64,000 bases of DNA from Bryobacterales bacterium (GTDB lineage: Bacteria; Acidobacteriota; Terriglobia; Bryobacterales; Bryobacteraceae), in NCBI GenBank assembly GCA_003164035.1, contig PLRS01000017.1:1-64000 (forward strand), in the 5' to 3' direction. The position numbers were made by a program, and so were the translations under genes. A model generated the notes under the pieces. The model was not told the DNA's origin and searched no databases. It was given only the letters and a program-made list of their open reading frames with translations. This document shows, piece by piece, positions 1 through 64,000 of this stretch; positions within the stretch are counted from its first letter, which is position 1; each line of letters opens with the position of its first letter.

Positions 1-558
1 CTGCGCCACGAACATGACGCGATTATGGCGGGAGTTGGAACGGTGATCGCGGACGATCCGCTGCTGACGGACCGCAGCGGGCGGGCGCGGCGCAGACCGC
101 TGCTGCGGGTAATTCTGGATTCGTGGCTGCGACTTCCGGAAGCATCGCGGCTGGTGAAGTCGGCGCAGGGCGATGTGCTGGTGATTTACTCCAAGGCTGA
201 CGAGAGCCGCAAACGGGAGTTGGAGAATCTTGGGCTGCGCGTGGAAAGAGTCGCGCCCTGCCGCGACGACGAACGTCCCGATCTTGCCGATGTGATGCGG
301 CATCTGGCGAAGTACGATGTTACGAGCGTGCTGATCGAAGGCGGCGCGACGGTGAACTGGACGGCGCTGTCATCGGGCGTAGTGGATAAGTTGTTCTTGT
401 TTTACGCGCCGAAGATACTGGGCGAAGGCGCGGTGCCATTTGTGGCAAGCGGAGGACCCGGGCATGCTCACGTCGTCCTGTCTCCGCGGCACGTCAGGCT
501 GCATCAGTTTGGCGAGGATTTTGCGGTGGAAGGATATTTGCGGGACTTGTGGGACTGA
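1..558 (+). CDS. ribD: RibD reductase domain, 5' end outside window
   Basis: C-terminal half of the bifunctional riboflavin deaminase/reductase. This domain reduces the ribosylamino-pyrimidine to the ribitylamino form with NADPH. The frame is open from base 1, and the codons before the first internal ATG (base 25) already read like family sequence (LRHEHDAIMAGVGTV), so the gene starts upstream. The family signature ADDPLLTDR follows at once, and the C-terminal half has the LIEGGATVNWTAL segment of the reductase fold. The deaminase domain is not in the window. The next gene is riboflavin synthase 100 bp downstream on the same strand, which supports the assignment. Confidence 0.93.
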   Translation: MRHEHDAIMAGVGTVIADDPLLTDRSGRARRRPLLRVILDSWLRLPEASRLVKSAQGDVLVIYSKADESRKRELENLGLRVERVAPCRDDERPDLADVMRHLAKYDVTSVLIEGGATVNWTALSSGVVDKLFLFYAPKILGEGAVPFVASGGPGHAHVVLSPRHVRLHQFGEDFAVEGYLRDLWD

Positions 559-657
559 GCAGCGGCGATGATCGCCCGAAACGCGGTGGGAGTAGAGATC
601 CTTCGCTGCGCTCAGGATGACACGCCTTATAAAGTTATTTAATCGATTGGAGGACTT

Positions 658-1317
658 ATGTTTACCGGGATTGTTGAGGAGGTTGGGAAAGTTTCTAAGA
701 TCGAGGTGCGCGGGGAGAATCGGCGGATCACGATTACCGCTAAGAATACGCCGAAGGAACTGGGGACTGGACAGAGCGTTTCGGTTAGCGGCGTATGCCT
801 TACTGCGCTGGACATTCAGCCCCATTCTTTTTGCGCGGACCTGGCGCCGGAGACTTGGGCGCGGACTTCGTTATCGCGAATTCATGAGGGCGCGCTGGTG
901 AATCTTGAGTTGCCGATGAAGGCCGATGGACGCTTTGGCGGACATATTGTGCAGGGGCACGTGGACGGCGTGGGAAGGTTGATCGAGTTCGAGCGCATTG
1001 TGGATGCGGAGGGGCGCGATTCGGAGAACTGGTGGCTGCACATCGAGATTCCGCCGGACGTTGAGAAGTACACCGTGTTCAAGGGATCGATTTCGATTGA
1101 AGGGATCAGCTTGACGGTGGCGAAGCTGGAGAAGAATCGATGCACGATTGCGATTATTCCGCATACGGTTGAACTTACTAACCTGGGATCGCTGAAGCCG
1201 GGGGACCCGGTGAACCTTGAGGCCGATGTTATTGCCAAGTATGTGGAGAAGATGATGACGCGGGAGACGGGGCAGAGTTCACTTACGGTGGAGGAGTTAG
1301 TGCGGCAAGGGTTTTAG
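658..1317 (+). CDS. ribE: Riboflavin synthase, alpha subunit
   Basis: Dismutates two 6,7-dimethyl-8-ribityllumazine molecules to riboflavin plus the pyrimidine precursor, in the cytoplasm as a homotrimer. The 219-residue protein has the usual length and begins with the diagnostic MFTGIVEE. It shows the two lumazine-binding barrel repeats: the first at about residues 1-95, the second beginning near the GGHIVQGHVDGVG segment. An AGGAG-type Shine-Dalgarno (ttggaggacttATG) fixes the start. It follows ribD by 100 bp on the same strand. No FMN riboswitch fits in that short gap. Confidence 0.96.
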   Translation: MFTGIVEEVGKVSKIEVRGENRRITITAKNTPKELGTGQSVSVSGVCLTALDIQPHSFCADLAPETWARTSLSRIHEGALVNLELPMKADGRFGGHIVQGHVDGVGRLIEFERIVDAEGRDSENWWLHIEIPPDVEKYTVFKGSISIEGISLTVAKLEKNRCTIAIIPHTVELTNLGSLKPGDPVNLEADVIAKYVEKMMTRETGQSSLTVEELVRQGF

Positions 1318-1725
1318 GGGCAGTTCTCAGTTCTCGGTTCTCGGCCTTCCCGGTTTGCGTTTCACAACGAGTTTTTTTGCGGCTTGTAAAATCGTGCCCT
1401 TTCCGCTCCCGGCTGTCGCTATACAGTAATTTGAGAACTGCTCTGGCCCCCTCTCGTGTGCGGGGTTTCCATGTAGGGCATAAATTGTCAAAGATCGAGC
1501 GGTGCCGGCGCTGCGCTCTGCTAGCTGCGGTAATGTTCTTGCGGTCGCGATACGAGTAAGTGGGTTGTTGGGGAGTATGTTGGCTTGTCTAGTTGGTTTG
1601 TCTAAGAGGACACAAATTGTCCTGATTGCGTTGTTGGTTGTGTTGAAGGTCCTTCTCTGGGGGCGTGCCCCGGCGTATAGTGGCCTCGGGTCGAGATCGG
1701 CGGTTGGCTCGGCCGGGAGGAATTT
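1318..1725. other. Intergenic stretch, nothing recognised
   Basis: About 400 bp between ribE and the secreted repeat protein. It opens with a short tandem-like run of 'cagttctcggttctcgg' units and then looks like ordinary lower-GC intergenic DNA. The short reading frames on either strand show no family motif or convincing ribosome binding site. The only functional signal seen is the gggaggaatt Shine-Dalgarno just before the next gene. Confidence 0.5.
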
Positions 1726-2982
1726 ATGCCGGATGCGCACTTTCTATTCAAACGAAATGGTTCGACGCTACTGTTGCTGGCCGCTGTTGTGGGACTGCTT
1801 GTCGCTGCGATTCAGACGACGCAGGCGCAGACTTTCACCGTGCTTTACAGTTTCTGCTCGCAGGCGAACTGCGCGGACGGGGCCTCACCCACGGACGCGC
1901 TGGTAGAGGACGGGAGCGGCAATCTTTACGGCACGGCCGAGTATGGCGGCGGAGGCAAGGTCGGTACAGTTTTTGAGTTCACCACCACGGGCACGTTTAA
2001 AGTGCTGCACACATTCACGGGCGGCGCGGATGGGCAATATCCTTCGGGCCTGGTATTTGACACGAAGGGAAATCTTTACGGCACAACCTTGCAGGGCGGC
2101 ACGACCAACAACGGAGTGGTGTACGAGATCACTTCGTCGGGGACGGAAAAGGTGCTCTACAGCTTTACGGGTTTGAACGACGGCGGTTACCCGGCGGGAC
2201 CGCTGGTGCTGGACGGGGCGGGCAATCTCTATGGCGTGACGTCGGACGGGGGCCCGTACGAGTGCTTTGAAGAGTATGGCTGCGGAACGGTATTTGAGCT
2301 GTCGCCGTCTGGCGTTGAGACGACGCTCTGGGCTTTTACCGGCGGCGCGGATGATGGGAATCCGTACGCCGGAGTGGTGCGGGACGCGCAAGGCAATCTC
2401 TACGGCACGACGGGACAGTCGGGGGATTTCGGGCCATTTCCGGGAACAGTGTTTAAGCTGACGCCGGCGGGAGTGGAGACGCAACTTTACTCCTTTACGG
2501 GAGAAAAGGATGGATCGGGCCCGGAGGCCGCATTGCTGCGGGATGCCGCGGGAAATATTTATGGCACGACTTACTATGGCGGAGTGGAATCGTGCTATGA
2601 CGAGATGCAAAACGGCTGCGGCGTGGTGTTTGAGATCACGTCGAAGGGCAAGGAAAAAACAGTACACCGATTTACCGGCAAAAAGCCTGGAGGATACCCG
2701 ACGACCGGCGTTGTCGAGGACGCAGCGGGAAATCTCTATGGAACGACACCCTATGGTGGCAACAACCAGGCATGCTCCAACTACACGGCCAATGGTTGCG
2801 GCGTGATCTACGAGATACAGAAAGTGGGTGGCAAGGAAGTTGTACTCTACACGTTTACCGGAGGAGCGGACGGGAAATATCCGGCGGGGGCTTTGCTGCC
2901 GGATGGCAAGGGCAATTTCTACGGCACAAACACGCAAGGAGGAGCGGGGCTGAACGGGGTGTTGTTTAAGCTGGTGCCGTAA
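1726..2982 (+). CDS. Secreted seven-repeat 'GloVer' (TIGR03803-like) protein
   Basis: 418-residue exported protein. A signal peptide spans about residues 1-35 (basic start, Leu/Val/Ala core, then TTQAQT). The mature part is built from seven repeats of roughly 50-60 residues, each carrying a GN(L/I/F)YG(T/V).. .GG core (GNLYGTAEYGG, GNLYGTTLQGG and so on) followed by a VLYSFTG-type strand. This pattern matches the TIGR03803 repeat, common in Acidobacteria and related groups, and presumably folds as a beta-propeller. Its function is unknown and nothing in the neighbourhood suggests one. The start is supported by gggaggaattt before the ATG. Confidence 0.85.
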   Translation: MPDAHFLFKRNGSTLLLLAAVVGLLVAAIQTTQAQTFTVLYSFCSQANCADGASPTDALVEDGSGNLYGTAEYGGGGKVGTVFEFTTTGTFKVLHTFTGGADGQYPSGLVFDTKGNLYGTTLQGGTTNNGVVYEITSSGTEKVLYSFTGLNDGGYPAGPLVLDGAGNLYGVTSDGGPYECFEEYGCGTVFELSPSGVETTLWAFTGGADDGNPYAGVVRDAQGNLYGTTGQSGDFGPFPGTVFKLTPAGVETQLYSFTGEKDGSGPEAALLRDAAGNIYGTTYYGGVESCYDEMQNGCGVVFEITSKGKEKTVHRFTGKKPGGYPTTGVVEDAAGNLYGTTPYGGNNQACSNYTANGCGVIYEIQKVGGKEVVLYTFTGGADGKYPAGALLPDGKGNFYGTNTQGGAGLNGVLFKLVP

Positions 2983-3145
2983 GGACGGGTTTCGGTCGGC
3001 AAGGGCTAAAACGGGCGTCAATCAAGGCGCTGAAGGGCTCGGGTAGGTCGTGCCCTTCCCTGTTTTTGCGGGGCGGATCGTGTGCCACATAGGTCGTCGG
3101 TCATTGCGGCGGGAATATGCATTGACTCTCCGGCTTGGGGCGGTT

Positions 3146-3907
3146 CTACGCTTCGAGCTTTAGTTCGTCTAACTCCAAAAATTCCTGGATGATGGGGTGG
3201 TGGGAGTTTTCCATCTCTTTATATGTGCCGAAGAAGATGGCTTGGGCTTCGTGGAGGAAGACTACGCGGTCGGCTAACTTTTTGGCGAGGCGCATGTCGT
3301 GCGTGACCACGACCGATGTTAGGTGGAGTTGGAGTTTGAGGCGGGCGATGAGATCGCCGAGGAGGTTGCCCATGAGCGGATCGACCATGGTGGTGGGCTC
3401 GTCGTAGAGGATGCACTGGGGCTGGGCGGCCAGAGCGCGTGCAATGGCCACCGCGCGTTTGTAGCCGGTCGAAAGATCCGCCGGATACGCGTCGCGAGCC
3501 TCGGCGATATCCACAAGCTGGAGCAGGCCCGATACCACGTCTTCCTTGTTGCGGGAGTCGTAATCGTCGCGCAGTTCGAGCGAGAAGAGCACGTTTTCGG
3601 CCACGCTGAGGGAATCGAACAGGGCGCCCGACTGGAAAACCATGGTGACTTTTCGCCGCACCCGCCGCAGCTCGGCTTCGCCAAAATCGGTGACGTCTTC
3701 ATGCGCCACGATCACCCGCCCTTTGTCGGGCTTGAGGAAACCCATGATGTGCGACAGGGTAACGGATTTCCCCACGCCGCTCCGGCCGATGATGGCGACC
3801 GTCTCGCCGGGGTTGACGTTAAAATTCGTATCGACTAAAACCGGCCGGTCGAACGTCTTATAAATGTGGCGAAACTCGATGTAATGGGGGTAGGGATCGG
3901 CAGTCAT
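3146..3907 (-). CDS. mlaF: MlaF-type ABC transporter ATP-binding protein
   Basis: 253-residue ATPase of the Mla/MCE phospholipid-transport type, which energises lipid movement between inner and outer membranes. It has Walker A GRSGVGKS (about residues 41-48), the family-typical FQSGALFDSLSVAENV segment (91-106), signature LSTGYKR (145-151) and Walker B ILYDEPTT (166-173). The signature is slightly unusual, with STGYKR in place of the common SGG.. form. The ATG at 3907 overlaps the mobA stop by 4 bp (ATGA), which chooses this start over a longer upstream frame and implies translational coupling. Genes for the permease (mlaE) and MCE protein (mlaD) are not in the window. Confidence 0.85.
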   Translation of the reverse strand: MTADPYPHYIEFRHIYKTFDRPVLVDTNFNVNPGETVAIIGRSGVGKSVTLSHIMGFLKPDKGRVIVAHEDVTDFGEAELRRVRRKVTMVFQSGALFDSLSVAENVLFSLELRDDYDSRNKEDVVSGLLQLVDIAEARDAYPADLSTGYKRAVAIARALAAQPQCILYDEPTTMVDPLMGNLLGDLIARLKLQLHLTSVVVTHDMRLAKKLADRVVFLHEAQAIFFGTYKEMENSHHPIIQEFLELDELKLEA

Positions 3908-4470
3908 AAGGCGGCCCAATCTTCCGGAGTGTTCACATTTTGAAAACAAGCCGCTTCCGACGTTTCCAGCAGCTCGACAAGCAAGTCTTCGCCGGTCAGC
4001 ACAGCCATCACGCTCCGCTCTCCGGCGGCGAAAGCGCGCTCCACCCTGCGGTGGGTGGATCTCCGCCACACGGCGCAGAGCGGCTCGATCCGGGCTGCCG
4101 GACCGCTGGCGGCGATCACGTCCGGCCGGGTGACGGCGGCTTCCATGGCATCCATCAGGCGCTCCAGATACGCGGCCGTCAGGCGGGGCATGTCGCAGGC
4201 TACGATCAGGTTCGATTCCGCTTCCGTCCGCCCCAGCACCGAAACCACTGCTCCCAGCGGCCCCTGGCCCGGCCAGGCATCCGGGAGAAAGGCATACCCC
4301 AGCCGCGCGTGCGCCGGGTCCGACCCCACCAAAGTGACGCTCCCGGCCGCCTGTTCCACTCGTGCGGCCACCGCCGCCGCCATCGTGCCGTTATCGAAGG
4401 GAAGCAGGGCTTTGTCCCGTCCCATGCGGGAGCTGCGCCCTCCCGTCAGCACGTATCCCGCCCGCCTCAC
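3904..4470 (-). CDS. mobA: Molybdenum cofactor guanylyltransferase
   Basis: Attaches GMP to molybdopterin to form the MGD cofactor. The LTGGRSSRMGRDKALL nucleotide-binding loop lies near the N-terminus, and a NLIVACDMPRL metal-binding segment follows, both as in MobA. From a GTG at 4470 the protein is 188 residues, the normal family size. An ATG at 4533 would add 21 residues without homology and would overlap the Shine-Dalgarno of the divergent gene, so the GTG is preferred but not certain. It ends in a 4-bp ATGA overlap with the mlaF-like gene, an unusual partner. Confidence 0.85.
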   Translation of the reverse strand: MRRAGYVLTGGRSSRMGRDKALLPFDNGTMAAAVAARVEQAAGSVTLVGSDPAHARLGYAFLPDAWPGQGPLGAVVSVLGRTEAESNLIVACDMPRLTAAYLERLMDAMEAAVTRPDVIAASGPAARIEPLCAVWRRSTHRRVERAFAAGERSVMAVLTGEDLLVELLETSEAACFQNVNTPEDWAAL

Positions 4471-4534
4471 AGGGAAATGATACCATTGGGTTTCGGACGG
4501 CCCGCGGTTGGCGTATACTGAGGAGTAAAACATT

Positions 4535-5338
4535 TTGGTAAGGGTCTGTTCTAAACTGGCGTATATGGCGGCCGTGGCGAACGTCGGATTCTGGGTATCG
4601 GGCTTGTGGGCGGCCGATGCGGCCAATACGGCCGATGCCGTGCCCGCCGCGCGCCCGGTGAAAATCACCAGCGTGGTACAGGCAGACGCGCGCACCGGCA
4701 AGCTGGTTCGAAATGTGGTGGTAGCGCCCAGGACGGTAACCCGGCAAGCCGTGGCGGCGCGCCCCGTCGCCGCGGCGGAGGTTACGCCGCGCGTGGTGCC
4801 GCCGGCCGATGCCGTGCCGGCCGCGGCCGCCCCTGGCACCGCCGGAAACTGGAACGAAAAAGTGGCTCAAATCGCGGCTCAGCACGATCTGCCGGCCGAA
4901 CTGCTGCACTCCGTCATCAAGGTAGAGAGCAATTACAATCCTCGCGCCGTCTCGCCCAAAGGCGCCTTGGGAATGATGCAACTGATTCCGGCCACGGCCG
5001 TGCGATTCGGCGTCAGCGACGTCTTCGATCCGGTGGACAACATTCAAGGCGGGGCCCGCTACTTGCGCTACTTGCTCGACCTGTACCATGGCGACTACCC
5101 CCTCGCCCTGGCCGCCTACAACGCCGGCGAACAGGCGGTGGCCAAGTATGGCGCGGTGCCCCCATTTGCCGAAACCCAAACTTATCTGAGACTGGTGGCG
5201 AGAGAGATTCAACAGACCATGCACAGTACCGCGGCACAACCGAAGCAGACCAAACCCGCGGAAACCAAGCCGGAAGGGCCCGCCCGCATCGAGGAAATCG
5301 TGGAACCCGACGGTACAGTGCATTACGTCTCACGCTAG
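4535..5338 (+). CDS. Secreted lytic transglycosylase (SLT domain)
   Basis: 267-residue exported muramidase that cleaves peptidoglycan with formation of 1,6-anhydro ends. A signal peptide covers about residues 1-28 and an Ala/Pro/Val-rich linker runs to about 100. The SLT (GH23-like) domain follows, with catalytic Glu131 in VIKVESNYNPRAVSPKGALG and the GMMQLIPATA and AYNAGE motifs. The C-terminus ends in an EIVEPDGTVHYVSR strand. The TTG at 4535 is chosen because an AGGAG lies 9 bp upstream and it gives a basic n-region; the next ATG (4565) would remove those charges. An amidase gene follows after 12 bp, so the two probably form a cell-wall remodelling operon. Confidence 0.88.
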   Translation: MVRVCSKLAYMAAVANVGFWVSGLWAADAANTADAVPAARPVKITSVVQADARTGKLVRNVVVAPRTVTRQAVAARPVAAAEVTPRVVPPADAVPAAAAPGTAGNWNEKVAQIAAQHDLPAELLHSVIKVESNYNPRAVSPKGALGMMQLIPATAVRFGVSDVFDPVDNIQGGARYLRYLLDLYHGDYPLALAAYNAGEQAVAKYGAVPPFAETQTYLRLVAREIQQTMHSTAAQPKQTKPAETKPEGPARIEEIVEPDGTVHYVSR

Positions 5339-5350
5339 AGGCCTTTTCGC

Positions 5351-6733
5351 ATGCGATGGACGGCGGCGTTCGTGCTTTTCGTCACCGCGCTGGCGGCCCA
5401 GATGGATCGCCAGCCGGCAGTCGCGGTAACCGCGGTCCGGCATTGGACCCAGGGCTCCGTGGTGCGCATCGCCATCGAAGTGAGCGGGAATTTTCATTTT
5501 CTCAGCGACCGCCTGCATAACCCCGAACGGCTCTATTTCGATCTGGCCGACACCCGGCCGCAATTGGGCGACAAGCCATATTGGTCGGAAACCCTTGCCG
5601 ACGGCTACGTGGTGGAGCGGGTGCGCCTGGCGCAAACCACCCTCACCACCACCCGGGTAGTCCTGGACTTGAGGGGGGTGGCGGACGTCTCCACCGTACA
5701 GCTCAGCAATCCGAATCGTCTGGTGATCGAACTGCGGCCGGCCGGCAGCGGCGCCGCGTCCTTTTCGGCCGTAGCCGCATTGCGCGGTCCCCCGAACACC
5801 ATCGCCGACCCGTTGCGCGTCAGGCCTGCCCCAATCGCCATTCCAACTCCCCCAACCCCTCCGGCGATTCACCTGGAAACCGCGCCTGCGCCGCTCGCGC
5901 TCGAATGGGTGCCCCGCCCACCGCCGTTCGAAAGGGCGCTCGCCTCCTCCTCCTCGTTGCCATCTCCCGAAACCGCCAAAGCCGCGCGCCGCACCGTCGA
6001 TGGCGATACCTCGCTGGTGCGCACCCTCGGGCTGAAGATTTCCCGGGTGGCGATCGATCCCGGCCATGGAGGCCACGACCAGGGCACCCATGGTCCCAAC
6101 GGCCTGCTCGAAAAGGACGTCGTGCTCGACATCTCCCTGCGTCTGGGCAAGCTGATCGAAGACAAGCTGGGAGCGCAGGTGATCTACACCCGCACCGACG
6201 ATAGCTACGTGCCGCTCGAAGCCCGCACCACCCTGGCCAACGAAAAGAAGGCCGATCTGTTCCTTTCCATCCACGGCAATTCCTCGCCGGTCCCGCGGAT
6301 CGTCGGCACCGAGACCTACTATCTGAACTTTTCCGATTCCCACGACGCGCTGGACGTGGCCGCGCGCGAAAACGCCAGCTCGCAGAAGTCCATCTCCGAG
6401 TTGCACGACCTGATTCAGAAGATCAGTCTGCACGACAAGCTGGAGGAATCCCGCGAGTTTGCCACCCGCATTCAGAACGCCCTGTTCCAGCTCACCGCGC
6501 GCAACTTCCCGGCCGAGCACAGCCGCGGCATCAAGCGCGCCCCGTTCGTGGTGCTGATCGGCGCCGACATGCCTTCCGTATTGGCCGAAATCGGATTTCT
6601 GACCAGTGTCCGCGAGGAAGCCCTGTTGCGGCGCCCGGACTACCGCCAGAAAGTCGCCGAGGCGCTGTTTCAAGGCGTGTCCCGCTACGCCGACGGCCTG
6701 AGCCATTTCCAGGTGGCCACCCGCTCGCAATGA
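5351..6733 (+). CDS. N-acetylmuramoyl-L-alanine amidase with AMIN domain
   Basis: 460-residue periplasmic amidase (Amidase_3, AmiC-like) that removes stem peptides from peptidoglycan. A short signal peptide is followed by an AMIN domain (about 25-120) that binds the wall. A Pro-rich linker (about 150-215) leads to the zinc amidase domain from about 230, with VAIDPGHGGHDQG, the LLEKDVVLDI glutamate region, LFLSIHGNS and a terminal VLAEIGFLT. These carry the usual zinc ligands (His, Glu, His) and catalytic Glu. It lies 12 bp after the transglycosylase, which suggests joint turnover of glycan and peptide. The start has only a weak ribosome site (gaggcctttt). Confidence 0.92.
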   Translation: MRWTAAFVLFVTALAAQMDRQPAVAVTAVRHWTQGSVVRIAIEVSGNFHFLSDRLHNPERLYFDLADTRPQLGDKPYWSETLADGYVVERVRLAQTTLTTTRVVLDLRGVADVSTVQLSNPNRLVIELRPAGSGAASFSAVAALRGPPNTIADPLRVRPAPIAIPTPPTPPAIHLETAPAPLALEWVPRPPPFERALASSSSLPSPETAKAARRTVDGDTSLVRTLGLKISRVAIDPGHGGHDQGTHGPNGLLEKDVVLDISLRLGKLIEDKLGAQVIYTRTDDSYVPLEARTTLANEKKADLFLSIHGNSSPVPRIVGTETYYLNFSDSHDALDVAARENASSQKSISELHDLIQKISLHDKLEESREFATRIQNALFQLTARNFPAEHSRGIKRAPFVVLIGADMPSVLAEIGFLTSVREEALLRRPDYRQKVAEALFQGVSRYADGLSHFQVATRSQ

Positions 6734-6770
6734 AAAGCTGTCAGCTTTCAGATGGGCGGCTTAGTACACC

Positions 6771-6911
6771 GCTTCGGAAGTTCGCTAACGTATTTGCGTG
6801 CAACCGCTCCCTGACGGTCGCGGCTCGGAAACGCGCGAAACCGAGCCGCGACCGTGAGGGAGCGGTTGCCGGATACGAGCTTGCAATTGCGAAAGCGAGT
6901 ACTTAGCTGAG
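6771..6911. repeat. Palindromic repeat, family A (with flanking sequence)
   Basis: Two 28-nt arms (6801-6828 and 6841-6868) are inverted copies of each other with one mismatch, separated by a 12-nt loop. The arm core (caaccgctccctgacggtcg and on) recurs at 10366-10435, 20704-20793 and 60979-61068. The flanks here (gcttcgga.. to ..acttagctgag) also match a degraded copy at 31149-31249, so the full unit is about 140 bp. It fills the gap between the amidase and the glutamine amidotransferase. A REP- or MITE-like element is the simplest reading. Confidence 0.8.
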
Positions 6912-6936
6912 TGCTGATCGTTGAAAGCTCTTTCCC

Positions 6937-7623
6937 ATGCGCATTCTCGTCTTTCGTCACGTCGAATTCGAATCTCTCGGTTGGATAGAACCGGCTCTCG
7001 CCGCCCGCGGCATCTCCATCGACTACGCCGACCTGTATCGTCCTGCCGCGCCCTTGCCCTCGCTCGACCGTTACGCCGGAATGATCTTCATGGGAGGTCC
7101 CATGTCGGCGAACGACCCGCTCGACTACCTGGCGTGGGAATCGCGGGCGATCGCCCAGGCTCTGGAGCGCAACCTGGCCATCCTGGGCGTGTGCCTGGGC
7201 GCGCAGCTCATTGCCAAAACCCTGGGCGCCAGGGTTTACCCCAATGGGCGAAAGGAAATCGGCTGGTTCGATATTCACTTCACCCCGGCCGCGGCTCGGG
7301 ACCCGCTTTTCCATGGATTGAGCGGACCGGAAACCGTCTTTCACTGGCACGGCGAAACCTTCGATCTGCCGGAAGCGGCCGTATCGCTGGCCTGGTCCGA
7401 AGCCTGCCGCCAGCAGGCATTCCGCTATGGCCGCAGCGCCTGGGGCCTCCAGTTCCACCTGGAAGTAACCCCCGCCATGGTGGCCGACTGGTGCCGCCAG
7501 GATGCCAACTGCGGCGATCTCCGGGAATTGGATGTGCTTCCCCCTCCCTCGGCCCATGCCGAGCGCCTGAAAGCCTTGTCCGATCTCGTCTTTGGCCGCT
7601 GGTGCGAGATGCTGGAGGGGTAG
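6937..7623 (+). CDS. Class I glutamine amidotransferase-like protein
   Basis: 228-residue stand-alone class I GATase domain of the GMP-synthase-like type, which releases ammonia from glutamine. The triad is visible: Cys86 in GVCLGAQL, and His174 and Glu176 in LQFHLEVTP. A family-typical VFHWHGETFDLP segment lies at about 134-145. There is no synthetase domain and no neighbouring partner, so the acceptor substrate cannot be named. Related stand-alone proteins have been linked to gamma-glutamyl conjugate hydrolysis, but that is family knowledge and not shown here. Confidence 0.85.
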   Translation: MRILVFRHVEFESLGWIEPALAARGISIDYADLYRPAAPLPSLDRYAGMIFMGGPMSANDPLDYLAWESRAIAQALERNLAILGVCLGAQLIAKTLGARVYPNGRKEIGWFDIHFTPAAARDPLFHGLSGPETVFHWHGETFDLPEAAVSLAWSEACRQQAFRYGRSAWGLQFHLEVTPAMVADWCRQDANCGDLRELDVLPPPSAHAERLKALSDLVFGRWCEMLEG

Positions 7624-7725
7624 CGCCCGGCAGCCTGGGAGCCGGTCGATACCCCCAATTCCCCTCGTCAATGCCTCCTTTGGGGGGATTGTTTCTTCGA
7701 TCATGATCTAACAGAATAATGGTAG

Positions 7726-8100
7726 GTGACTTACTTGAGCGATCTGTTGTGCGGGACCGCTGAGCCCCTTCGCGCGGAGACCTGTTCGATTGTGGTTGTC
7801 GAGGACCCGCAGATTCAAAAGCTAATTCAGGGCCTGTTGGGCAGAAGTGGTTACCATGCCCAGGCAGCCGCGCAGGACTACCGCCGGACCTTGCTGGAAG
7901 GTGGGAACCTGCCGAGCGTACTGATCACCAATCAACCTTCCCTTTTTCTGGCGTTCGCCGACGAACTGCCGCTCCTCTATGTGGCCGCCATGCCGGACCT
8001 CCGGTTGGCCGCGATGTTTCGCCGCTGCCGCGTCTTGCGCAAGCCCTTTCACACCGCCGAGTTGGTCGCTTCCGTCGATCGATTGATCCACGCCGCCTGA
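7726..8100 (+). CDS. Degenerate response-regulator receiver-like protein
   Basis: 124-residue protein with a receiver-like layout: a first strand ending in IVVVED, a strand VLITN where the phospho-acceptor Asp should be, and a C-terminal RKPF with the conserved Lys and Pro. The Asp position appears to be Asn or Thr, so phosphorylation is unlikely. No output domain is fused. The GTG at 7726 is the longest start; a TTG at 7735 is possible. A signalling protein that works without phosphorylation is a plausible reading, but family membership rests on pattern only. Confidence 0.55.
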   Translation: MTYLSDLLCGTAEPLRAETCSIVVVEDPQIQKLIQGLLGRSGYHAQAAAQDYRRTLLEGGNLPSVLITNQPSLFLAFADELPLLYVAAMPDLRLAAMFRRCRVLRKPFHTAELVASVDRLIHAA

Positions 8101-8157
8101 CCCGCCCCGTGGGGTGCCCGGAAGACCTCAGGGTGAAGGAGCTATCCTTGATAACGG

Positions 8158-10344
8158 ATGTGGAACACAATCGTGAACCCGGGCGCAGTCATGATCGCCG
8201 TACTTGGTTGCGCTTTGTCACTGGCACAGGACATGCCGCACCAACCGCAGGGGAACCAGATTCCCGGGCCCGGCCAGTTCGCCGCGCAGCAGGACTGGTA
8301 CCAGGAGATGATGCAGTTCAAAGGCGATCCGAACGCGGACCACGATGCTTGGCTGCGGGACCTGAAGGCGTGGCGCGCGGAGCGGCTGACGCGCATGGGG
8401 TACGACGACGCCGAGTACCGCCGGCCGGAGTTTCAGTGGACCCAGCGTAACTTCATTTCGCCGCAGGTGATGGTGGAAGAGCGGAACTTATTCGATGCCG
8501 CCACCGGTCGTTGGACGGTGGACAAGTATCTCGACGACCTGGAGAAACGCTACGGCGGGATCGATAGCGTGCTGCTGTGGCCGGTGTATCCGAACATCGG
8601 CATCGATAACCGCAACCAATGGGACCTGGCGCGCGATCTTCCCGGCGGCATCGAGGGCGTGCGCGCGATGATCGCCGATTTTCACCGCCGCAACGTGAGG
8701 GTTCTGTTCCCGACCATGGCGTGGGACAACGGCACGCGGGACCCGGGTGTGCCGCACTGGACCGCAACCGCTCAACTGATGGCGGAAATGGGCGTAGACG
8801 GAGTGAATGGCGATACGTTTTCCGGCCTGCCTCGGGCGTACCGGACAGGTTCGGATCAGTCGGGTCATCCGGTGATTTTCGAGCCGGAGGGGGCCCCGCA
8901 AGCCGACGAAGGACTGATGTGGAATAACCAAAGCTGGGCTTACTGGACATTCCACTTTCAACCTACCGCGAGTAAGCAGAAGTGGCTGGAGCCGCGGCAT
9001 ATGTCACACATTTGTGACCGCTGGGCGCGAGACAAGACCGACGATCTGCAGCATGCGTTCTTCAACGGAATGGGCTATGTCAGTTGGGAGAACATCTGGG
9101 GTATCTGGAATCAGATCACCGATCGCGACGCCGAAGCGCTGCGGCGCGTGGCCGCCGTGGAGCGCCACTTCGCCGATCTGCTGTCGAGCAAGGATTGGGA
9201 GCCATTCGTACCGGTGATGCAGTACGGCATCTTCGCCTCTAAGTTCCCCGGCACCGGAGTCACCTTGTACACGTTGGTCAACCGCAATGAGTACGACGTG
9301 AATGGGGAACAGATTGCGCTCGCGAGCGCCAGCGGCCGCCGCTACTACGACGCCTGGAGCGGAACCGAATTGAAGCCGGTGGAGCGGAACGGCGCGGCGG
9401 TGCTGTCCTTTTCGATCGAGGCGCATGGCTATGGGGCGGTGCTGGCGGTGGATTCCGGTGCGCGCGTAAGCGAGTTGGACAGCTACCTGAAACGCATGAG
9501 CGAGCTGACGCGGACGAAGCTAGCCGCCTATTCGCACGAATGGCATTTCCTGCCGCAGCAGCTCGTCGATATCCCCCGCACCGGGGTGCCGGCGGGCGCG
9601 CCCGAGGGCATGGTGAAGATACCGGCGGGCGAATTCGAGTTCAAAGTCACGGGTATTGAGATTGAGGGCACCAACTGGGCGGGACTGGACGTGCAGTATC
9701 CGTGGGAAGACTCGCCGCGCCGCGGGCACGACCATAGGATGCGCATAGATAGCTTCTATATCGATAAGTACCCGGTGACCAATGCCGAGTTCGGTAAGTT
9801 CCTGGCAGGTTCCGGTTACAAACCGCGGGACGCCCACAACTTTCTGAGAGACTGGAAGAACGGCGCGCCTCCGGCGGGATGGGAGAACAAGCCGGTCACC
9901 TGGGTGTCGCTGGAGGATGCGCGCGCTTATGCCAGTTGGGCGGGCAAGCGGCTGCCGCGGGAGTGGGAATGGCAATACGCGGCTCAGGGGACCGATGGAC
10001 GGGTGTATCCGTGGGGAAACACGTGGAAGGATTCGGCTGTCCCGGCGAGGGATGAGGGGCGCGATCTTACCGGCCCGGCCGATGTTACCGCTCACCCGGA
10101 GGGCGCGAGCCCGTTCGGCGTCATGGACATGGCCGGCAATGTCTGGCAGTGGACCGACGAGTTTGTGGACACGCACACGCGCGCTGGCATCCTGCGCGGA
10201 GGCAGTTACTATCGGCCGCGGAATTCCATCTGGTATTTTCCGGCAACTTATAAGTTGAGCGAGCACGGGAAGTATCTGCTGATGGCTCCATCGAAGGACC
10301 GCGCCGGAACGTTGGGCTTTCGGTGTGTGGTGGATGGGAAGTGA
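8158..10344 (+). CDS. Secreted two-domain protein: putative glycosidase-like region plus SUMF1/FGE-type domain
   Basis: 728-residue exported protein. A short signal peptide covers about residues 1-24 (hydrophobic core MIAVLGCALSLAQ). Residues about 30-460 look like an (alpha/beta)-barrel glycoside-hydrolase-like region (GGIDSVLLWPVYPNIGIDNRN, VRVLFPTMAWDNGT, MGVDGVNGDTFSG), but I cannot assign a family. From about 485 a formylglycine-generating-enzyme-type (SUMF1) domain follows: MVKIPAGEFEF, FYIDKYPVTNAEFGKFL, RLPREWEWQYAA, FGVMDMAGNVWQWTDE and GFRCV. Only one Cys is obvious near the end, so true formylglycine formation is doubtful; many relatives are sugar-binding or C-type-lectin-like. A Gfo/Idh oxidoreductase and a sugar isomerase follow. 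Confidence 0.75.
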   Translation: MWNTIVNPGAVMIAVLGCALSLAQDMPHQPQGNQIPGPGQFAAQQDWYQEMMQFKGDPNADHDAWLRDLKAWRAERLTRMGYDDAEYRRPEFQWTQRNFISPQVMVEERNLFDAATGRWTVDKYLDDLEKRYGGIDSVLLWPVYPNIGIDNRNQWDLARDLPGGIEGVRAMIADFHRRNVRVLFPTMAWDNGTRDPGVPHWTATAQLMAEMGVDGVNGDTFSGLPRAYRTGSDQSGHPVIFEPEGAPQADEGLMWNNQSWAYWTFHFQPTASKQKWLEPRHMSHICDRWARDKTDDLQHAFFNGMGYVSWENIWGIWNQITDRDAEALRRVAAVERHFADLLSSKDWEPFVPVMQYGIFASKFPGTGVTLYTLVNRNEYDVNGEQIALASASGRRYYDAWSGTELKPVERNGAAVLSFSIEAHGYGAVLAVDSGARVSELDSYLKRMSELTRTKLAAYSHEWHFLPQQLVDIPRTGVPAGAPEGMVKIPAGEFEFKVTGIEIEGTNWAGLDVQYPWEDSPRRGHDHRMRIDSFYIDKYPVTNAEFGKFLAGSGYKPRDAHNFLRDWKNGAPPAGWENKPVTWVSLEDARAYASWAGKRLPREWEWQYAAQGTDGRVYPWGNTWKDSAVPARDEGRDLTGPADVTAHPEGASPFGVMDMAGNVWQWTDEFVDTHTRAGILRGGSYYRPRNSIWYFPATYKLSEHGKYLLMAPSKDRAGTLGFRCVVDGK

Positions 10345-10365
10345 GGGAATAACACTTCCATCGGC

Positions 10366-10435
10366 GGCAACCGCTCCCTGACGGTCGCGGCTTAACAGTC
10401 ACTTACCGAGCCGCGACCGTCAGGGAGCGGTTGCC
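10366..10435. repeat. Palindromic repeat, family A core
   Basis: A 70-bp near-perfect inverted repeat: ggcaaccgctccctgacggt and on, a short loop with cttaacagtcactta, then the complementary arm ending in agcggttgcc. It is the same core as at 6801-6868, 20704-20793 and 60979-61068. It lies directly after the stop of the SUMF1-type gene, where it could also act as a transcription or mRNA-end hairpin, although no T-run follows. Confidence 0.8.
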
Positions 10436-10549
10436 GGAAGCGGGTTCCCCTGGAACGGTTTGGCGCCCGGCTGTCCCCCCACCGGCTTGCCCCTCCCCAT
10501 GAATCCCGCTATTCTACTGCGGGGCGGCGGTGCCGCCTGGGAGGAGCAG

Positions 10550-12088
10550 ATGACATCAAGCGCCAACCGCCGCGAGTTTCTGGGGAGCGCAGCCGCCGCG
10601 GCGGCGTTTTCCATCGTTCCCAGACACGTGTTGGGGGGACCGGGCGTGGTCGCCCCCAGCGACAAGATTAACCTGGCCTGCGTCGGCACCGGCACCGAGG
10701 GGCTGCGCGAAATGCCCGTTCTGCTGGCTTCCGAGGACATTCGGATTACCGCCGTGTGCGATCCGAACAGGGACGCGGGCGGGTACCGCGACTGGAGCCG
10801 GGATGGCCTGCTGCGCGACCTGCGCCGCGCTGTGGGCGATCCCAATTGGCGGGCCGGGACGGAGGGCACGATTCCAGGCGGGCGCGAGGTGGGCCGCGCC
10901 TTTGTCGAAGCCTACTACGCCGGCCAGAGCCGATCGGGCCAGTACAAGGGCTGCGCCGCTTACACCGACGCGCGCGAGATGCTGGAACAGGAAAAGGGCA
11001 TCGACGCGGTCAAGATCATGACCCCCGACCACCTCCACGGAGTGCTGGCCATCGCGGCCATGAAGCGCGGCAAGCACGTCATCACACACAAGCCCATCTC
11101 CAACCGCCTGAAGGAGGCGCAACTCGTGGTCGAGACGGCGCGCAAGACCGGGGTTTCCACCCACTTCATGCCGTGGGACAGCAACGGGGACATGGCTCCG
11201 GTGATGGCGTGGATCAATAGCGGCGCCATCGGAACGCTGAGGGAGGTTCACAACTGGTCGAACCGCCCGGTCTGGCCGCAGTACGCCACCATCCCCACCG
11301 ACCGGCCGCCGGTGCCGGCGGGATTCGACTGGGACCTGTGGCTCGGCCCCGAAGCCGAGCGTCCCTACCACCCCGATTACACTCACATGGTGTTCCGCGG
11401 CTGGTACGACTTTGGCGGCGGCTCGATGGCCGATATGGGGCACTATAGCCTGTGGACCGTGTTCAACGCGCTGGAGCTTTCCGGACCGACCAGCATCGAC
11501 CCGATGTCGACCCACGCCTGCATGCTGAAGGATGGCGTCTCCACCACCATTCGCAACGATTTCTCCTTCCCGCTCGCCGGCGTGGTGCGGTTCAAATACC
11601 CGGCCAGCGGACGGCGCGGGCCCATCGACCTGGTCTGGTACGACGGCGGCATTCATCCGCCCACGCCCGCGGAGCTGGACCTGGAGGGCCAGGAACTGGC
11701 GCGCGAAGGCATGATGTTCGTGGGCGACAAGGGTAAGATCCTGGCCGGGTTCAACGTGGAAACCCCGCGGCTGATTTCCGCGCACCGCAAGAAAAGCATC
11801 CAGCCGCCGCAGCCCGCGCCCAAGCCAAACGGCGGGCCCCAAACGCCTCAGCTATCGCCCGGACTGAAACAGTGGGTCGCGGCGTGCCGCGGCGACAAGC
11901 GCCACTCGCCCGGCAGCTTCCTCAACGCGGGCCCGATTTCCGAGGCGGTCAACCTTTACGCGGTGGCGTTGCGCACCGGTAAACGGCTGCGCTATGACGC
12001 CGACAAAGGCGCCGTCACCAACGTCGCCGGGGCCAATAAGTATCTGTCACGCGAGTACCGCGCGGGGTGGGACCCGCAAACCATCTGA
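10550..12088 (+). CDS. Tat-exported Gfo/Idh/MocA family oxidoreductase
   Basis: 512-residue NAD(P)-dependent sugar oxidoreductase-like protein. A twin-arginine signal (NRREFLGSAAAAAAF) lies at residues 6-20. A Rossmann fold follows (KINLACVGTGTEG, ITAVCDPN), then the substrate-domain Lys segment HVITHKPIS, with His where most family members have Glu (EKP). The C-terminal half is the alpha/beta substrate domain typical of the long Planctomycetes/Acidobacteria members. A gggaggag Shine-Dalgarno supports the ATG at 10550 over a frame 30 codons longer. It is followed after 23 bp by a TIM-barrel isomerase, so a secreted or periplasmic sugar-conversion pair is likely; the substrate is unknown. Confidence 0.85.
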   Translation: MTSSANRREFLGSAAAAAAFSIVPRHVLGGPGVVAPSDKINLACVGTGTEGLREMPVLLASEDIRITAVCDPNRDAGGYRDWSRDGLLRDLRRAVGDPNWRAGTEGTIPGGREVGRAFVEAYYAGQSRSGQYKGCAAYTDAREMLEQEKGIDAVKIMTPDHLHGVLAIAAMKRGKHVITHKPISNRLKEAQLVVETARKTGVSTHFMPWDSNGDMAPVMAWINSGAIGTLREVHNWSNRPVWPQYATIPTDRPPVPAGFDWDLWLGPEAERPYHPDYTHMVFRGWYDFGGGSMADMGHYSLWTVFNALELSGPTSIDPMSTHACMLKDGVSTTIRNDFSFPLAGVVRFKYPASGRRGPIDLVWYDGGIHPPTPAELDLEGQELAREGMMFVGDKGKILAGFNVETPRLISAHRKKSIQPPQPAPKPNGGPQTPQLSPGLKQWVAACRGDKRHSPGSFLNAGPISEAVNLYAVALRTGKRLRYDADKGAVTNVAGANKYLSREYRAGWDPQTI

Positions 12089-12111
12089 ACGGTCGATAGG
12101 AGAAAGCGTCA

Positions 12112-12945
12112 ATGCATCTTTCGAGAAGAGAGTTCCTCGCCGCCAGCGCCGCCGGCGCGGTGGCAGCCGGCCCGCTCATGGCCGACCCGCTGGGCATGCC
12201 CATCGGAACCCAGACCTGGCCCATCCGCGCCGCCATCGGCAAGGACTTCCACGGCACGCTGAAACAGATCGCCGGCATGGGCTACCGCACCATCGAAATG
12301 TGCTCCCCGCCGAGCTACAAAGAAGGCTTCGGAGCGCTGGCCGGCATGTCCGCGGTGGAAATGAAGAAGACCATCCAGGCGGCCGGGCTGCGCTGCGAGA
12401 GTTGCCACTATCAGTTCAAGGAGATGAAGGAGGCACTGGACGAGCGCATCGCCTTCGCCAAGGAACTCGGCCTGAAGCAAATGATCTGCTCGACTTTCGG
12501 CGTGCCCGGCACCGCCAAAACGGCGGATTGGGCGAAAGCCGCCAGCGAACTGAACAGAATCGGAGAGAAGACCGCCGCCTCGGGCATCCAGACGGGCTTC
12601 CACAACCACGACTTCGAGTTTCAGAAGATCGGGAACGAGTTGATCTACGACAGGCTGATGGCCGAGTTCGACGCGAAGCTGGTCAAGATGCAATTCCAGG
12701 TGGCCGTGATCAGGCTCGGCTATCAAGCCGCGACCTACCTAACGAAATACCCCGGCCGCTTCCTCTCGATGCACCTGTCGGACTGGTCGACGGCGACCAA
12801 CAAGCAGGTTGCGGTTGGCTCCGGATCGGTGGACTGGAAGGGGCTGTTCGCGGCCGCGCGCACTGGAGGCATCAAGAACTACTTCGTCGAAATGGACCTG
12901 GAGTTCATGAAGCCCAGCTACGACTTTCTGCACGGGCTGAAGTAA
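12112..12945 (+). CDS. Sugar phosphate isomerase/epimerase (xylose-isomerase-like TIM barrel), signal-bearing
   Basis: 277-residue AP-endonuclease-2/xylose-isomerase-like barrel. The N-terminus HLSRREFLAASAAGAVAAG resembles a Tat signal. Metal-site segments are visible: GFHNHDFEF (about 163-171), the acidic region of the next strand, FLSMHLSDW and YFVEMDL near the C-terminus. An aggagaaagcgtca site precedes the ATG. It is co-transcribed with the Gfo/Idh oxidoreductase 23 bp upstream, a pairing common in these bacteria for oxidising and isomerising unusual sugars or inositols. The exact reaction cannot be read from sequence. Confidence 0.82.
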   Translation: MHLSRREFLAASAAGAVAAGPLMADPLGMPIGTQTWPIRAAIGKDFHGTLKQIAGMGYRTIEMCSPPSYKEGFGALAGMSAVEMKKTIQAAGLRCESCHYQFKEMKEALDERIAFAKELGLKQMICSTFGVPGTAKTADWAKAASELNRIGEKTAASGIQTGFHNHDFEFQKIGNELIYDRLMAEFDAKLVKMQFQVAVIRLGYQAATYLTKYPGRFLSMHLSDWSTATNKQVAVGSGSVDWKGLFAAARTGGIKNYFVEMDLEFMKPSYDFLHGLK

Positions 12946-12968
12946 GGCGCCTGTCGGTGCCGGGTGTA

Positions 12969-12998
12969 GGGCAGACCACAAAAAACGATGGTCTGCCC
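12969..12998. repeat. Palindromic repeat, family B
   Basis: A 10-bp stem gggcagacca / tggtctgccc encloses a 10-nt A-rich loop (caaaaaacga). The same unit, inverted and slightly changed, occurs at 60895-60922 beside the nested repeat near 61 kb. It lies just past the isomerase stop, between convergent genes, where it may also work as a terminator-like hairpin. Confidence 0.65.
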
Positions 12999-13051
12999 CA
13001 CGCTGATCTGCCGGCAGCCGGTGGCGATCGACGAGAAGTAAGGCCCGGGCA

Positions 13052-14134
13052 TCAGTGCTGCGATTCGCCCGGCTTTTCGGGGATGCCGGGCTCGTCCAGG
13101 ATCTGAACGCCGGTGGCGGGGCCGAGGTTCGCCCAGTCTTGCAGGACCCAGACTACTTTTTTCGCCGGAGTGACTTCGACCAGTTGGGGGCCTTTTCCGT
13201 CGCCGCCGCGGGAGCAGACGATGGTGTTGCCGTTGGCCAGGCGGGTCGAGCTTTGCGTGTTGATGAACCGGTAGGGCTCCGGCAGGTCGGCTGGCCTGAG
13301 TTCCCAGACGGTCTCTTTGTTGGGATTGACTTCGCGAGTGAGAATGTCCTTCTCGTCGGTGATCAGGGTGTTGCCGTTCGCCAGGCGCAGGGCGGCCCAG
13401 GGGCTGGCGATCTCGTATTTCCAGATCTGGTTGAAATCCTTGTCGTATTCGACGACCTGGTTCATCGTCAGGAAAGGTACAAGGTAGGTTCCCTCCGCCG
13501 TGTAGCGAACGCGGCGGAACTGCCCGTGGACGGTCTTGGGATCGGTCAGGCTCAGGGCGGGCAGGTCGTGCTGGACCTCGATGGCCTTGGTTTTGATGTT
13601 GACAACCATGAGCTTGGGCGGCAGGCCGTTCTGGACGAACAAGACTTTGTCCAAGCCGATCGGCTGGCAGGTGTGGATTTCCGTCCCTGGCGGGGCTTCG
13701 TAACGCCATACGACCTCTTTGTTAGGAGTCACCTCGGCGATGTATTGCATGCGGGTGAAGAGAATGTTGCCGTTCGAGAGCATCCAGACGTCGTCGTATT
13801 CCCAGCCGGGCCCGGTGGAGTAGGTCCAGACGACCTTGCCCCGATTGACGAGGAGGATCTTGTTGTAGCCCTCACCCACGTAGAGCATCGGGTGTTGGGC
13901 CAGGCCGTTGCCGGGCAGACCGGGCGGGGTGGGCCGATCCCACTGGCGGGGAGCGACTTCGGTCTCCGCGGGCCCCAGGGCCGGCACGGCGGCGGCGGTG
14001 AAGCGGTCCAGAAGAGTCATCAAGGGCGCCGGAGCGGCGGCGCGCGCATTTTGGCCTAAGCAGGCGGAAGCGACGGCAAACAGCGCGAGGCTGGCCGCCA
14101 GGATGGCCGGCGGGGCCGGACTCTTATGAGGCAC
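13052..14134 (-). CDS. Secreted beta-propeller protein (PQQ/arylsulfotransferase-like repeats)
   Basis: 360-residue exported protein. A signal peptide (about 1-32) ends near ACLGQNARA. The mature chain is made of repeated blades with the pattern 'LxNGNTLI..' (LSNGNILFTRM, LANGNTLITDE, LANGNTIVCSR), each followed by '..EVTPNKEVVWRY'-type strands, which fits a six- to seven-bladed propeller related to arylsulfotransferases and PQQ-like proteins. The active-site His residues of true arylsulfotransferases were not identified. The GTG start at 14134 is preferred over upstream frame extension because a ggataggag Shine-Dalgarno sits 6-7 bp before it and it begins a normal signal peptide. Confidence 0.75.
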   Translation of the reverse strand: MPHKSPAPPAILAASLALFAVASACLGQNARAAAPAPLMTLLDRFTAAAVPALGPAETEVAPRQWDRPTPPGLPGNGLAQHPMLYVGEGYNKILLVNRGKVVWTYSTGPGWEYDDVWMLSNGNILFTRMQYIAEVTPNKEVVWRYEAPPGTEIHTCQPIGLDKVLFVQNGLPPKLMVVNIKTKAIEVQHDLPALSLTDPKTVHGQFRRVRYTAEGTYLVPFLTMNQVVEYDKDFNQIWKYEIASPWAALRLANGNTLITDEKDILTREVNPNKETVWELRPADLPEPYRFINTQSSTRLANGNTIVCSRGGDGKGPQLVEVTPAKKVVWVLQDWANLGPATGVQILDEPGIPEKPGESQH

Positions 14135-14190
14135 GTTCGATTCTCCTATCCTCCTGAGTGTGACCCGGAGGGAGCTGTGAAAAAACAAAT

Positions 14191-14264
14191 TATAGCCACA
14201 AATGAACACGGATAAATCCGGTGCTTTCTTCATCTGTGTTGATCTGTGTTCATCTGTGGCTATA
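14191..14264. repeat. Imperfect inverted repeat of the 'agccacagatgaacac' type
   Basis: Left arm 14191-14213 (tatagccacaaatgaacacg and on) and right arm 14242-14264 (atctgtgttcatctgtggct and on) are 23-nt inverted copies with two or three mismatches. The right arm overlaps the last bases of the activase gene. A single related arm (ccacggatgaacacagatc) stands at 30592-30610. Similar 'cacagatgaacacagat' repeats are scattered in other large bacterial genomes; that is recollection, not a search. Confidence 0.7.
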
Positions 14265-15054
14265 TTCTTTCCGGCTCCCTAGCCAAGCGGATATCGCCGC
14301 TCGCAACACTCACCGGTACCGCGGCGGCTAGAAATGGCTCGACATCGGCGTTGGCCGGTTGGGCCTCGTTCCAGCTCGGGAGAAATTCCATGCCGAGGCC
14401 CGCGTACTTGCCCCCGGCGGCGCGATGGTACGGCAGCAAGTCCACCCGCACCAGGCCCGCAAGCGATCCGGCAATGCCGGCGATGGCGCGAAGATTGGCG
14501 CCGGTGTCGGTCACGCCCGGTACCAGCGGCACCCGGATCACAAAGGGCACATCCATCGAGCTCAGCGCGCGCAGGTTGGCGAGGATCGGCGCGTTGTCGG
14601 CGCCGGTATAGCGGATGTGCGCCTCCCTGTCCACCAGCTTGAGGTCGAAATACACGAGCTGGGACATGCCCGCGACCCGCCGGAACCGGGACTCGGTGGC
14701 GTAGCCGGAAGTGTCCAGCACCACGTGAACATTCGACAGACGGCCGATGATGTCTTCGACGAACGGCGCTTGTAGAAGCGGCTCGCCGCCCGAGAATGTC
14801 ACTCCTCCGCCGTTCGACCGAAGAATAGCGGCCTGCCGGTTCAGGATCGCCGCGACTTGTTCCGCCGTGTAGCGCCGGCCGACGGTCCTTTCGCCCCGCG
14901 CCGTCCGCATCGTCTGCGGCTCCGGAGATAGACCCTCCGGGTTATGGCACCAGGCGCAGCGGAGCGGGCAGCCTTTCAGGAATACCGTCGTGCGCACTCC
15001 CGGGCCGTCGTGAGTGGTGAACTCTCGTATCTCGTGGATCACTCCGGAAGTCAC
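14260..15054 (-). CDS. Glycyl-radical-enzyme activating protein (radical SAM)
   Basis: 264-residue radical SAM activase that uses SAM and a [4Fe-4S] cluster to abstract a hydrogen from the glycyl residue of its partner enzyme. The cluster motif CxxxCxxC is Cys29, Cys33 and Cys36 (GCPLRCAWCHNPEG). SAM-binding segments follow (VTFSGGEPLLQ, VLDTSG). The eight-Cys ferredoxin insert seen in activases of CutC-, HpdB- or Hps-type enzymes is missing, so in architecture it matches the short PFL-activase. It starts with GTG 6 bp after the stop of its partner, so the two are clearly one operon. Confidence 0.9.
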   Translation of the reverse strand: MTSGVIHEIREFTTHDGPGVRTTVFLKGCPLRCAWCHNPEGLSPEPQTMRTARGERTVGRRYTAEQVAAILNRQAAILRSNGGGVTFSGGEPLLQAPFVEDIIGRLSNVHVVLDTSGYATESRFRRVAGMSQLVYFDLKLVDREAHIRYTGADNAPILANLRALSSMDVPFVIRVPLVPGVTDTGANLRAIAGIAGSLAGLVRVDLLPYHRAAGGKYAGLGMEFLPSWNEAQPANADVEPFLAAAVPVSVASGDIRLAREPERI

Positions 15055-15060
15055 GCGTTC

Positions 15061-17196
15061 CTATAGTCCGTATAACTGGCGCGCTACCACGTGATCCTGG
15101 TACTCGGGCGCGAGCTCGCAGAAGTAACCGCTCCAACCCCAAACGCGCACGATGAGGTTCCGGTGTAGCTCGGGATGGCGCTTGGCATCCAGCAGCGTTT
15201 CGGCGTTCAGGGCGTTGAGCTGGAGTTGCTGGCAGCCGAGTTGGGCAAACGTCCGTACCAGCAGCGCGCATTTTGCGATCGAGTCTTCGTCGCGAAACGA
15301 CAGGTCCGAAAGCTCCATCGTGATCGGCCCGCCGTTGCAGATTCGCCCATAGTCGATCCGGCTGAAGGCCTGGAGCACGCCGATCGGCCCGCGAATGGCC
15401 GCGTTCGGCGAAGGCGCCAGGTTGGCGCTGAAAAATTCTCCACGCTTACGGCCCTCGGCGGTCGCGCCGATCGGCGGGGCGGCATCGCCCGGCTCTCCAC
15501 GGGCAAGCCAGATGTAATACATGGCGGAGCCTGTGCCCGGCCGCATCTTCCCGCCTCGGCCGTTGTCTTCGATGGCTTCGCACGCTTCGGCGACGAACTC
15601 GAAAAGCCGGACCATCAACTGGTCGGCCTCTTCGTCGTTGCCGACCTTCGGTGCGTCCTCGGTGAGTCTCCGGCGCAGTGACTCATGGTTCTCGAAGTTT
15701 CCATCGAGCGCCTCCAGCAGTTCGTCCGCCGTTACCGAGCGCTCGTCGAATACGAAGCGTTTCACCGCCGCCAGCGCATCGGCGGCGTTGGCGGAGGCGG
15801 CCGCGTGCAGACCGAAGTTGTTGTACTTCAGCCCGCGGGAAAGGTCGCGGCCGTTTTCGAGGCAACCCTCCATCAGCACGGAGTAATACGGAGCCGGGGG
15901 CAGGAGCAAGCGCCGGTATTTATCGGCCAGCTCGAAGACTCGTTCGCGAATGTTATCGGCGGCACGGCCGAGTATCGCCTCGAACCCTACATCCGCCGAC
16001 AACCCCTGACGAATCGCTTTGTCGGCCGCCAGCGGGAGGGAAACCGCGCCGGTGTTGACCACCTCCATCCCCTTGCCCGGAATGATGAACTCCCAACAGG
16101 CCGCCACCGTGTAGTCGCGCGCATCCTCCAGGTCGTAGCCGTGTTTCACCAGCGCGGGGATTACCACCTCGTCGTTGGAGTATTGCGGAAATCCCAGCCC
16201 GTTGCGAGTCAACTCGCCCGCCAGACCCAGCAGCGACAAATCCGTGTCCGCGGAGATTCGCAAATTGATCTTGGGGTCGATCATGTTGGTGTAAAGGGCC
16301 ACGCGGATGGCCATGGCCGTCAACTCGTTTACCGCGGGACTTCCGTCGTGCCGGACGCCGCCGAGCATGATCGTCTGGCCGTTGTCGCCCTGCTGAACGC
16401 CGGGATAGAGATCGCTATCTTTGTTCAGGGAGATGAAGAACTCCGCCAGCAGTTCTTCGGCGCCGGCCAAAGTAATCCGGCCCGATTCCAGGTCGCCCTC
16501 GAGATACGGCCACATATATTGGTCGAAGCGGCCAAGGCCGACGTGGTAGTGCCCTTCGAGCCAAACCATCGCGTGCAGGATACGCAACGCCTGAAGCGCC
16601 TCGTGGAACGTCTCTGGCGGGCGGCCCGGCACTTTTTCGAGTATGGCGGCCAGGCCGGTGAGCCCCATCTTACGGGCTGTCTCGGCGTATCTGTCAACCA
16701 GCGCCAGCACCGCGTCGATGGTCTCGATCGCGCAGGCCAGGAATTCCAGCGCGCGCTCGTCGTGGCCCGGGCGGGAGGCCGTCTCCATGGCGACGCGCCT
16801 CCGTTCCAGCAGGCCCTGGCCGAGGACAAATCCCCAATCGGCGCAAATGTTGCTGATTGGCCCGAGTTCGTGAAGCGTGCTGCCGCCGGTGAGGGTCTTC
16901 CACTCGCCGTCGCGGTAGAGGGGCGGGATTCCAGGCGTGGTGCGGGTGAAGAGGATTCTCTCGCCGGGCAGGACGACCGGGGTCTCGGCTTCGCAAACAC
17001 GCCGGAACGCGCGGGCGACACGCCGGGGCCATCCCAGCCCCTCGGCCTCACATTCCGGCAGCACGTCGGGCGACTCAGCCGAGCGGTAAATCCTGTGAGC
17101 CCCATCCCGGATGCGGTTCCTCATGGAATCGAGCCGGGCGGTGGAAAACGAGCAGGTGCGGGTGAGAAAGCCGGGAGCGAGTTCGGTCGCAAGCAT
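15061..17196 (-). CDS. Glycyl radical enzyme of unassigned class
   Basis: 711-residue pyruvate-formate-lyase-family protein. The glycyl radical loop RVWGWSGYF is at the C-terminus, with the radical Gly at about 687. The thiyl-radical site is Cys367 in AACWEF with Glu two residues later (Cys367-Trp-Glu369). PFL itself has Cys-Cys, while dehydratase/lyase members have Cys-x-Glu, so this is probably not a PFL. It is shorter than PFL (about 760) and much shorter than CutC (about 850). The ATG at 17196 has a ggtgaaggtgg site. The adjacent activase supports function. Substrate not inferable from the window; the product needs anoxic conditions to survive. Confidence 0.88.
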   Translation of the reverse strand: MLATELAPGFLTRTCSFSTARLDSMRNRIRDGAHRIYRSAESPDVLPECEAEGLGWPRRVARAFRRVCEAETPVVLPGERILFTRTTPGIPPLYRDGEWKTLTGGSTLHELGPISNICADWGFVLGQGLLERRRVAMETASRPGHDERALEFLACAIETIDAVLALVDRYAETARKMGLTGLAAILEKVPGRPPETFHEALQALRILHAMVWLEGHYHVGLGRFDQYMWPYLEGDLESGRITLAGAEELLAEFFISLNKDSDLYPGVQQGDNGQTIMLGGVRHDGSPAVNELTAMAIRVALYTNMIDPKINLRISADTDLSLLGLAGELTRNGLGFPQYSNDEVVIPALVKHGYDLEDARDYTVAACWEFIIPGKGMEVVNTGAVSLPLAADKAIRQGLSADVGFEAILGRAADNIRERVFELADKYRRLLLPPAPYYSVLMEGCLENGRDLSRGLKYNNFGLHAAASANAADALAAVKRFVFDERSVTADELLEALDGNFENHESLRRRLTEDAPKVGNDEEADQLMVRLFEFVAEACEAIEDNGRGGKMRPGTGSAMYYIWLARGEPGDAAPPIGATAEGRKRGEFFSANLAPSPNAAIRGPIGVLQAFSRIDYGRICNGGPITMELSDLSFRDEDSIAKCALLVRTFAQLGCQQLQLNALNAETLLDAKRHPELHRNLIVRVWGWSGYFCELAPEYQDHVVARQLYGL

Positions 17197-17367
17197 GAGC
17201 CACCTTCACCTATTATTATGACTCGACCCGGGGAGCCTGTGGGCAACTGACGGTAGTCGTAGGAGGGCTGCCTGGACGAGCGGCGCACCAAGCGTCATTT
17301 TAGGGTAATATCAGTAGGGATTGTTGGGCTTTAGCTTCGGCGTGCAGCTACGAGTCGGGAGGCGCTG

Positions 17368-17895
17368 GTGAAGATGGATGACGAAAGGGCGGTTGCGCCG
17401 GAAGAGCGGAAACCATTGCGGCGGAACCTGTTGCTGGGCGCGATGTTCGGCATGGGAGCCGCGATCGGGACGGCACTCGGTTTGCCGGCTGTGATTTATC
17501 TCTTCTTTTCACCCAAGTCTCGCAAACCGTCGGAATGGACCGAAGCCGGCGGCATCGCCGCCATTCCGCCCAACGCGCCGGTCGAGATTGCGTTTCACCG
17601 CAAACGCGTGGACGGGTGGAAGGTGGTCAGTGAAAAAACAACGGCCTGGGTAGTCAAACATCCCGATAACACGGTCACGGCTTTCGGCCCGCAATGCACC
17701 CATCTGGGGTGCGCTTACCATTGGACAGAGGCGGGGAGCGGATTCCTGTGCCCGTGTCACACTTCCCTGTTTTCGATCGACGGCAAGGTCCTCAGCGGCC
17801 CCGCGCCGCGTCCTTTGGACCGTTACGACACTAAGATCGAAGCCGGGAAACTGTTCATCGGGCGGCTGCGCCCGTCGGTGGAGACACGGGCATGA
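17368..17895 (+). CDS. Rieske iron-sulfur protein of a bc-type complex
   Basis: 175-residue membrane-anchored Rieske subunit that passes electrons from quinol to cytochrome c. A single N-terminal membrane segment (about 22-48) anchors the Rieske domain. Cluster ligands are Cys110-x-His112 and Cys128-x-x-His131, with the disulfide pair Cys115 and Cys130, in CTHLGC and CPCH. A gggagg site precedes the GTG at 17368; an ATG two codons on is also possible. The stop overlaps the start of the cytochrome b gene by 4 bp (ATGA), so both subunits are made together. Confidence 0.93.
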   Translation: MKMDDERAVAPEERKPLRRNLLLGAMFGMGAAIGTALGLPAVIYLFFSPKSRKPSEWTEAGGIAAIPPNAPVEIAFHRKRVDGWKVVSEKTTAWVVKHPDNTVTAFGPQCTHLGCAYHWTEAGSGFLCPCHTSLFSIDGKVLSGPAPRPLDRYDTKIEAGKLFIGRLRPSVETRA

Positions 17896-19526
17896 AAGCC
17901 ACTCTCGAAAGAGTCGCCGCTTGGATCGACGAGCGCACCGGGCTTTATACGGCGGGCCGCGGTTTCTTTGAAGAGAAGATTCCAGCCTCCAGCGGATGGC
18001 ATCAGGTGTTCGGCAGCGTGGCTCTGTTTCTGGTTCTAACCCAGGCCTTCACCGGCATCTTACTGGCATTCAATTACGCTCCCACGCCGGGCGAAGCCTA
18101 TAACAGCCTGCGCTACATTTTGACCGAAGTCACTTGCGGACGCCTGATTCGGGGATTGCATCACTGGGGCGCCAGCATGCTGATCGTGGTGGTGGTGCTG
18201 CACATGGTGCAGGTTTTCTTATGGGGCGCTTATAAGAAGCCGCGGGAGAGCACCTGGATCGTGGGCGTGGTATTGCTGCTGCTGACGCTGACTTACGGGC
18301 TGACCGGATACCTTCTTCCTTGGGACAACCGGGCCTATTGGGGAACCGTGGTGGCGACCAACATCGCCGCGCAGCTCCCGCTGGTGGGTCCGCTGATGGC
18401 CCGGCTTCTCGGCGGAGAAGGCGCCGTTGGGGTGGTGACGTTTGCCCGCTTCTACGGGCTGCACGTGCTGTTGCTGCCGCCGGCCACCATGCTCCTGATC
18501 GGGCTGCACGTATTCCTGGTGCGCAAGCACGGCGTGGCGCCCGGGCCGGGGGATGAAGGTCTGTCGAAAAAGCCGTTCTTTCCCGGGCAGGTTTTCAAGG
18601 ATACGGTGGCGATCTTCTTCGCGTTCGCGATCTTGTTCCTGCTGGCGGTGGCGGTGCGGGTGCCGCTCGAACAGCTCGCCGATCCGGGAGACACATCCTA
18701 TATTCCGCGGCCAGAGTGGTATTTCCTGTTCCTGTTTCAGACACTGAAGCTATTCAATGGACCGCTGGAACTGGTGGGCAGCGCGGTGCTGCCGGGCCTG
18801 GCGGTAATGGCGCTGATTCTGGTTCCGTTCATCGATCGCGGCAAGCTGGTGAAAGTGACCCGCCGCACGGTGGCGATTGCGGTTGTGGCGCTGGCCGCCA
18901 TCGGCTGGACCGGGCTGACGGCGGCCGCCGTGAAGAGCACTCCCAGCGAAGCGCTCGCGGCACAAGTGGATTATTCGGGGCCCACGGCCTGGATTCAGCT
19001 TTCGCCCGAGGAACTGGCTGGGGTGGCATACTTTCGACAGGAAAACTGCGTGAGCTGTCACGCCTTCGGCCGCGCCTCGGACGGTCCGGACCTGAGCCGA
19101 GGCTTGATTCACCGCGACGCGGCCTGGATGATCCGGCACTTCAAGGATCCGGCCGGGATGCGGCCCGGAAGCTCGATGCCGGCGGCCGGGCTTAGCGACG
19201 CGCAACTGAACTCGCTGGCGGCGTTTCTACTCAGGCTGAATCCGGACAATGCCACCGTTCTAGCCGATGCGCCGGAGTTTGCCACCCAGGGCGCGCTGGT
19301 TTACCAGTCTCATCAATGCAGCGCCTGCCACCGCGTGAACGGAGTGGGCATGACGATCGGCCCGGCGCTGAACGGCTTGGCCAGGCGGCAGACGCGCAGT
19401 TGGGTCGCCGACCACTTCGCCAATCCGCAAAAGCTATCTCCCGGAACGTCGATGCCGCCTTATAAGTTCTCGCCCAAGGAGCTCGATAACCTCATGTCTT
19501 ATTTGTTCTCGCTGCCGGAGTCATGA
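17892..19526 (+). CDS. Cytochrome b fused to a diheme cytochrome c
   Basis: 544-residue fusion. Residues 1 to about 350 are a full-length cytochrome b with bis-His segments (GLHHWGASM and VLHMVQVF around 88-106; FYGLHVLLL and IGLHVFLVRKH around 187-217), the quinol-site PEWY motif at 274-277 and further membrane helices. The C-terminal part carries two c-type heme motifs: CVSCH (386-390) and CSACH (476-480), each with a later Met-containing loop (SSMPAAG, TSMPPYK). It therefore combines cytochrome b and the electron-exit cytochrome in one chain, with the Rieske protein encoded immediately before. It overlaps the next gene by 4 bp. Confidence 0.92.
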   Translation: MKATLERVAAWIDERTGLYTAGRGFFEEKIPASSGWHQVFGSVALFLVLTQAFTGILLAFNYAPTPGEAYNSLRYILTEVTCGRLIRGLHHWGASMLIVVVVLHMVQVFLWGAYKKPRESTWIVGVVLLLLTLTYGLTGYLLPWDNRAYWGTVVATNIAAQLPLVGPLMARLLGGEGAVGVVTFARFYGLHVLLLPPATMLLIGLHVFLVRKHGVAPGPGDEGLSKKPFFPGQVFKDTVAIFFAFAILFLLAVAVRVPLEQLADPGDTSYIPRPEWYFLFLFQTLKLFNGPLELVGSAVLPGLAVMALILVPFIDRGKLVKVTRRTVAIAVVALAAIGWTGLTAAAVKSTPSEALAAQVDYSGPTAWIQLSPEELAGVAYFRQENCVSCHAFGRASDGPDLSRGLIHRDAAWMIRHFKDPAGMRPGSSMPAAGLSDAQLNSLAAFLLRLNPDNATVLADAPEFATQGALVYQSHQCSACHRVNGVGMTIGPALNGLARRQTRSWVADHFANPQKLSPGTSMPPYKFSPKELDNLMSYLFSLPES

Positions 19527-20635
19527 GCGTCATGAAGAGAATTAGAATCGCGTTCGCTTTCGCGCCGTTGCTCTTGACGGTACTGACAGCGGCGGCTTGG
19601 GCACAAGACGCTCCGCATACGGCGCTGCCGCCACTTCCCGCGCCTCTCGGAGTGCCGAAGCCGGGGCAGGCGACCGACGCTCCGTACGCTCCCCAGCCCA
19701 TCCTGCCCGGCGGCGTGGTGGTGGCCCTTTACCCGCCCGGCTCGCCTTTCCTCAAAATGGAGCGCGTCCGCGAGGCCGAACAGTACAACATGAGCCAGAC
19801 CGTGCCGGGGCGCATCAACAGTATCGTCAATATTCATAACCCGTCCATCGAAGTACATACGGTCGATCGCGGGCTGAATACGGGCGCGGTGGTGATTCTG
19901 GCGGCGGGCGGCGGGCACAACACCCTGAACGTCGGCTCGGAAGCCGCCGATTTCGTTCCGTTCTTTTATAACTACGGAGTCAACACCGTGATTCTGCGCA
20001 ATCGCCTGCGCCGCGACGGTTACAACCCTCAGACCGACGAAGTGAACGATGCCCTTCAGGCCATCCGCCTGGTGCGCGCCTACGCCAAGGAATGGAGCAT
20101 CGACCCGAACAAGATCGGCATCATGGGCTTTTCGGCGGGCGCGGAGTTAGCAGCCGCGGCGGCGGTCCTGTTTCCGGATTTCGACAAAACCAACAGTGGC
20201 CCGAGCGATCCTCTGGCGGGAACAACCTCGCGGGCGGACTTCGCGGGTATTATCTATCCCGGTCCCTCGCCCTTCGCCCGCAATCGCACGGCGCCGCCGA
20301 TTCCGCGCAATGTTCCGCCCGCGTTCCTGGTTTGCGGCGGCTCGGGCGACCGTGTACACGCGGTCTGGGCGGTCGAATACTTTTCCGCCATGCTCGCTAT
20401 TAGCGTGCCGAACATCGAGATGCACATTTACGGCGCGGGCCGCCACCCGGGCGATGCCTTGCCCGATGGAAGCCACATGACCGGCGGGTTGACCGACCGC
20501 AACGACACCCCATTCGGCACGTGGCAATACCGCTTCATCGACTGGTTCCGCGATCTCGGCTATCTGCAAAAACCCGGCGTGGAAACTAAAGCCGCCAGGG
20601 ATACTGCCTCGTTCGCGAGTCAGCCCGCGCGGTGA
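19523..20635 (+). CDS. Secreted alpha/beta hydrolase (esterase-like)
   Basis: 370-residue exported hydrolase. A signal peptide covers about 1-28 (ending AAAWAQDA). The alpha/beta fold shows an oxyanion-type GGGH segment at about 129-132, nucleophile Ser204 in GFSAG, and a late His in AGRHPGDALPDG. It resembles carbohydrate esterases and BD-FAE-type enzymes. The ATG overlaps the cytochrome stop by 4 bp (ATGA), so it is translationally coupled to a respiratory complex; the reason is not clear. No domain links it to electron transfer. Confidence 0.8.
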   Translation: MSVMKRIRIAFAFAPLLLTVLTAAAWAQDAPHTALPPLPAPLGVPKPGQATDAPYAPQPILPGGVVVALYPPGSPFLKMERVREAEQYNMSQTVPGRINSIVNIHNPSIEVHTVDRGLNTGAVVILAAGGGHNTLNVGSEAADFVPFFYNYGVNTVILRNRLRRDGYNPQTDEVNDALQAIRLVRAYAKEWSIDPNKIGIMGFSAGAELAAAAAVLFPDFDKTNSGPSDPLAGTTSRADFAGIIYPGPSPFARNRTAPPIPRNVPPAFLVCGGSGDRVHAVWAVEYFSAMLAISVPNIEMHIYGAGRHPGDALPDGSHMTGGLTDRNDTPFGTWQYRFIDWFRDLGYLQKPGVETKAARDTASFASQPAR

Positions 20636-20664
20636 CCGAAAAAAGCCGAGATGACTCTCGGCCC

Positions 20665-20827
20665 GGGTGCTTAACCGATCTTGGGATTTCGCAGCATAGC
20701 CGCGGCAACCGCTCCCTCGCGGTCGCGGCTCGGTTACGAGCGCCGAGTATTTTCAGCCACTTACCGAGCCGCGACCGCAAGGGAGCGGTTGCCCGGAACG
20801 GATTTCCCCAAGATCGGTTAAGCACCC
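20665..20827. repeat. 162-bp MITE-like element, copy 1
   Basis: The element is bounded by inverted ends gggtgcttaaccgatcttgg / ccaagatcggttaagcaccc and contains an inner inverted pair of the family A core (20704-20793). A second copy in the same orientation lies at 60940-61101, with the same ends and very similar interior. No reading frame for a transposase is present. It fills the gap between the hydrolase and the GH79-like gene, whose stop codons face each other. Confidence 0.8.
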
Positions 20828-20867
20828 TCTCGGCTCCGCAGGCTTGACAGCCCGCGCCACGACCTTC

Positions 20868-22286
20868 TCAGGCAAATTGTACGATCGCCGCGCTGGCGGC
20901 GGGCAACTCGATTCTGAGCTGTCCATTGGTGATCGGCAGGATTCCGGGCTTCGCCGGGCTCCAGGCGCCTGACGGCGAGACCTCGGCGCCGCCCAGAGCG
21001 ATGCCGGCCTTCGCATCGATAGCCGGAGCGAGCAGGCGAATGGCGGAAGCCCGTTTTGCGGGAACGCGGCCATCGATATGGACAGTTAGAACGGACGCCG
21101 CCGCGCTCTTATTGATCAAGGTCAAAGTAACTGCCCCTTTGTCCGGCCGCGTGGCATAAGCCTTCAACCCGGCTGAGCCTGGGCCGGTCTCGGTCTTCAG
21201 CAGTTGGCCTTTGCCGGCTAGCGAGAAGGCCAGCATGCCATAATACTCCGGCTTGGCGGAGTAATGGCCCTGCTCGTCATCGCCGATGGGAGAGTAGGAA
21301 CTGATGAAGTCGAGCTGATTGACGCCGGTTTCCATGTTGACGCCGGCGCAGCCGTTTGCCGCGAGCGTAAACATATAGTCGAGCACCCACAGCGCGGCTG
21401 CCAGGGTGTCGCTCACACCGGGCCGCCCGCCGCCGGAAAAGGAGTTTACTTCGCAAATGCGGTACGGGACACCGCAGCTCGCCGAGGCGGCGCGCAACTG
21501 AGTGAGTTGCGGCTGCAGCTTTGGATCGGGGCCTAATAACTTTTCGATGGTGCTGGTTAGGTTCTGCCCTTCACGGTAGTAGTGATGAGCCAGAAGAACT
21601 GTATCCTTACCTTCATCGGCGGCAAAACGAGTTACCCAGTCGGTCTTTCCCGCCGCATCCGGCCCGGCAAATGGGATCGTTGGAAACTGCGCCCGCAGGG
21701 CGGTCTTGTAGCGGCGGTATTCGGCCAGCCAATCCTCATAGCCATATTCCGGCTTTCGGTGCTTGTTGCGGCCAAACAGGTCCGGTTCGTTGCCGATTTC
21801 GAAGGCCAGCAGTCTCTCCCCGGCGGCGCACAGCACTGCCTTCGCTTCCCGGACCGCGTCAGCTTCCGAACCCCGCCCGAGATTGAGCGTCCAAATCAGT
21901 TTCCATCCGGTGGCTTCGAGAAAGCCGCCCAGATCTCGCAGCACGGCATCGTTCACCACGGATCCGAAGGAAGTGGAAACAGCGGGAGCGGACGGGGAAT
22001 AACTAGCGAAGTCCGCGGTATTGCCGCCAATCCGGATGACGCCGCGTGCACCGAGCCTACGCACTAACTGCACATAAGCGCTGTTGGCGCCACTTAGCAG
22101 ACCTGGCCTGGCCACGGACGAGATCTCATATCCCAAACCCATGAAATCGGGTGCGATGGCACCTGCCGGCTGGTCTGTACGTACAGTTACCAGCAGCGGT
22201 TGCTCCACGGAGGCCGCGCGGGCGGAATGGGCAGCCAGAGCACCGGCACTTAGAAGACTGTTAGTGAGGAACTTACGACGATTCAT
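20868..22286 (-). CDS. Secreted GH79-like glycoside hydrolase
   Basis: 472-residue exported protein. The N-terminus MNRRKFLTNSLLSAG is Tat-like. A retaining (alpha/beta)8 barrel follows, with likely acid/base Glu167 in IGNEPD and nucleophile Glu279 in CEVNSFSGGG, then a C-terminal beta-sandwich (LINKSAAASVLTVHIDG and onward). The layout resembles GH79 beta-glucuronidase/heparanase-type enzymes, which attack glucuronic-acid-containing glycans. The GH127-like gene lies 15 bp upstream on the same strand, so the two probably form an operon acting on plant or microbial polysaccharide outside the cytoplasm. Confidence 0.75.
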   Translation of the reverse strand: MNRRKFLTNSLLSAGALAAHSARAASVEQPLLVTVRTDQPAGAIAPDFMGLGYEISSVARPGLLSGANSAYVQLVRRLGARGVIRIGGNTADFASYSPSAPAVSTSFGSVVNDAVLRDLGGFLEATGWKLIWTLNLGRGSEADAVREAKAVLCAAGERLLAFEIGNEPDLFGRNKHRKPEYGYEDWLAEYRRYKTALRAQFPTIPFAGPDAAGKTDWVTRFAADEGKDTVLLAHHYYREGQNLTSTIEKLLGPDPKLQPQLTQLRAASASCGVPYRICEVNSFSGGGRPGVSDTLAAALWVLDYMFTLAANGCAGVNMETGVNQLDFISSYSPIGDDEQGHYSAKPEYYGMLAFSLAGKGQLLKTETGPGSAGLKAYATRPDKGAVTLTLINKSAAASVLTVHIDGRVPAKRASAIRLLAPAIDAKAGIALGGAEVSPSGAWSPAKPGILPITNGQLRIELPAASAAIVQFA

Positions 22287-22301
22287 AGCTATCGATCCCC
22301 T

Positions 22302-24281
22302 CTATTGGGGTTCCCTAATGCCCGGCTGATCCGGCCCCAGGACCGGAAAGGACGTGATGCGCAGACGCGCGGCGGCGTAAGGGATGAGGGTTACCGGCGC
22401 ATCTTCGAGGCGGCTGGTTACCGGACCTTGGGGCGGAGGAGCGGCGCTATCGTCGACGATGACCCACTGCGGCAACCTGCGCGCTTTCGCCTCCAGTGCG
22501 ACCGGCGGCGAACTGTTGTTAAATGGCTGCCGGGCGATGGGCGCCTCTCGCACTTGAATGGACGTGGAAGGGTTCTTCAGATCGACTCTGAGGCCATAAT
22601 TCCAGGGGGACGTTGGGTAGACTTCCCAATCGGCTACCGGACCGGTCTGCTTGAGTTTGCTCCACGCTTCTCCGATGCGAAGAGAGTAGACCAGCGGCCC
22701 GCGCTCCACCGAAACCGAGCCATTGAACCCTTCTATCGCCCGGACGGGCATGGGCAGGGTGATCTCCACCCGGTCGCCCTTGCGCCATTCGCGTTCGATG
22801 CGGTGATAGGTGCCCGGCCGCAGTCCCTCCGCGTTTTGCCCGCCGGCCACAACCACGGGGTCGCGAGTCCACTCGGGTATGCGCAGATGCAGCGGAAACC
22901 GGAGCGGCGAGGCGGGGGAAACGGTCAGGCCGATCTTGTCGCGAAAGGGATACCCGGTGTCCTCTTCCACCAAAACGTCCACGCCCTTGATCTTCGTGCG
23001 TACCTCACAGGGGGCGTAAGCGGCGACGGCCAAACCATCGTCGGCGGAAGCCATCCATAGAGACGCCGTGAATTTCGGCCAGCCTTGATGAAGGTTGGCG
23101 GTGCAGCAACCGAAGTTCGGCTCGAGGCCGAACAGGTTCGATTCGGGGCCGTTGGTAGTCCAGTCGCGGCGGCCGAGTGATACCAAGGCCTGATTCGGCT
23201 GCTGGTCGTACTGGTGACTCCATTGATCCGCGGTCTGACCGCCGGGCAGGGGATTGAAGGCGATCTTCTCCAGCCGGTCTCCCAGGCGTGGGTCGCCGAG
23301 CACGGCCAGGTCCAATTCCAGAGAGAACATCGCTTCCACCACCGCGCACAGCTCGATTCCTTGCGATGGGTTGCGGCCGGCGAAGTGTTCGTCGGCGCTG
23401 AAGATCCCATTGGGGAGGCTCTCAAACTTATCGAGCATAGCGAGCATCAGTTCGGTGCCCGATCGATCGGCGGGGTCGTGAGAGACCAGGTACCACAGCG
23501 CGGCGGTTTTCAAGGCCATGGCATGGTTGACGCCATGGCTTTCGTGTTTATCCTGCCCGGGTGCGATGCGGCCGGTGAATGGGAAATGTTCGTAGAACTT
23601 TCGCCAGTCGAAACCTTGCGCTTTCAGTTGATGGGCCAGATCGAGCAGCTTGGCGTCGCCGGTCCGGTTGTAGAGCCAGAGCAGGCTGGCCAGTTCGTCC
23701 TGCCAGCGATAGATAGCCCAGCTCTTCAGCGGTTCGGTGGGCAGCATTCGCGACTGATAGGCGAAATACTTCTCCATCACCGGGATCACCCGCGCGTCGC
23801 CGGTCGCCTCCTGGAACTGAGTGAGCACCTTCAGCATGATCATGATGGGCCACCAGTCCTTGTTTTTTTCGGGACCGATGGAGCCGTCGGGCCGCTGCCG
23901 GTCGAGCGTCCAGTCGACCCACGGTTTCACTTTGGCGATCAGTTTCGGATCGTCCAGGAGGTAGGCGAGCGGCAGCAGACCATCGAGATAATAGGGCCCG
24001 CGTTCCCATCCCTCGCCGGAGCCGCCGAGCCAGGCGGAGTTGGAGCCGACGTCGGGCCAGAACTCGCCCAGGTGACCGGTGATGCCCTCGGCCTGGATGC
24101 GGAGTTGGTCCTTCAACCAGCCGGCCGGCTTCACCGAGGTCAGCGGCAGCCGGTAGAATGCGCTGGCCGCGAGCGGAGGCCGGTTCTTCACCAGGTCTTC
24201 AAGCTGCGGCGCGGCTGCCAGGGCGCCAATCGTGGCAGCCGTACATCCCAGAAAAGTCCTGCGGGTAAGATCGTTGTCCAT
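22302..24281 (-). CDS. GH127/DUF1680-type beta-L-arabinofuranosidase-like protein
   Basis: 659-residue protein with a Tat-type signal (RRTFLGCTAATIGALAAA). The (alpha/alpha)6 barrel shows the DUF1680 features: the GRGEGW-like GGSGEGWERGPYYLDGLLPLAY, and EPNFGCCTANLHQGWPKF, which contains the Cys-Cys of the zinc/thiolate active site, then C-terminal beta-sandwich domains (FPLHLRIPEW). Characterised relatives release beta-L-arabinofuranose from plant hydroxyproline-rich glycans; the sugar here is not certain. The ATG at 24281 is chosen because it places the Tat motif near the N-terminus; an aggag lies 11 bp upstream. Confidence 0.85.
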   Translation of the reverse strand: MDNDLTRRTFLGCTAATIGALAAAPQLEDLVKNRPPLAASAFYRLPLTSVKPAGWLKDQLRIQAEGITGHLGEFWPDVGSNSAWLGGSGEGWERGPYYLDGLLPLAYLLDDPKLIAKVKPWVDWTLDRQRPDGSIGPEKNKDWWPIMIMLKVLTQFQEATGDARVIPVMEKYFAYQSRMLPTEPLKSWAIYRWQDELASLLWLYNRTGDAKLLDLAHQLKAQGFDWRKFYEHFPFTGRIAPGQDKHESHGVNHAMALKTAALWYLVSHDPADRSGTELMLAMLDKFESLPNGIFSADEHFAGRNPSQGIELCAVVEAMFSLELDLAVLGDPRLGDRLEKIAFNPLPGGQTADQWSHQYDQQPNQALVSLGRRDWTTNGPESNLFGLEPNFGCCTANLHQGWPKFTASLWMASADDGLAVAAYAPCEVRTKIKGVDVLVEEDTGYPFRDKIGLTVSPASPLRFPLHLRIPEWTRDPVVVAGGQNAEGLRPGTYHRIEREWRKGDRVEITLPMPVRAIEGFNGSVSVERGPLVYSLRIGEAWSKLKQTGPVADWEVYPTSPWNYGLRVDLKNPSTSIQVREAPIARQPFNNSSPPVALEAKARRLPQWVIVDDSAAPPPQGPVTSRLEDAPVTLIPYAAARLRITSFPVLGPDQPGIREPQ

Positions 24282-24461
24282 GCCGAGGGCTACTCCTTCC
24301 TCTTGGTTGTAGCGCGATTCGGGCGGCGATGGAGAGGATGGCCGCGGGGGCATGCGGACCTGGCAGGCGGAACCGCCCAACCCGAACCACTTTCACCCCT
24401 CGGGCACGCGCGACGCGGGCTGTCGAGCCTGCGGAGCCGGGAGTCGTCTCGGCTCTTCCCG

Positions 24462-24677
24462 CTATTCGGGCTCGGCGTCTACTCCAGCCACGGCCAGGGC
24501 CGAATCCACTTCGGCCGGGCGGAGGCGCGTGGCGTCGTATTCCACCGTCAGTGTGTCGAGGCTGGGCGCGAGAACCAGCTTCTGGATGCCGTAGAGCGCG
24601 TGAGCCTGGGCCAGGCGCGCCAGCGCGGCTTCATCGGGTGGCTTCAACAGGCGGAAGCGCTTTTCGACCTTGGTCAT
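24462..24677 (-). CDS. Small HMA-fold-like protein without CxxC
   Basis: 71-residue protein with a predicted beta-alpha-beta-beta-alpha-beta order (RFRLLKPPDEAALARLAQA.., LVLAPSLDTLTVEYDATRL.., EVDSALAVAGVD), like heavy-metal-associated domains, where the last helix is introduced by 'sp..dv..al..aG'. The metal-binding CxxC is absent, and no Cys is present at all. It follows thiD by 39 bp on the same strand. The function is unknown; a heavy-metal role is unlikely. Confidence 0.55.
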   Translation of the reverse strand: MTKVEKRFRLLKPPDEAALARLAQAHALYGIQKLVLAPSLDTLTVEYDATRLRPAEVDSALAVAGVDAEPE

Positions 24678-24716
24678 TGGAATTCCAGAATACCAGAGAG
24701 AAACAACCTGGCTCGC

Positions 24717-25511
24717 TTATTTCAACCCGCCATCGGCGTGGTGATTCAGCGGGCCGTTCCCGCGGCCAAATCCGGGGTTGGTGCGAATCGCCTCCTCCAC
24801 GAATCGGCGCGCCGTTGCGACCGCGTCCCACAGCGGGACGCCACGCGCCAGACCCGCGGTAATCGCCGCCGAGTAAGTGCAGCCCGTGCCGTGCGTGTGG
24901 CGCGTGACGATTCGAACGCCGGCGAATTCGCGAAAGCTCTCACCGTCGAAACCGATATCCACCGGCTCACCCGCCAGGTGCCCGCCCTTGACCAGCACCG
25001 CCCGCGCGCCCAGCCGGATCAGTTCGCGCGCCGCCAGCCGCATGTCTTCGGGCGTGGCGATTCCGAACCCGGTCAGCGCCTCGGCTTCCGCCAGGTTCGG
25101 TGTCAGCAGCGCCGCCAGGGGCATGAGCTCGCTCCGCAACGCCGATAGCGTGTCCCCCTCGGCGAATGCCAGGCCTTGCTTCCCGCTCATGACCGGATCG
25201 ACCACCAGCGGAAAGGCAAAATTGCGCGCGGCCTCCGCCACCGCTCGCACCACCGCCGCCGATCCCAGCGCTCCGGTCTTGGCGGCGTCGGGCGGAATAT
25301 CCTCCAGCACGGCCGCTATCTGTTCGGCCACCAGCTCCGCCGCCAGCACCTCCACGCGCGACGAGCGCACCGTGTTCTGTACCGTGATGAGCGTCGGAAC
25401 CGCCTCACCGTAAACGCCGAATTGATGAAAAGTCTTGAGATCCGCCTGAATTCCGGCCCCTCCGCTGGGGTCGGAGCCGGCAATACTCAACGCCACGCGC
25501 ACGGCCGTCAC
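24717..25511 (-). CDS. thiD: Hydroxymethylpyrimidine/phosphomethylpyrimidine kinase
   Basis: 264-residue ribokinase-fold enzyme that makes HMP pyrophosphate for thiamine synthesis. Landmarks: AGSDPSGGAGIQADLKTF near the N-terminus, LVVDPVMSGKQG in the middle, LTPNLAEAEALTG and the anion-hole segment HGTGCTYSAAITAGLARG with the catalytic Asp replaced in consensus position by Cys-type GTGC.S, as is normal for ThiD. The length is normal. The upstream NHL-protein gene ends only 28 bp away, so there is no room for a TPP riboswitch directly before it. Confidence 0.93.
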   Translation of the reverse strand: MTAVRVALSIAGSDPSGGAGIQADLKTFHQFGVYGEAVPTLITVQNTVRSSRVEVLAAELVAEQIAAVLEDIPPDAAKTGALGSAAVVRAVAEAARNFAFPLVVDPVMSGKQGLAFAEGDTLSALRSELMPLAALLTPNLAEAEALTGFGIATPEDMRLAARELIRLGARAVLVKGGHLAGEPVDIGFDGESFREFAGVRIVTRHTHGTGCTYSAAITAGLARGVPLWDAVATARRFVEEAIRTNPGFGRGNGPLNHHADGGLK

Positions 25512-25539
25512 ACTCGCATCATAACCGCTGGCGCCGTGC

Positions 25540-28278
25540 TTATTTGATCCACAGGCTCGCGGAGGGCGAAAGGAAACTACCTACGCTCAGCACCAGCGGG
25601 TACGTGCCGCTCGACGCATTGCCGGGCAGCGTGCAGTTTACCTGCAGCAGCCCCACCGCGCCCGGAGCGCCTCCGGCATACGATAACGGCAAACTGGTTT
25701 GCCCCAGAGATACGCCCACCGCGAGCAGCGGCTGTGGGTAAGGCACAGCGGCGGGCTGCCCGGCCTGGTTCGGTCCGTTGGTGAGACCTTCACCGGTGCC
25801 GAACAGCGTCACCACGCTGCCCGCGGGCGCCGGCGAAACGGACGAATTGATGCTGCCGTCCTGGTTGATCGCCACCGGAAACAGTCCGGGCGCCGCTTGC
25901 GCCACCGTTTCCAGCGCCGAGCCCACCACCTGTCCCTGATATTGCACCGCGATTTGGGTGATGGCGCTGCCCGCCACGGTATACGGAACCTGGGCGTTGA
26001 TCTGGCTGGCCTGGACGTAAAGCAGCGGCGCTGCCACGGCGTCGAAATCCACTTCCACGCCGCCCAAATTCGTAGGCATCGAGCCGCTGGCGCCGATCGC
26101 TCCGAACACTCCGACGGCCGGACCGATGCCGTCGCCAGCGATGGTGACCAGTTCGCCCGGGGCCACGCTGCCGGGCGCCAGGCTGGCGGCGTTGGTCACC
26201 GATACCGACGGCGCCAGCGAAACAGCCGTCACCGGCGTACCGGGAATCAGCATTCGCACCCGGTTGTTGCCGCGATCGGCGAAGTAGACGTCGCCGGCCC
26301 TATCCAGGCTCAAGCCGGCCGGAGCGTTGAGCAGCGCCGCCAGCGCGCTCCCTCCATCGCCGCCGAACCCCACCGTACCCTGCCCGGCGATCGTGTGCAG
26401 AATGCCGTCCGCCGTCATCATTCGCAGCCGGTCGTTGCCGGTATCGGCAATATAAAGGTCGCCGTAGGCGTCCACCGCCACCCCGGCGGGTGCGTTTAGT
26501 GTCGCCTCGGTTGCCGGACCTTCATCGCCGCTGTTGCCAGCGGTTCCGGTCCCGGCCACGGTGTGGATTTGGCCGTCCGTGGTTACCTCGCGGATGGCGT
26601 TGTTCCCGGTATCGGCGATGAACAGGTTCCCGGAGGCGTCCATCGCACAAGCGCTCGGCTGGTTCAGTTCCGCTAGAGCGGCGGGGGCGCCGTCGCCGCC
26701 ATAGCCCGCCGAGAAACCCGCCCCCGCTGCCGCCGCGGTCACCCCTCCCGCCGGTATCCGCAGCACCCGGTTGTTGAGCGTATCGGTCACATAAATGTTG
26801 TTCCCGCCATCGCTGCAAACCCCGCCCGGACCGTCCAGATTGGTATTGGTGGCGAGCAACCCGGCCGGCCCTTGTCCTGCTGTGCCACTTCCCGCTACAG
26901 TCTGGATCAGCAAGCTGGCCGCTACCAGCCGAACCCGCTGATTGCCACTGTCGGCGATAACAATGCTGCCTCCGGCGCCGGTCGCGACTCCCAACGGACC
27001 GTTCAAAGCCGCCGTCGCCGCCGTTCCGCCATCCGCGTTGTAGCCGGCATTGCCGGTTCCGGCAAAAGTCTGAATCACTCCCGAGGGCAGAACGTGCCGC
27101 ACCCGATTGGTTCCCGCATCGGCAATATATAGGTTTCCCGCTGAATCGAGCGACACCGCGTTTGGGTTGAGCAGAATGGCGTCTTGGGCCGGACCGTTGT
27201 CCCCCACCGCGTGCAGGTAATCGTCCCCTGCCACGGTTTCGATAACCCACTGCCCGTTGATTTCACGAATGCGGGCGCCGTCGGCCACGAACAGGTCGCC
27301 GGCCAGGTCGAAGGCCAGGTCGTGCGGCATGGTCAAGGTGGCCAGGTTGGCCGGGCCGCCATCGCCCGAGAACCCCACGGTGCCGGTGCCCGCTACTGCT
27401 TTCCAGACGCCCGCCAGGCTGTAACTGTGAACCGTGTCGGTGCCGTCGGCGACATAAAGCGTGAGGCTCCGGTCCACGGCCACGGCCAGAGGCGTGGCCA
27501 ACCCGGTGGCGGAAACGCCGCCCAACACCGTGCCGATCACGCTACCAAGAATCTTGCGTACGCGCTGGTTGCCGGAATCGGCCACATATAGCGCCCCGGT
27601 GGCGTCCATCGCCAGGCCGCACGGATAGTCCAGTTCGGCCGCAATCGCCAAACCGCCGTCGCCGCGGAATCCGGGCACTCCCGTGCCGGCGAAAGTCGTA
27701 ATCACGCCGGCCGTCACTTTCCTCACGCGGTGCCCGCTGAATTCGGAAATATAAAGATTGCCGAAACCATCTAACAGCAGGTTGCGCGGTGCGTTCAACG
27801 GCGCGTTCACCGCCAGGGCGCCATCGCCAGCCGAACCTGCCGTACCGGTGCCGGCCACGGTTGAGATCGTCCCCTGCGGCGAAATCTTCCGCACGCGGTT
27901 ATTGCCCAGATCGGCGACATACACGTCGCCGGCCAGATCCACCGCCAGACCGTAGGGCAGGTTGAGTTCGGCCGCGGTCGCCGGGCCGCCATCTCCGCCA
28001 TAGCCCGCGACGCCGGTCCCGGCAATGGTCGAAATCGTTCCCGCCGTCCCGATTTTGCGGACGCGATGGTGATCGGTATCGGAAACATAAACGTTACCGG
28101 ACAAATCGACCGCGACTCCTTGAATAGTCCCAATCTGGGCGGCGATAGCCGGGCCGCCATCTCCTACCGAACTGGAGCCCGCGACGGTGGCGATGGTGTA
28201 GACGGGGGCGGTAGAGGCGCCGGCGCCCAGGATCGTCCACGACAGTACGGAGAAAAACCTAAGTGAGTGATTCAACAT
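25540..28278 (-). CDS. Secreted NHL-repeat protein with TIGR03437-like C-terminal domain
   Basis: 912-residue exported protein. A signal peptide spans about 1-24. More than a dozen NHL-type blades follow, with the recurring 'GDGGPA..A.L..P.G.A.D..GN.Y.AD..N.R.R' unit (for example VYVSDTDHHRVRKI, LYVADSGNQRVRKI, LFIADTGNNAIREV). From about residue 690 a non-propeller C-terminal domain contains SVTNAASLAPGSVAPGELVT and APGLFP segments, matching the Solibacter-type TIGR03437 domain. It is probably a cell-surface or secreted binding protein; its ligand is unknown. The ATG at 28278 is chosen because it begins the signal peptide. Confidence 0.88.
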   Translation of the reverse strand: MLNHSLRFFSVLSWTILGAGASTAPVYTIATVAGSSSVGDGGPAIAAQIGTIQGVAVDLSGNVYVSDTDHHRVRKIGTAGTISTIAGTGVAGYGGDGGPATAAELNLPYGLAVDLAGDVYVADLGNNRVRKISPQGTISTVAGTGTAGSAGDGALAVNAPLNAPRNLLLDGFGNLYISEFSGHRVRKVTAGVITTFAGTGVPGFRGDGGLAIAAELDYPCGLAMDATGALYVADSGNQRVRKILGSVIGTVLGGVSATGLATPLAVAVDRSLTLYVADGTDTVHSYSLAGVWKAVAGTGTVGFSGDGGPANLATLTMPHDLAFDLAGDLFVADGARIREINGQWVIETVAGDDYLHAVGDNGPAQDAILLNPNAVSLDSAGNLYIADAGTNRVRHVLPSGVIQTFAGTGNAGYNADGGTAATAALNGPLGVATGAGGSIVIADSGNQRVRLVAASLLIQTVAGSGTAGQGPAGLLATNTNLDGPGGVCSDGGNNIYVTDTLNNRVLRIPAGGVTAAAAGAGFSAGYGGDGAPAALAELNQPSACAMDASGNLFIADTGNNAIREVTTDGQIHTVAGTGTAGNSGDEGPATEATLNAPAGVAVDAYGDLYIADTGNDRLRMMTADGILHTIAGQGTVGFGGDGGSALAALLNAPAGLSLDRAGDVYFADRGNNRVRMLIPGTPVTAVSLAPSVSVTNAASLAPGSVAPGELVTIAGDGIGPAVGVFGAIGASGSMPTNLGGVEVDFDAVAAPLLYVQASQINAQVPYTVAGSAITQIAVQYQGQVVGSALETVAQAAPGLFPVAINQDGSINSSVSPAPAGSVVTLFGTGEGLTNGPNQAGQPAAVPYPQPLLAVGVSLGQTSLPLSYAGGAPGAVGLLQVNCTLPGNASSGTYPLVLSVGSFLSPSASLWIK

Positions 28279-28489
28279 ATCTTTGGCTTGTCGGGACACC
28301 TTGACGGTTGGCCCACGACAAGCGGTGGACTCCTGTTCCATTTAGTGGCGGGCAGACCGGCAAATTCTCCTGAAATGCCGGCGGCGGTAATCAAGTGCGA
28401 GTCGAATGAATTTCTTTCCGTGCGGCCTCCTGTTTTGCCGGTTCGAGCCGATATATGTCATGTACATGTAGGCAAGAAATGCGAAAGGT

Positions 28490-29305
28490 ATGCGAACGGC
28501 TACTCGGAGTGGACTGAAACAAGGCTGGAACGATCTATTTCTGACCTGTTGGCGAAGCCTGGAGGAATTGCGTGGCGATTACCATCAGGCCCTGGTCGAT
28601 CCTACCGAAGCGACTTTGTTCGCTCTGGCGCAGGCGGTCGAACAGCGCGATCGCCAAACTGCGGGACATTGCGAAAGAATCGCTTTTCTCAGCGTTGCGC
28701 TGGGGATCGTCTACGGTTTGGACCGGCGGGACTTATTGTGTGTGTACCGCGGAGCATACCTCCACGATATTGGGAAAGTCGGCATTCCCGACAGCGTTCT
28801 GCTCAAGCCTGGCCGGCTCGATGCCGACGAGTGGGAAGTCATGAAGACCCACTCCATCCGAGGGGTCGAAATCTGCCGGCATTTGAAAAGCCTGGACCCG
28901 GTTATCCCCATCATCCGGTACCATCACGAGCGCTGGGACGGATCGGGTTATCCGGACGGCCTGGCTGGCGAGAATATTCCGTTGCTGGCGCGAGTCGTGC
29001 AAATGGCGGATATCTATGACGCTCTGCGCAGGGAGCGGCCCTACAAACCGGCCTTTACCGCCGCTGAAGCCATTGCAATCATCGACGACGAAGCGGCGCG
29101 AGGCTGGCGCGATCCGGCGCTAGTTGCGGTTTTGCACCGTCTCTATCACGAGGTGCTCTCGCGCTGGGAAGGAGTGACGCGCTCGGAATGGGAACTGGAA
29201 CCGATCCGCGACTCGCTGAGCCGATTGCGGCGAGCCCTGGCGCCAAAGGGCGGGATACAAACCCGGCCGACCGGCGCCAATTCTGATTTGCCGGTGTCCG
29301 CGTAG
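28490..29305 (+). CDS. HD-GYP domain phosphodiesterase-like protein
   Basis: 271-residue cytoplasmic protein made almost only of an HD-GYP domain, which in characterised members hydrolyses cyclic di-GMP. Metal ligands are His92-Asp93 in YLHDIGKVGIPD and the HHE..DGSGYPDG motif at about 145-156 (the GYP signature). There is no receiver or sensor domain in front; only about 35 residues precede the domain. A short gaaagg site lies before the ATG. It is transcribed divergently from the NHL protein. What controls it is not visible. Confidence 0.9.
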   Translation: MRTATRSGLKQGWNDLFLTCWRSLEELRGDYHQALVDPTEATLFALAQAVEQRDRQTAGHCERIAFLSVALGIVYGLDRRDLLCVYRGAYLHDIGKVGIPDSVLLKPGRLDADEWEVMKTHSIRGVEICRHLKSLDPVIPIIRYHHERWDGSGYPDGLAGENIPLLARVVQMADIYDALRRERPYKPAFTAAEAIAIIDDEAARGWRDPALVAVLHRLYHEVLSRWEGVTRSEWELEPIRDSLSRLRRALAPKGGIQTRPTGANSDLPVSA

Positions 29306-29312
29306 GCGGCCC

Positions 29313-30509
29313 TCAGGCGATATGTTCCGCCACCATTGTCACAATGTCGGCGCCGATGGCGAGTGACGCGGTTGCGGCCGGGCTGGGAGCGTTCAGCACG
29401 TGCAGCGCTTTGGGCCGGGCGATCAACTGGAAATCCTGGATGATGTCTCCTGCGGGCGACAGCGCCTGAGCGCGAACGCCGGAGCCGCCCGCGGCCAAAT
29501 CGCCGGCTTCGATTTCCGGCACCAGTCGGCGCAGCGACTGGCAAAATACTCTTCGGCTGAAGGACCGCCGCAATTCATACCAGGACATGGATGGATAGCG
29601 GCGCAAAAATCGCCAGAAACCACCGTAACTCAGCGCATCGAACAAATCGCCGGGGCGAAAGTCGGTCTTGCGGTATCCTTCGCGCGAGGTTGCCAGCACG
29701 GCGTTCGGACCGGCTTCGATACCGCCGTGGATCAAGCGCGTGAAATGTACGCCCAAAAACGGGAATCGCGGATCGGGCACCGGATAGATCAGGTTCCGCA
29801 CCAGGTGTTGGCGCTGGGGGCGCAGCTTGAAGTATTCGCCGCGGAAGGGCACGATGCGAACCTCGCGGCGCTCGCCGGCAAGCGCCGCCACGCGGTCCGA
29901 ATAGAGGCCCGCGCAGTTGATCAGAAAACCGGCCTCAAAATCTCCGGCCGGCGTGTGCGCCTCCCACTGCCCGCCTCGATACCGGAGCCGCTCGACGCGC
30001 GCCCCGGTCTGAATACGGACACCGCGGGCCACGAGTTTTTCCACCAGCGTGGTGCACACTTGCGGGTAATCGACGATGCCTTCCTGGGGCACGCGCAACG
30101 CGGCGACGCCGCCCACGTGAGGTTCGATTTCGCGCATTTCCTCGGGCGCTAGCCAGCGCAGCCCCTCGAGCCCGTTGGCCGTTCCGCGCGTCTCCAGATC
30201 GCGCAGGCGGGGAACCTCGCTTTCGTCCGCCGCCACCACCAGCTTGCCGCAGATTTCGTGCGCGACATGATTCTCCTGGCAGAAGGCCACCATCTGGCGG
30301 ATGCCGTTCACCGCCAGCCGAGCCTTCACCGATCCGGGCTTATAATAGAGGCCGCTATGCAGCACCCCGCTGTTATGGCCGGTCTGGTGCTGCCCTACCG
30401 CCGATTCTTTTTCGAGCAGAGTAACGGCGGCATCCGGGAACCGCTCGTTCAACCGGTAGGCCGTGGCCAGCCCCACGATCCCACCTCCCACGATCACGAC
30501 GCTATTCAC
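29313..30509 (-). CDS. lhgO: L-2-hydroxyglutarate oxidase/dehydrogenase
   Basis: 398-residue FAD-dependent oxidoreductase of the DAO family that oxidises L-2-hydroxyglutarate to 2-oxoglutarate, feeding electrons to the quinone pool in Escherichia coli. The dinucleotide site VVIVGGGIVGLATAYRL is at the extreme N-terminus. Family segments QTGHNSGVLHSGLYYKPGS and FLGVHFTRLIHGGIEAGPNA are clear and diagnostic. The GTG at 30509 has an aggact-type site about 10 bp upstream. The 3' end lies only 7 bp from the HD-GYP stop, in convergent orientation. Confidence 0.92.
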   Translation of the reverse strand: MNSVVIVGGGIVGLATAYRLNERFPDAAVTLLEKESAVGQHQTGHNSGVLHSGLYYKPGSVKARLAVNGIRQMVAFCQENHVAHEICGKLVVAADESEVPRLRDLETRGTANGLEGLRWLAPEEMREIEPHVGGVAALRVPQEGIVDYPQVCTTLVEKLVARGVRIQTGARVERLRYRGGQWEAHTPAGDFEAGFLINCAGLYSDRVAALAGERREVRIVPFRGEYFKLRPQRQHLVRNLIYPVPDPRFPFLGVHFTRLIHGGIEAGPNAVLATSREGYRKTDFRPGDLFDALSYGGFWRFLRRYPSMSWYELRRSFSRRVFCQSLRRLVPEIEAGDLAAGGSGVRAQALSPAGDIIQDFQLIARPKALHVLNAPSPAATASLAIGADIVTMVAEHIA

Positions 30510-30755
30510 TTCGTCCGAGTCCTCATCTAAGAAGAGCGTAGCGCTTTATGGCAACAACCGCTCGTGGAAAACGACCGGCAGGAACCGCTCGCCACGGATG
30601 AACACAGATCAAGAAAACAAGAGGATTGATCCTCCGTGGCTCAAATTTGAATTTCCTAGGCCTCCTGACGGCGGCTCGGTAACTCACTCCTTCGAGCGGG
30701 ACCGGACTCTTTCGCGCCCTGATCCCGCGCTACACTTGGGCAGGAGGTGCCATTC

Positions 30756-31130
30756 GTGTACTGCCCGCAATGTCTGGTGGAATATCGCGAAGGGTTCACC
30801 GAGTGCTCCGACTGCCGCGTTGCCCTGCTCGCCGGGGCGCCGCCCGAGCCGACCGACTCCTTCGATCCGACTCTCGACCTGGTCGTGGTACTGGAAACCA
30901 ACGACAGCATGCAGCTCGCCCTGGCAAAGGGCCTGCTGGAGGATGCGGGGATTCCGTTCTACGTGCTGGGGCAGATCGCCACGCTGGTTCAAGGCGTGGA
31001 CGCGTTCCTGCACAAGTGGTGCCGGCTGCAGGTGCCACGCGACCGCGAGGCGGAAGCGCGCGAACTGGTGGAATCGCTGGAACAGCCGGCGACCAGCGAC
31101 ACGGGCGATGCGATCGGCGACACGGGCTGA
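30756..31130 (+). CDS. Small zinc-ribbon plus DUF2007-like protein
   Basis: 124-residue protein. The N-terminal zinc ribbon has Cys3, Cys6, Cys17 and Cys20 (MYCPQC..ECSDC). The rest resembles DUF2007 ('putative signal transducing protein'): LVVVLETNDSMQLALAKGLLEDAGIPFYV, with a final VPRDREAEARELVE helix. The GTG at 30756 is preferred since a strong aggaggt lies 7 bp before it and it puts the ribbon at the start, as in relatives. Its role is unknown. Confidence 0.75.
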   Translation: MYCPQCLVEYREGFTECSDCRVALLAGAPPEPTDSFDPTLDLVVVLETNDSMQLALAKGLLEDAGIPFYVLGQIATLVQGVDAFLHKWCRLQVPRDREAEARELVESLEQPATSDTGDAIGDTG

Positions 31131-31148
31131 CCGAAGCCATAGCTTCTA

Positions 31149-31249
31149 GCTTCGGAGGTCCGGCAACGTGTTCGCGTGCAGCCGCGAACGCGAGGAAGCT
31201 GTTGGCGGAATACGCAATCGTAATCTGCGGAAGTGATTACTTAGCCGAG
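31149..31249. repeat. Degenerate copy of palindromic repeat A with flanks
   Basis: The left part (gcttcggaggtccggcaacg) and the right part (ending attacttagccgag) match the flanks of the 6771-6911 element. The palindromic middle is mostly lost and the order is otherwise kept. It lies directly before the recombinase remnant, with no functional gene between. Confidence 0.5.
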
Positions 31250-31296
31250 CAGGCGGCCAATTGCGGGGCAGAGCCGTCTGTCCTGGAAATCCCGTC

Positions 31297-31735
31297 CCGG
31301 AAATCCCAGGATCAGAGACTGGACCTTCAACTGAAGTCGTTGAAGAAGATCGGATGCCAAAGGATCCTCCGCGAGAAGGTCTCCGGGGTCAGTCGGCAGC
31401 GGCCGGAATTCCAGTGTATGCCGTGGGCCAGCACCACAACACATGCCGGCAAGATGATCATGACGGTTTTCGCGGACATCGCCGAGTTCGAAAAGGATTC
31501 AATTCGTGAACGGACCGGGCCCGGTCGGAAGGCAACAAAACAGCGTGGAGTGCGCTTCGGCCGGCCGCGCAAGCTTAATGCTCGCCAGGCGCAAGTTGCG
31601 GCGCAGTTGCTCTCAGGAGGTAAACCGGTTCGAGACATCGCAAGGACGTTCAACGTACACGAGGCCACGATTGGTCGCTTGGCTGGGGAAACCCGGCCTG
31701 GATGGGATTGCGGATCCAGGTGGGCAGTACAATAG
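31297..31735 (+). pseudogene. Serine recombinase (resolvase) remnant with internal deletion
   Basis: The frame encodes the DDQ-LDLQL..GC.RI..EKVSG segment of Tn3-type resolvases, then jumps from RPEFQCM to PWASTTTHAGKMIMTVFADIAEFEKDSIRERT, leaving out about 60 residues of the catalytic core. The C-terminal RGVRFGRPRKL linker and a helix-turn-helix (VRDIARTFNVHEATIGRL) are intact. The N-terminal tyrosine/serine motif (YARVST in relatives) reads PSRKSQ, so the catalytic Ser region is also degraded and no start codon is convincing. It is probably a dead footprint of a transposon. Confidence 0.8.
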
Positions 31736-31917
31736 CACGGATGTTGTGGATTCGAGGTTCCCGAGGCGACGTTTTCTCGTTGCGGGGGTGGACACCGATG
31801 CGGCACTGGTAGCGGTCGAATGCGGCGGAATCGGTTGGAACGTGCAGGTTGCACTCTATTCCAATATCGCCCGAAAACCCTCCGTTGATTGATAACGAGC
31901 CCTTAGCTCTTAAATCG

Positions 31918-33396
31918 CTACAACTTCACCGTAACGGTCTTGACCTCGGTGTATTGCTGCAGGCCGTATTCGCCGAGCTCGCGGCCCATGCCCGATTGTT
32001 TGAAGCCGCCAAACGGGGCGGCGGCGTCGAACACGTCGTAGCAGTTGATCCAGACCGTGCCGGCCCGCACGCTATTGGCGATGGCGTGGGCCTTGCCGAT
32101 ATCGCGGGTCCACACGGCGGCGGCTAGGCCGTATTCGGTGCGATTGGCGCGCGCGACGACTTCGTCCATGTCGCGGAACTTGATGACGCTCATCACCGGG
32201 CCGAAAATCTCCTCCCGCGCGATGGCCATGTCGTCCGTTACGTCGGCAAATACGGTGGGTTGGATGAAGTAGCCGCGATCGCCAACGCGGCCGCCGCCGC
32301 ACATCAGGCGAGCGCCCTCCTTCTTACCGCGTTCGATGTAGCCCATCACTTTGTCGTACTGGTCCCGGTCCACTTGGGGGCCCTGCTCGGTAGCCGGGTC
32401 GAAGGGATCGCCGACCTTACGGCGCTTGGCACGGGTGGTACTACGCTCCACGAATTCGTCGTAGGCTTTCTCTTCCACGAACAGGCGCGAGCCGGCGCAG
32501 CAGCATTGACCCTGGTTGAAGAACAGGGCGAAATGCGCGCCCTCGATGGCCTGGTCGAGATCGGCGTCGGCGAAGACGATGTTGGGGCTCTTGCCGCCCA
32601 GCTCGAGCGTCACCCGTTTGAGGTTGGATTTGGCGGAGGCTTCCATCACCAGTTTCCCGACCTCGGTGGATCCGGTGAAGGCGACCTTATCCACGTCCAT
32701 GTGGCGTGCGATGGCGGCGCCGGCGGTGGGTCCGTACCCCGGCAGCAGGTTCACCACTCCAGGCGGGAAGCCGGCTTCCACAATCAACTCCCCCACGCGC
32801 AGCGCCGTGAGCGGGGTTTGTTCGGCGGGCTTCATCACCACCGTATTGCCGGTGGCCAGCGCGGGGCCGAGTTTCCAGGCCTGCATGAGCAGGGGGAAGT
32901 TCCAGGGGATGATCTGCCCCACCACGCCCACCGGTTCCAGGCGGGTGTAACAGAAATAATCGCCGTTGACGGGGATGGTGCGCCCCTGCACTTTGTCCGC
33001 CCAGCCGGCATAGTAGCGATAGCAGGCGATGGTCAGCGGCAGGTCGGCCGCGCCGGCCACCGCGTACGGTTTGCCGTTATCGAGCGATTCCAGCCGCGCC
33101 AGTTCGTCGGCATGGCGCTCGATCAGGTCCGCCAGCCGGTTCAGGAGCCGGCCGCGTTCGCTGGCACTGGTCTTACACCACGAGCCGTGTTCGAAAGCGT
33201 GGCGCGCGGCTCTTACGGCGCGGTCGACATCGGTGGCATCGGCTTCAGCCACCTGGCAGATTGCTTCACCGGTTGCGGGGTCGATGGTTGGAAAGGTCTT
33301 CCCGGACGCGCTATCCACCCACTGGTTGTCGATGAGCAGTTTGGTCGCCGACACGGCGGCCCGCATCTCCCTCTGGGGAGCGGAAACAGTTGCCAT
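31918..33396 (-). CDS. NAD-dependent aldehyde dehydrogenase (ALDH class 1/2-like)
   Basis: 492-residue aldehyde dehydrogenase oxidising an aldehyde to the acid. Catalytic Cys299 lies in GQCCCAGSR and the general base Glu265 in [11 protein letters not shown]; the NAD-binding PWNFPLLM and TGSTEVGK segments are present. Length and motifs match the ALDH1/2-type tetrameric enzymes (retinal/acetaldehyde/betaine-aldehyde range). A ggagc site precedes the ATG at 33396. Flanking genes give no hint of the physiological substrate. Confidence 0.92.
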
Positions 33397-33554
33397 GATT
33401 TGCTCCTTCAGGCCGAGTTCTGAGTGCTACGGGGTCGGCCTTTGACCAACACAATATCACTTCCCCGGAAGGAGATGTCAGGGCCAAGAGAGCTAGTGCG
33501 TGGAACAATCGTGAAAACGCCCACAGTGGCCACGCGCGTGGAGCCGGCCAGAGC

Positions 33555-34397
33555 TCAAACGGTGAAGATCGCGACCGCCTGGTGTAGGCTCGCGACCGGA
33601 TCGCGACCGGGCGCCGGCGAGTATTCGTGCGCCACGTAGCCGGTGAACCCCAGGTCCGCGATGGTTTTGGCCAGGAAGCCGTAATTCAGCTCCTGAGTCT
33701 CGTCGATCTCGTGCCGGCCGGGATTGCCGCCGGTGTGGAAATGGCCGATATAAGGAAGGTAGTCGTGGATGTGGCGGGCGATGTCGCCGTCCATGATCTG
33801 GGCGTGGTAGATGTCGAACAGAATCTTCACTCGGGACGAGTCGACCCGCTTCATCACGTCCACGCCCCAAAAAATGTGGTCGAACATGTAGTCTTTGTGG
33901 TTCACCGCGCTATTCAGGTACTCCATGCAAATGGTGACGCCCTTGTCCTCGGCGTGGGCCTTCACGCGGTTGAGGAACGCCACGCAATTGTCGGCGCCTT
34001 CGGCGTCCGCCATGCCGCGGCGGTTGCCCGAGAAGGTAATGATGTTGGGGACGCCGGCGGCAGCGGCCTCGTCGATGGCCGCGTGCAGGGACTTTTCGAG
34101 AGCCGCGTGGTTTTCCTTGCGGTTGAGCGCCTCGGCGATGGTGCCGCCCGGTCCCGGATACATGGTGGGGATGAGATTGTATTTCCTGAGCGTGGGCCAA
34201 TCGGCCGGACCGCGCAAATCGTAGCCCACGCATCCCGCTTCGGCCGCCAGCCGGCAGGTTTCTTCGAAGTTCATCCCACGGCCGAAAACGCCGCTGGTGA
34301 CGCACTGCTTCAGGCGGCTCCGTTGCGGGGCCCGCTCACTGGTCTGTGCGGCCGCGGCGGATAACGCCACGGCTGGCAGAAAGTCTCGACGACGCAT
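33555..34397 (-). CDS. Hydroxypyruvate-isomerase-like TIM-barrel protein with signal
   Basis: 280-residue xylose-isomerase-like barrel. The N-terminus RRRDFLPAVALSAAAAQ looks like a Tat signal. Metal-binding segments: ICMEYLNSAVNHKDYM, ILFDIYHAQIMDGD, IGHFHTGGNPGRHEID and YVAHEYSPA, as in the Hyi family (Glu, Asp, His, Glu). Hydroxypyruvate isomerase itself is cytoplasmic, so the signal suggests a related exported epimerase. The ATG at 34397 is chosen to place the signal at the N-terminus, with gagg before it; 10 further upstream codons have no homology. Confidence 0.8.
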   Translation of the reverse strand: MRRRDFLPAVALSAAAAQTSERAPQRSRLKQCVTSGVFGRGMNFEETCRLAAEAGCVGYDLRGPADWPTLRKYNLIPTMYPGPGGTIAEALNRKENHAALEKSLHAAIDEAAAAGVPNIITFSGNRRGMADAEGADNCVAFLNRVKAHAEDKGVTICMEYLNSAVNHKDYMFDHIFWGVDVMKRVDSSRVKILFDIYHAQIMDGDIARHIHDYLPYIGHFHTGGNPGRHEIDETQELNYGFLAKTIADLGFTGYVAHEYSPAPGRDPVASLHQAVAIFTV

Positions 34398-34616
34398 GCG
34401 ATTTTCCTCGCCTAAAGCATACCGCATGGCGCCTGGCGATCAGCCAGGGGATATAGAAGTGGGGTGACCGTCCAGCCACGAAAGGCCGCGGACCCGGTCA
34501 ATCCCTTCGTTTCACGTCCCCGCGTGGGCCGTAATCCGATCGGGGCCGTCTAACCGGAAGCCTCAAGATCTCGTCCTCGTCGCCGATAAGCATTTTGAAG
34601 ATAAGGCTGCGAAGCG

Positions 34617-34997
34617 ATGGACGCACACAATCCCAGTTTCGCCGACCCCTGCGAGCCAGCGCCCGCTCAGGATTTGTTTCGTCTCGCCGTACAACCGTGC
34701 GGTTCGCATGACCTGCTGGTATTAGCCGGACAAATCAATCTGGACGCAGCCATGCAGTTGCGAGAGGAAGCGGTTCGGCTGGCGGCCGCGGGTCGTTCGT
34801 TGGAAGTCGACTGGAGCCGGGCGGACCACGTCGGCGTCAGCGCGATCCAGGTGCTGCTGTGTCTCTCGGGAGCTTTAGCCAGCCATGGAGGGAGCCTCCG
34901 CATTCATGGGGATAGCCCGCGCGTCCGGCGCTTCCTGCAGGTAGCGGGCTTGTCCGATCGCTTCGCGCCAGCCAAGCCAGAGGAAGGAATCGGCTGA
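34617..34997 (+). CDS. STAS-domain protein
   Basis: 126-residue protein of the anti-sigma-factor-antagonist (STAS) fold, residues about 25-120: LVLAGQINLDAAMQLREEA, then SLEVDWSRADHVGVSAIQVLLCLS, where the phospho-Ser position is kept as Ser in GVSAI. It overlaps the CheY start by one base (TGATG) and heads the chemosensory cluster, so it is probably an additional signalling switch there. No partner kinase of the RsbW type is adjacent. Confidence 0.82.
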   Translation: MDAHNPSFADPCEPAPAQDLFRLAVQPCGSHDLLVLAGQINLDAAMQLREEAVRLAAAGRSLEVDWSRADHVGVSAIQVLLCLSGALASHGGSLRIHGDSPRVRRFLQVAGLSDRFAPAKPEEGIG

Positions 34998-35362
34998 TGT
35001 CCCGCACCGCACTGGTGGTCGACGATTCGGCCACCATCCGCCAGGTGGTCTCCTTCACCCTCAAGGATGCCGGTTTCGCCGTCGTGGAAGCGGTCGACGG
35101 CCAGGATGGGTTGGAGCGCGCCGATCGACAGCGGCTGGATCTGGTCATTACCGACTTGAACATGCCTCGCATGGATGGGATCGCGCTGATCCGGGGGTTG
35201 CGGGCCCGCCCCGCTTCGAAGCACGTCCCCATATTGATGCTGACCACGGAGTCCCAGGATTCCAAAAAGCAGGCTGCCCGCGCCGCCGGGGCCACGGCTT
35301 GGATCGTGAAGCCTTTTCTCCCCGACAAGCTGCTGCAGGTGGTGGCCCGGGTGCTGCCGTAG
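34997..35362 (+). CDS. cheY: CheY-like response regulator
   Basis: 121-residue single receiver domain. The acidic pair Asp9-Asp10, phospho-acceptor Asp53 (VITDLNMPRMDG), Thr84 and Lys105 (AWIVKPF) are all present, so it should be phosphorylated normally by CheA. It starts on the stop of the STAS gene and is followed by cheA after 13 bp. It is probably the output of this chemosensory array. Whether it drives a flagellar motor, pili or another target is not shown; no motility genes are in the window. Confidence 0.9.
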   Translation: MSRTALVVDDSATIRQVVSFTLKDAGFAVVEAVDGQDGLERADRQRLDLVITDLNMPRMDGIALIRGLRARPASKHVPILMLTTESQDSKKQAARAAGATAWIVKPFLPDKLLQVVARVLP

Positions 35363-35375
35363 AAGAGGAGAATCC

Positions 35376-37346
35376 GTGCAGATCGATCTGAACCAGTTTC
35401 GCGGCACGTTTTTCCAGGAGGTTGCCGAGCACCTGGAGACCATGGAGTCCGCGCTGCTTGCGTTGCAGGCCGGCAAGGGCGACAACGAAACGCTGCACGC
35501 GATCTTCCGTTGCGCGCACTCGACCAAGGCCGGCGCCGGCACGTTCGGCTTTGAAACCATGGCCCGGTTTACGCACGTGCTGGAGAGCCTGCTGGACCGC
35601 ATGCGCAACGCCGAGATCGCGGTCACGACTCCCCTGGTGGAACTGCTATTGCGCTCGGTGGACGTGCTGCGCACCCTGGTGGACGCGGCCGGCCGTGGAG
35701 AGACGCCGCCACCGGTTTGGCGGGAGGTAATCGAGGAACTCGACCGGTTGCGGGGCGCCGAAGCCCTTCCGGAAAAAGTTACCGCGCCGGCGGCTCCGCC
35801 GGATTCGCCGCGGGAGACCTGTTATGAAATCCGCTTCGAGCCGGGGCCCGAACTGTTGCGGCTGAGCCTCGATCCATTCCTGGTTCTGCGGGATTTGGCG
35901 GAGTTGGGCAAGCTTTCGGCGGAAGCCGACGTGTCGCGGCTGCCCGCGCTCGAAGACCTCGATACGGAAACCTGCTATCTGGGCTGGCGCCTGCATCTCG
36001 AAACCGACACCGGCATGGACCGGATCCGCGACGTTTTCGCGTTCTGCGAGGATGTGGCCACCATTGCGATCGACCCGGTGAACGCGGCCGCCGCGCCGCC
36101 GCCCGCCGAGGCGGAGAGCAAGGCACCGCCGAAGACCGATCTGCGGGCGGCACCGCGGGAGGCATCCATCCGGGTGGCCACCGAAAAGGTGGACCGGCTG
36201 ATCGACCTGGTGGGCGAGCTCATGATCGCGCAATCGATGGCCGCCGAAATCATGAACGGCTTCACCGCCGATCGTTTGCCGTGCCTTCGGGAAGCCGTGG
36301 CCGAAATCGCGCGGCATACGCGGGAATTGCAGGACCGGGCCATGCGCATCCGCATGATGCCGGTGGGGACCATCTTCAGCCGCTTCCCGCGCCTGGTCCA
36401 CGATACCGCCAAGGCGCTGGGCAAGCAGGTTTCGCTCGAAATCGGCGGCGAGGAAACGGAACTGGATAAGGGCGTGGTGGAACGCATGGCCGACCCGTTG
36501 ACGCACCTGGTGCGCAACGCGGTGGATCACGGCATCGAGTTGCCCGCCGACCGGCTGCGCGCCGGCAAACCGGCGGAAGGAAGCCTGCGGTTGACCGCCT
36601 ATCACCAGGGGGGCAACGTGATTATCGAAGTGGCCGACGACGGCCGCGGCCTCGATACCGCGCGAATTCGGGCCAAGGGAATCGAGCGCGGTCTGATCGC
36701 CGCCGAGGACGAGCTTTCCGACGAGCAGATCCATGCGCTGATTTTCCGGCCGGGCTTTTCCACCGCCGAGCGGGTGAGCGACCTGTCGGGCCGAGGCGTG
36801 GGCATGGACGTCGTCAAGAAAGCCGTGGATGCGTTGAACGGCTCGGTCGCGATCGCAACCGAGCGCGGCCGGGGCGCGACGATCCGCTTCAAGCTGCCGC
36901 TTACGCTGGCGATCCTGGACGGCCTGTTGTTGCGGCTGGGGGAGCAGACCTACGTGCTCCCGCTGGTCTCGATCGTCGAATCGATCCGTCCGCGTCCCGA
37001 GCAGGTTCGCGACGTCGCGGGCCGCGGCGAGGTGGTGGTGGTGCGGAAGGAGCCTCTGCCGCTGTTGCGCCTAGGCGGGTTGCTCCATATTCCCACCGAG
37101 GTGAGCGATCCGGCCCGCGGGCTGGTGGTGATCGTGGAGCATGAGGGACGGCGCGTGGCGCTGCTGGTGGATGAGTTACTGGGCCAGCAGCAGGTAGTGG
37201 TGAAGAGCCTGGAAACCAATTTCCGGAAGGTGGAGGGAATCGCGGGGGCGACCATCCTGGGGGATGGCCGCGCCGCCCTGATCCTCGACATTGCCGGGCT
37301 GGTGGCGCTGTCGCGCGGCGAGCTGCTTTCGAACGCGGCGGCCTAA
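35376..37346 (+). CDS. cheA: Chemotaxis histidine kinase CheA
   Basis: 656-residue kinase. P1 (about 1-105) carries phospho-His48 in FRCAHSTKAGAGTFGF. A linker leads to a domain at about 145-235 with P2-like character. P3 dimerisation (about 260-330) is followed by the ATPase: N box HLVRNAVDHGIELP near 377, DDGRGLD near 425, GRGVGMDVV near 475. A CheW-like P5 domain occupies the final 130 residues. An agaggag site supports the GTG start. It phosphorylates the adjacent CheY and probably CheB. Confidence 0.94.
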   Translation: MQIDLNQFRGTFFQEVAEHLETMESALLALQAGKGDNETLHAIFRCAHSTKAGAGTFGFETMARFTHVLESLLDRMRNAEIAVTTPLVELLLRSVDVLRTLVDAAGRGETPPPVWREVIEELDRLRGAEALPEKVTAPAAPPDSPRETCYEIRFEPGPELLRLSLDPFLVLRDLAELGKLSAEADVSRLPALEDLDTETCYLGWRLHLETDTGMDRIRDVFAFCEDVATIAIDPVNAAAAPPPAEAESKAPPKTDLRAAPREASIRVATEKVDRLIDLVGELMIAQSMAAEIMNGFTADRLPCLREAVAEIARHTRELQDRAMRIRMMPVGTIFSRFPRLVHDTAKALGKQVSLEIGGEETELDKGVVERMADPLTHLVRNAVDHGIELPADRLRAGKPAEGSLRLTAYHQGGNVIIEVADDGRGLDTARIRAKGIERGLIAAEDELSDEQIHALIFRPGFSTAERVSDLSGRGVGMDVVKKAVDALNGSVAIATERGRGATIRFKLPLTLAILDGLLLRLGEQTYVLPLVSIVESIRPRPEQVRDVAGRGEVVVVRKEPLPLLRLGGLLHIPTEVSDPARGLVVIVEHEGRRVALLVDELLGQQQVVVKSLETNFRKVEGIAGATILGDGRAALILDIAGLVALSRGELLSNAAA

Positions 37347-37385
37347 GGCGATAGGCATGAAATTCTCAAAAAAGGAGCGCAAGGA

Positions 37386-37883
37386 ATGACGCAGCAAGCG
37401 GGAATCGCGGCGGACCCATCCGGTTTCGCCGCGGGCACCAGTCAGTTCCTGACCTTTCTGCTCGGCGCCGAGCAATACGGCGTCGAAATTCTGAAAGTGC
37501 AGGAGATCCGGGGGTATTCGGCGGTGACGCCGATTCCGAACACTCCGGCTTACATTCGCGGCGTGATCAATCTGCGCGGCACCGTGGTGCCGGTGGTGGA
37601 TCTGCGCGCGAAGTTTTCGATGGAAGCGACCGAGTACAACAAGTTCACGGTGATCATCGTGGTGACCGTGGGTGAAAAGGTGATCGGCCTGGTGGTGGAC
37701 GCGGTTTCCGATGTGCTGGATATTCCGGCCGCGGAGATGCGCAAGGCGCCGGACCTGGGGGTTCGGGTGGACACGAGGTTTATTAGCGGCATGGCGACCA
37801 TTGGGGAGCGCATGACCGTGCTGCTGGATATCGACCGGCTTTTGAGCGAGGACGAAGTCGTCGCCTTGGAGAGCCTGAGCTGA
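37386..37883 (+). CDS. cheW: CheW coupling protein
   Basis: 165-residue adaptor that couples receptors to CheA. It shows the typical CheW order: [64 protein letters not shown]. It lies 39 bp after cheA and 14 bp before the receptor gene, matching the stoichiometric array. Confidence 0.94.
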
Positions 37884-37897
37884 AAGGAGATACGACA

Positions 37898-39652
37898 ATG
37901 ACGTGGTTTAAGAACTTGAACACAATGACGAAGCTGATGCTCGGCTTCGGGTTTCTGGCTCTGCTGATGGGCGTGGTGGGCTATCAGGGCGTAAGCGGGA
38001 TGAGCGAAATCGATTCGATGGTGGGCACGCTGTACCAGGAAGACATGGCCGGCATTTCCGCCATCAAGGACGTCAACGCGCTGGTCGCGATGATCGGGCG
38101 GGAAATGCGCGACGTGGTGATCCAAACCGACGCGGCCGTGATGGAACGGGACAAACAAAAGGTGGATAAGCTCACCGGCGAATTGGACAGCGCCATGACT
38201 CGCTGCGAAAAGGCGTTCTACAGCGAGCAAGGCAAGGCGATGCTGGCCAAGCTGAACGAAGTGCTGCCCCAGTATAAGGAGCTGGTTGCCGAAACGATTC
38301 GCGTCGCCATGACAAACGACAAGAAGGCCGCGGTTGTCGTGTTGGCGAAAACGGGCGCTCTCGGGGATCGGGCCCTCGAACTGGTGCAAGAGGCCGTTCA
38401 AATGAAAGAGAGCCTCGGACAGGAGAAGTTCGAACGCAGCGCCAAGCTCTATCAGCAGTCTCGAACGCTGGTATTCTCGATCGTGATCGGCGCCGTCTTC
38501 ATCGGACTGGCTCTGGGTTATTTCATCGCGAAGCTCATCGCCACCCCGCTGGGCCGGACCGTGGAGGTGTTGGAATCGGTGGCCGCCGGCGATCTCACCC
38601 GCTCGATGGATGTCGCCACCGCGGACGAAATCGGCCGCATGGCAAAGGCGCTGAACGCGGCGGTGGGGGGCATGCGCGACGCGCTCACCGAGGTGCGCGG
38701 ATCGGCCGATAGTTTGGCCACCGCTTCCCAGCAACTGGCCGGCAGTTCCGAGGAGCTGTCGAGCGGCGCCCAGGAACAGGCGTCCAGCCTGGAGGAGACT
38801 TCCGCCAGCCTGGAAGAGATCACTTCTTCGGTGAAGCAGAACGCCGATAACGCCGGGCAGGCCAACCAGCTTGCGGCCGCCGCGCGCGACACCGCCGAAA
38901 AGGGCGGGCACGTGGTGTCCTCGGCGGTGACCGCCATGGGCGAGATCAACACTTCTTCCAAGAAGATCGCCGACATCATTACCACCATCGACGAGATTGC
39001 GTTTCAGACCAATCTGCTGGCGCTCAACGCGGCCGTGGAAGCCGCCCGCGCCGGCGAACAGGGCCGCGGCTTCGCCGTGGTCGCCGCCGAAGTGCGCACG
39101 CTGGCGCAGCGCAGCGCTACCGCCGCCAAGGAAATCAAAACGCTGATTCAGGACTCGGTGCGCAAGGTGGAGGTCGGCTCGCAGATGGTCAACCAGTCGG
39201 GCGAGGTACTGCGCGACATCGTTTCGTCGGTCAAGCGCGTCACCGATATCGTGGGAGAAATCGCGGCGGCTTCGCGCGAGCAGTCCACCGGCGTGGACCA
39301 GGTGGCCAAGGCCGTTTCCCAGATGGACCAGGTGACGCAGCAGAACGCCGCGCAAACCGAGGAGCTGTCTTCGACGGCGCAGGAGCTGTCGGCCAGCGCC
39401 GAGCAACTGCAGGCTTTAGTAGCGCGGTTCCAGTTGGAGAATGAACGCGGCGGCAGGCGCGCCATTCGCCAAGCGCCACCGGCGGTCAAGGCCGGGCCCA
39501 GAAAAACGGCTTTCACCCCAGGCCATTTGTCGCGCAGCTTGCATTCTCTTTCGAAACACGTCGCCCCGGCGGAGAAGCCAATGCCCGCGCTAGACCATGC
39601 GTCGGTTCCCGTTTCGGCCGGGGACGCGTCGGAACCGGGCGGCTTCGCCTAA
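37898..39652 (+). CDS. Methyl-accepting chemotaxis protein
   Basis: 584-residue membrane receptor. The first membrane helix is near 10-32, a four-helix-bundle sensor (about 33-188) follows, the second helix is at 190-212, then HAMP (213-265) and a long cytoplasmic coiled coil. The conserved tip around 366-400 reads [20 protein letters not shown] and contacts CheA/CheW. There is no NWETF-type CheR/CheB tether at the C-terminus. A gctgaaaggag site is present. The ligand cannot be inferred from the 4HB domain. Confidence 0.94.
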
Positions 39653-39673
39653 TTCCGATCTACGGGCGGGCAC

Positions 39674-40546
39674 ATGGAAGCACCGGCGGAAAACCTCGGA
39701 ATCGGGCGAATCCCCATCCTCAACGATGGCGATTTCGCCCGTTTTCGCGGCCTCATTCTCAAGCAGGCCGGCATTCATCTGAGCGACCACAAACGCCATC
39801 TGCTGGTGGCGCGGCTGGCCCGCCGGCTTCACGAACTGAGCCTCTCCACCTTCTCGAACTATTACGAATACCTGACGGCGGACGCGTCGGGCGCCGAACT
39901 GCGCAACTTCATCAACCGGATCACCACGAACAAGACTTCCTTCTTCCGCGAGCCGCACCATTTCGAGTTTCTGCGGGAGCGCATCATCCCCGAAATTCGC
40001 CAGGCCGGACGAAGGGAGCTGCGCATCTGGAGCGCGGGCTGCTCGACCGGCGAGGAGCCTTATTCCATCGCCATCGCCGTGCGGGAAGCCCTGGGAACCA
40101 ACAACGGCTGGGACGTGCGCATCCTGGCCTCCGATATCGACACGGAAGTGCTGGCGAAGGGCGAGGCTGGAACGTACGGGGTCGAACTGCTGAACGAGAT
40201 CTCGCCGGAGCGGCGGAAAGCCAATTTTCTGCGTGGATACGGCAGGTTCGAGGGCCTGGTGCAAGTGCGCCCCGAACTGCGCCGCATGATCGAGTTCCGG
40301 CGCATCAACTTCAACGACCACGATTGGGCCGTGCACGGGCGTTTCGATCTCATCTTCTGCCGCAATGTAATTATCTATTTCGATCGGCAGTTGCAGGAGC
40401 GGATCGTGGAGCGGCTGGCCGCGCACCTGAAGCCGGCGGGATACTTCTTTTCCGGCCACTCGGAAAACCTGTACTGGCTCGCGGACCTGCTCACGGCCGT
40501 CCAGGCGACGGTGTACCGGCTCAAGCATGGAGGTAACGATCAATGA
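39674..40546 (+). CDS. cheR: Chemoreceptor methyltransferase CheR
   Basis: 290-residue SAM-dependent methyltransferase that methylates glutamates of the receptor. A short N-terminal helical domain ([18 protein letters not shown]..) precedes the catalytic domain, which shows [36 protein letters not shown] (SAM site) and [14 protein letters not shown]. It follows the receptor after 21 bp and overlaps cheB by 4 bp (ATGA). Confidence 0.95.
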
Positions 40547-41604
40547 ACGATTCCACGGCCCGGCGCCTGCGCGTCCTGGTGGTCGACGATTCCGCCCTGG
40601 TGCGGCAAATCATGGTCGCGATCCTCTCGCACGACCCCGGCATCGAAGTCGTGGGCGCGGCGGCGGACCCGTTCGCGGCCTGGGATAAGATCCAGCGCCT
40701 CCTCCCGGACGTGATCACGCTGGACGTGGAGATGCCGCGCATGGACGGGCTCACGTTCCTCGAGAAGCTAATGCGCGCGCATCCCATGCCGGTGCTCATG
40801 GTTTCCTCGCTCACCGAGCGCGGCTGCGACGCCACGTTACGCGCGCTGGAGTTGGGCGCTCTCGATTTCGTCACCAAGCCCAAAGTCGACGTGGCGCGCG
40901 GTACCGGCGAACTGGCGGACGAAATCGTGACTAAAGTGAAAGCGGCCGCGGCCGCCAGGGTCCGCGGGAAGCCGGCTGGGCGCACGCCCGCGCAAACGCC
41001 CGCCGCCGCTCCCCGCTTGGCATCCTACCAGGGCACTTACAAAGTCATCGCTGTCGGCGCCTCAACCGGCGGCACCGAGGCTTTGCGGGAACTGTTGTGC
41101 GCGCTGCCCCCCGATGCGCCTGGCATTGTGATCGTACAGCATATGCCGGAGCATTTCACACGCGCCTTCGCCGACCGGCTCGACGGCCTGGCGCGCATCC
41201 ACATCAGCGAGGCGCGGGACGGCGACCGGGTCCTGCCCGGCCACGCCCTCATTGCGCCCGGCAGCTTCCACATGGAACTGGTCCGCAGCGGCGCCGAATA
41301 CCGGGTACGGGTCTTCTCGGCCGATCCGGTGAACCGCCACCGGCCTTCAGTGGATGTGCTGTTCCACTCTTGCGCCCGTACGGCCTGCCGGAACGCCGTA
41401 GGAGTCATCCTCACGGGCATGGGCAATGACGGGGCGCGCGGTTTGCTGGCCATGCGGTCGGCGGGGGCTCGCACCATCGCGGAAGATGAGAGCACCTGCG
41501 TCGTCTTCGGTATGCCCAAGGAAGCCATCGCTCTCGGTGCGGCGGAATTCATAGAGCCCTTGCCCCGCGTCGCCACGGCGGCACTGCGGCTGGCAACCGG
41601 CTAA
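40543..41604 (+). CDS. cheB: Chemoreceptor glutamate methylesterase CheB
   Basis: 353-residue enzyme with an N-terminal receiver (phospho-acceptor Asp61 in [13 protein letters not shown]) and a C-terminal methylesterase. The triad is Ser174 ([11 protein letters not shown]), His200 (VQHMPEHF) and Asp296 (GMGNDGARG), each displaced 10 from the E. coli numbering. It overlaps cheR by 4 bp, so receptor methylation and demethylation are made together, and closes the chemosensory operon. Confidence 0.95.
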
Positions 41605-41628
41605 GATAACCGCCGCCGGCTCGCCTCA

Positions 41629-42171
41629 CTACTCTTGCGTCACGCAGCCATCGGCCGGCTCGGCCGGAACCATTTCGCAATCCGGCGCGGACTGCGGGAG
41701 CGCTGGGGCTTCGACCGCCACTCGAGACATCTGGCGAGCCAGCACCGCGAGCAAGCGGACCTCGGTCGCCACGCGCTGAATCCCAGGCCGGCCGGAGACG
41801 CATTCGCGCGCGTGATCGAGCGCCGCGGCGCGCAAGGCTTGGGCACTTCGGTATTTGCGGGACATCGCCACGGGCAATTGAGGACCGGGGCTGCCGGTCA
41901 ACATGGAATTCAGGATTCTACCGTAGCCGGCGATATCCCGCTCCATGGCTGCCTCGCCGCTGCCGCCGCGGACGTCGCCCAGGGAGATCCCCGCACCGGA
42001 GAGGCGCAGAGATTCCAATTCCACCGCGCCGTGGGCGCGGCCTTCGGCATGCAGATCGCGCAACTCGGAAGCGATCGCAGTAGCGGCCTCGAGGGCCCAG
42101 GCCAGGGGCAACGGCGATCTGCGCAGCCGGTCTCTCAGGCCTTCGCCGGGTGCGAGATCGAACCGGCGCAT
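41629..42171 (-). CDS. Pseudokinase-like protein
   Basis: 180-residue protein resembling the C-lobe of a Hanks-type Ser/Thr kinase. The stretch [23 protein letters not shown] and [15 protein letters not shown] lines up with 'aL..lH..gi.HrDlkp.Ni.l......l.DfG', but the catalytic HRD reads HGA and DFG reads GDV, and no N-lobe ATP-binding loop is present. Catalysis is therefore unlikely. It is encoded 102 bp downstream of the CpaE-like gene on the same strand. The assignment rests on weak pattern similarity. Confidence 0.45.
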
Positions 42172-42273
42172 CGGGATGGATTGCGGCTTGGGAATTTCCC
42201 TTACCTTATCGGGAAGCGGCGGATTTGGGCTGGGCGGCGCGATGGCCTCGTTTAAGGCGAGGTTTCCGGCCAG

Positions 42274-43536
42274 TCAGCCGGGCACCGGAGGCTGTGCCGT
42301 TCGGTCGCGCCGGGGCGTCACGTGTGCCAGCAAGGCCATCAGGGAACGGGTCGGCCGGCTGGTGTCGCGGCCTAGCAGGTGGGACGCCAACTGCGCGACA
42401 TCTTTTCGCAGCGGCAGATTGGAGGCGAGGAAATCCCCGTCGCCGAACTTGGATTCGATCTCCGCCGTACACTCTCCGATGGAGCGGACGGCATTGCGCC
42501 CAATGGCTTTTTCAAACGCACGCATGGCGTTCGCGTGTTGGCGTGCGACGCGATTCCACACCAGCTCGATGCGGTCCGGAGTCAACCCTATTTCAGCCAG
42601 TTTCGTGAGAGCCCGGCGCGCCTCCAGCATTTCCATCAGATGAGGAGTCACCACCAGCAAGACATTCTGAACTTCCTGGATCACCTCCATGGCCAACGCG
42701 CTGGGCGCGCCCAGGTCTACCACCACCAGCGAATAGAGATTGCGGGCAAAACGCACCACGTGGCGAACCCGTTCGGGGGCGGGCATTTCGGTGTAACCCC
42801 GGCTGCCGGGAGGATTCAGCAGGTACACTCCATAGCTGGTTTCCGACACGATTCCGGCCCAGAATTCGCGGTCGAGGCGGTGCAGATTGGTGGCGGCATC
42901 GGCCAGAGTGAATTCGGGTTTGGTTTGGAAAAAGAACGCCGTGGAGGCGGAATTGGCGTCCAGATCGACCAGGAGGGTCTTCTGTTCCGCTTGTTCCGGA
43001 GCGGTCTGATCCCGGGCGGCTTGTTCCTGAAGAGCTTGATCCCGGAACTCCACGGCAAGGTGGGAGGCGATGGTAGTGGCCCCGACACCGCCTTTCGCTC
43101 CTAGAACGCCGATGGTTCTAGCCACGTTCCGGGTTTCGCCGGAATCTCTATGGGTGCCCTTATGGCGGGCGACGGCGTAGCGAATCACGCGCGTCAGGGC
43201 CGGCGTGGTGACTCTGCCCTTGATCAGGTAATCCTGCGCGCCATGCTCCACCGCCGCGAAAGCCAACTGCTCGTTGGCGGCCGTGGTCATTACCACGATG
43301 GGAATGTTGCGGGTGTGGAGGCGAAGGGCCTCGAAGGTGGAAAGGCCATGGCTGTCCGGCAGGTTCAGCTCCGAGACGATGATGTCGAAGCCGCGCCCGG
43401 CCAGGATATTCAACGCCTCCAGCAGCGACGCGGCCAGGCTGGCTTGGAACATCTGACCCTCATTGGCCAGCATTCTTGCGGTAGCGGCGGAATCCTCTTG
43501 CGAATCCACCACCAGGACTTGGAGTTCGTTCTCCAC
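42274..43536 (-). CDS. CpaE-like receiver plus MinD/ParA ATPase
   Basis: 420-residue protein. Residues 1-125 form a receiver domain; the phospho-acceptor position is Glu56 ([10 protein letters not shown]) instead of Asp, while the acidic pocket (VVDSQED) and the late Lys (YLIKG) remain. From about 145 a MinD/ParA-type P-loop ATPase begins: [18 protein letters not shown] (deviant Walker A with the signature Lys), [11 protein letters not shown], and [10 protein letters not shown]. This architecture matches CpaE/TadZ proteins that localise pilus or secretion machines. The GTG at 43536 places the receiver at the N-terminus; the site before it is weak. No pilus genes are adjacent. Confidence 0.82.
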
Positions 43537-43612
43537 GAGTATCGATTCTCGCTGGTTAGATCGGCGGCATGGGTCGAAAGCTTTAGGGTCGGGGGGCGAT
43601 GCGGTGTACCGG

Positions 43613-43632
43613 CGTCGGCAACCGACGTTTTT
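43613..43632 (+). terminator. Hairpin with T-run
   Basis: A 6-bp stem cgtcgg / ccgacg with loop caa is followed by TTTTT on the + strand. It has the form of a Rho-independent terminator, but no + strand gene ends nearby; it lies 76 bp upstream of the divergent CpaE-like start. It might be a remnant of an older gene end or a protective element. Confidence 0.45.
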
Positions 43633-43695
43633 CTCGCGGCAGGACAGACCTGGTGCAGTATCCACGAGAACGGAGCGGCGTAGCCGTCGGCCAAC

Positions 43696-43717
43696 GCGCC
43701 GGGAGGAGTCCCGGCGC
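43696..43717 (+). other. Stem-loop at the 5' exon of the group IIC intron (likely target site)
   Basis: A 9-bp perfect stem gcgccggga / tcccggcgc with loop ggag lies 6 nt before the intron's GTGTG. Group IIC introns are known to insert a few bases after such stem-loops, recognising the hairpin plus a short IBS1; ggcaga would be the 5' exon end here. It is therefore more likely the target than part of the intron. Confidence 0.65.
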
Positions 43718-43857
43718 GGCAGAGTGTGCTGGGCATGTCCAGCAGCTTGGAAGTGAAAGTCTTCTACTCAACCTGATGGAGGTGAAGGGTTAGCGAAGCG
43801 CAAGGGCGTCGTCGCGAGGCGGGGTCCGAAAGAAGCGTGGAGCAAAAACGCGAGTCG

Positions 43858-45069
43858 ATGAACAAAAACCGGATAGGAGGCGCCAGCGGGGGACGAGCGG
43901 GCTCTGCATCGCGAAGTCCATATTCATCAGAGTTACCGGAATACCTGGAGCAGCATTGGCCGGCGATGCGGGAACAACTGTTGAGTGGAACCTATAAGCC
44001 GCAACCGGTGAAGCGGGTGGAGATCCCGAAGGCGGACGGAGGGGTGCGAAAGCTTGGCATCCCGACGGTGCTGGACCGGTTTGTCCAGCAGGCGGTGCAG
44101 CAGGTTTTGCAAAAGCAGTGGGACCCGACGTTTTCCGAACACAGCTACGGTTTTCGGCCGGGGCGGTCGACCAAGCAGGCAGTGGCACAGGCGCAGCAGT
44201 CTATCGCCGAAGGCTACGGCTGGTGCGTGGATTTCGATTTGGAGAAGTTTTTCGATCGGGTCAACCACGACAAACTGATGGGTCGGGTCGCCAGACGGGT
44301 AGAAGACAAGCGGCTGTGGAAACTCATCCGGGCATTCTTGAATGCGGGGGTGATGGAGGATGGGCTGGTGAGTCCGAGCGTGGAAGGGACGCCGCAAGGC
44401 GGACCGCTTTCGCCACTGCTGAGTAACCTGGTACTGGACGAACTGGACCGGGAGTTAGAGCGGCGGGGCCACCGATTCGTGAGATATGCGGACGACAGTA
44501 ACCTCTACGTGCGCAGCGAGCGGGCGGGGCAGCGAGTGATGGAGAGCGTGAAGCGATTCATCACCGAGAAGCTAAAACTCAAGGTAAACGAGTCGAACAG
44601 TGCCGTGGCGAAACCGCAGGAGCGGAAGTTTCTGGGATTCAGCTTCACGGGCGGGAAGGAGCTGAAGCGCAAAATCGCGCCGAAAGCGATCGACCGATTC
44701 CAGGAGCGGATTCGGGAGATCACGCAGAAGGGCAGGGGGCGGAGCATGAAGAAGGTGATGGAGGAACTGGCCCGGTATGTGCGGGGCTGGCGAGGCGATT
44801 TCGGCTTCTGCGAAACCCCATCGGTGTTGCGGCGTTTGGACGCGTGGGTCAGGAGGCGCGTACGCTGCGCCTTTTGGCGGCAGTGGAAGACAGGCCGCAA
44901 GCGGTTCGCGGAACTGGTCCGGCGGGGCGTGAGCAGGGAACTGGCGGCAAGCACCGCTGGCTCCCGTTGCGGTCCGTGGCACGTAAGCCAGAGCCAGGCT
45001 CTGGACCGAGCCCTGTCGAATGCCTATCTCAGCTCGTTCGGGCTTCCGTCATTGGTCGAGGGTCGATAG
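43858..45069 (+). CDS. ltrA: Group II intron reverse transcriptase/maturase, N-terminus probably lost
   Basis: 403 codons. From ELPEYLEQHW onward the sequence is a normal RT: GTYKPQPVKRVEIPKADGG, SYGFRPGRS, FFDRVNHDKLM, EGTPQGGPLSPLL, the catalytic YADD (in VRYADDSNLYV), FLGFSF, then a maturase (X) domain ending NAYLSSFGLPSL. The usual first 40 or so residues (..ENLL.AL..V..NKGAPGIDGMTV..) are absent. The first 25 codons after the ATG (MNKNRIGGASGG..SPYSS) have no RT similarity and appear to be ribozyme domain I read through. No En domain, normal for class C. An upstream GTG (43837) adds 7 codons. Activity is doubtful. Confidence 0.85.
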   Translation: MNKNRIGGASGGRAGSASRSPYSSELPEYLEQHWPAMREQLLSGTYKPQPVKRVEIPKADGGVRKLGIPTVLDRFVQQAVQQVLQKQWDPTFSEHSYGFRPGRSTKQAVAQAQQSIAEGYGWCVDFDLEKFFDRVNHDKLMGRVARRVEDKRLWKLIRAFLNAGVMEDGLVSPSVEGTPQGGPLSPLLSNLVLDELDRELERRGHRFVRYADDSNLYVRSERAGQRVMESVKRFITEKLKLKVNESNSAVAKPQERKFLGFSFTGGKELKRKIAPKAIDRFQERIREITQKGRGRSMKKVMEELARYVRGWRGDFGFCETPSVLRRLDAWVRRRVRCAFWRQWKTGRKRFAELVRRGVSRELAASTAGSRCGPWHVSQSQALDRALSNAYLSSFGLPSLVEGR

Positions 45070-45082
45070 CATAACCATTCGA

Positions 45083-45153
45083 ACCGCCGTATACGGACCC
45101 GTACGTACGGTGGTGTGGGAGGGCGGAGGAGCGATCCTCCCCCCTATCCCGAT
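45083..45153 (+). ncRNA. Group II intron domains V and VI
   Basis: Domain V (45083-45114): a 9-bp stem accgccgta / tacggtggt with one G-U wobble, a 2-nt CG bulge (45104-45105) and a short distal stem with a GACC loop. The CGC triad with G-U wobble is the class C form of the catalytic triad. Domain VI (about 45115-45153): ggaggg.. with a hairpin ggagga-gcga-tcctcc and ccct-A-tccc, leaving a bulged branch-point A at 45146, seven bases before the 3' end. Everything needed at the 3' end is intact. Confidence 0.85.
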
Positions 45154-45181
45154 CCGAGAGGCCGCTCCGCGGGCTGTAATA

Positions 45182-45955
45182 TTATTTCTTGACTGGGGTG
45201 GCCGGCTTGTCTTCCACGACGTCGCCGAACTTAATCGTCGATTTGCCCTCGTAGCGCTTGTAGTCCTGGTACTTTACAACCATGCGGATGCGCTGCGATT
45301 CGCCGTTCTTGAAATGCAGGGTATCGTCGGCGCGGGTATAGGTGGGGAACCAGTACTTGCCGTCGACCTGCTCCCGGTAGGTTTCGAATTTGGGGAACTG
45401 GTTGTCGCTGCTGTGCTTGATGACGCCCACGCCCTTGCCGTAGGTTTTGACGATCTGCAGGTCGCGGTCGTCGACCCAGATTTCGCCCTCGAAGTAGCGT
45501 TTGCCCTGCACCATTTTCTTGGGCTTCACGGAGAAGGTGTAGCAGCCGATTTCGTCGACTTTTTCGCGGCCCAGGTATTTGACGTCGTACTCGGGAATTT
45601 CGGTGGTGGTCAGCACGAAGGGCTGCACGTTGCGCAGATCCTGCTCATCTTCCGGAGTGAGGATGATATTCTGCAGGTTTTGCACCGGCGCGTACACCAC
45701 CTTTTCGATGCGCTTGCCTTCCAGGCTGAAGAGGATGTCTTCCACCAGCTCCCACTGCCCGCCGGTGGGATTGCCGCCCGGGTCGAGCTCCTGCAGTTTC
45801 ACGCTTTGGCGGTAGGTATAGTTATTGCGCGCCTGGGAGAACTCGGCTTCCTTGGCGGCAAACTTGCGGACGATCTCGTCGGGGTTCACGTCGTCGGCGG
45901 CCGCCAAAGGCAGGCACACGGCGGCCGCACCAGCGAAAGCAAGCATGAAGCGCAT
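45182..45955 (-). CDS. Exported LolA-fold outer-membrane lipoprotein-sorting-like protein
   Basis: 257-residue exported protein with a signal peptide at about 1-20 (MRFMLAFAGAAAVCLPLAAA). The mature part has LolA/LolB-like character: repeated beta-strands such as NYTYRQSVKLQELD, GCYTFSVKPKKM, YFEGEIWVDDRDLQIVKTYG and YWFPTYTRADD. Similar proteins are called 'outer membrane lipoprotein-sorting protein'. There is no lipobox. The ATG at 45955 is chosen because it has a gagaggg site and begins the signal peptide; the cysteine in the h-region is not followed by a lipobox pattern. Confidence 0.7.
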   Translation of the reverse strand: MRFMLAFAGAAAVCLPLAAADDVNPDEIVRKFAAKEAEFSQARNNYTYRQSVKLQELDPGGNPTGGQWELVEDILFSLEGKRIEKVVYAPVQNLQNIILTPEDEQDLRNVQPFVLTTTEIPEYDVKYLGREKVDEIGCYTFSVKPKKMVQGKRYFEGEIWVDDRDLQIVKTYGKGVGVIKHSSDNQFPKFETYREQVDGKYWFPTYTRADDTLHFKNGESQRIRMVVKYQDYKRYEGKSTIKFGDVVEDKPATPVKK

Positions 45956-46002
45956 ACTGTCCCTCTCAACCATATTATGACGGACTCGGCATTCGGACGG
46001 GT

Positions 46003-47175
46003 TCAGGCCAGCAGTTTCTTCGAGATGGTGGCCAGTTGGATGTTGCTGGTTCCTTCATAGATGCGGCCGATCTTGGCGTCCCGGTACAGCTTTTCGACCG
46101 GATAGTCTTTGGTGACGCCTACGCCGCCATGCACTTCGACGGCTTTGGAGGCGACCCGCTCGGCGATTTCGGAGCTGAAGTACTTGGCCATGGCGGCCTC
46201 GGTGAGGAAGGGAAGACCGGCGTCGCGCAGGCGAGCCGCGTTGTAGACCAGCAGGCGCGCGGCTTCCACATCGACGGCCATTTTGGCCAGCTCGAACCGG
46301 ACGGCTTGAAATTCCGCGATCGGTTTGCCGAACTGCTTGCGCTGGCGGGCATAAGCCGTGGCGTGTTCCAGCGCGCCCCGCGCCAGGCCGATCATCTGGG
46401 CGCCGATGGCGATACGCCCCTGGTTGAGGGTTTCCATGGCGATTTTGTAACCCTGGCCGACCTCGCCGAGCAGGTTCTCCCGCGGCACGGCGCATCCATC
46501 GAGTATCAGCTCGCAAGTGGAGGAAGCGCGCAAACCCAGCTTGTCCTCCTTCTTGCCCACGCGAAAGCCGGGAAAACCGCGCTCCACCAGAAAGGCGGTG
46601 ATCCCCTTGTAACCGGCCTCGGGGCGGGCGTTGGCGAAGAGCACAAACAGGCCGGCCTCGGCGGCGTTGGTGATCCAGAGCTTGCCGCCGGTGAGAATGA
46701 AAGCGGCGGCGCGATCTTCGGCGCGGGTAGCCATGGCGAACGCGTCGGAGCCGGAGCCGGCTTCGGAAAGCGCGTAAGAGGCCACCGTATCGGAGGCCAG
46801 GCGGGGCAGGTATTTGGCCTTCTGCGCGGGCGAGCCCCACTCCAGAAGCGCGTTGTTGCAGATGGTGTTCTGGACGTCGACGATGACGCCGGCGGAGGGA
46901 TCCACCGCGGACAATTCCTCCACCGCGAGGACAGCCTGGAAGAAGCTTCCGCCCTGGCCGCCGAATTCCTCCGGGATCTCGATACCCATCAAACCCAGCG
47001 CGAAGAATTGGGCGATCAGATCCTGGCGGAAGCGCCCGGCTTCGTCCATCTGGCGGACATGGGGGAGCACCTGTTCGCGGGCAAACCGGCGCACGCTGGA
47101 CTGGAACAGCTTTTCGTCTTCGGTGAGCGCGGTAAGCGGTCGCGGCGTTTCGGTCGAGAGATTATCGGACGGCAT
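46003..47175 (-). CDS. Acyl-CoA dehydrogenase
   Basis: 390-residue FAD enzyme that introduces the 2,3-double bond in acyl-CoA. FAD/substrate segments: ASYALSEAGSGSDAFAMATRA, WITNAAEAGLFVLFA, and catalytic Glu374 in RIYEGTSNIQ, the position used by short- and branched-chain family members. The start at 47175 overlaps the end of the alanine dehydrogenase gene by 14 bp. No electron-transfer flavoprotein genes are nearby. Chain-length preference cannot be read directly. Confidence 0.92.
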   Translation of the reverse strand: MPSDNLSTETPRPLTALTEDEKLFQSSVRRFAREQVLPHVRQMDEAGRFRQDLIAQFFALGLMGIEIPEEFGGQGGSFFQAVLAVEELSAVDPSAGVIVDVQNTICNNALLEWGSPAQKAKYLPRLASDTVASYALSEAGSGSDAFAMATRAEDRAAAFILTGGKLWITNAAEAGLFVLFANARPEAGYKGITAFLVERGFPGFRVGKKEDKLGLRASSTCELILDGCAVPRENLLGEVGQGYKIAMETLNQGRIAIGAQMIGLARGALEHATAYARQRKQFGKPIAEFQAVRFELAKMAVDVEAARLLVYNAARLRDAGLPFLTEAAMAKYFSSEIAERVASKAVEVHGGVGVTKDYPVEKLYRDAKIGRIYEGTSNIQLATISKKLLA

Positions 47176-48292
47176 GTTCTTCGCGCACGGCGTCGAAGGC
47201 GCTCCAGTTGCGCCCCTGCGAATCCGCGACGCCTTTGTGTGTGACGTAGCCGTTGTAGGTGTTGACGCCCTGCCGAAGGGCGGCATGGCGCTCGCAGGCC
47301 GCTTCGAGGCCGTGGTCGGCCAGCTCCAGCAGATAGGGGAAGGTGGCGTTGGTGAGGGCGAAGGTGGAGGTATGAGGCACCGCGGCGGGCATGTTGGAGA
47401 CGCAATAGTGCAGCACGCCATCGACGAAATAGATGGGCTCGGTGTGGGTGGTGGCATGAGAGGTTTCGAAGCACCCGCCCTGATCGATGGCCACATCCAC
47501 CACGACGGCGCCCGGTTTCATGGCGGCGATCATTTCGCGGCGCACCAGCTTGGGAGCGGAGGCGCCGGGAATCAGGACCGCGCCCACCACCAGGTCGGCG
47601 GTCTTGAGGTTCTCCCCGATGGTCCAGGCATTGGAAGCGAGGGTGACGGCCTGGCCGTTGAAGATGTCGTCGAGCTCGCGCAGGCGGTTGAGGCTGCGGT
47701 CGACGATGGTGACGTGGGCGCCCAGACCGAGAGCCATTTTGGCGGCATTGGTGCCCACGATGCCGCCGCCCAGAATCACCACGTTGGCGGGCGCCACGCC
47801 GGGAACGCCGCCCAGCAAAATGCCCCTTCCGCCGTTGGGCCGCTCCAGGTACTGCGCGCCCACCTGCACCGACATACGGCCGGCCACTTCGCTCATGGGC
47901 GTGAGCAGCGGGAGCGATCCGTCGGTTTCGCGGATGGTCTCGTAGGCCACCCCGCTGACTTTGGCCGCCAGCAGGCGGTCGGTGAGCTCCGGCAGCGGGG
48001 CCAGATGCAGATATGTAAACAGAATCAAACCGGGACGGAAGAACCCGTATTCGGCGGGCTGAGGCTCCTTCACCTTGATCACCAGGCCGGCTTTTTGCCA
48101 GACTTCGGCGGGACCGGAGGCGATGTGCGCGCCGGCCTCGCGGTATTCGCGGTCGCTCAGGGAACTCTCGTCGCCGGCATGGGTTTCCACCAAAACCTCA
48201 TGCCCCGCTTCCCGCAGCGCGGCGACTACGGACGGCACCAGGCCGACCCGGCTCTCGTGATCCTTGATTTCCTTCGGTACGCCGACGATCAT
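47162..48292 (-). CDS. ald: Alanine dehydrogenase
   Basis: 376-residue NAD-dependent enzyme interconverting L-alanine and pyruvate plus ammonia. It has MIVGVPKEIKDHESRVG at the N-terminus, TYLHLAPLPELTDRL, the Rossmann motif VVILGGGIVGTNAAKMALGLGA, and the DVAIDQGGCFETSHATTHTEP loop, all typical. A ggaggg site supports the ATG at 48292. The downstream acyl-CoA dehydrogenase overlaps its 3' end, so both are probably made from one transcript. Confidence 0.95.
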   Translation of the reverse strand: MIVGVPKEIKDHESRVGLVPSVVAALREAGHEVLVETHAGDESSLSDREYREAGAHIASGPAEVWQKAGLVIKVKEPQPAEYGFFRPGLILFTYLHLAPLPELTDRLLAAKVSGVAYETIRETDGSLPLLTPMSEVAGRMSVQVGAQYLERPNGGRGILLGGVPGVAPANVVILGGGIVGTNAAKMALGLGAHVTIVDRSLNRLRELDDIFNGQAVTLASNAWTIGENLKTADLVVGAVLIPGASAPKLVRREMIAAMKPGAVVVDVAIDQGGCFETSHATTHTEPIYFVDGVLHYCVSNMPAAVPHTSTFALTNATFPYLLELADHGLEAACERHAALRQGVNTYNGYVTHKGVADSQGRNWSAFDAVREEHAVR

Positions 48293-48419
48293 CGAACCCT
48301 CCGGCCATAAGATTACCACCGGGGGGCATTCGGAGTGAGGCCGGCCGCGGTGCGGCGGGCGGATGGGTTTGGCCTCCCGGATTCCGGGTAAGCCGGCGGG
48401 ATGGCCCTTTGCAACGCCA

Positions 48420-48428
48420 TGCTATAAT
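48420..48428 (+). promoter_or_regulatory. Extended -10 promoter candidate (TGCTATAAT)
   Basis: A perfect TATAAT (48423-48428) with the extended TGn just before it. No matching -35 was seen at 17 bp, as is normal for extended -10 promoters. The ATG of the methyltransferase is only 10 bp further, so transcription would start at or next to the start codon, giving a leaderless message; there is indeed no Shine-Dalgarno. Confidence 0.4.
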
Positions 48429-48437
48429 CGCCGCCAT

Positions 48438-49355
48438 ATGCGCTGGCAAGTGAAATGCGCACTCGACACTGCAAAGGCCGTGATGCCCTTCCAGGATCAT
48501 CTGCGGCGGATGAAGCGTGACCTGTGCGGGTATCGTCCCAACCCGGTCTACGACCGGCGGACGATCCAGCAAGGTATCGAACAACTGCAAAGTATCCAGG
48601 CTGTTGTCGACTTGCCGTCGGCGTGCGTGCTCGAGGTCGGGTCCGGGTGGGAACCGCTGATTCCGCTGCTCTACTCTCTGGCTGGAACCAGGGAGACGAT
48701 CATGACGGATCTGAGAGCGCTGCTCCATGCGAGTTCCGTCCGGGCGACCGTCGACAGCCTTCGGGCGAACGCGGACCTTATCCGGGACGGGCTTCAAATC
48801 GGCGGCGACGCACTCGAGAACTTCCTCCATTTGGCCGGCGGCGACGATCTCGATGCGATTCTAAAGCGCCTTCGGCTCCGATACCTGGCGCCCTGCGACG
48901 TGCGAAGTACGGCACTGCCTTCCGGGTCCGTGGACGCGGTGGTCTCTCGGGCCGTGCTGGAGCACATTCCACCCGGCGTCATCGCCGGCATCTTCACGGA
49001 GTCCGCGCGCATCGTCCGGCCCGGCGGAGTGACGTGCCATCTCGTCGATAACTCGGACCACTGGGAACATCGGGATAAGGGGATTTCCAGGATTAACTTT
49101 CTGAAGTTCTCCGACGCGACCTTCCGCTTGACGTGCATCAACGGACTGAATTATCAGAATCGCCTTCGACACCCGGAGTATCGCCGCATGCTGGAGAACG
49201 CCGGCTTCGCCATCGAGCGGGACGAGAGGACGATCGATCCGGAGGCGCGCGAGATCTTGGAGCACTTCCCGATTGCGCCCCGTTTTGCCCAGTTTTCCAA
49301 GGACGATCTGGCCACGGTCACGTCTTTTTTTCTGGCCCGCCGAACCGCCGGATGA
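48438..49355 (+). CDS. SAM-dependent methyltransferase (class I)
   Basis: 305-residue protein with a class I methyltransferase fold. The SAM site is CVLEVGSGWEPLIPLLYSL (about 64-82), the post-motif segment VDAVVSRAVLEHIPPGVI contains the usual 'vlEHi', and IVRPGGVTCHLVD follows. The N-terminal 60 residues are charged and of unknown role. No Shine-Dalgarno precedes the ATG, while an extended -10 lies 10 bp upstream. Next to an O-antigen-ligase-like gene, a role in surface glycan or lipid methylation is possible but not shown. Confidence 0.82.
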   Translation: MRWQVKCALDTAKAVMPFQDHLRRMKRDLCGYRPNPVYDRRTIQQGIEQLQSIQAVVDLPSACVLEVGSGWEPLIPLLYSLAGTRETIMTDLRALLHASSVRATVDSLRANADLIRDGLQIGGDALENFLHLAGGDDLDAILKRLRLRYLAPCDVRSTALPSGSVDAVVSRAVLEHIPPGVIAGIFTESARIVRPGGVTCHLVDNSDHWEHRDKGISRINFLKFSDATFRLTCINGLNYQNRLRHPEYRRMLENAGFAIERDERTIDPEAREILEHFPIAPRFAQFSKDDLATVTSFFLARRTAG

Positions 49356-49394
49356 CCGCGTTGCCCGGTTCGGGCGCCGAGGCTGGCATCGGGG

Positions 49395-50798
49395 CTAAGC
49401 CGGCTGGGATTCCAGGGCGCGCCTGGCGGCCGCCAACTCGCTCCCGATCGCCAGGGAGTTCGCGGCGGTGATGGCTACGAGCACGTCCGCGTGAAGGTCG
49501 TAAGCCGAATTGGAAAACAGCACACCGACGGCGAACGCGACCGTGGTTAGAACCAAACACAACGACTGCGGCAGGTTCTCCGCCATGGAGGGTTCCCGTT
49601 TGCAGACCTTGTAGGCGCGGTAATTCAAGACGCCGCAAAGCCACAGGGTCCAGACATAGAAAATCAGCGCGGGGATACCGTTCTCGGCGGAGATTTCCAG
49701 ATAGGTATTGTGGGCGCCTTGCCATCCCGATTTGACTCCGAGCCTGGCGCGGACCATCTCTTCCACCCCGTTCTCGAACATGAGCGCGCCCACTCCCAAC
49801 AACGGGTGATGCAGGGTCAGATCGATGGCCCGCTCTTGCAGCTCGATCCGTGCCGCTTGCGAACCCACCGCGCCCGCAAGACCGTGTTCGACACGGGCTG
49901 AAGTGGGATCGGACACGATCAGCGTCAACCGGTGCAAGGTCTCCGACGGGATGAACGGCGTGACCAGCAGGAGCATCAGTGGCGTCACCACCAGCATGGC
50001 CATGCGGACGCCGCGAGGCGACAGCAGGAACGCGACCACTCCCATGACAATCAGGGTGATGAAGTTGGACCGCGATCCGGTCTTAAGGACGTAATAGATA
50101 CAGGCGGGAAACGTGGCGAACCACAACAGTTTGCCGGTCACGGACCTGGAAAAAGCCAGCAAGGTGAGGCTGGCCATCGCGTACAGCAACGAAAACGCCA
50201 GGTCGTTGGGGTTGGAAAGCGAAGTCTGCGCCAGTGCAAAACGGCCCTCCGCGACCTTGCCGAAAGCGGCACAGAGCACCAGCAGGAGCACGCCGCCGGC
50301 GGCGATCCATTTCATCAGGTGCCGGACGCGCCTGGTGGTGCACGCAATACCCACCACATAGAACGGCAGCACGTGGAACCGGAGGGCGTCCTGAGCAATA
50401 AATGTCACACTGAGCCTCGGGTAGGTACCGGCCACCGCCGCCAGGCACATCATCGCCAGCATCGCGATCCAGGGTTTCGCCAGTGGCGACTTCCAGAATT
50501 CCCCGATCCGGCCCGTGAGCGGCAGCGCAATCGTCAGGAGCACGCTGTCGATCACCACCACCGGGACCGGCAAGTGGCCATAAATAATCAGGATCTCCGC
50601 GATGGGCACCACAAACATCAGGACATAAGCACCCAGCAGCACGGTGACCGCGCCGATACCGGGTGGCAGCGGAGAAGGCAAAATACCAGGCAGACCGTAG
50701 GGCCGCGGTCCGGCTTGTGACGCACTCCAGGATCCGATTCCTTTACCCTGGCTCGCGACGGCGGCGGATGAGGGTATAGGAACGCGCGGAGTCACCAT
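49395..50798 (-). CDS. O-antigen ligase/Wzy-type polytopic membrane protein
   Basis: 467-residue protein with about ten to twelve membrane helices and one large loop (about 330-380) carrying the 'HHPLLGVGALMFENG.....AHNTYLEISAENGIPALIFY' region, which is the Wzy_C signature of O-antigen ligases and polymerases. It probably joins or polymerises surface polysaccharide. The ATG at 50798 is chosen because residues before it, in the open frame up to 51203, are not membrane-like. No other glycan genes accompany it apart from the methyltransferase facing it. Confidence 0.82.
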   Translation of the reverse strand: MVTPRVPIPSSAAVASQGKGIGSWSASQAGPRPYGLPGILPSPLPPGIGAVTVLLGAYVLMFVVPIAEILIIYGHLPVPVVVIDSVLLTIALPLTGRIGEFWKSPLAKPWIAMLAMMCLAAVAGTYPRLSVTFIAQDALRFHVLPFYVVGIACTTRRVRHLMKWIAAGGVLLLVLCAAFGKVAEGRFALAQTSLSNPNDLAFSLLYAMASLTLLAFSRSVTGKLLWFATFPACIYYVLKTGSRSNFITLIVMGVVAFLLSPRGVRMAMLVVTPLMLLLVTPFIPSETLHRLTLIVSDPTSARVEHGLAGAVGSQAARIELQERAIDLTLHHPLLGVGALMFENGVEEMVRARLGVKSGWQGAHNTYLEISAENGIPALIFYVWTLWLCGVLNYRAYKVCKREPSMAENLPQSLCLVLTTVAFAVGVLFSNSAYDLHADVLVAITAANSLAIGSELAAARRALESQPA

Positions 50799-50954
50799 TC
50801 CAGAATGACATAGGACGGCCGGCCGCGCCAGCATGCCGCTCCCGGCGGCATCAGCCTTTCCGCGTGCCCTGCCACAACGCCGTGCCGCCGCTGCCATCTG
50901 CCGACGGACCGAGAACCGGATGATTACAGCCCCGAATTGTCGGACAATGGGGAC

Positions 50955-51248
50955 ATGGTCGACCTGGGCACATTGCGGACCGAGCGGCGGGATGAGATCC
51001 TCCGCCTCGCCGGACAGCGCGGCGCCCACAGCCTGCGCGTGTTTGGCTCCGTGGCCCGCGGTGACGCCAATGAGAACAGCGACCTCGATCTGCTGGTTGC
51101 CTGGGAGCCCGGCAGGAGTCTGTTGGACCACGCCGGGCTGGTTCAAGATCTCCAGGAATTGCTCGGAATGAAGGTCCATGTGGGGACCGAGAAGTCGCTC
51201 CACTGGTATGTGCGCGACAGGATCCTTCGCGAGGCGACGCCACGGTGA
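50955..51248 (+). CDS. MNT-type minimal nucleotidyltransferase
   Basis: 97-residue nucleotidyltransferase with GSVARGDANENSDLDLLV: Gly31-Ser32 and Asp43/Asp45 as metal ligands. This is the antitoxin of MNT-HEPN (MntA-HepT) modules, which AMPylates the HEPN RNase. The ATG at 50955 is taken; an in-frame TTG at 50937 would add six codons. It overlaps by 4 bp the start of a HEPN remnant (GTGA), the expected partner order for this module. Confidence 0.8.
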   Translation: MVDLGTLRTERRDEILRLAGQRGAHSLRVFGSVARGDANENSDLDLLVAWEPGRSLLDHAGLVQDLQELLGMKVHVGTEKSLHWYVRDRILREATPR

Positions 51249-51393
51249 AGGACGATCGCCTATACCTTCACCACATGTTGGAACGCTGCCGCCGCATAAC
51301 CCGCTTCATCGCGCCCGGCAGGGAGACGTTCACGGAGGCTTGAAGAATCTCGAAGACCCGAAATCCGCAGACAGACACTGCGAGGATACGTGA
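51245..51393 (+). pseudogene. HEPN (HepT-like) toxin remnant
   Basis: Starts on a GTG overlapping the MNT stop. The first 32 codons read MKDDRLYLHHMLERCRRITR and on, like the start of HepT/DUF86 proteins, then a TGA stops the frame at 51343. In the next frame LKNLEDPKSADRH follows, resembling the 'v.RnLeiigEA.kr' segment. About a dozen codons plus a frame are lost, and the RNase motif (RxxxxH) and the rest of the toxin are missing. From here to 51741 I see no other gene. Confidence 0.7.
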
Positions 51394-51741
51394 AGTTCGG
51401 CCCTGGCCTGCGGCGGACGCTGCCGCGACCGCGATTTCGACGAAAAACCAAGCGAGAATACAGCCCTCGATACGCCGGCTCCACCGGACAGTCAGTTTTC
51501 AGCGGCGCTCAGGGGTGTCCATGCCAACTTCGGCCTCAGTTCGCGTCTTGAATAGCAGGTTTGCAGGCGATAGATACTGCAAACAACAGAAGAAACGCTC
51601 CAGAGCGAACGTGATTGGGCTAAGCTGCCGGAGCTCCTGAAGTGTCACGTCGACCTCGGCGGGTGTACCGCATACTCCCAGCCCTCAAATATATCGCTTG
51701 TCAACTCCTCCGGTTGCTCCGGGCGCGATGGTGTCGTCTCC

Positions 51742-52899
51742 CTATGGCTGCCGCAGCGCCCTTTCGAATCCTGGCAGGGAACGCTCCAGGTCTTGGCGCG
51801 CGATGGTGAGCGACAGGCGCATGTATCCGCCGCGTCCGAAGCCCGAGCCGGGAACGGCCAGGATGCCTTCCTGCTGCAAGCGGCGGATGAAGGCGACATC
51901 GTCGTCGATGGGCGTGTGCGGGAAGCAATAGAATGACCCCTGCGGGCGCGGCGCGTGGTAGCCCATGGCCGCAAGCGCGTCGCAGAGGAGGTCGCGCTTG
52001 GCCTGGTATGGCGCCACGTCCACGGTCGCGTCGGGTACTTCCGCCACCACCCACTGCCAGATGGCGGGCGCGTTGATGTACCCCAAAATGCGATTGGTGA
52101 AGGTGCAGGCGCCGCGCAAGGCGGCCAGCTCATGGAGACGCGGCGACAGCGCCAGATAGCCGATGCGTTCGCCGGCCAGCGCCATGGCTTTCGACCACGA
52201 CCACGCCACCGCCGATCGTTCAATCAGACGCAGCGTCTCCGGCGGCTCGATGGCGTCGAACACGAGCGGCCGGTAGGGCTCGTCGGCGATCACGATCACC
52301 GGGTCGCGCACGATTTCATTCAACTCGCGCAAGACGGCCTCGGGGTAGACCACGCCGGTGGGGTTGTTGGGCGAGTTGAGGATGATGGCTCTGGTCCGCG
52401 GGGTGATGGCGGCGGCGATTCGCGCCACGTCCGGTTGGAAGCCGTCGTCGGTCTCGACGGGTACGACACGCCCGGCGTGATTCTCGATATAGAAACGATA
52501 TTCGGGGAAGTACGGGTTGAGCACGATCACTTCGTCGCCGGGATCGAGAATCGCTTTCAGCAGCGTGTTGATGGCGCCGGCGGCGCCGACGGTCATCAGC
52601 ACATCGTCGGCGGTGAAGCCGAGGCCGGTGCGCGCGGCCAGGCGCCGCGCCACCACCTGGCGCACGGCGGGAAATCCGGCGTTGGGCATGTAGCCGTGGC
52701 TATGCGGGCGGTTTTCATCCACCACGCGGCGCAGGGCGGCGATGACGGCCTCCGGCGGTTCCACCTCGGGATTGCCGAGGGTAAAATCGAAGACGTTTTC
52801 GGCGCCCCGTTCCCGGCGCAGGCGGATGCCTTCTTCGAACATGCGCCGGATCCAGGACGCGCGCTCCAGTTGATCCTGAATGGTTCTGGCGACGCTCAC
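51742..52899 (-). CDS. Class I/II PLP-dependent aminotransferase
   Basis: 385-residue fold-type I aminotransferase. PLP Lys237 lies in WSWSKAMALAGERIGY; substrate/PLP segments SPNNPTGVVYPE and VIADEPYRPL are present. It starts with a GTG inside the stop of the ACT-domain gene (GTGA overlap), last in the iorA-iorB-paaK-ACT-aminotransferase operon, so it probably makes aryl-pyruvates from Phe, Tyr or Trp for IorAB. Aspartate or alanine as substrates cannot be excluded from sequence. Confidence 0.88.
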   Translation of the reverse strand: MSVARTIQDQLERASWIRRMFEEGIRLRRERGAENVFDFTLGNPEVEPPEAVIAALRRVVDENRPHSHGYMPNAGFPAVRQVVARRLAARTGLGFTADDVLMTVGAAGAINTLLKAILDPGDEVIVLNPYFPEYRFYIENHAGRVVPVETDDGFQPDVARIAAAITPRTRAIILNSPNNPTGVVYPEAVLRELNEIVRDPVIVIADEPYRPLVFDAIEPPETLRLIERSAVAWSWSKAMALAGERIGYLALSPRLHELAALRGACTFTNRILGYINAPAIWQWVVAEVPDATVDVAPYQAKRDLLCDALAAMGYHAPRPQGSFYCFPHTPIDDDVAFIRRLQQEGILAVPGSGFGRGGYMRLSLTIARQDLERSLPGFERALRQP

Positions 52900-53336
52900 G
52901 CGTGTATCCGAGTCCCAAGTTCGACGCCGTTGACGACGTTGATGCCGGCGGCGCGCAGCCGGTCGATGGCGGCATCCGGCTGGTCGAAACGGAAGACCAG
53001 CACGGCCTTGTCCTCGCGCCCGAAGGTGAAGGCATACATATATTCGATGTTGATGCCGCCGGCTTCGAACAGATCGAGCAGCCCCACCAGTCCGCCGGGG
53101 CGGTCCGCCACTTCCACGGCCACCACCTCGGTCACGTTCACCAGGTAGCCGGCTTGTTCCAGGATGGCGCGGCCCTCTTCCCAATCCGTCACGATCAGGC
53201 GCAGCAGGCCGAACTGCTGCGTGTCGGCCAGCGTGAGGGTGTGCATTCCGATGCCCGCTTCCGCCAGCAGGCGGCAGGGCTGGATCATCTGACCGGGTTT
53301 ATTTTCAAGGAACAGAGACAGTTGATGGATTTTCAC
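52896..53336 (-). CDS. Double-ACT-domain amino-acid-binding protein
   Basis: 146-residue protein with two ACT domains: residues 1-65 (LSLFLENKPGQMIQPCRLLAEAG) and 70-146 (EVADRPGGLVGLLDLFEAGGINIEYMYAF). ACT domains bind amino acids. Stand-alone proteins of this kind commonly lie beside paaK and ior genes, where they could sense aromatic amino acids. A gaggtgctgc site precedes the GTG. Its start lies within the end of paaK (32 bp overlap) and its end overlaps the aminotransferase start. Confidence 0.85.
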   Translation of the reverse strand: MKIHQLSLFLENKPGQMIQPCRLLAEAGIGMHTLTLADTQQFGLLRLIVTDWEEGRAILEQAGYLVNVTEVVAVEVADRPGGLVGLLDLFEAGGINIEYMYAFTFGREDKAVLVFRFDQPDAAIDRLRAAGINVVNGVELGTRIHA

Positions 53337-54675
53337 GCAGCACCTCCGTCGTCAGGTTTCTTCGGTCGATCACGCGTTCGGCTTTGCCCTCGCTGCGCCG
53401 AATGCTCCGCGGCGCCGCCAGCGTGATTTCCACTTTCAGTCCCAGGATATGCTCCACCGCGTAAGCCAGGCGTTGGCGCAGCCCTTCAAGCGCGCCAATC
53501 TTGTCGCTGAATAGCTCCGGTGTCACTTCCACCTGCACTTCCATCGCGTCCAGGCCCTTGTGCCGCGTCAGCAGGATCTGATAGTGCGGCAGCGTGCCTT
53601 CCACCGCGAGCAGGGCGGCTTCGATCTGCGAGGGGAAGACGTTCACGCCGCGGATGATGAACATGTCGTCGCTGCGGCGCGCGATGCGGCCCATGCGGCG
53701 TACCGTGCGGCCGCACGGGCAGGGCTCGGTGGCCAGCACGGTAATGTCGCGCGTGCGGTAGCGGATCATCGGCATGGCCTGCTTGCTGAGCGTGGTCAGC
53801 ACCAGCTCGCCCTCTTCGCCATCCGGCATCGCGTGGCCGGTTTCCGGATCGATCACCTCCGGGTAGAAGTGGTCCTCGAAAATGTGCAGGCCGTGGTGAA
53901 AGGGGCATTCGACACCCACGCCCGGCCCGATAATTTCCGAGAGGCCGTAAATGTCGAAAGCCTGAATGCCTCCCTCGATTTCGATGTGGCGCCGCATGGA
54001 TTCGGTCCACGGTTCGGCGCCGAAGATGCCGACCCGCAGCGGCAGGTCGCGCATGCGCACGCCCAGCTCTGCGGCGCGCTCGATCAGGTGAATGAAGTAA
54101 CTCGGCGTGCAGCAGATGGCGGTGACCCGGAAATCTTTCAGCACCATGATCTGCCGGTCGGTGTTGCCGCCCGAGACCGGAATCACGGTGGCGCCCAGGG
54201 CTTCGGCGCCGTAATGCGCGCCCAGTCCGCCGGTGAATAAACCGTAGCCGTAGGCGTTCTGCAGCAGGTCGCCGCGGTTCAGCCCGCAGGCCGCGAAGGC
54301 ACGCACCATCACGCTGGTCCAGACCTCCAGATCCTGCCGCGTGTAGGCCACCACAATGGGCTTGCCGGTGGTACCGCTGGAGGCGTGTACCCGCACCACG
54401 TCCTCGATGGGGCTGGCGAAGAGTCCGAAAGGATAGGTGTCGCGCAGGTCGGCCTTGGTGGTGAAGGGCAGGTGCTCGATGTCGGTGAGAGCGGTCAGCT
54501 TCTCGGGCGAAAAGTGGCGCTCGTCGAGGCGCCGGCGGAAGAGCTCGACACGGTCGTAGGCGCGCCGCACCACGGCCCGCAGCCGCTCCAGTTGCAACTG
54601 GCGCATCTGCGCCAGCGGCACGTAATCGGGCGCGCTGGCCGGGTGGAAGGCGCCACCGGGCGCATCCCAGCTCAT
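53305..54675 (-). CDS. paaK: Phenylacetate-CoA ligase
   Basis: 456-residue adenylate-forming ligase that joins phenylacetate, or a related arylacetate, to CoA with ATP. The P-loop VHASSGTTGKPIVVAYT, the GLSEIIGPGVGVEC segment and the C-terminal domain (FIIRGVNVFPSQIE) are family hallmarks. It overlaps iorB by 4 bp (ATGA). In this operon it would activate free arylacetates, or work in reverse to conserve energy from aryl-acetyl-CoA produced by IorAB. Confidence 0.94.
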   Translation of the reverse strand: MSWDAPGGAFHPASAPDYVPLAQMRQLQLERLRAVVRRAYDRVELFRRRLDERHFSPEKLTALTDIEHLPFTTKADLRDTYPFGLFASPIEDVVRVHASSGTTGKPIVVAYTRQDLEVWTSVMVRAFAACGLNRGDLLQNAYGYGLFTGGLGAHYGAEALGATVIPVSGGNTDRQIMVLKDFRVTAICCTPSYFIHLIERAAELGVRMRDLPLRVGIFGAEPWTESMRRHIEIEGGIQAFDIYGLSEIIGPGVGVECPFHHGLHIFEDHFYPEVIDPETGHAMPDGEEGELVLTTLSKQAMPMIRYRTRDITVLATEPCPCGRTVRRMGRIARRSDDMFIIRGVNVFPSQIEAALLAVEGTLPHYQILLTRHKGLDAMEVQVEVTPELFSDKIGALEGLRQRLAYAVEHILGLKVEITLAAPRSIRRSEGKAERVIDRRNLTTEVLRENPSTVSVP

Positions 54676-55169
54676 CGGCTCAACCCCGCCGCGGCTTGGC
54701 GGCCCTTTTGAAATGCGTCCAGGTTCATGGCGTGAACTTTCTCCGGCAGATTGGCGCGGATGGCGGCCACCCAGTGCTCTTCCGGCAAATCGAGAAACGC
54801 GCTCAGCACCCCGGCGAGCGCCACGTTCAAGCACTTCTTGCTCCGCAGCGTATTCTCGGCGACCAGCTCCGGCGGAATCAGCCTGCCGCCCGGGCGGAGC
54901 TGCCAACGGTTGTTCTCCACCTGGCTGGGGGCCAGCACCACCAGGAAATCGGCCTCGCCGGGCGGCACCATCGGACTGAAGACTTCCGCGCCGAAGCGTA
55001 CATCGCTGGTTACCGAACCGCCGCGCTGGCTCATGCCGTGGATCTCGCTTTTCTTCACTTCGAGCCCGGAGCGAAAGGCGGCGTCGGCGACGATATCTGA
55101 GGCTTTCAATGCGCCTTGGCCGCCCAGTCCGGCGATCACCACGTTCACCACTTCATTCGATGGGGACAA
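54672..55169 (-). CDS. iorB: Indolepyruvate oxidoreductase subunit beta (IorB)
   Basis: 165-residue gamma-type subunit of 2-oxoacid:acceptor oxidoreductases. NVVIAGLGGQGALKASDIVADAAF and SEIHGMSQRGGSVTSDVRFG are typical. An aggaga site 7 bp before it supports the TTG at 55169. It overlaps iorA by 17 bp and paaK by 4 bp. Together with IorA it decarboxylates aryl-pyruvates to aryl-acetyl-CoA. Confidence 0.93.
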   Translation of the reverse strand: MSPSNEVVNVVIAGLGGQGALKASDIVADAAFRSGLEVKKSEIHGMSQRGGSVTSDVRFGAEVFSPMVPPGEADFLVVLAPSQVENNRWQLRPGGRLIPPELVAENTLRSKKCLNVALAGVLSAFLDLPEEHWVAAIRANLPEKVHAMNLDAFQKGRQAAAGLSR

Positions 55170-56766
55170 GGCACGTCTCCTGTTTGAGAGCCTGTTCGTA
55201 GCTCTTGATCTTGCTGGTGGCCAGCAGGCAATCGCGGCGCGCGACGATGACGCGGAGCGCGCCGGAGGCGAGCGCTTCGCTCACCAGGCTTTGGAAGCGG
55301 GCGGTGTCGACGGTCGGGTCGATCACCACCGGCCGCGCCATCCCGAGCGACTCCACCAGATCCTCGAAAATCACTTTTCCGGCGCGCCCATGGTCAAGGG
55401 AACGCCCGGTGCCGGGGTGCTCCTGCATGCCCGTCATGGCCGTGGTGCCGTTGTCGAGAATGATGGTCAGGTGGCCGGTGGCGGGAGGGTTGTAGACCGC
55501 TTCCACCAGGCCGGTGATGCCGCTGTGTACGAACGTGCTATCGCCGATCACGCTCACCACGCGCCGCGCTTCCTCCGGCGGCAACACGTGCCGCAGGCCC
55601 AGGCCGACGGTGATGCCGGCGCCCATGCACACGCAAGTATCGAGCGCGTTGAAGGGCGGCAGCACGCCCAGCGTGTAACAGCCGATGTCGCCGGCCACGA
55701 TGCAGCCCAGGTCGCGCAATGCCGTGAACACGCTGCGATGCGGGCAACCGGGGCACAGCTCGGGCGGCTTGCCCGGCGGTACTTTCGCCTCGGGTGAGGC
55801 TTCGCCGTTCAGGATGCGGCGCACGCGATCCACGTTCAGTTCGCCGAAACGGAACAGGTCGGGTTTGGTTTCGACGGCGAGTCCCGCGGCCAGCGCCGCC
55901 TCGGCCAGGTACGGATCGCCCTCTTCGACCACGATGGTGCGGCCGTGTGCGCGCGCGAATTCCCGCATGGCCCCGAACGGCAGCGGGTGCGTCAGCCCGA
56001 GCTTCAGCACCGCGGCTTCCCGGTCGGCCTCGCGCACGTGCATGTAAGAGATGCCGGAGGTGATGACGCCGCGCGCCGCCGTTCCTTCAACCACCCGATT
56101 TGGCCCCTCCGTTTCGTTCCACTGAGCGATGGCGTCCAGCTTCTCGCGCAGCCGCACGTGCGCCGGCCGCGCGTGGGCGGGGATCATCACGCGATGCGCC
56201 ACGTCGCGCTCGAAATGCGGCGCGGGCGGCGGTGCTACCGGGGGCCGCGGGCGCACCACGGTGTAGGAGTGGCAAACGCGCGTGGTCATGCGCAGCAGCA
56301 CCGGAATTTTCCAGCGCTCGGAGATTTCGATCCCGAGCAGGGTGAAATCGTAGGCTTCCTGGGAATCCGCCGGCTCCAGCATCGGCACGCCGGCGGCCAC
56401 GGCGTAGCGCCGGTTGTCCTGTTCGTTCTGGCTGGAAGACATCCCCGGGTCGTCTGCCGAAACGATGACCAGCGCGCCCTGAACGCCTGTGTACGCCACC
56501 GTAAACAGCGGATCGGCGGCGACGTTCAGGCCCACGTGCTTCATGGTGCAGATGGCGCGGGCGCCCGCGAATGCCGCGCCGATAGCCACTTCGAGCGCGA
56601 CCTTCTCATTGGGCGACCACTGCGCCTGCCCGCCCAGTTCCGAAAACGCCTCCAGAATCTCCGTCGAGGGCGTGCCCGGGTATCCGGTGCCCAGCCTGAC
56701 GTGGCCACCGCGCGCCGCCAGCGCCACCGCTTCATCGCCGCTCAATAACATTCGGTCGGGTTGCAT
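55153..56766 (-). CDS. iorA: Indolepyruvate oxidoreductase subunit alpha (IorA), no C-terminal ferredoxin domain
   Basis: 537-residue TPP enzyme subunit. The N-terminal half is the pyrimidine-binding domain (GYPGTPSTEILEAF, EKVALEVAIGAAFAGARAICTMKHVG); the C-terminal half has LCPGCPHRSVF near residue 336 with further Cys in LRDLGCIVAGDIGCYTLG and the TPP Mg site (VVSVIGDSTFVHSG..., NGTTAMTG). Characterised IorA proteins continue into a two-cluster ferredoxin domain; here the protein stops after KSYEQALKQETCLVPIE. The N-terminal start is supported by ctggagactcga. The electron acceptor may therefore differ. Confidence 0.93.
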   Translation of the reverse strand: MQPDRMLLSGDEAVALAARGGHVRLGTGYPGTPSTEILEAFSELGGQAQWSPNEKVALEVAIGAAFAGARAICTMKHVGLNVAADPLFTVAYTGVQGALVIVSADDPGMSSSQNEQDNRRYAVAAGVPMLEPADSQEAYDFTLLGIEISERWKIPVLLRMTTRVCHSYTVVRPRPPVAPPPAPHFERDVAHRVMIPAHARPAHVRLREKLDAIAQWNETEGPNRVVEGTAARGVITSGISYMHVREADREAAVLKLGLTHPLPFGAMREFARAHGRTIVVEEGDPYLAEAALAAGLAVETKPDLFRFGELNVDRVRRILNGEASPEAKVPPGKPPELCPGCPHRSVFTALRDLGCIVAGDIGCYTLGVLPPFNALDTCVCMGAGITVGLGLRHVLPPEEARRVVSVIGDSTFVHSGITGLVEAVYNPPATGHLTIILDNGTTAMTGMQEHPGTGRSLDHGRAGKVIFEDLVESLGMARPVVIDPTVDTARFQSLVSEALASGALRVIVARRDCLLATSKIKSYEQALKQETCLVPIE

Positions 56767-56848
56767 TCGAGTCTCCAGGAACCTGCGCGTGCGCGGCGGC
56801 TCGCTAATGGGGAAACCCGATTGTAACGCCCGGCGGGGGTTTTCGCGG

Positions 56849-58444
56849 CTACCCGTTCAGCGTCCAGCCGGCGCGGTATCCGCGTTTCAGCCAATCGTTG
56901 GCGGCAGCGTCGTTGGTCACCCGCCCGGTCGCGCCGTCGTACTCCAGGCGCTTGCCGGCGCGGTGCCCCACCAGCCCGAGCAGCATCTGCTCCATCATCG
57001 AACCGGAATAATCGAAGTCGCAGTGCGTCTTGCTGCTGGTGCCGTGAGTCACGCCGTCGTTTTTGCCCTTGCAGGCGTCGATCCATTCCATTTGGAACAG
57101 GCTGCCGCTCAGGTTCGGACCGCGGCCGGCTTTTTCCGCCTCGGCCATCTGCCGCACGTCGTCATTGGGCAAGCCGAGGTCGGCGGGCAAACCGTTTTCG
57201 AGGAACTGCACAGCCGGGAACCCGTTGGCTTGCAATTCGACGCTGGGCATGGCGGTAAATCCGCGCGGCAGAGGCGGCGGCGCACGGCGCGGTGCGGGTG
57301 GGCGCGGAGGCCCCTGGGTGACCTGCCCGGTGCCCTCGATCAGCGGCAATACGTCGCTCTGCGCGCGCCTCTTATAATAGGTCAGGTCGCCATCGTCGTT
57401 ATTGGGAATGATGGCGCGGGTGGTGAAGTCGGCCAGAATGCAGCCCTTGGTGCCTTCGAAGAGGGCGCCGTTGGGAATCTCGTCCATGCCGATGTAACTC
57501 TTCGGCGGCTTTGGCTTCAGCCCGCCTTGATACCACACCACCGTCACCGGCCCGCGCCACTGGTTGGCGGGGTGCTCGAAGGCAACCTTCAGCTTCACCG
57601 GCGTGATATCGGGATTAAACTTGTCGCTCACTTCCCGGTCCACCTCAATCGCGGTGGGCGCGCCGGCATCGATCGAGTTCCACAGCAGGTCCATGGTGTG
57701 CGCCCCCATGTCGCCCATCTGGCCCACGCCGAAATCCCGATACATGTTCCAGAACAGGCAGTTCATCCCGCTGCCGCCCCCGAAATACTGCGGCGTATAA
57801 GGATGATAGGGCGAAGGTCCGATCCACTGCTCGTAGTGCAGCGCGTCGGGCACTTTGCCTTCGCCGGCGGGGTAGCCCGGCCGCGGAAGCTGGCGGCTGT
57901 CCCATCCGTGAATCGTCTTCAGCTCGCCCACCGCGCCATCTAGAATCAGCTCTCGTACCCTCTCGAAATTCGGGTAGGCGTGCCGCTGGGTGCCGTGCTG
58001 GGTCGCGATCTTGCCGCGATTCTTCAGATAGTTCGCGCGCAGCGTGCGCACTTCGTCCACCGTGATGCCCATGGGCTTTTCGCAGAAAACGTGCATGCCC
58101 CGGTTCATGGCCCAGTTGGCGATGAAGGCGTGGTGATGGTCGGCGGTGCAGATCATCACCGCTTCGATGTCCTTCTGGTCCAGCATGCGGCGCCAGTCCC
58201 AATAGGTCTTCGCCTTGGGGAAGATTTCGAGCGCCTCTTTGGTGCGCAAATCGTTCACGTCGCACAGCGCCACCACGTTCTCGTTGCGCATCACGTTGTA
58301 GTGCGCCGTTCCCCGGCCCCATACCCCAACCAGGGCGATGTTCAGACGGTTGCTGGGCGCCGTCTGGCCGCGCAGCAATCCGCTGCGCAAGATCGTCAAT
58401 CCGCCGCTGGCCGCGGCCGCCTTCAGAAAATTCCGTCGCTGCAT
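56849..58444 (-). CDS. Tat-exported Gfo/Idh/MocA family oxidoreductase
   Basis: 531-residue oxidoreductase with a Tat signal (QRRNFLKAAAASGG), Rossmann NIALVGVWGRGTAHYN, and the family CEKPMGITVDEVR segment, in which the active-site Lys is kept together with Glu. The long C-terminal domain includes an Ala/Pro/Arg-rich stretch (PPRPPAPRRAPPPLPRG) of unknown role. It is a second, separate member of the family present at 10550-12088, which has His instead of Glu in EKP. The substrate is unknown. Confidence 0.88.
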   Translation of the reverse strand: MQRRNFLKAAAASGGLTILRSGLLRGQTAPSNRLNIALVGVWGRGTAHYNVMRNENVVALCDVNDLRTKEALEIFPKAKTYWDWRRMLDQKDIEAVMICTADHHHAFIANWAMNRGMHVFCEKPMGITVDEVRTLRANYLKNRGKIATQHGTQRHAYPNFERVRELILDGAVGELKTIHGWDSRQLPRPGYPAGEGKVPDALHYEQWIGPSPYHPYTPQYFGGGSGMNCLFWNMYRDFGVGQMGDMGAHTMDLLWNSIDAGAPTAIEVDREVSDKFNPDITPVKLKVAFEHPANQWRGPVTVVWYQGGLKPKPPKSYIGMDEIPNGALFEGTKGCILADFTTRAIIPNNDDGDLTYYKRRAQSDVLPLIEGTGQVTQGPPRPPAPRRAPPPLPRGFTAMPSVELQANGFPAVQFLENGLPADLGLPNDDVRQMAEAEKAGRGPNLSGSLFQMEWIDACKGKNDGVTHGTSSKTHCDFDYSGSMMEQMLLGLVGHRAGKRLEYDGATGRVTNDAAANDWLKRGYRAGWTLNG

Positions 58445-58550
58445 AGCTTCGTCCTTCGTTACTCAGGTATCACGCTTCGCGGGCAGGCGCAACTAGGGGG
58501 CACTTGCGCTTTGTTATGCTGGCTCGTTACCTTGTCCGGGAGACCACCCT

Positions 58551-60884
58551 ATGTTAGTCGAGCAGCAGATTGCCGAACGGCGGGAACGGGCCCACGATGC
58601 CATCGCCAAGATTCTGGAACGGCCGGGCGGCGAGCCGTACGGCGATTATCGCGTCAAGTCCGCCAGCGGAAAAACCTACCGCGTAGCCATGCGCGGGCCG
58701 GGGTTGTTCGAGAATTACTGTTCCTGCCCGGATTTCGCCGTCAATACCTTGGGAACCTGCAAGCACATCGAGGCCCTCCTGTTGCGCCTTCGCAAGCGTC
58801 ACGGCCACGCGCTCGAAAGCAAAGCCTACGCCCGCGCGCGCGCCTCCATTTCCCTGCAGTACGGTGAAACGGTCACCGTGCGGTTGCGCCTGCCTGCCGA
58901 CCCGTCGCCCATCCTGAGCGAGTTGGCCGAGCAGTACTTCGACCCCGCCGGGCTGCTGCGGCCGGAGCATTTCCGAAACTTTCACCAGGTGATCGAGGAC
59001 TTCCGCAAAGCCGACCTGGAAGCCGTCATCTACTCCGACGTGCTCGAATACCTCGACCGGGAAAACGAGCTCGCCGAAGGACTCGATCTGGAACGCCAGT
59101 TCCTCTCGAAGCTGCGCCGCGGACAAGACCCGCTCGATGGCGTGTTGAAGACCAAGCTGCTCCCCTACCAGGAGCGGGGCGCCATTTTCGCCGCTTGCCG
59201 GGGCCGCGTGGTCCTGGCCGACGACATGGGTTTGGGCAAAACCGTCCAGGCCCTGGCGGCTGCCGAGTTGCTCCGCCGCCGCCGCGGCATTGCCAGAGTG
59301 CTGGTGGTGGCGCCGGCCTCGGTGAAGTACCAGTGGAAGGCCGAGATCGAGAAGTTCACCGATCTTCCCGCGCAGGTGATCGACGGCTTGCTGCCGCACC
59401 GGCGCGAACTCTACGCCTCGCCCAAATTTTTCAACCTTTCCAGCTACGAACTGGTTCTGAAAGACGTGCGCTACATGCACGAGCTGGCGCCCGATCTCAT
59501 CATCCTCGATGAAGCCCAGCGCATTCGAAACTGGGCCACCGCCACCGCCCGCACCATCAAGCAGCTCAAAAGCCGCTATGCCTTCGTGCTCACCGGAACC
59601 CCGCTCGAAAACAAGCTGGAAGAGCTGTTTTCGGTGGTGGAGTTCATCGACGGCCGGCGCCTGGGCCCCGCCTTCCGCTTCCTTCACGAGCACCGCACCG
59701 AGGACGAAACCGGCCGCCTGATCGGCTACCGCGGCCTCGACAAAATTCACGATCGACTGGCGCCCATCCTGCTGCGGCGCACGCGTCAGGAGGTCCTCAA
59801 GGATCTGCCCAAACGGACCGACCGGATTCTGCACGTTCCGCTGACCCCCGAGCAAGCCGAGCCGTACTGGGAACAGAACGACATCCTGGCCGCGCTGATG
59901 CGCAAATGGGAACGCCAGGGCTGGCTCTCGGAGATCGATTTGCGCCGCATCATGTGCTGCCTGCAGAACATGCGGATGCTGTGCAATTCCACTTTTCTGT
60001 TCGACAAAAAAACCAATCATTCGCCCAAGCTCGAAGAGTTTCGCGAGATCGTTCGCGAGTTAGCCATCGAAGAGAACCGCAAGGTGGTGGTCTTCAGCGA
60101 GTATGAGCGCATGACTCACCTGGCCGGCCAGGAACTGGAAAAACTGGGAATCGGATTCGTCTCTCTTCACGGCGGCGTGCCATCCAAGAATCGCGGCGCG
60201 CTGATGGAGAAATTCCGCCGCGATGCCGAGTGCCGCGTGTTCCTTTCGACCGATGCGGGAGGCGTTGGCCTGAATCTCCAGGCCGCCTCCGCGGTCGTTA
60301 ATTTCGAGCCCCCCTGGAACCCCGCTCGCCTCGAGCAGCGGATTGGCCGCGTTCACCGCATGGGCCAGGCCAATTCGGTTCACGTGGTGCACCTGCTGAC
60401 CAAGGGCAGCATCGAAGAGCGCGTCTGGGAAACGCTGAAGCTGAAGAAATCCCTGTTCGCCGGGGTCTTCGATTCGCCCACCGCCGAAGTGAGTTTCGAG
60501 GCGCTGGGGAAGAAGAGCGTCCTCCAGTCGGTCAAGGAAATCTTCGCCGATCAACCGGGCCGGCCGAAGCCCGTGATCGACCAGCCTGCCGCTAAGCCCG
60601 TTCCCGTCGCCGCCGTGCCGGAGCCCGTTGTGCCGGCGCCGCAGCCACCGGCCGCATTCGAGCAAGCTGCGGCCGGGCTGATTGAAACCGGCGTGCGATT
60701 CCTCGAATCGCTGGCCGCCGTGGCGCAAAACGCACCCACCGGCGAGGGCCTTTCAAGCCTGATCGCAAACGACCCACGCAGCAACCGTCCGGTCCTCTCC
60801 ATTCCGTTGCCCGCATCGCTCGATCAGAGCCGCCTGATGCGAGCCATCGCGGCCTTTGCCAGTGCATTTGGTCGCCCGGACTGA
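58551..60884 (+). CDS. SWIM zinc-finger SNF2-family helicase
   Basis: 777-residue DNA translocase-type ATPase. A SWIM zinc finger is near the N-terminus (Cys57, Cys59, Cys70, His72 in CSCPDFAVNTLGTCKH). The SNF2 core starts around 195: Walker A ADDMGLGKT near 223, DEAQ box near 318, SAT-like LTGTPLENKLEEL, and the helicase C domain with FLSTDAGGVGLNLQ and QRIGRVHRMGQ. The C-terminal 130 residues are Ala/Pro-rich then helical. Remodelling of protein-DNA or RNA polymerase-DNA contacts is the usual role. No methylase or defence partner lies next to it. Confidence 0.93.
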   Translation: MLVEQQIAERRERAHDAIAKILERPGGEPYGDYRVKSASGKTYRVAMRGPGLFENYCSCPDFAVNTLGTCKHIEALLLRLRKRHGHALESKAYARARASISLQYGETVTVRLRLPADPSPILSELAEQYFDPAGLLRPEHFRNFHQVIEDFRKADLEAVIYSDVLEYLDRENELAEGLDLERQFLSKLRRGQDPLDGVLKTKLLPYQERGAIFAACRGRVVLADDMGLGKTVQALAAAELLRRRRGIARVLVVAPASVKYQWKAEIEKFTDLPAQVIDGLLPHRRELYASPKFFNLSSYELVLKDVRYMHELAPDLIILDEAQRIRNWATATARTIKQLKSRYAFVLTGTPLENKLEELFSVVEFIDGRRLGPAFRFLHEHRTEDETGRLIGYRGLDKIHDRLAPILLRRTRQEVLKDLPKRTDRILHVPLTPEQAEPYWEQNDILAALMRKWERQGWLSEIDLRRIMCCLQNMRMLCNSTFLFDKKTNHSPKLEEFREIVRELAIEENRKVVVFSEYERMTHLAGQELEKLGIGFVSLHGGVPSKNRGALMEKFRRDAECRVFLSTDAGGVGLNLQAASAVVNFEPPWNPARLEQRIGRVHRMGQANSVHVVHLLTKGSIEERVWETLKLKKSLFAGVFDSPTAEVSFEALGKKSVLQSVKEIFADQPGRPKPVIDQPAAKPVPVAAVPEPVVPAPQPPAAFEQAAAGLIETGVRFLESLAAVAQNAPTGEGLSSLIANDPRSNRPVLSIPLPASLDQSRLMRAIAAFASAFGRPD

Positions 60885-60891
60885 GCGCTGG

Positions 60892-61150
60892 TGGGACAGA
60901 CCATCGTTTTTCGTGGTCTGTCAGCCCCGTGCCAGGCCAGGGTGCTTAACCGATTTGGGGATTTCGCAGTTTAGGCGCGGCAACCGCTCCCTCGCGGTCG
61001 CGGCTCGGTTACGGGCAGCGCGTGTTTTCAGCCACTTACCGAGCCGCGACCGCCAGGGAGCGGTTGCCCGGAAAGGATTTCCCCAGATCGGTTAAGCACC
61101 CGCCAGACCACAACCGCCTGACAGCCGACAAACAACGATCGTCTGTCCCA
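60892..61150. repeat. Family B palindrome interrupted by a MITE-like element
   Basis: The outer arms tgggacagaccatcg and on (from 60892) and ..acgatcgtctgtccca (to 61150) are inverted copies. The left side is itself the family B hairpin also seen at 12969-12998 (gacagacca, loop, tggtctgtc, 60895-60922). The 162-bp element at 60940-61101 lies between the two halves, which suggests that it was inserted into an older palindrome. Confidence 0.65.
60940..61101. repeat. 162-bp MITE-like element, copy 2
   Basis: Ends gggtgcttaaccgatttggg and ccccagatcggttaagcaccc; interior with the family A inverted pair at 60979-61068 and the same 'cacttaccgagccgcgaccg' junction as the 20665-20827 copy, in the same orientation. 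The ends differ from copy 1 by single bases only. No coding capacity. Confidence 0.8.
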
Positions 61151-61162
61151 CGGCCTGCCCAC

Positions 61163-62056
61163 TCACCCGAAAAACAGCCTCTGCGCGTTGCCGCCCCGAA
61201 TTTTGGCCCGATCGGCTTCGGAAGCGAACGCCAGTAGCTCCTCGAAACGCGCCGCCTGCTTTCGGTATTCCGCCAGCGTGTTGCCCAGCGTGCCCCAGAT
61301 CATGCGCTCCGGACCGAACGCGTCATAGATCCGCCTGGTCAGCCGGCCCAGGTCGCCTTTGTAGTCTACCCAATTGGAATACTTCAGAATGACGCGCGGC
61401 AGCTCCGCCAGCTTCAGCACTTCCGCGTATTCGGCTTCCGTGCCTTGTCCCGGCCGGCCCATGTGGTCCAGGATGACTGTGGTCTCGCGGAATTTCGCCG
61501 CCAGCCGGCGGATGTTGGGCGCCTGCGCCGGAATGAAGTGCATTTGCACCGCCATCCCCATCTTGGCCAGGGCCCGCCAGCAGGTCAGCATGCGCGGATC
61601 GTTCATATCGCGATTGCGAATGGGCCCGCCGGTCTCTGGCGTCATCGACATCTCGTGAATCCGCATGGCGACGATCCGCTTCGGCCATCGTTCCGCCAGC
61701 TCGCGCACCCGGCCGGGCGTGTCCTCGCGCAGCGGATCGAACAGGCAGGTTCCTCTGAAATACCCCTGCCTCGGCTCATGGGCGAAGCAGTACTCCAGAT
61801 AGCGGTGATCGTCCTGGTAAGGCTCCGGATGAACGATAATCGAGTGCGCCAGTCCGGCGGGCTCTACCAGTTTCACGTGATCTTCCAGCGTATACGCGGG
61901 CGGCTTATAAGGCGCGTTCGGCGCATAGGGGACACGGGCGGGGTCGAAAAGGTGAATGTGGGTCTCGATCGCCGCCTGCGCCGCCGCAAACAGCGCGCCT
62001 GCCGAACCTGCCGCGCCCGCCAGCAGCGCCTGGCGGCGCGTGAGGGTATTGGCCAT
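61163..62056 (-). CDS. Amidohydrolase-family (TIM-barrel) protein with signal
   Basis: 297-residue protein of the amidohydrolase_2 type (decarboxylase/lactonase-like). The N-terminus TRRQALLAGAAGSAGALFAAA is Tat-like, and the metal-site segments IETHIHLFDP (HxH) at about 29-38, HFIPAQAPNI and VILDHMGRPGQG follow, ending in IRGGNAQRLFFG, a typical family ending. The ATG at 62056 puts the signal at the N-terminus. The substrate is unknown. It is divergent from the toastrack lipoprotein gene. Confidence 0.82.
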   Translation of the reverse strand: MANTLTRRQALLAGAAGSAGALFAAAQAAIETHIHLFDPARVPYAPNAPYKPPAYTLEDHVKLVEPAGLAHSIIVHPEPYQDDHRYLEYCFAHEPRQGYFRGTCLFDPLREDTPGRVRELAERWPKRIVAMRIHEMSMTPETGGPIRNRDMNDPRMLTCWRALAKMGMAVQMHFIPAQAPNIRRLAAKFRETTVILDHMGRPGQGTEAEYAEVLKLAELPRVILKYSNWVDYKGDLGRLTRRIYDAFGPERMIWGTLGNTLAEYRKQAARFEELLAFASEADRAKIRGGNAQRLFFG

Positions 62057-62168
62057 GAGTGTTGTTATAGCAGATGGCCGGTACCAGGTGGCGAAAGCCG
62101 CCGCACATGTCGCGGAACAATCTCCCGCCGGTCGGCGTATGGCTTTTCTTGGGAGTGGAGAGCGCGCC

Positions 62169-62888
62169 ATGGATCTGAGACGCTTCCCGGCCGCGGCCGG
62201 AATGTTGTGCCCGACGATTTTCCTGTGCGGTTGCGTCGTCAACGGGGATCGCGCCGGCCCCACCCGGTACGACTCCCGCTCCTTCGAGCGCGGCTCGGTT
62301 GAAGAGCTGCATCTCGATCTCCACATGGGCGCTGGAGAGTTGAAAGTGGGCACCGGCACCACCCAACTGGCCCAGACCTATTTCACCTACAATATCGACC
62401 GCTGGAAACCGGAAGTCCGCTTCGATTCGCATGGCACGCGCGCGGACCTCAGCATCCACCAGCCCCGTGAGCACGGCCTCCATTTCGGCTCCAACCGCTA
62501 CGAATGGGATCTGCGCCTGAGCCGTGACGTGCCTCTGTACCTCCGCGTGAACACCGGCGCCGGCCAGGCGCAACTCGATCTGGGGGGCCTCCCGTTGCGC
62601 GACGTGCAGGTCGACATGGGCGTGGGCCAGCTCGATATGGACCTGCGCGGCGCCGTTAAGCACGATTACAATGTCCGAATTCACGGCGGCGTGGGAGAAG
62701 CCACGGTCCGCCTCCCGGCCAGCGCCGGCGTTTATGCTGAAGCGTCGGGCGGCATCGGATCCATCGAGACCCGCAATCTCCAAAAGACCGGCGGCCACTG
62801 GGTCAACGACGCCTACGACCATGCCAAGGTGCGCATTCACGTGACCGTGGAAGGCGGCGTGGGATCGATCCGCCTGATCGCGGAATAA
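62169..62888 (+). CDS. Toastrack-type (DUF2154/LiaF-like) putative lipoprotein
   Basis: 239-residue exported protein with a lipoprotein-like signal (PTIFLCGC, cleavage before the second Cys). The rest is repeated short beta-strands with Gly-Val-Gly turns (LHMGAGELKVG, VNTGAGQAQLDLGG, MGVGQLDMDL, HGGVGEATVRLP, EGGVGSIRLI), the right-handed-helix 'toastrack' pattern. Relatives are adhesin-like or cell-envelope stress proteins; the exact role is unknown. An in-frame ATG at 62169 directly begins the signal; upstream frame is non-homologous. Confidence 0.72.
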   Translation: MDLRRFPAAAGMLCPTIFLCGCVVNGDRAGPTRYDSRSFERGSVEELHLDLHMGAGELKVGTGTTQLAQTYFTYNIDRWKPEVRFDSHGTRADLSIHQPREHGLHFGSNRYEWDLRLSRDVPLYLRVNTGAGQAQLDLGGLPLRDVQVDMGVGQLDMDLRGAVKHDYNVRIHGGVGEATVRLPASAGVYAEASGGIGSIETRNLQKTGGHWVNDAYDHAKVRIHVTVEGGVGSIRLIAE

Positions 62889-62982
62889 GCCGTGGCGCAC
62901 GAATGCCCTGCCACCGCAGCAATCCAAGGTTTGCGGAATCGCTGGCGAACATAACGGAAGCATTTTGTTTTTGCGCCGATAG

Positions 62983-63792
62983 GTGTATTCTGGAGAGTCA
63001 AGGGAGGACTGGGACACGGTCAGGTTTTGTGCGCTGGCGAGCGGGAGCACGGGCAACGCGGCCCTGATCGCGACTTCGAGCACCCGGATTCTGGTGGATG
63101 CCGGGTTGAGCATGCGGGAGCTCGGCCGGCGCCTGGCGGGGATCGGCGAAGCGCTGGAGGCGATCGACGCCATCGTGATTACCCACGAGCACGGCGATCA
63201 CGTCCGCGGCCTGCCGGTGCTGGCGCGAAGTAAGAAAGTCCGCGCCCGGATTTACATGACCCGCCTCACCGCTCCCTCCATCGATTGGGGCGGGGCGGAG
63301 CCGAATCTCGAAACCTTTCAGGCCGGAGCGCGCTTCGTGGTGGGAGATATCGAGGTGGAAAGCTTCGGCATTCCGCACGATGCGGTGGATCCGGTGGGCT
63401 ACGCGTTTGAGGCCGGCGGAGTGCGGATCGGGGTGGTCACCGATCTGGGCTACGTGCCGGAATCGATCAAGTACCATCTGCGCCGCACGGACCTGCTGAT
63501 GCTGGAGGCCAATCACGATCTGGACATGCTGAAGGTGGGCCCGTATCCCTGGGCGGTGAAGCAGCGGGTGATGAGCCGGGTGGGTCACCTTTCGAACCTG
63601 AGCATGTCCGAATATCTGGCCGGGGATCTGGACCGGGCCACCACGCACCTGGTACTGGGGCACCTGAGCGAGCAGAACAATCACCCGGAGATCGCGCGCA
63701 TGGTGGCGCAACAGACGCTGGATGCCTGTGGCCTGGGGGCGTGCCTGAGCATTGCCGCGCCGCACGAGCCGACCGAGGTATACGAATTTTGA
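62983..63792 (+). CDS. MBL-fold metallo-hydrolase (WalJ/YycJ-like)
   Basis: Metallo-beta-lactamase-fold hydrolase, likely 258-269 residues. Zinc motif THEHGDH is near residue 67 of the longest reading, then FGIPHDAVDPVGYAF and VTDLGYVP, LEANHDLDML and LGHLSEQNNHPE, the order seen in WalJ-like enzymes. The first canonical in-frame start is a GTG at 62983, without a good ribosome site. Conserved sequence begins at VRFCALASGSTGN, where the preceding codon is ACG (63016) with gggagga 7 bp upstream; relatives would have ATG there. The drawn start is therefore uncertain. Confidence 0.88.
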   Translation: MYSGESREDWDTVRFCALASGSTGNAALIATSSTRILVDAGLSMRELGRRLAGIGEALEAIDAIVITHEHGDHVRGLPVLARSKKVRARIYMTRLTAPSIDWGGAEPNLETFQAGARFVVGDIEVESFGIPHDAVDPVGYAFEAGGVRIGVVTDLGYVPESIKYHLRRTDLLMLEANHDLDMLKVGPYPWAVKQRVMSRVGHLSNLSMSEYLAGDLDRATTHLVLGHLSEQNNHPEIARMVAQQTLDACGLGACLSIAAPHEPTEVYEF

Positions 63793-63795
63793 ATA

Positions 63796-63858
63796 GTGGG
63801 ACAGGCCTCCCGGCCTGTCGGCACATAGAAGAGCGACAGGCCAGGAGGCCTGTCCCAC
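63796..63858. repeat. Palindromic repeat, family C
   Basis: gtgggacaggcctcccggcc and on (63796-63820) and its inverted copy (63834-63858) with a short loop gcacatagaagag form a near-perfect 25-bp hairpin, in the 85-bp gap before purB. It resembles the 'gtgggacaggc..' type repeats scattered in Solibacter-like genomes, by recollection only. Confidence 0.75.
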
Positions 63859-63877
63859 TGAGTACTGAGCTACAACC

Positions 63878-64000
63878 ATGATTCCCCGATACACGCGGCC
63901 GGAAATGGGCCGCATCTGGAGCGACCGGAACCGCTTCACGCAGTGGCTGGAAGTGGAGCTGGCGGCGTCGGAGGCGCTGGCGGAGCTGGGGGTGGTTCCC
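63878..64000 (+). CDS. purB: Adenylosuccinate lyase, N-terminal part, runs off window
   Basis: First 41 codons of a protein beginning [20 protein letters not shown], which is typical of the tetrameric PurB of purine synthesis (removal of fumarate from SAICAR and adenylosuccinate). The gene continues past 64000. It is separated from the WalJ-like gene by the family C hairpin. No clear Shine-Dalgarno is visible before the ATG. Confidence 0.92.

Follow-up and report, generated by a model that had tools for sequence, protein, structure and literature searches.

Glycyl radical enzymes (GREs) of assigned function have repeatedly yielded new anaerobic chemistry. One of them, class III ribonucleotide reductase, acts on a furanose. 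E. coli PflD and YbiW are 1,5-anhydrohexitol-6-phosphate lyases with sugar-derived substrates, and the gene for FsaA adjoins ybiW. With them the radical cleavage of a C-O bond in a sugar ether has a precedent, according to the excerpt of PMC12441222 used here. Among microcompartment activases only those of GRM5, which belong to a 1,2-propanediol dehydratase, lack a ferredoxin insert, as stated in the consulted portion of a 2019 review (PMC6325248). In GRM5, the same portion says, a C-x-E GRE and its insert-less activase occur together with a class II aldolase and sugar catabolism.

We compared these systems with a GRE and activase pair in a 64,000-nucleotide stretch of a Bryobacterales bacterium (contig PLRS01000017.1), referred to as the window. 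The GRE has 711 residues and is encoded on the reverse strand (15061..17196). It has both superfamily domains, PFL-like (Pfam, 3.8e-91) and Gly_radical (1.1e-14), along with the glycine loop, the active-site cysteine and a cognate radical SAM activase. The predicted thiyl cysteine and catalytic glutamate lie in Cys367-Trp368-Glu369 (16090..16098, reverse strand), in the local context Ala-Cys-Trp-Glu. The glycyl radical loop is R684-VWGWSGY-F692 (15121..15147, reverse strand), with the radical predicted on Gly687. We call this protein and its relatives the CWE family.

Fold and family of the window GRE

The predicted model of the GRE has a pLDDT of 91.1 and a pTM of 0.91. Its best structural match is PflD (Z 40.1, rmsd 2.3, 670 aligned residues), followed by glycerol dehydratase (Z 39.6) and PflD with 1,5-anhydromannitol-6-phosphate (Z 39.5), all three within 1 Z of each other. 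PflD and YbiW share the eliminase fold and C-x-E with the window GRE at 29% and 26% identity in the structural alignment. They are longer (765 and 810 residues), and the CWE family differs from them by N116 for His, K309/D307, A366 for Gly, E628 for Lys, and W686/W688. The B12-independent glycerol and 1,2-propanediol dehydratases share the fold (Z 39.6 and 38.9) and C-x-E, but the CWE family has Asn116 and no microcompartment matches. HypD, the trans-4-hydroxyproline dehydratase, has the same fold (Z 37.4) and the same Cys and Glu. Its H160, D339, F340 and Y450, whose roles are taken from the excerpted text of PMC7077986, align with N116, N272, G273 and A384. Pyruvate formate-lyase (PFL) is structurally farther away (Z 29.5). 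The window GRE lacks its Cys-Cys, and the phmmer match between the two is limited to the C-terminal part (576-707). Class III ribonucleotide reductase has a similar glycyl/thiyl radical barrel (Z 19-21) but is very distant at 10-14% identity. Sequence and predicted fold together put the window GRE in the eliminase branch.

It is well supported that this GRE falls in none of the characterised families tested. It scores under every NCBIfam cut-off that it touches: 292.4 bits against 678.2 for TIGR01774 (PFL2-3 subfamily, the dehydratase comparison above), 40.6 against 994 for TIGR01255 (pyruvate formate-lyase), 262 against 1109 for PRK09983 (PflD/YbiW type), and at best 239 against 1000-1150 for the HypD, CutC, HpsG/HpfG, HPAD and IAD equivalogs. 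The initial annotation had proposed an unassigned class, to be given up if the protein fell inside a characterised GRE cluster with the same activase architecture. In a tree with 24 other GREs, including PflB, PflD, YbiW, HypD, CutC and IAD, the window GRE and 74 relatives from 12 phyla form one clade (SH-aLRT 100, stem 1.76) separate from HypD, CutC, IAD, PflD and YbiW. Six relatives (L026, L028, L040, L043, L048 and L052) were left out of this alignment (A3) and tree because a contig end cuts them short or, for L028, because an internal deletion removes 42 residues; their loci were kept in the neighbourhood counts. One carrier of the family, Oligosphaera ethanolica (L081), is in culture.

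The motif and the RVWGWSG loop that the initial annotation read in the protein are there, and their core is invariant: C367, W368, E369, W686, G687 and W688 occur in 75/75 aligned sequences. C-W-E cannot serve as a unique mark of the family, as 2 of 56 GRE rows outside the family, 30-33% identical, have it too. The mark is rather the whole set of N116, D307, K309, A366, W368, E628, W686 and W688, which is absent from all 54 other GRE rows sampled; several of the family's invariant active-site changes co-occur in no other sampled row. Position 116 is Asn in 74/75 family members and His in 43/54 of the other rows. Position 273 is Gly in all 75 and in PflD, aromatic in HypD, CutC and YbiW, and Gly in 2/54 of the other rows. 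The alignment shows a polar, family-specific, re-tooled active site.

The activase

The activase is a radical SAM protein of 264 residues encoded 6 bases from the GRE (14260..15054, reverse strand). It matches Pfam Radical_SAM (2.3e-17) and passes the NCBIfam cut-off for PFLE_PFLC, a glycyl-radical enzyme activating protein (218.6 bits, cut-off 174.35), while staying below that of TIGR02493, the PFL activating enzyme (163.4 vs 231.75 bits). It resembles PflA in architecture and fold and matches the PflA structure at 1.2e-26. All 3 of its cysteines (C29, C33, C36) are the radical SAM triad of the CxxxCxxC motif (14947..14970, reverse strand), and 45 residues separate this motif from the GGG motif. 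It is therefore a PFL-type activase with CxxxCxxC and no eight-Cys ferredoxin insert, just as had been read from the sequence at the outset.

The GRE gene is closely coupled to an activase gene across the CWE family. In 56 of the 67 loci that have an activase, it lies on the same strand within 60 bp of the GRE or overlaps it, and in 25 of the 67 the overlap is exactly 4 nt. An insert is found in the activases of 19/67 loci, and its presence or absence has changed at least 3 times along the tree. (The insert pattern did not pick up the L046 activase, which was classed solely by its length of 251 residues.) The initial annotation took a non-PFL site paired with a minimal activase as the mark of its class. 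We reject that definition, since the consulted portion of PMC6325248 reports the same pairing in GRM5 and the insert varies within the family; the unassigned class itself stands on the NCBIfam scores and the tree. One GRE family using both kinds of activase makes the role of the insert testable within a family.

Sugar genes around the family

What is new here is an association of CWE-family loci with L-arabinofuranosidases, together with sugar transporters. L-arabinofuranosidase genes adjoin the GRE in 9 of 49 near-clade loci where genome-wide counts predict 0.63. GH51-type genes account for 5/49 (0.26 expected) and GH127 for 4/49 (0.37 expected). The Poisson P for 9 vs 0.63 is 2.5e-8, or 3.6e-7 with two sister loci counted once; these values are approximate, as expected counts come from genome-wide Pfam matches and observed loci from probes plus Pfam, and they ignore the clustering of carbohydrate genes. 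A GH3 control gives 0 observed against 0.29 expected in the near clade, based on one probe and contig numbers where the GRE contig is known instead of a full locus scan. GH3 does adjoin the GRE in two distant loci, L067 and L078. The window has a GH127-type gene (22302..24380, reverse strand; 63 bits to the broad beta-L-arabinofuranosidase family) 5.1 kb from the pair and outside its operon, which itself contains no sugar gene. In L006 a homologue of this gene (49% identity) directly follows the GRE and activase.

Other arabinose genes are found in fewer loci, and no neighbour gene is universal. L028 has an L-arabinose isomerase (3.6e-211 to solved AraA) with an FGGY kinase (no PDB match at 1e-20) and a class II aldolase/epimerase. 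Homologues of AraA, kinase and aldolase lie near the GRE in L076 and L077, kinase and aldolase in L029 and L016, and an aldose epimerase with an MFS sugar transporter in L053, L057 and L079. In L028, where the arabinose set is complete, an in-frame deletion removes residues 316-357 of the GRE, and this copy may be damaged or misassembled.

A comparison of all 80 loci with 20 control loci, 15 of them drawn from one genome, gives no significant contrast. An arabinofuranosidase, AraA/FucI-like isomerase or AraD-like aldolase is detected by probe in 16/80 vs 1/20 (Fisher P 0.18), and with FGGY kinase and FbaA-type matches added in 20/80 vs 3/20 (P 0.55). A sugar ABC ATPase is found in 20/80 vs 2/20 (P 0.23) and LacI in 10/80 vs 0/20 (P 0.20). 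It is thus the genome-wide expectation by itself that carries the arabinofuranosidase enrichment. We consider the case for a sugar link fair and that for L-arabinose as the sugar moderate.

Several single genes add little. The ABC transporters match AraG, XylG and RbsA best, all below cut-off, so a YtfQRT-like furanose transporter was rejected. An SMP-30/gluconolactonase-like gene 3' of the L065 GRE (56 bits) was downgraded as support for a lactone product; its PDB matches are designed or generic propellers and the probe is positive in 1/80 loci. The L011 protein c22 has no Pfam or PDB match, the L015 protein c43 has no match, and nothing in the PDB matches the FucI-like protein of L071 at 1e-5.

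The candidate reaction

We argue, with a probability of about 0.45, that GRE and activase form a glycyl radical eliminase system by which L-arabinose, or a sugar derived directly from it, is used under anaerobic or micro-oxic conditions. By eliminase we mean a dehydratase or a C-O lyase. By homology the activase, with SAM and its single [4Fe-4S] cluster, would take a hydrogen atom from Gly687, and the radical would move to Cys367. Following other GRE eliminases, the Cys367 thiyl would take a hydrogen from the bound sugar at a carbinol carbon as Glu369 accepts the hydroxyl proton. The ketyl radical would then lose the oxygen substituent next to it, be it OH, the ring O or OR, and the product radical would get its hydrogen back from Cys367. 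AraA was not found in the host genome, and only 13/49 near-clade genomes have strong AraA matches, so that in many of them arabinose would have to enter catabolism by a different route. The family may perform a new radical reaction on L-arabinose or a close derivative, and it is widespread, with a testable substrate class. Among the literature matches listed (titles and abstract openings) we found no report of a GRE acting on arabinose.

A narrower version has the GRE take free L-arabinose in bacteria without L-arabinose isomerase. The substrate would perhaps be the furanose freed by GH51 or GH127, and expulsion of the hydroxyl next to the ketyl radical would give a deoxy-sugar or deoxy-lactone. 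To our knowledge no GRE acts on a free aldose, so this would be the first. If true, 12 phyla would share a radical chemistry reminiscent of ribonucleotide reductase and its furanose substrate. We regard this version as doubtful.

AraA-AraB-AraD beside the GRE count against the arabinose eliminase, as they would compete with an enzyme that consumes arabinose. One can imagine instead a C-O lyase that acts on a substituted pentose (an O-methyl sugar, glycoside or ether) and releases arabinose into AraA-AraB-AraD, with the one-carbon unit feeding corrinoid methyltransferase genes in Chloroflexota. URO-D and B12-binding genes accompany the activase and GRE in L015, L018 and L028, and URO-D is also in L027 and L029. 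L028 has three URO-D genes, a corrinoid protein, activase, GRE, kinase, aldolase II and AraA in a row. One URO-D is weakly similar to methylcobalamin:CoM methyltransferase (2.9e-5), and YbiW/PflD is the chemical precedent. The arabinose eliminase leaves the URO-D and corrinoid genes of the Chloroflexota loci unexplained. However, Chloroflexota loci are the only ones in which the corrinoid protein and close homologues of the URO-D genes were seen, L008, L016, L024, L052 and 2/20 controls have more distant URO-D matches, and it is the L028 copy that is missing 42 residues. We consider this lyase unlikely.

A GRM5-like dehydratase of a small diol (ethylene glycol or 1,2-propanediol) acting after a kinase-aldolase route is more improbable. 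The window system shares the insert-less activase of GRM5, and class II aldolase homologues occur in L016, L028, L029, L076 and L077, with an FbaA-type aldolase in L071. Against this, EutM, EutN, EutG and EutD have no match in the 80 loci at E 1e-5 and EutE one weak match, the probes all coming from a single E. coli locus. The family also has Gly273 in place of an aromatic residue, and Asn at position 116, which we take to be His in known diol dehydratases. In its abstract opening PMC11255663 brings together ethylene glycol, arabinose and a GRE, with ethylene glycol obtainable from the fermentation of xylose and arabinose. That paper, the L028 deletion and the non-significant control contrast made us lower our confidence in the arabinose eliminase slightly and rate the diol dehydratase slightly higher.

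That the GRE epimerises or isomerises free sugars by radical chemistry is very improbable: the context is one of free sugars, an aldose epimerase is present in three loci and AraA was not found in the host genome, but Glu369, typical of eliminases, is invariant and we know of no GRE with either activity on free sugars. We give hardly any weight to a YbiW/PflD-type anhydrohexitol-6-phosphate lyase or a HypD/CutC variant, which are among the best structural matches, as the window GRE is outside those clades and far under their cut-offs and FsaA has no match at E 1e-5 in the 80 loci.

The window GRE is the sole Gly_radical match in its host genome, where NrdD (class III ribonucleotide reductase) has no match at E 0.001. 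The initial annotation placed the pair in a genome type usually regarded as aerobic; the lack of an NrdD match and the adjoining Rieske and cytochrome b genes of the window, recognised by reading alone, would be in keeping with that. A lone GRE in such a genome leads one to ask about radical chemistry under micro-oxic conditions.

Placement among glycyl radical enzymes

The 711-aa protein (15061-17196, minus strand) has PFL-like and Gly_radical domains in profile searches, and the 264-aa protein 6 bases away (14260-15054, minus strand) is a radical SAM activase of glycyl radical enzymes (GREs). The initial annotation placed both reading frames correctly. It also read their motifs correctly: the GRE has Cys367-Trp368-Glu369 and the loop RVWGWSGYF, and the activase is minimal, with three cysteines in total, all in CxxxCxxC. 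This GRE is the single Gly_radical match in the host genome (8.0 Mb, 99.09% complete), where no NrdD was found. GC is uniform over 8-26 kb of the window (0.615-0.665 in 1.5-kb steps). Immediately upstream of the GRE on the opposite strand are Rieske-type and cytochrome b/c-type genes by reading (17368-19526, plus strand), so respiratory genes adjoin an oxygen-sensitive enzyme.

Relatives were sought in one genome per species across 84,980 species; this gave 550 stretches, and the best 80 were kept. The window GRE aligned with 74 of these has a mean column identity of 57%, and we call this set the CWE family. The 75 sequences form a single clade against 24 other GREs, including E. coli PflB, PflD and YbiW and the NCBIfam-named HypD, CutC and IAD (SH-aLRT 100, stem length 1.76). 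It is a quick tree in which some outgroup branches are long; even so, the family label requires only one change. The closest grouping of the window GRE is with two acidobacterial copies (SH-aLRT 93-94). It scores 292 bits against TIGR01774, where the cut-off is 678, and at most 262 bits against any NCBIfam equivalog. All 12 NCBIfam models it matches at E 0.01 score below cut-off. Since it is below every cut-off and in a separate clade, the earlier description of it as unassigned stands. The GRE superfamily is known, but the CWE family is new and has a new constellation of active-site residues. Its substrate is probably new as well. No paper on the family surfaced in the literature searched, in which subscription journals are sparsely covered.

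By record titles the family spans 12 phyla: Acidobacteriota, Chloroflexota, Lentisphaerota, Planctomycetota, Kiritimatiellota, Verrucomicrobiota, Armatimonadota, Spirochaetota, Synergistota, Pseudomonadota, Bacillota and Bacteroidota. Individual labels may be wrong because most of these are metagenome bins. None of 60 relatives of the host genome has a close copy, and 4 of the 60 have more distant GRE matches (29-41% identity). One Victivallales genome, G063, which carries family locus L025, has 20 GRE match rows, some of them split pieces, and is rich in unassigned GREs. The 687-residue 'Formate acetyltransferase' PDB 38la_A is similar in length to the window GRE and matches it weakly and in part (7.8e-5).

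The activase does not mark the class. The initial annotation had argued that a C-x-E site with an activase lacking the eight-Cys ferredoxin insert does so. The insert is absent in 39/39 near-clade loci (L046 judged by length only), but of the 28 distant loci with an activase 19 have it and 9 do not. Where present it is a stretch of 75-94 residues with 7-10 Cys. On the tree it is absent from 40/40 near-clade rows, window included, and present in 19/24 other-clade rows. This requires at least three changes across 64 rows, so the trait moves inside one GRE family. There is also a precedent in a review, PMC6325248, according to which GRM5 activases are the only microcompartment ones without the insert. 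The pairing itself is tight: in 56 of the 67 loci having an activase the two genes share a strand and either overlap or are no more than 60 bp apart. An exact 4-nt overlap is seen in 25 of the 67.

Fold and active site

The AlphaFold2 model of the window GRE has pLDDT 91.1 and pTM 0.91. PflD is the top PDB chain (Z 40.1, rmsd 2.3, 670 aligned), tied with glycerol dehydratase (Z 39.6) and PflD with 1,5-anhydromannitol-6-phosphate (Z 39.5). Propanediol dehydratase and CutC (both Z 38.9) and HypD (Z 37.4) follow, then PFL (Z 29.5) and class III RNR (Z 19-21). This ranking places the predicted fold in the eliminase branch, with no near member.

The catalytic Cys, Glu and Gly are all invariant across the 75 sequences. 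Other family residues depart from the 54 other GRE rows compared, a few of which are near-copies. N116 replaces a residue that is His in 43/54 and never Asn. D307 stands against Gln in 32/54 (Asp in 4), K309 against Ser or Asn in 32/54, A366 against Gly in 50/54 and W368 against Val in 33/54. E628 is found where 47/54 have Lys or Arg and one has Glu. W686 has no Trp counterpart (0/54), and W688 is Tyr or Phe in 52/54 and Trp in one. Two Victivallales GREs outside the family (L131:7597-10047, minus strand; L134:7218-9776, plus strand), 30-33% identical, have Gly-Cys-Trp-Glu without the rest of the set.

Statements on the pocket are alignment-based. According to PMC7077986, HypD activity depends on H160, D278, S334, D339, F340 and E436, and it is full only when Y450 and T645 are present. 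With a numbering offset of 5 that we set, H160, D339, F340 and Y450 align with N116, N272, G273 and A384 of the window GRE. In the window GRE, the loop that bears the other substrate-binding residue has the sequence H-Y-H (216-218). Gly at position 273 is common to the CWE family, PflD, whose substrate is a sugar phosphate, and 2/54 other rows.

Sugar genes and the proposed reaction

The Pfam tally for the near clade covers 106 of 240 proteins within 4.5 kb of the GRE: BPD_transp_2 10, Peripla_BP_4 8, URO-D 7, GH127 4, ABC 4, B12-binding 3, GH51-type 3 and LacI 3. For distant loci it covers 94 proteins within 5.5 kb, hand-picked nearest first: Peripla_BP_4 12, LacI 7, ABC 6, sugar MFS 4 and GH3 2. 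GH51-type genes are next to the GRE in L009, L010, L031, L041, L044 and distant L074, and GH127 genes in L003, L006, L034, L040 and L074. The 49 near-clade genomes hold 111 GH51-type, 160 GH127 and 109 GH3 matches, which gives expectations of 0.26, 0.37 and 0.29 in 512 kb of flanks; the observed numbers of loci were 5, 4 and 0. The pair is joined by aldose 1-epimerase and a sugar MFS transporter in L053, L057 and L079, while L071 encodes an isomerase resembling FucI together with an FGGY kinase and an FBP-type aldolase.

As a control, 20 neighbourhoods of other GREs were probed, of which a single Victivallales genome supplied 15. Here GH51-type and AraA/B/D probes found nothing; GH127, a second FGGY probe and FbaA matched once each (GH127 weakly), and URO-D and ABC ATPase twice each. 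No neighbour probe gave a significant contrast. An arabinofuranosidase, isomerase or AraD-like aldolase is present in 16/80 loci against 1/20 controls (Fisher P 0.18, not significant).

In the window a GH127-type gene is on the same strand as the pair, 5.1 kb away. The host has 5 GH127 matches in 8.0 Mb, so we estimate such proximity by chance at about 1%. Its homologue (49% identity) directly follows the GRE and activase in L006. The host yielded no AraA match; AraA matches strongly in 13/49 near-clade genomes and weakly or partially in 4 more, though many of these genomes are metagenome bins that may have gaps. At 10460-12945 (plus strand), 1.3-3.8 kb from the pair, there are by reading genes resembling Gfo/Idh oxidoreductases and TIM-barrel isomerases, and Gfo/Idh-type genes are also near the GRE in L004, L005 and L014.

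The predicted activation chemistry and thiyl/Glu machinery are set by homology. The neighbouring genes suggest a sugar and, at their most specific, L-arabinose. Position 273 and the polar invariant residues favour a substrate of sugar size. The precedent found for GREs on sugars is phosphorylated anhydrohexitols (PMC12441222). No FsaA partner was found at E 1e-5 in the 80 CWE-family loci. From homology, sugar context and active-site residues we propose a putative eliminase reaction on L-arabinose or a direct derivative. A rival reading is that the enzyme acts on small diols; the other rival makes it a C-O lyase.

Unusual loci

In the Chloroflexota locus L028 an unbroken run of genes encodes three URO-D proteins, a corrinoid protein, the activase and the GRE, then an FGGY kinase, a class II aldolase/epimerase and an L-arabinose isomerase (3.6e-211). 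Its GRE (L028:6066-8042) lacks residues 316-357 in frame, which could reflect a damaged gene, an assembly error or a variant. Close URO-D methyltransferase-like genes are beside the activase and GRE in five Chloroflexota loci (L015, L018, L027, L028 and L029, e.g. L028:1271-5296), three of which also have a B12-binding corrinoid protein gene. URO-D matches in L008, L016, L024 and L052 are more distant only. A conserved 801-844 aa protein is found in three loci (L011:4703-7156, L035:3670-6075, L057:3195-5729). Neither Pfam nor PDB gave a match for the L011 copy, and in L035 the gene is between activase and GRE. Two Clostridiales bins have an aldehyde dehydrogenase ahead of the pair (L070:5739-7103, L073:5569-6933) and a methyltransferase gene after it (L070:13433-14218, L073:10267-11034).
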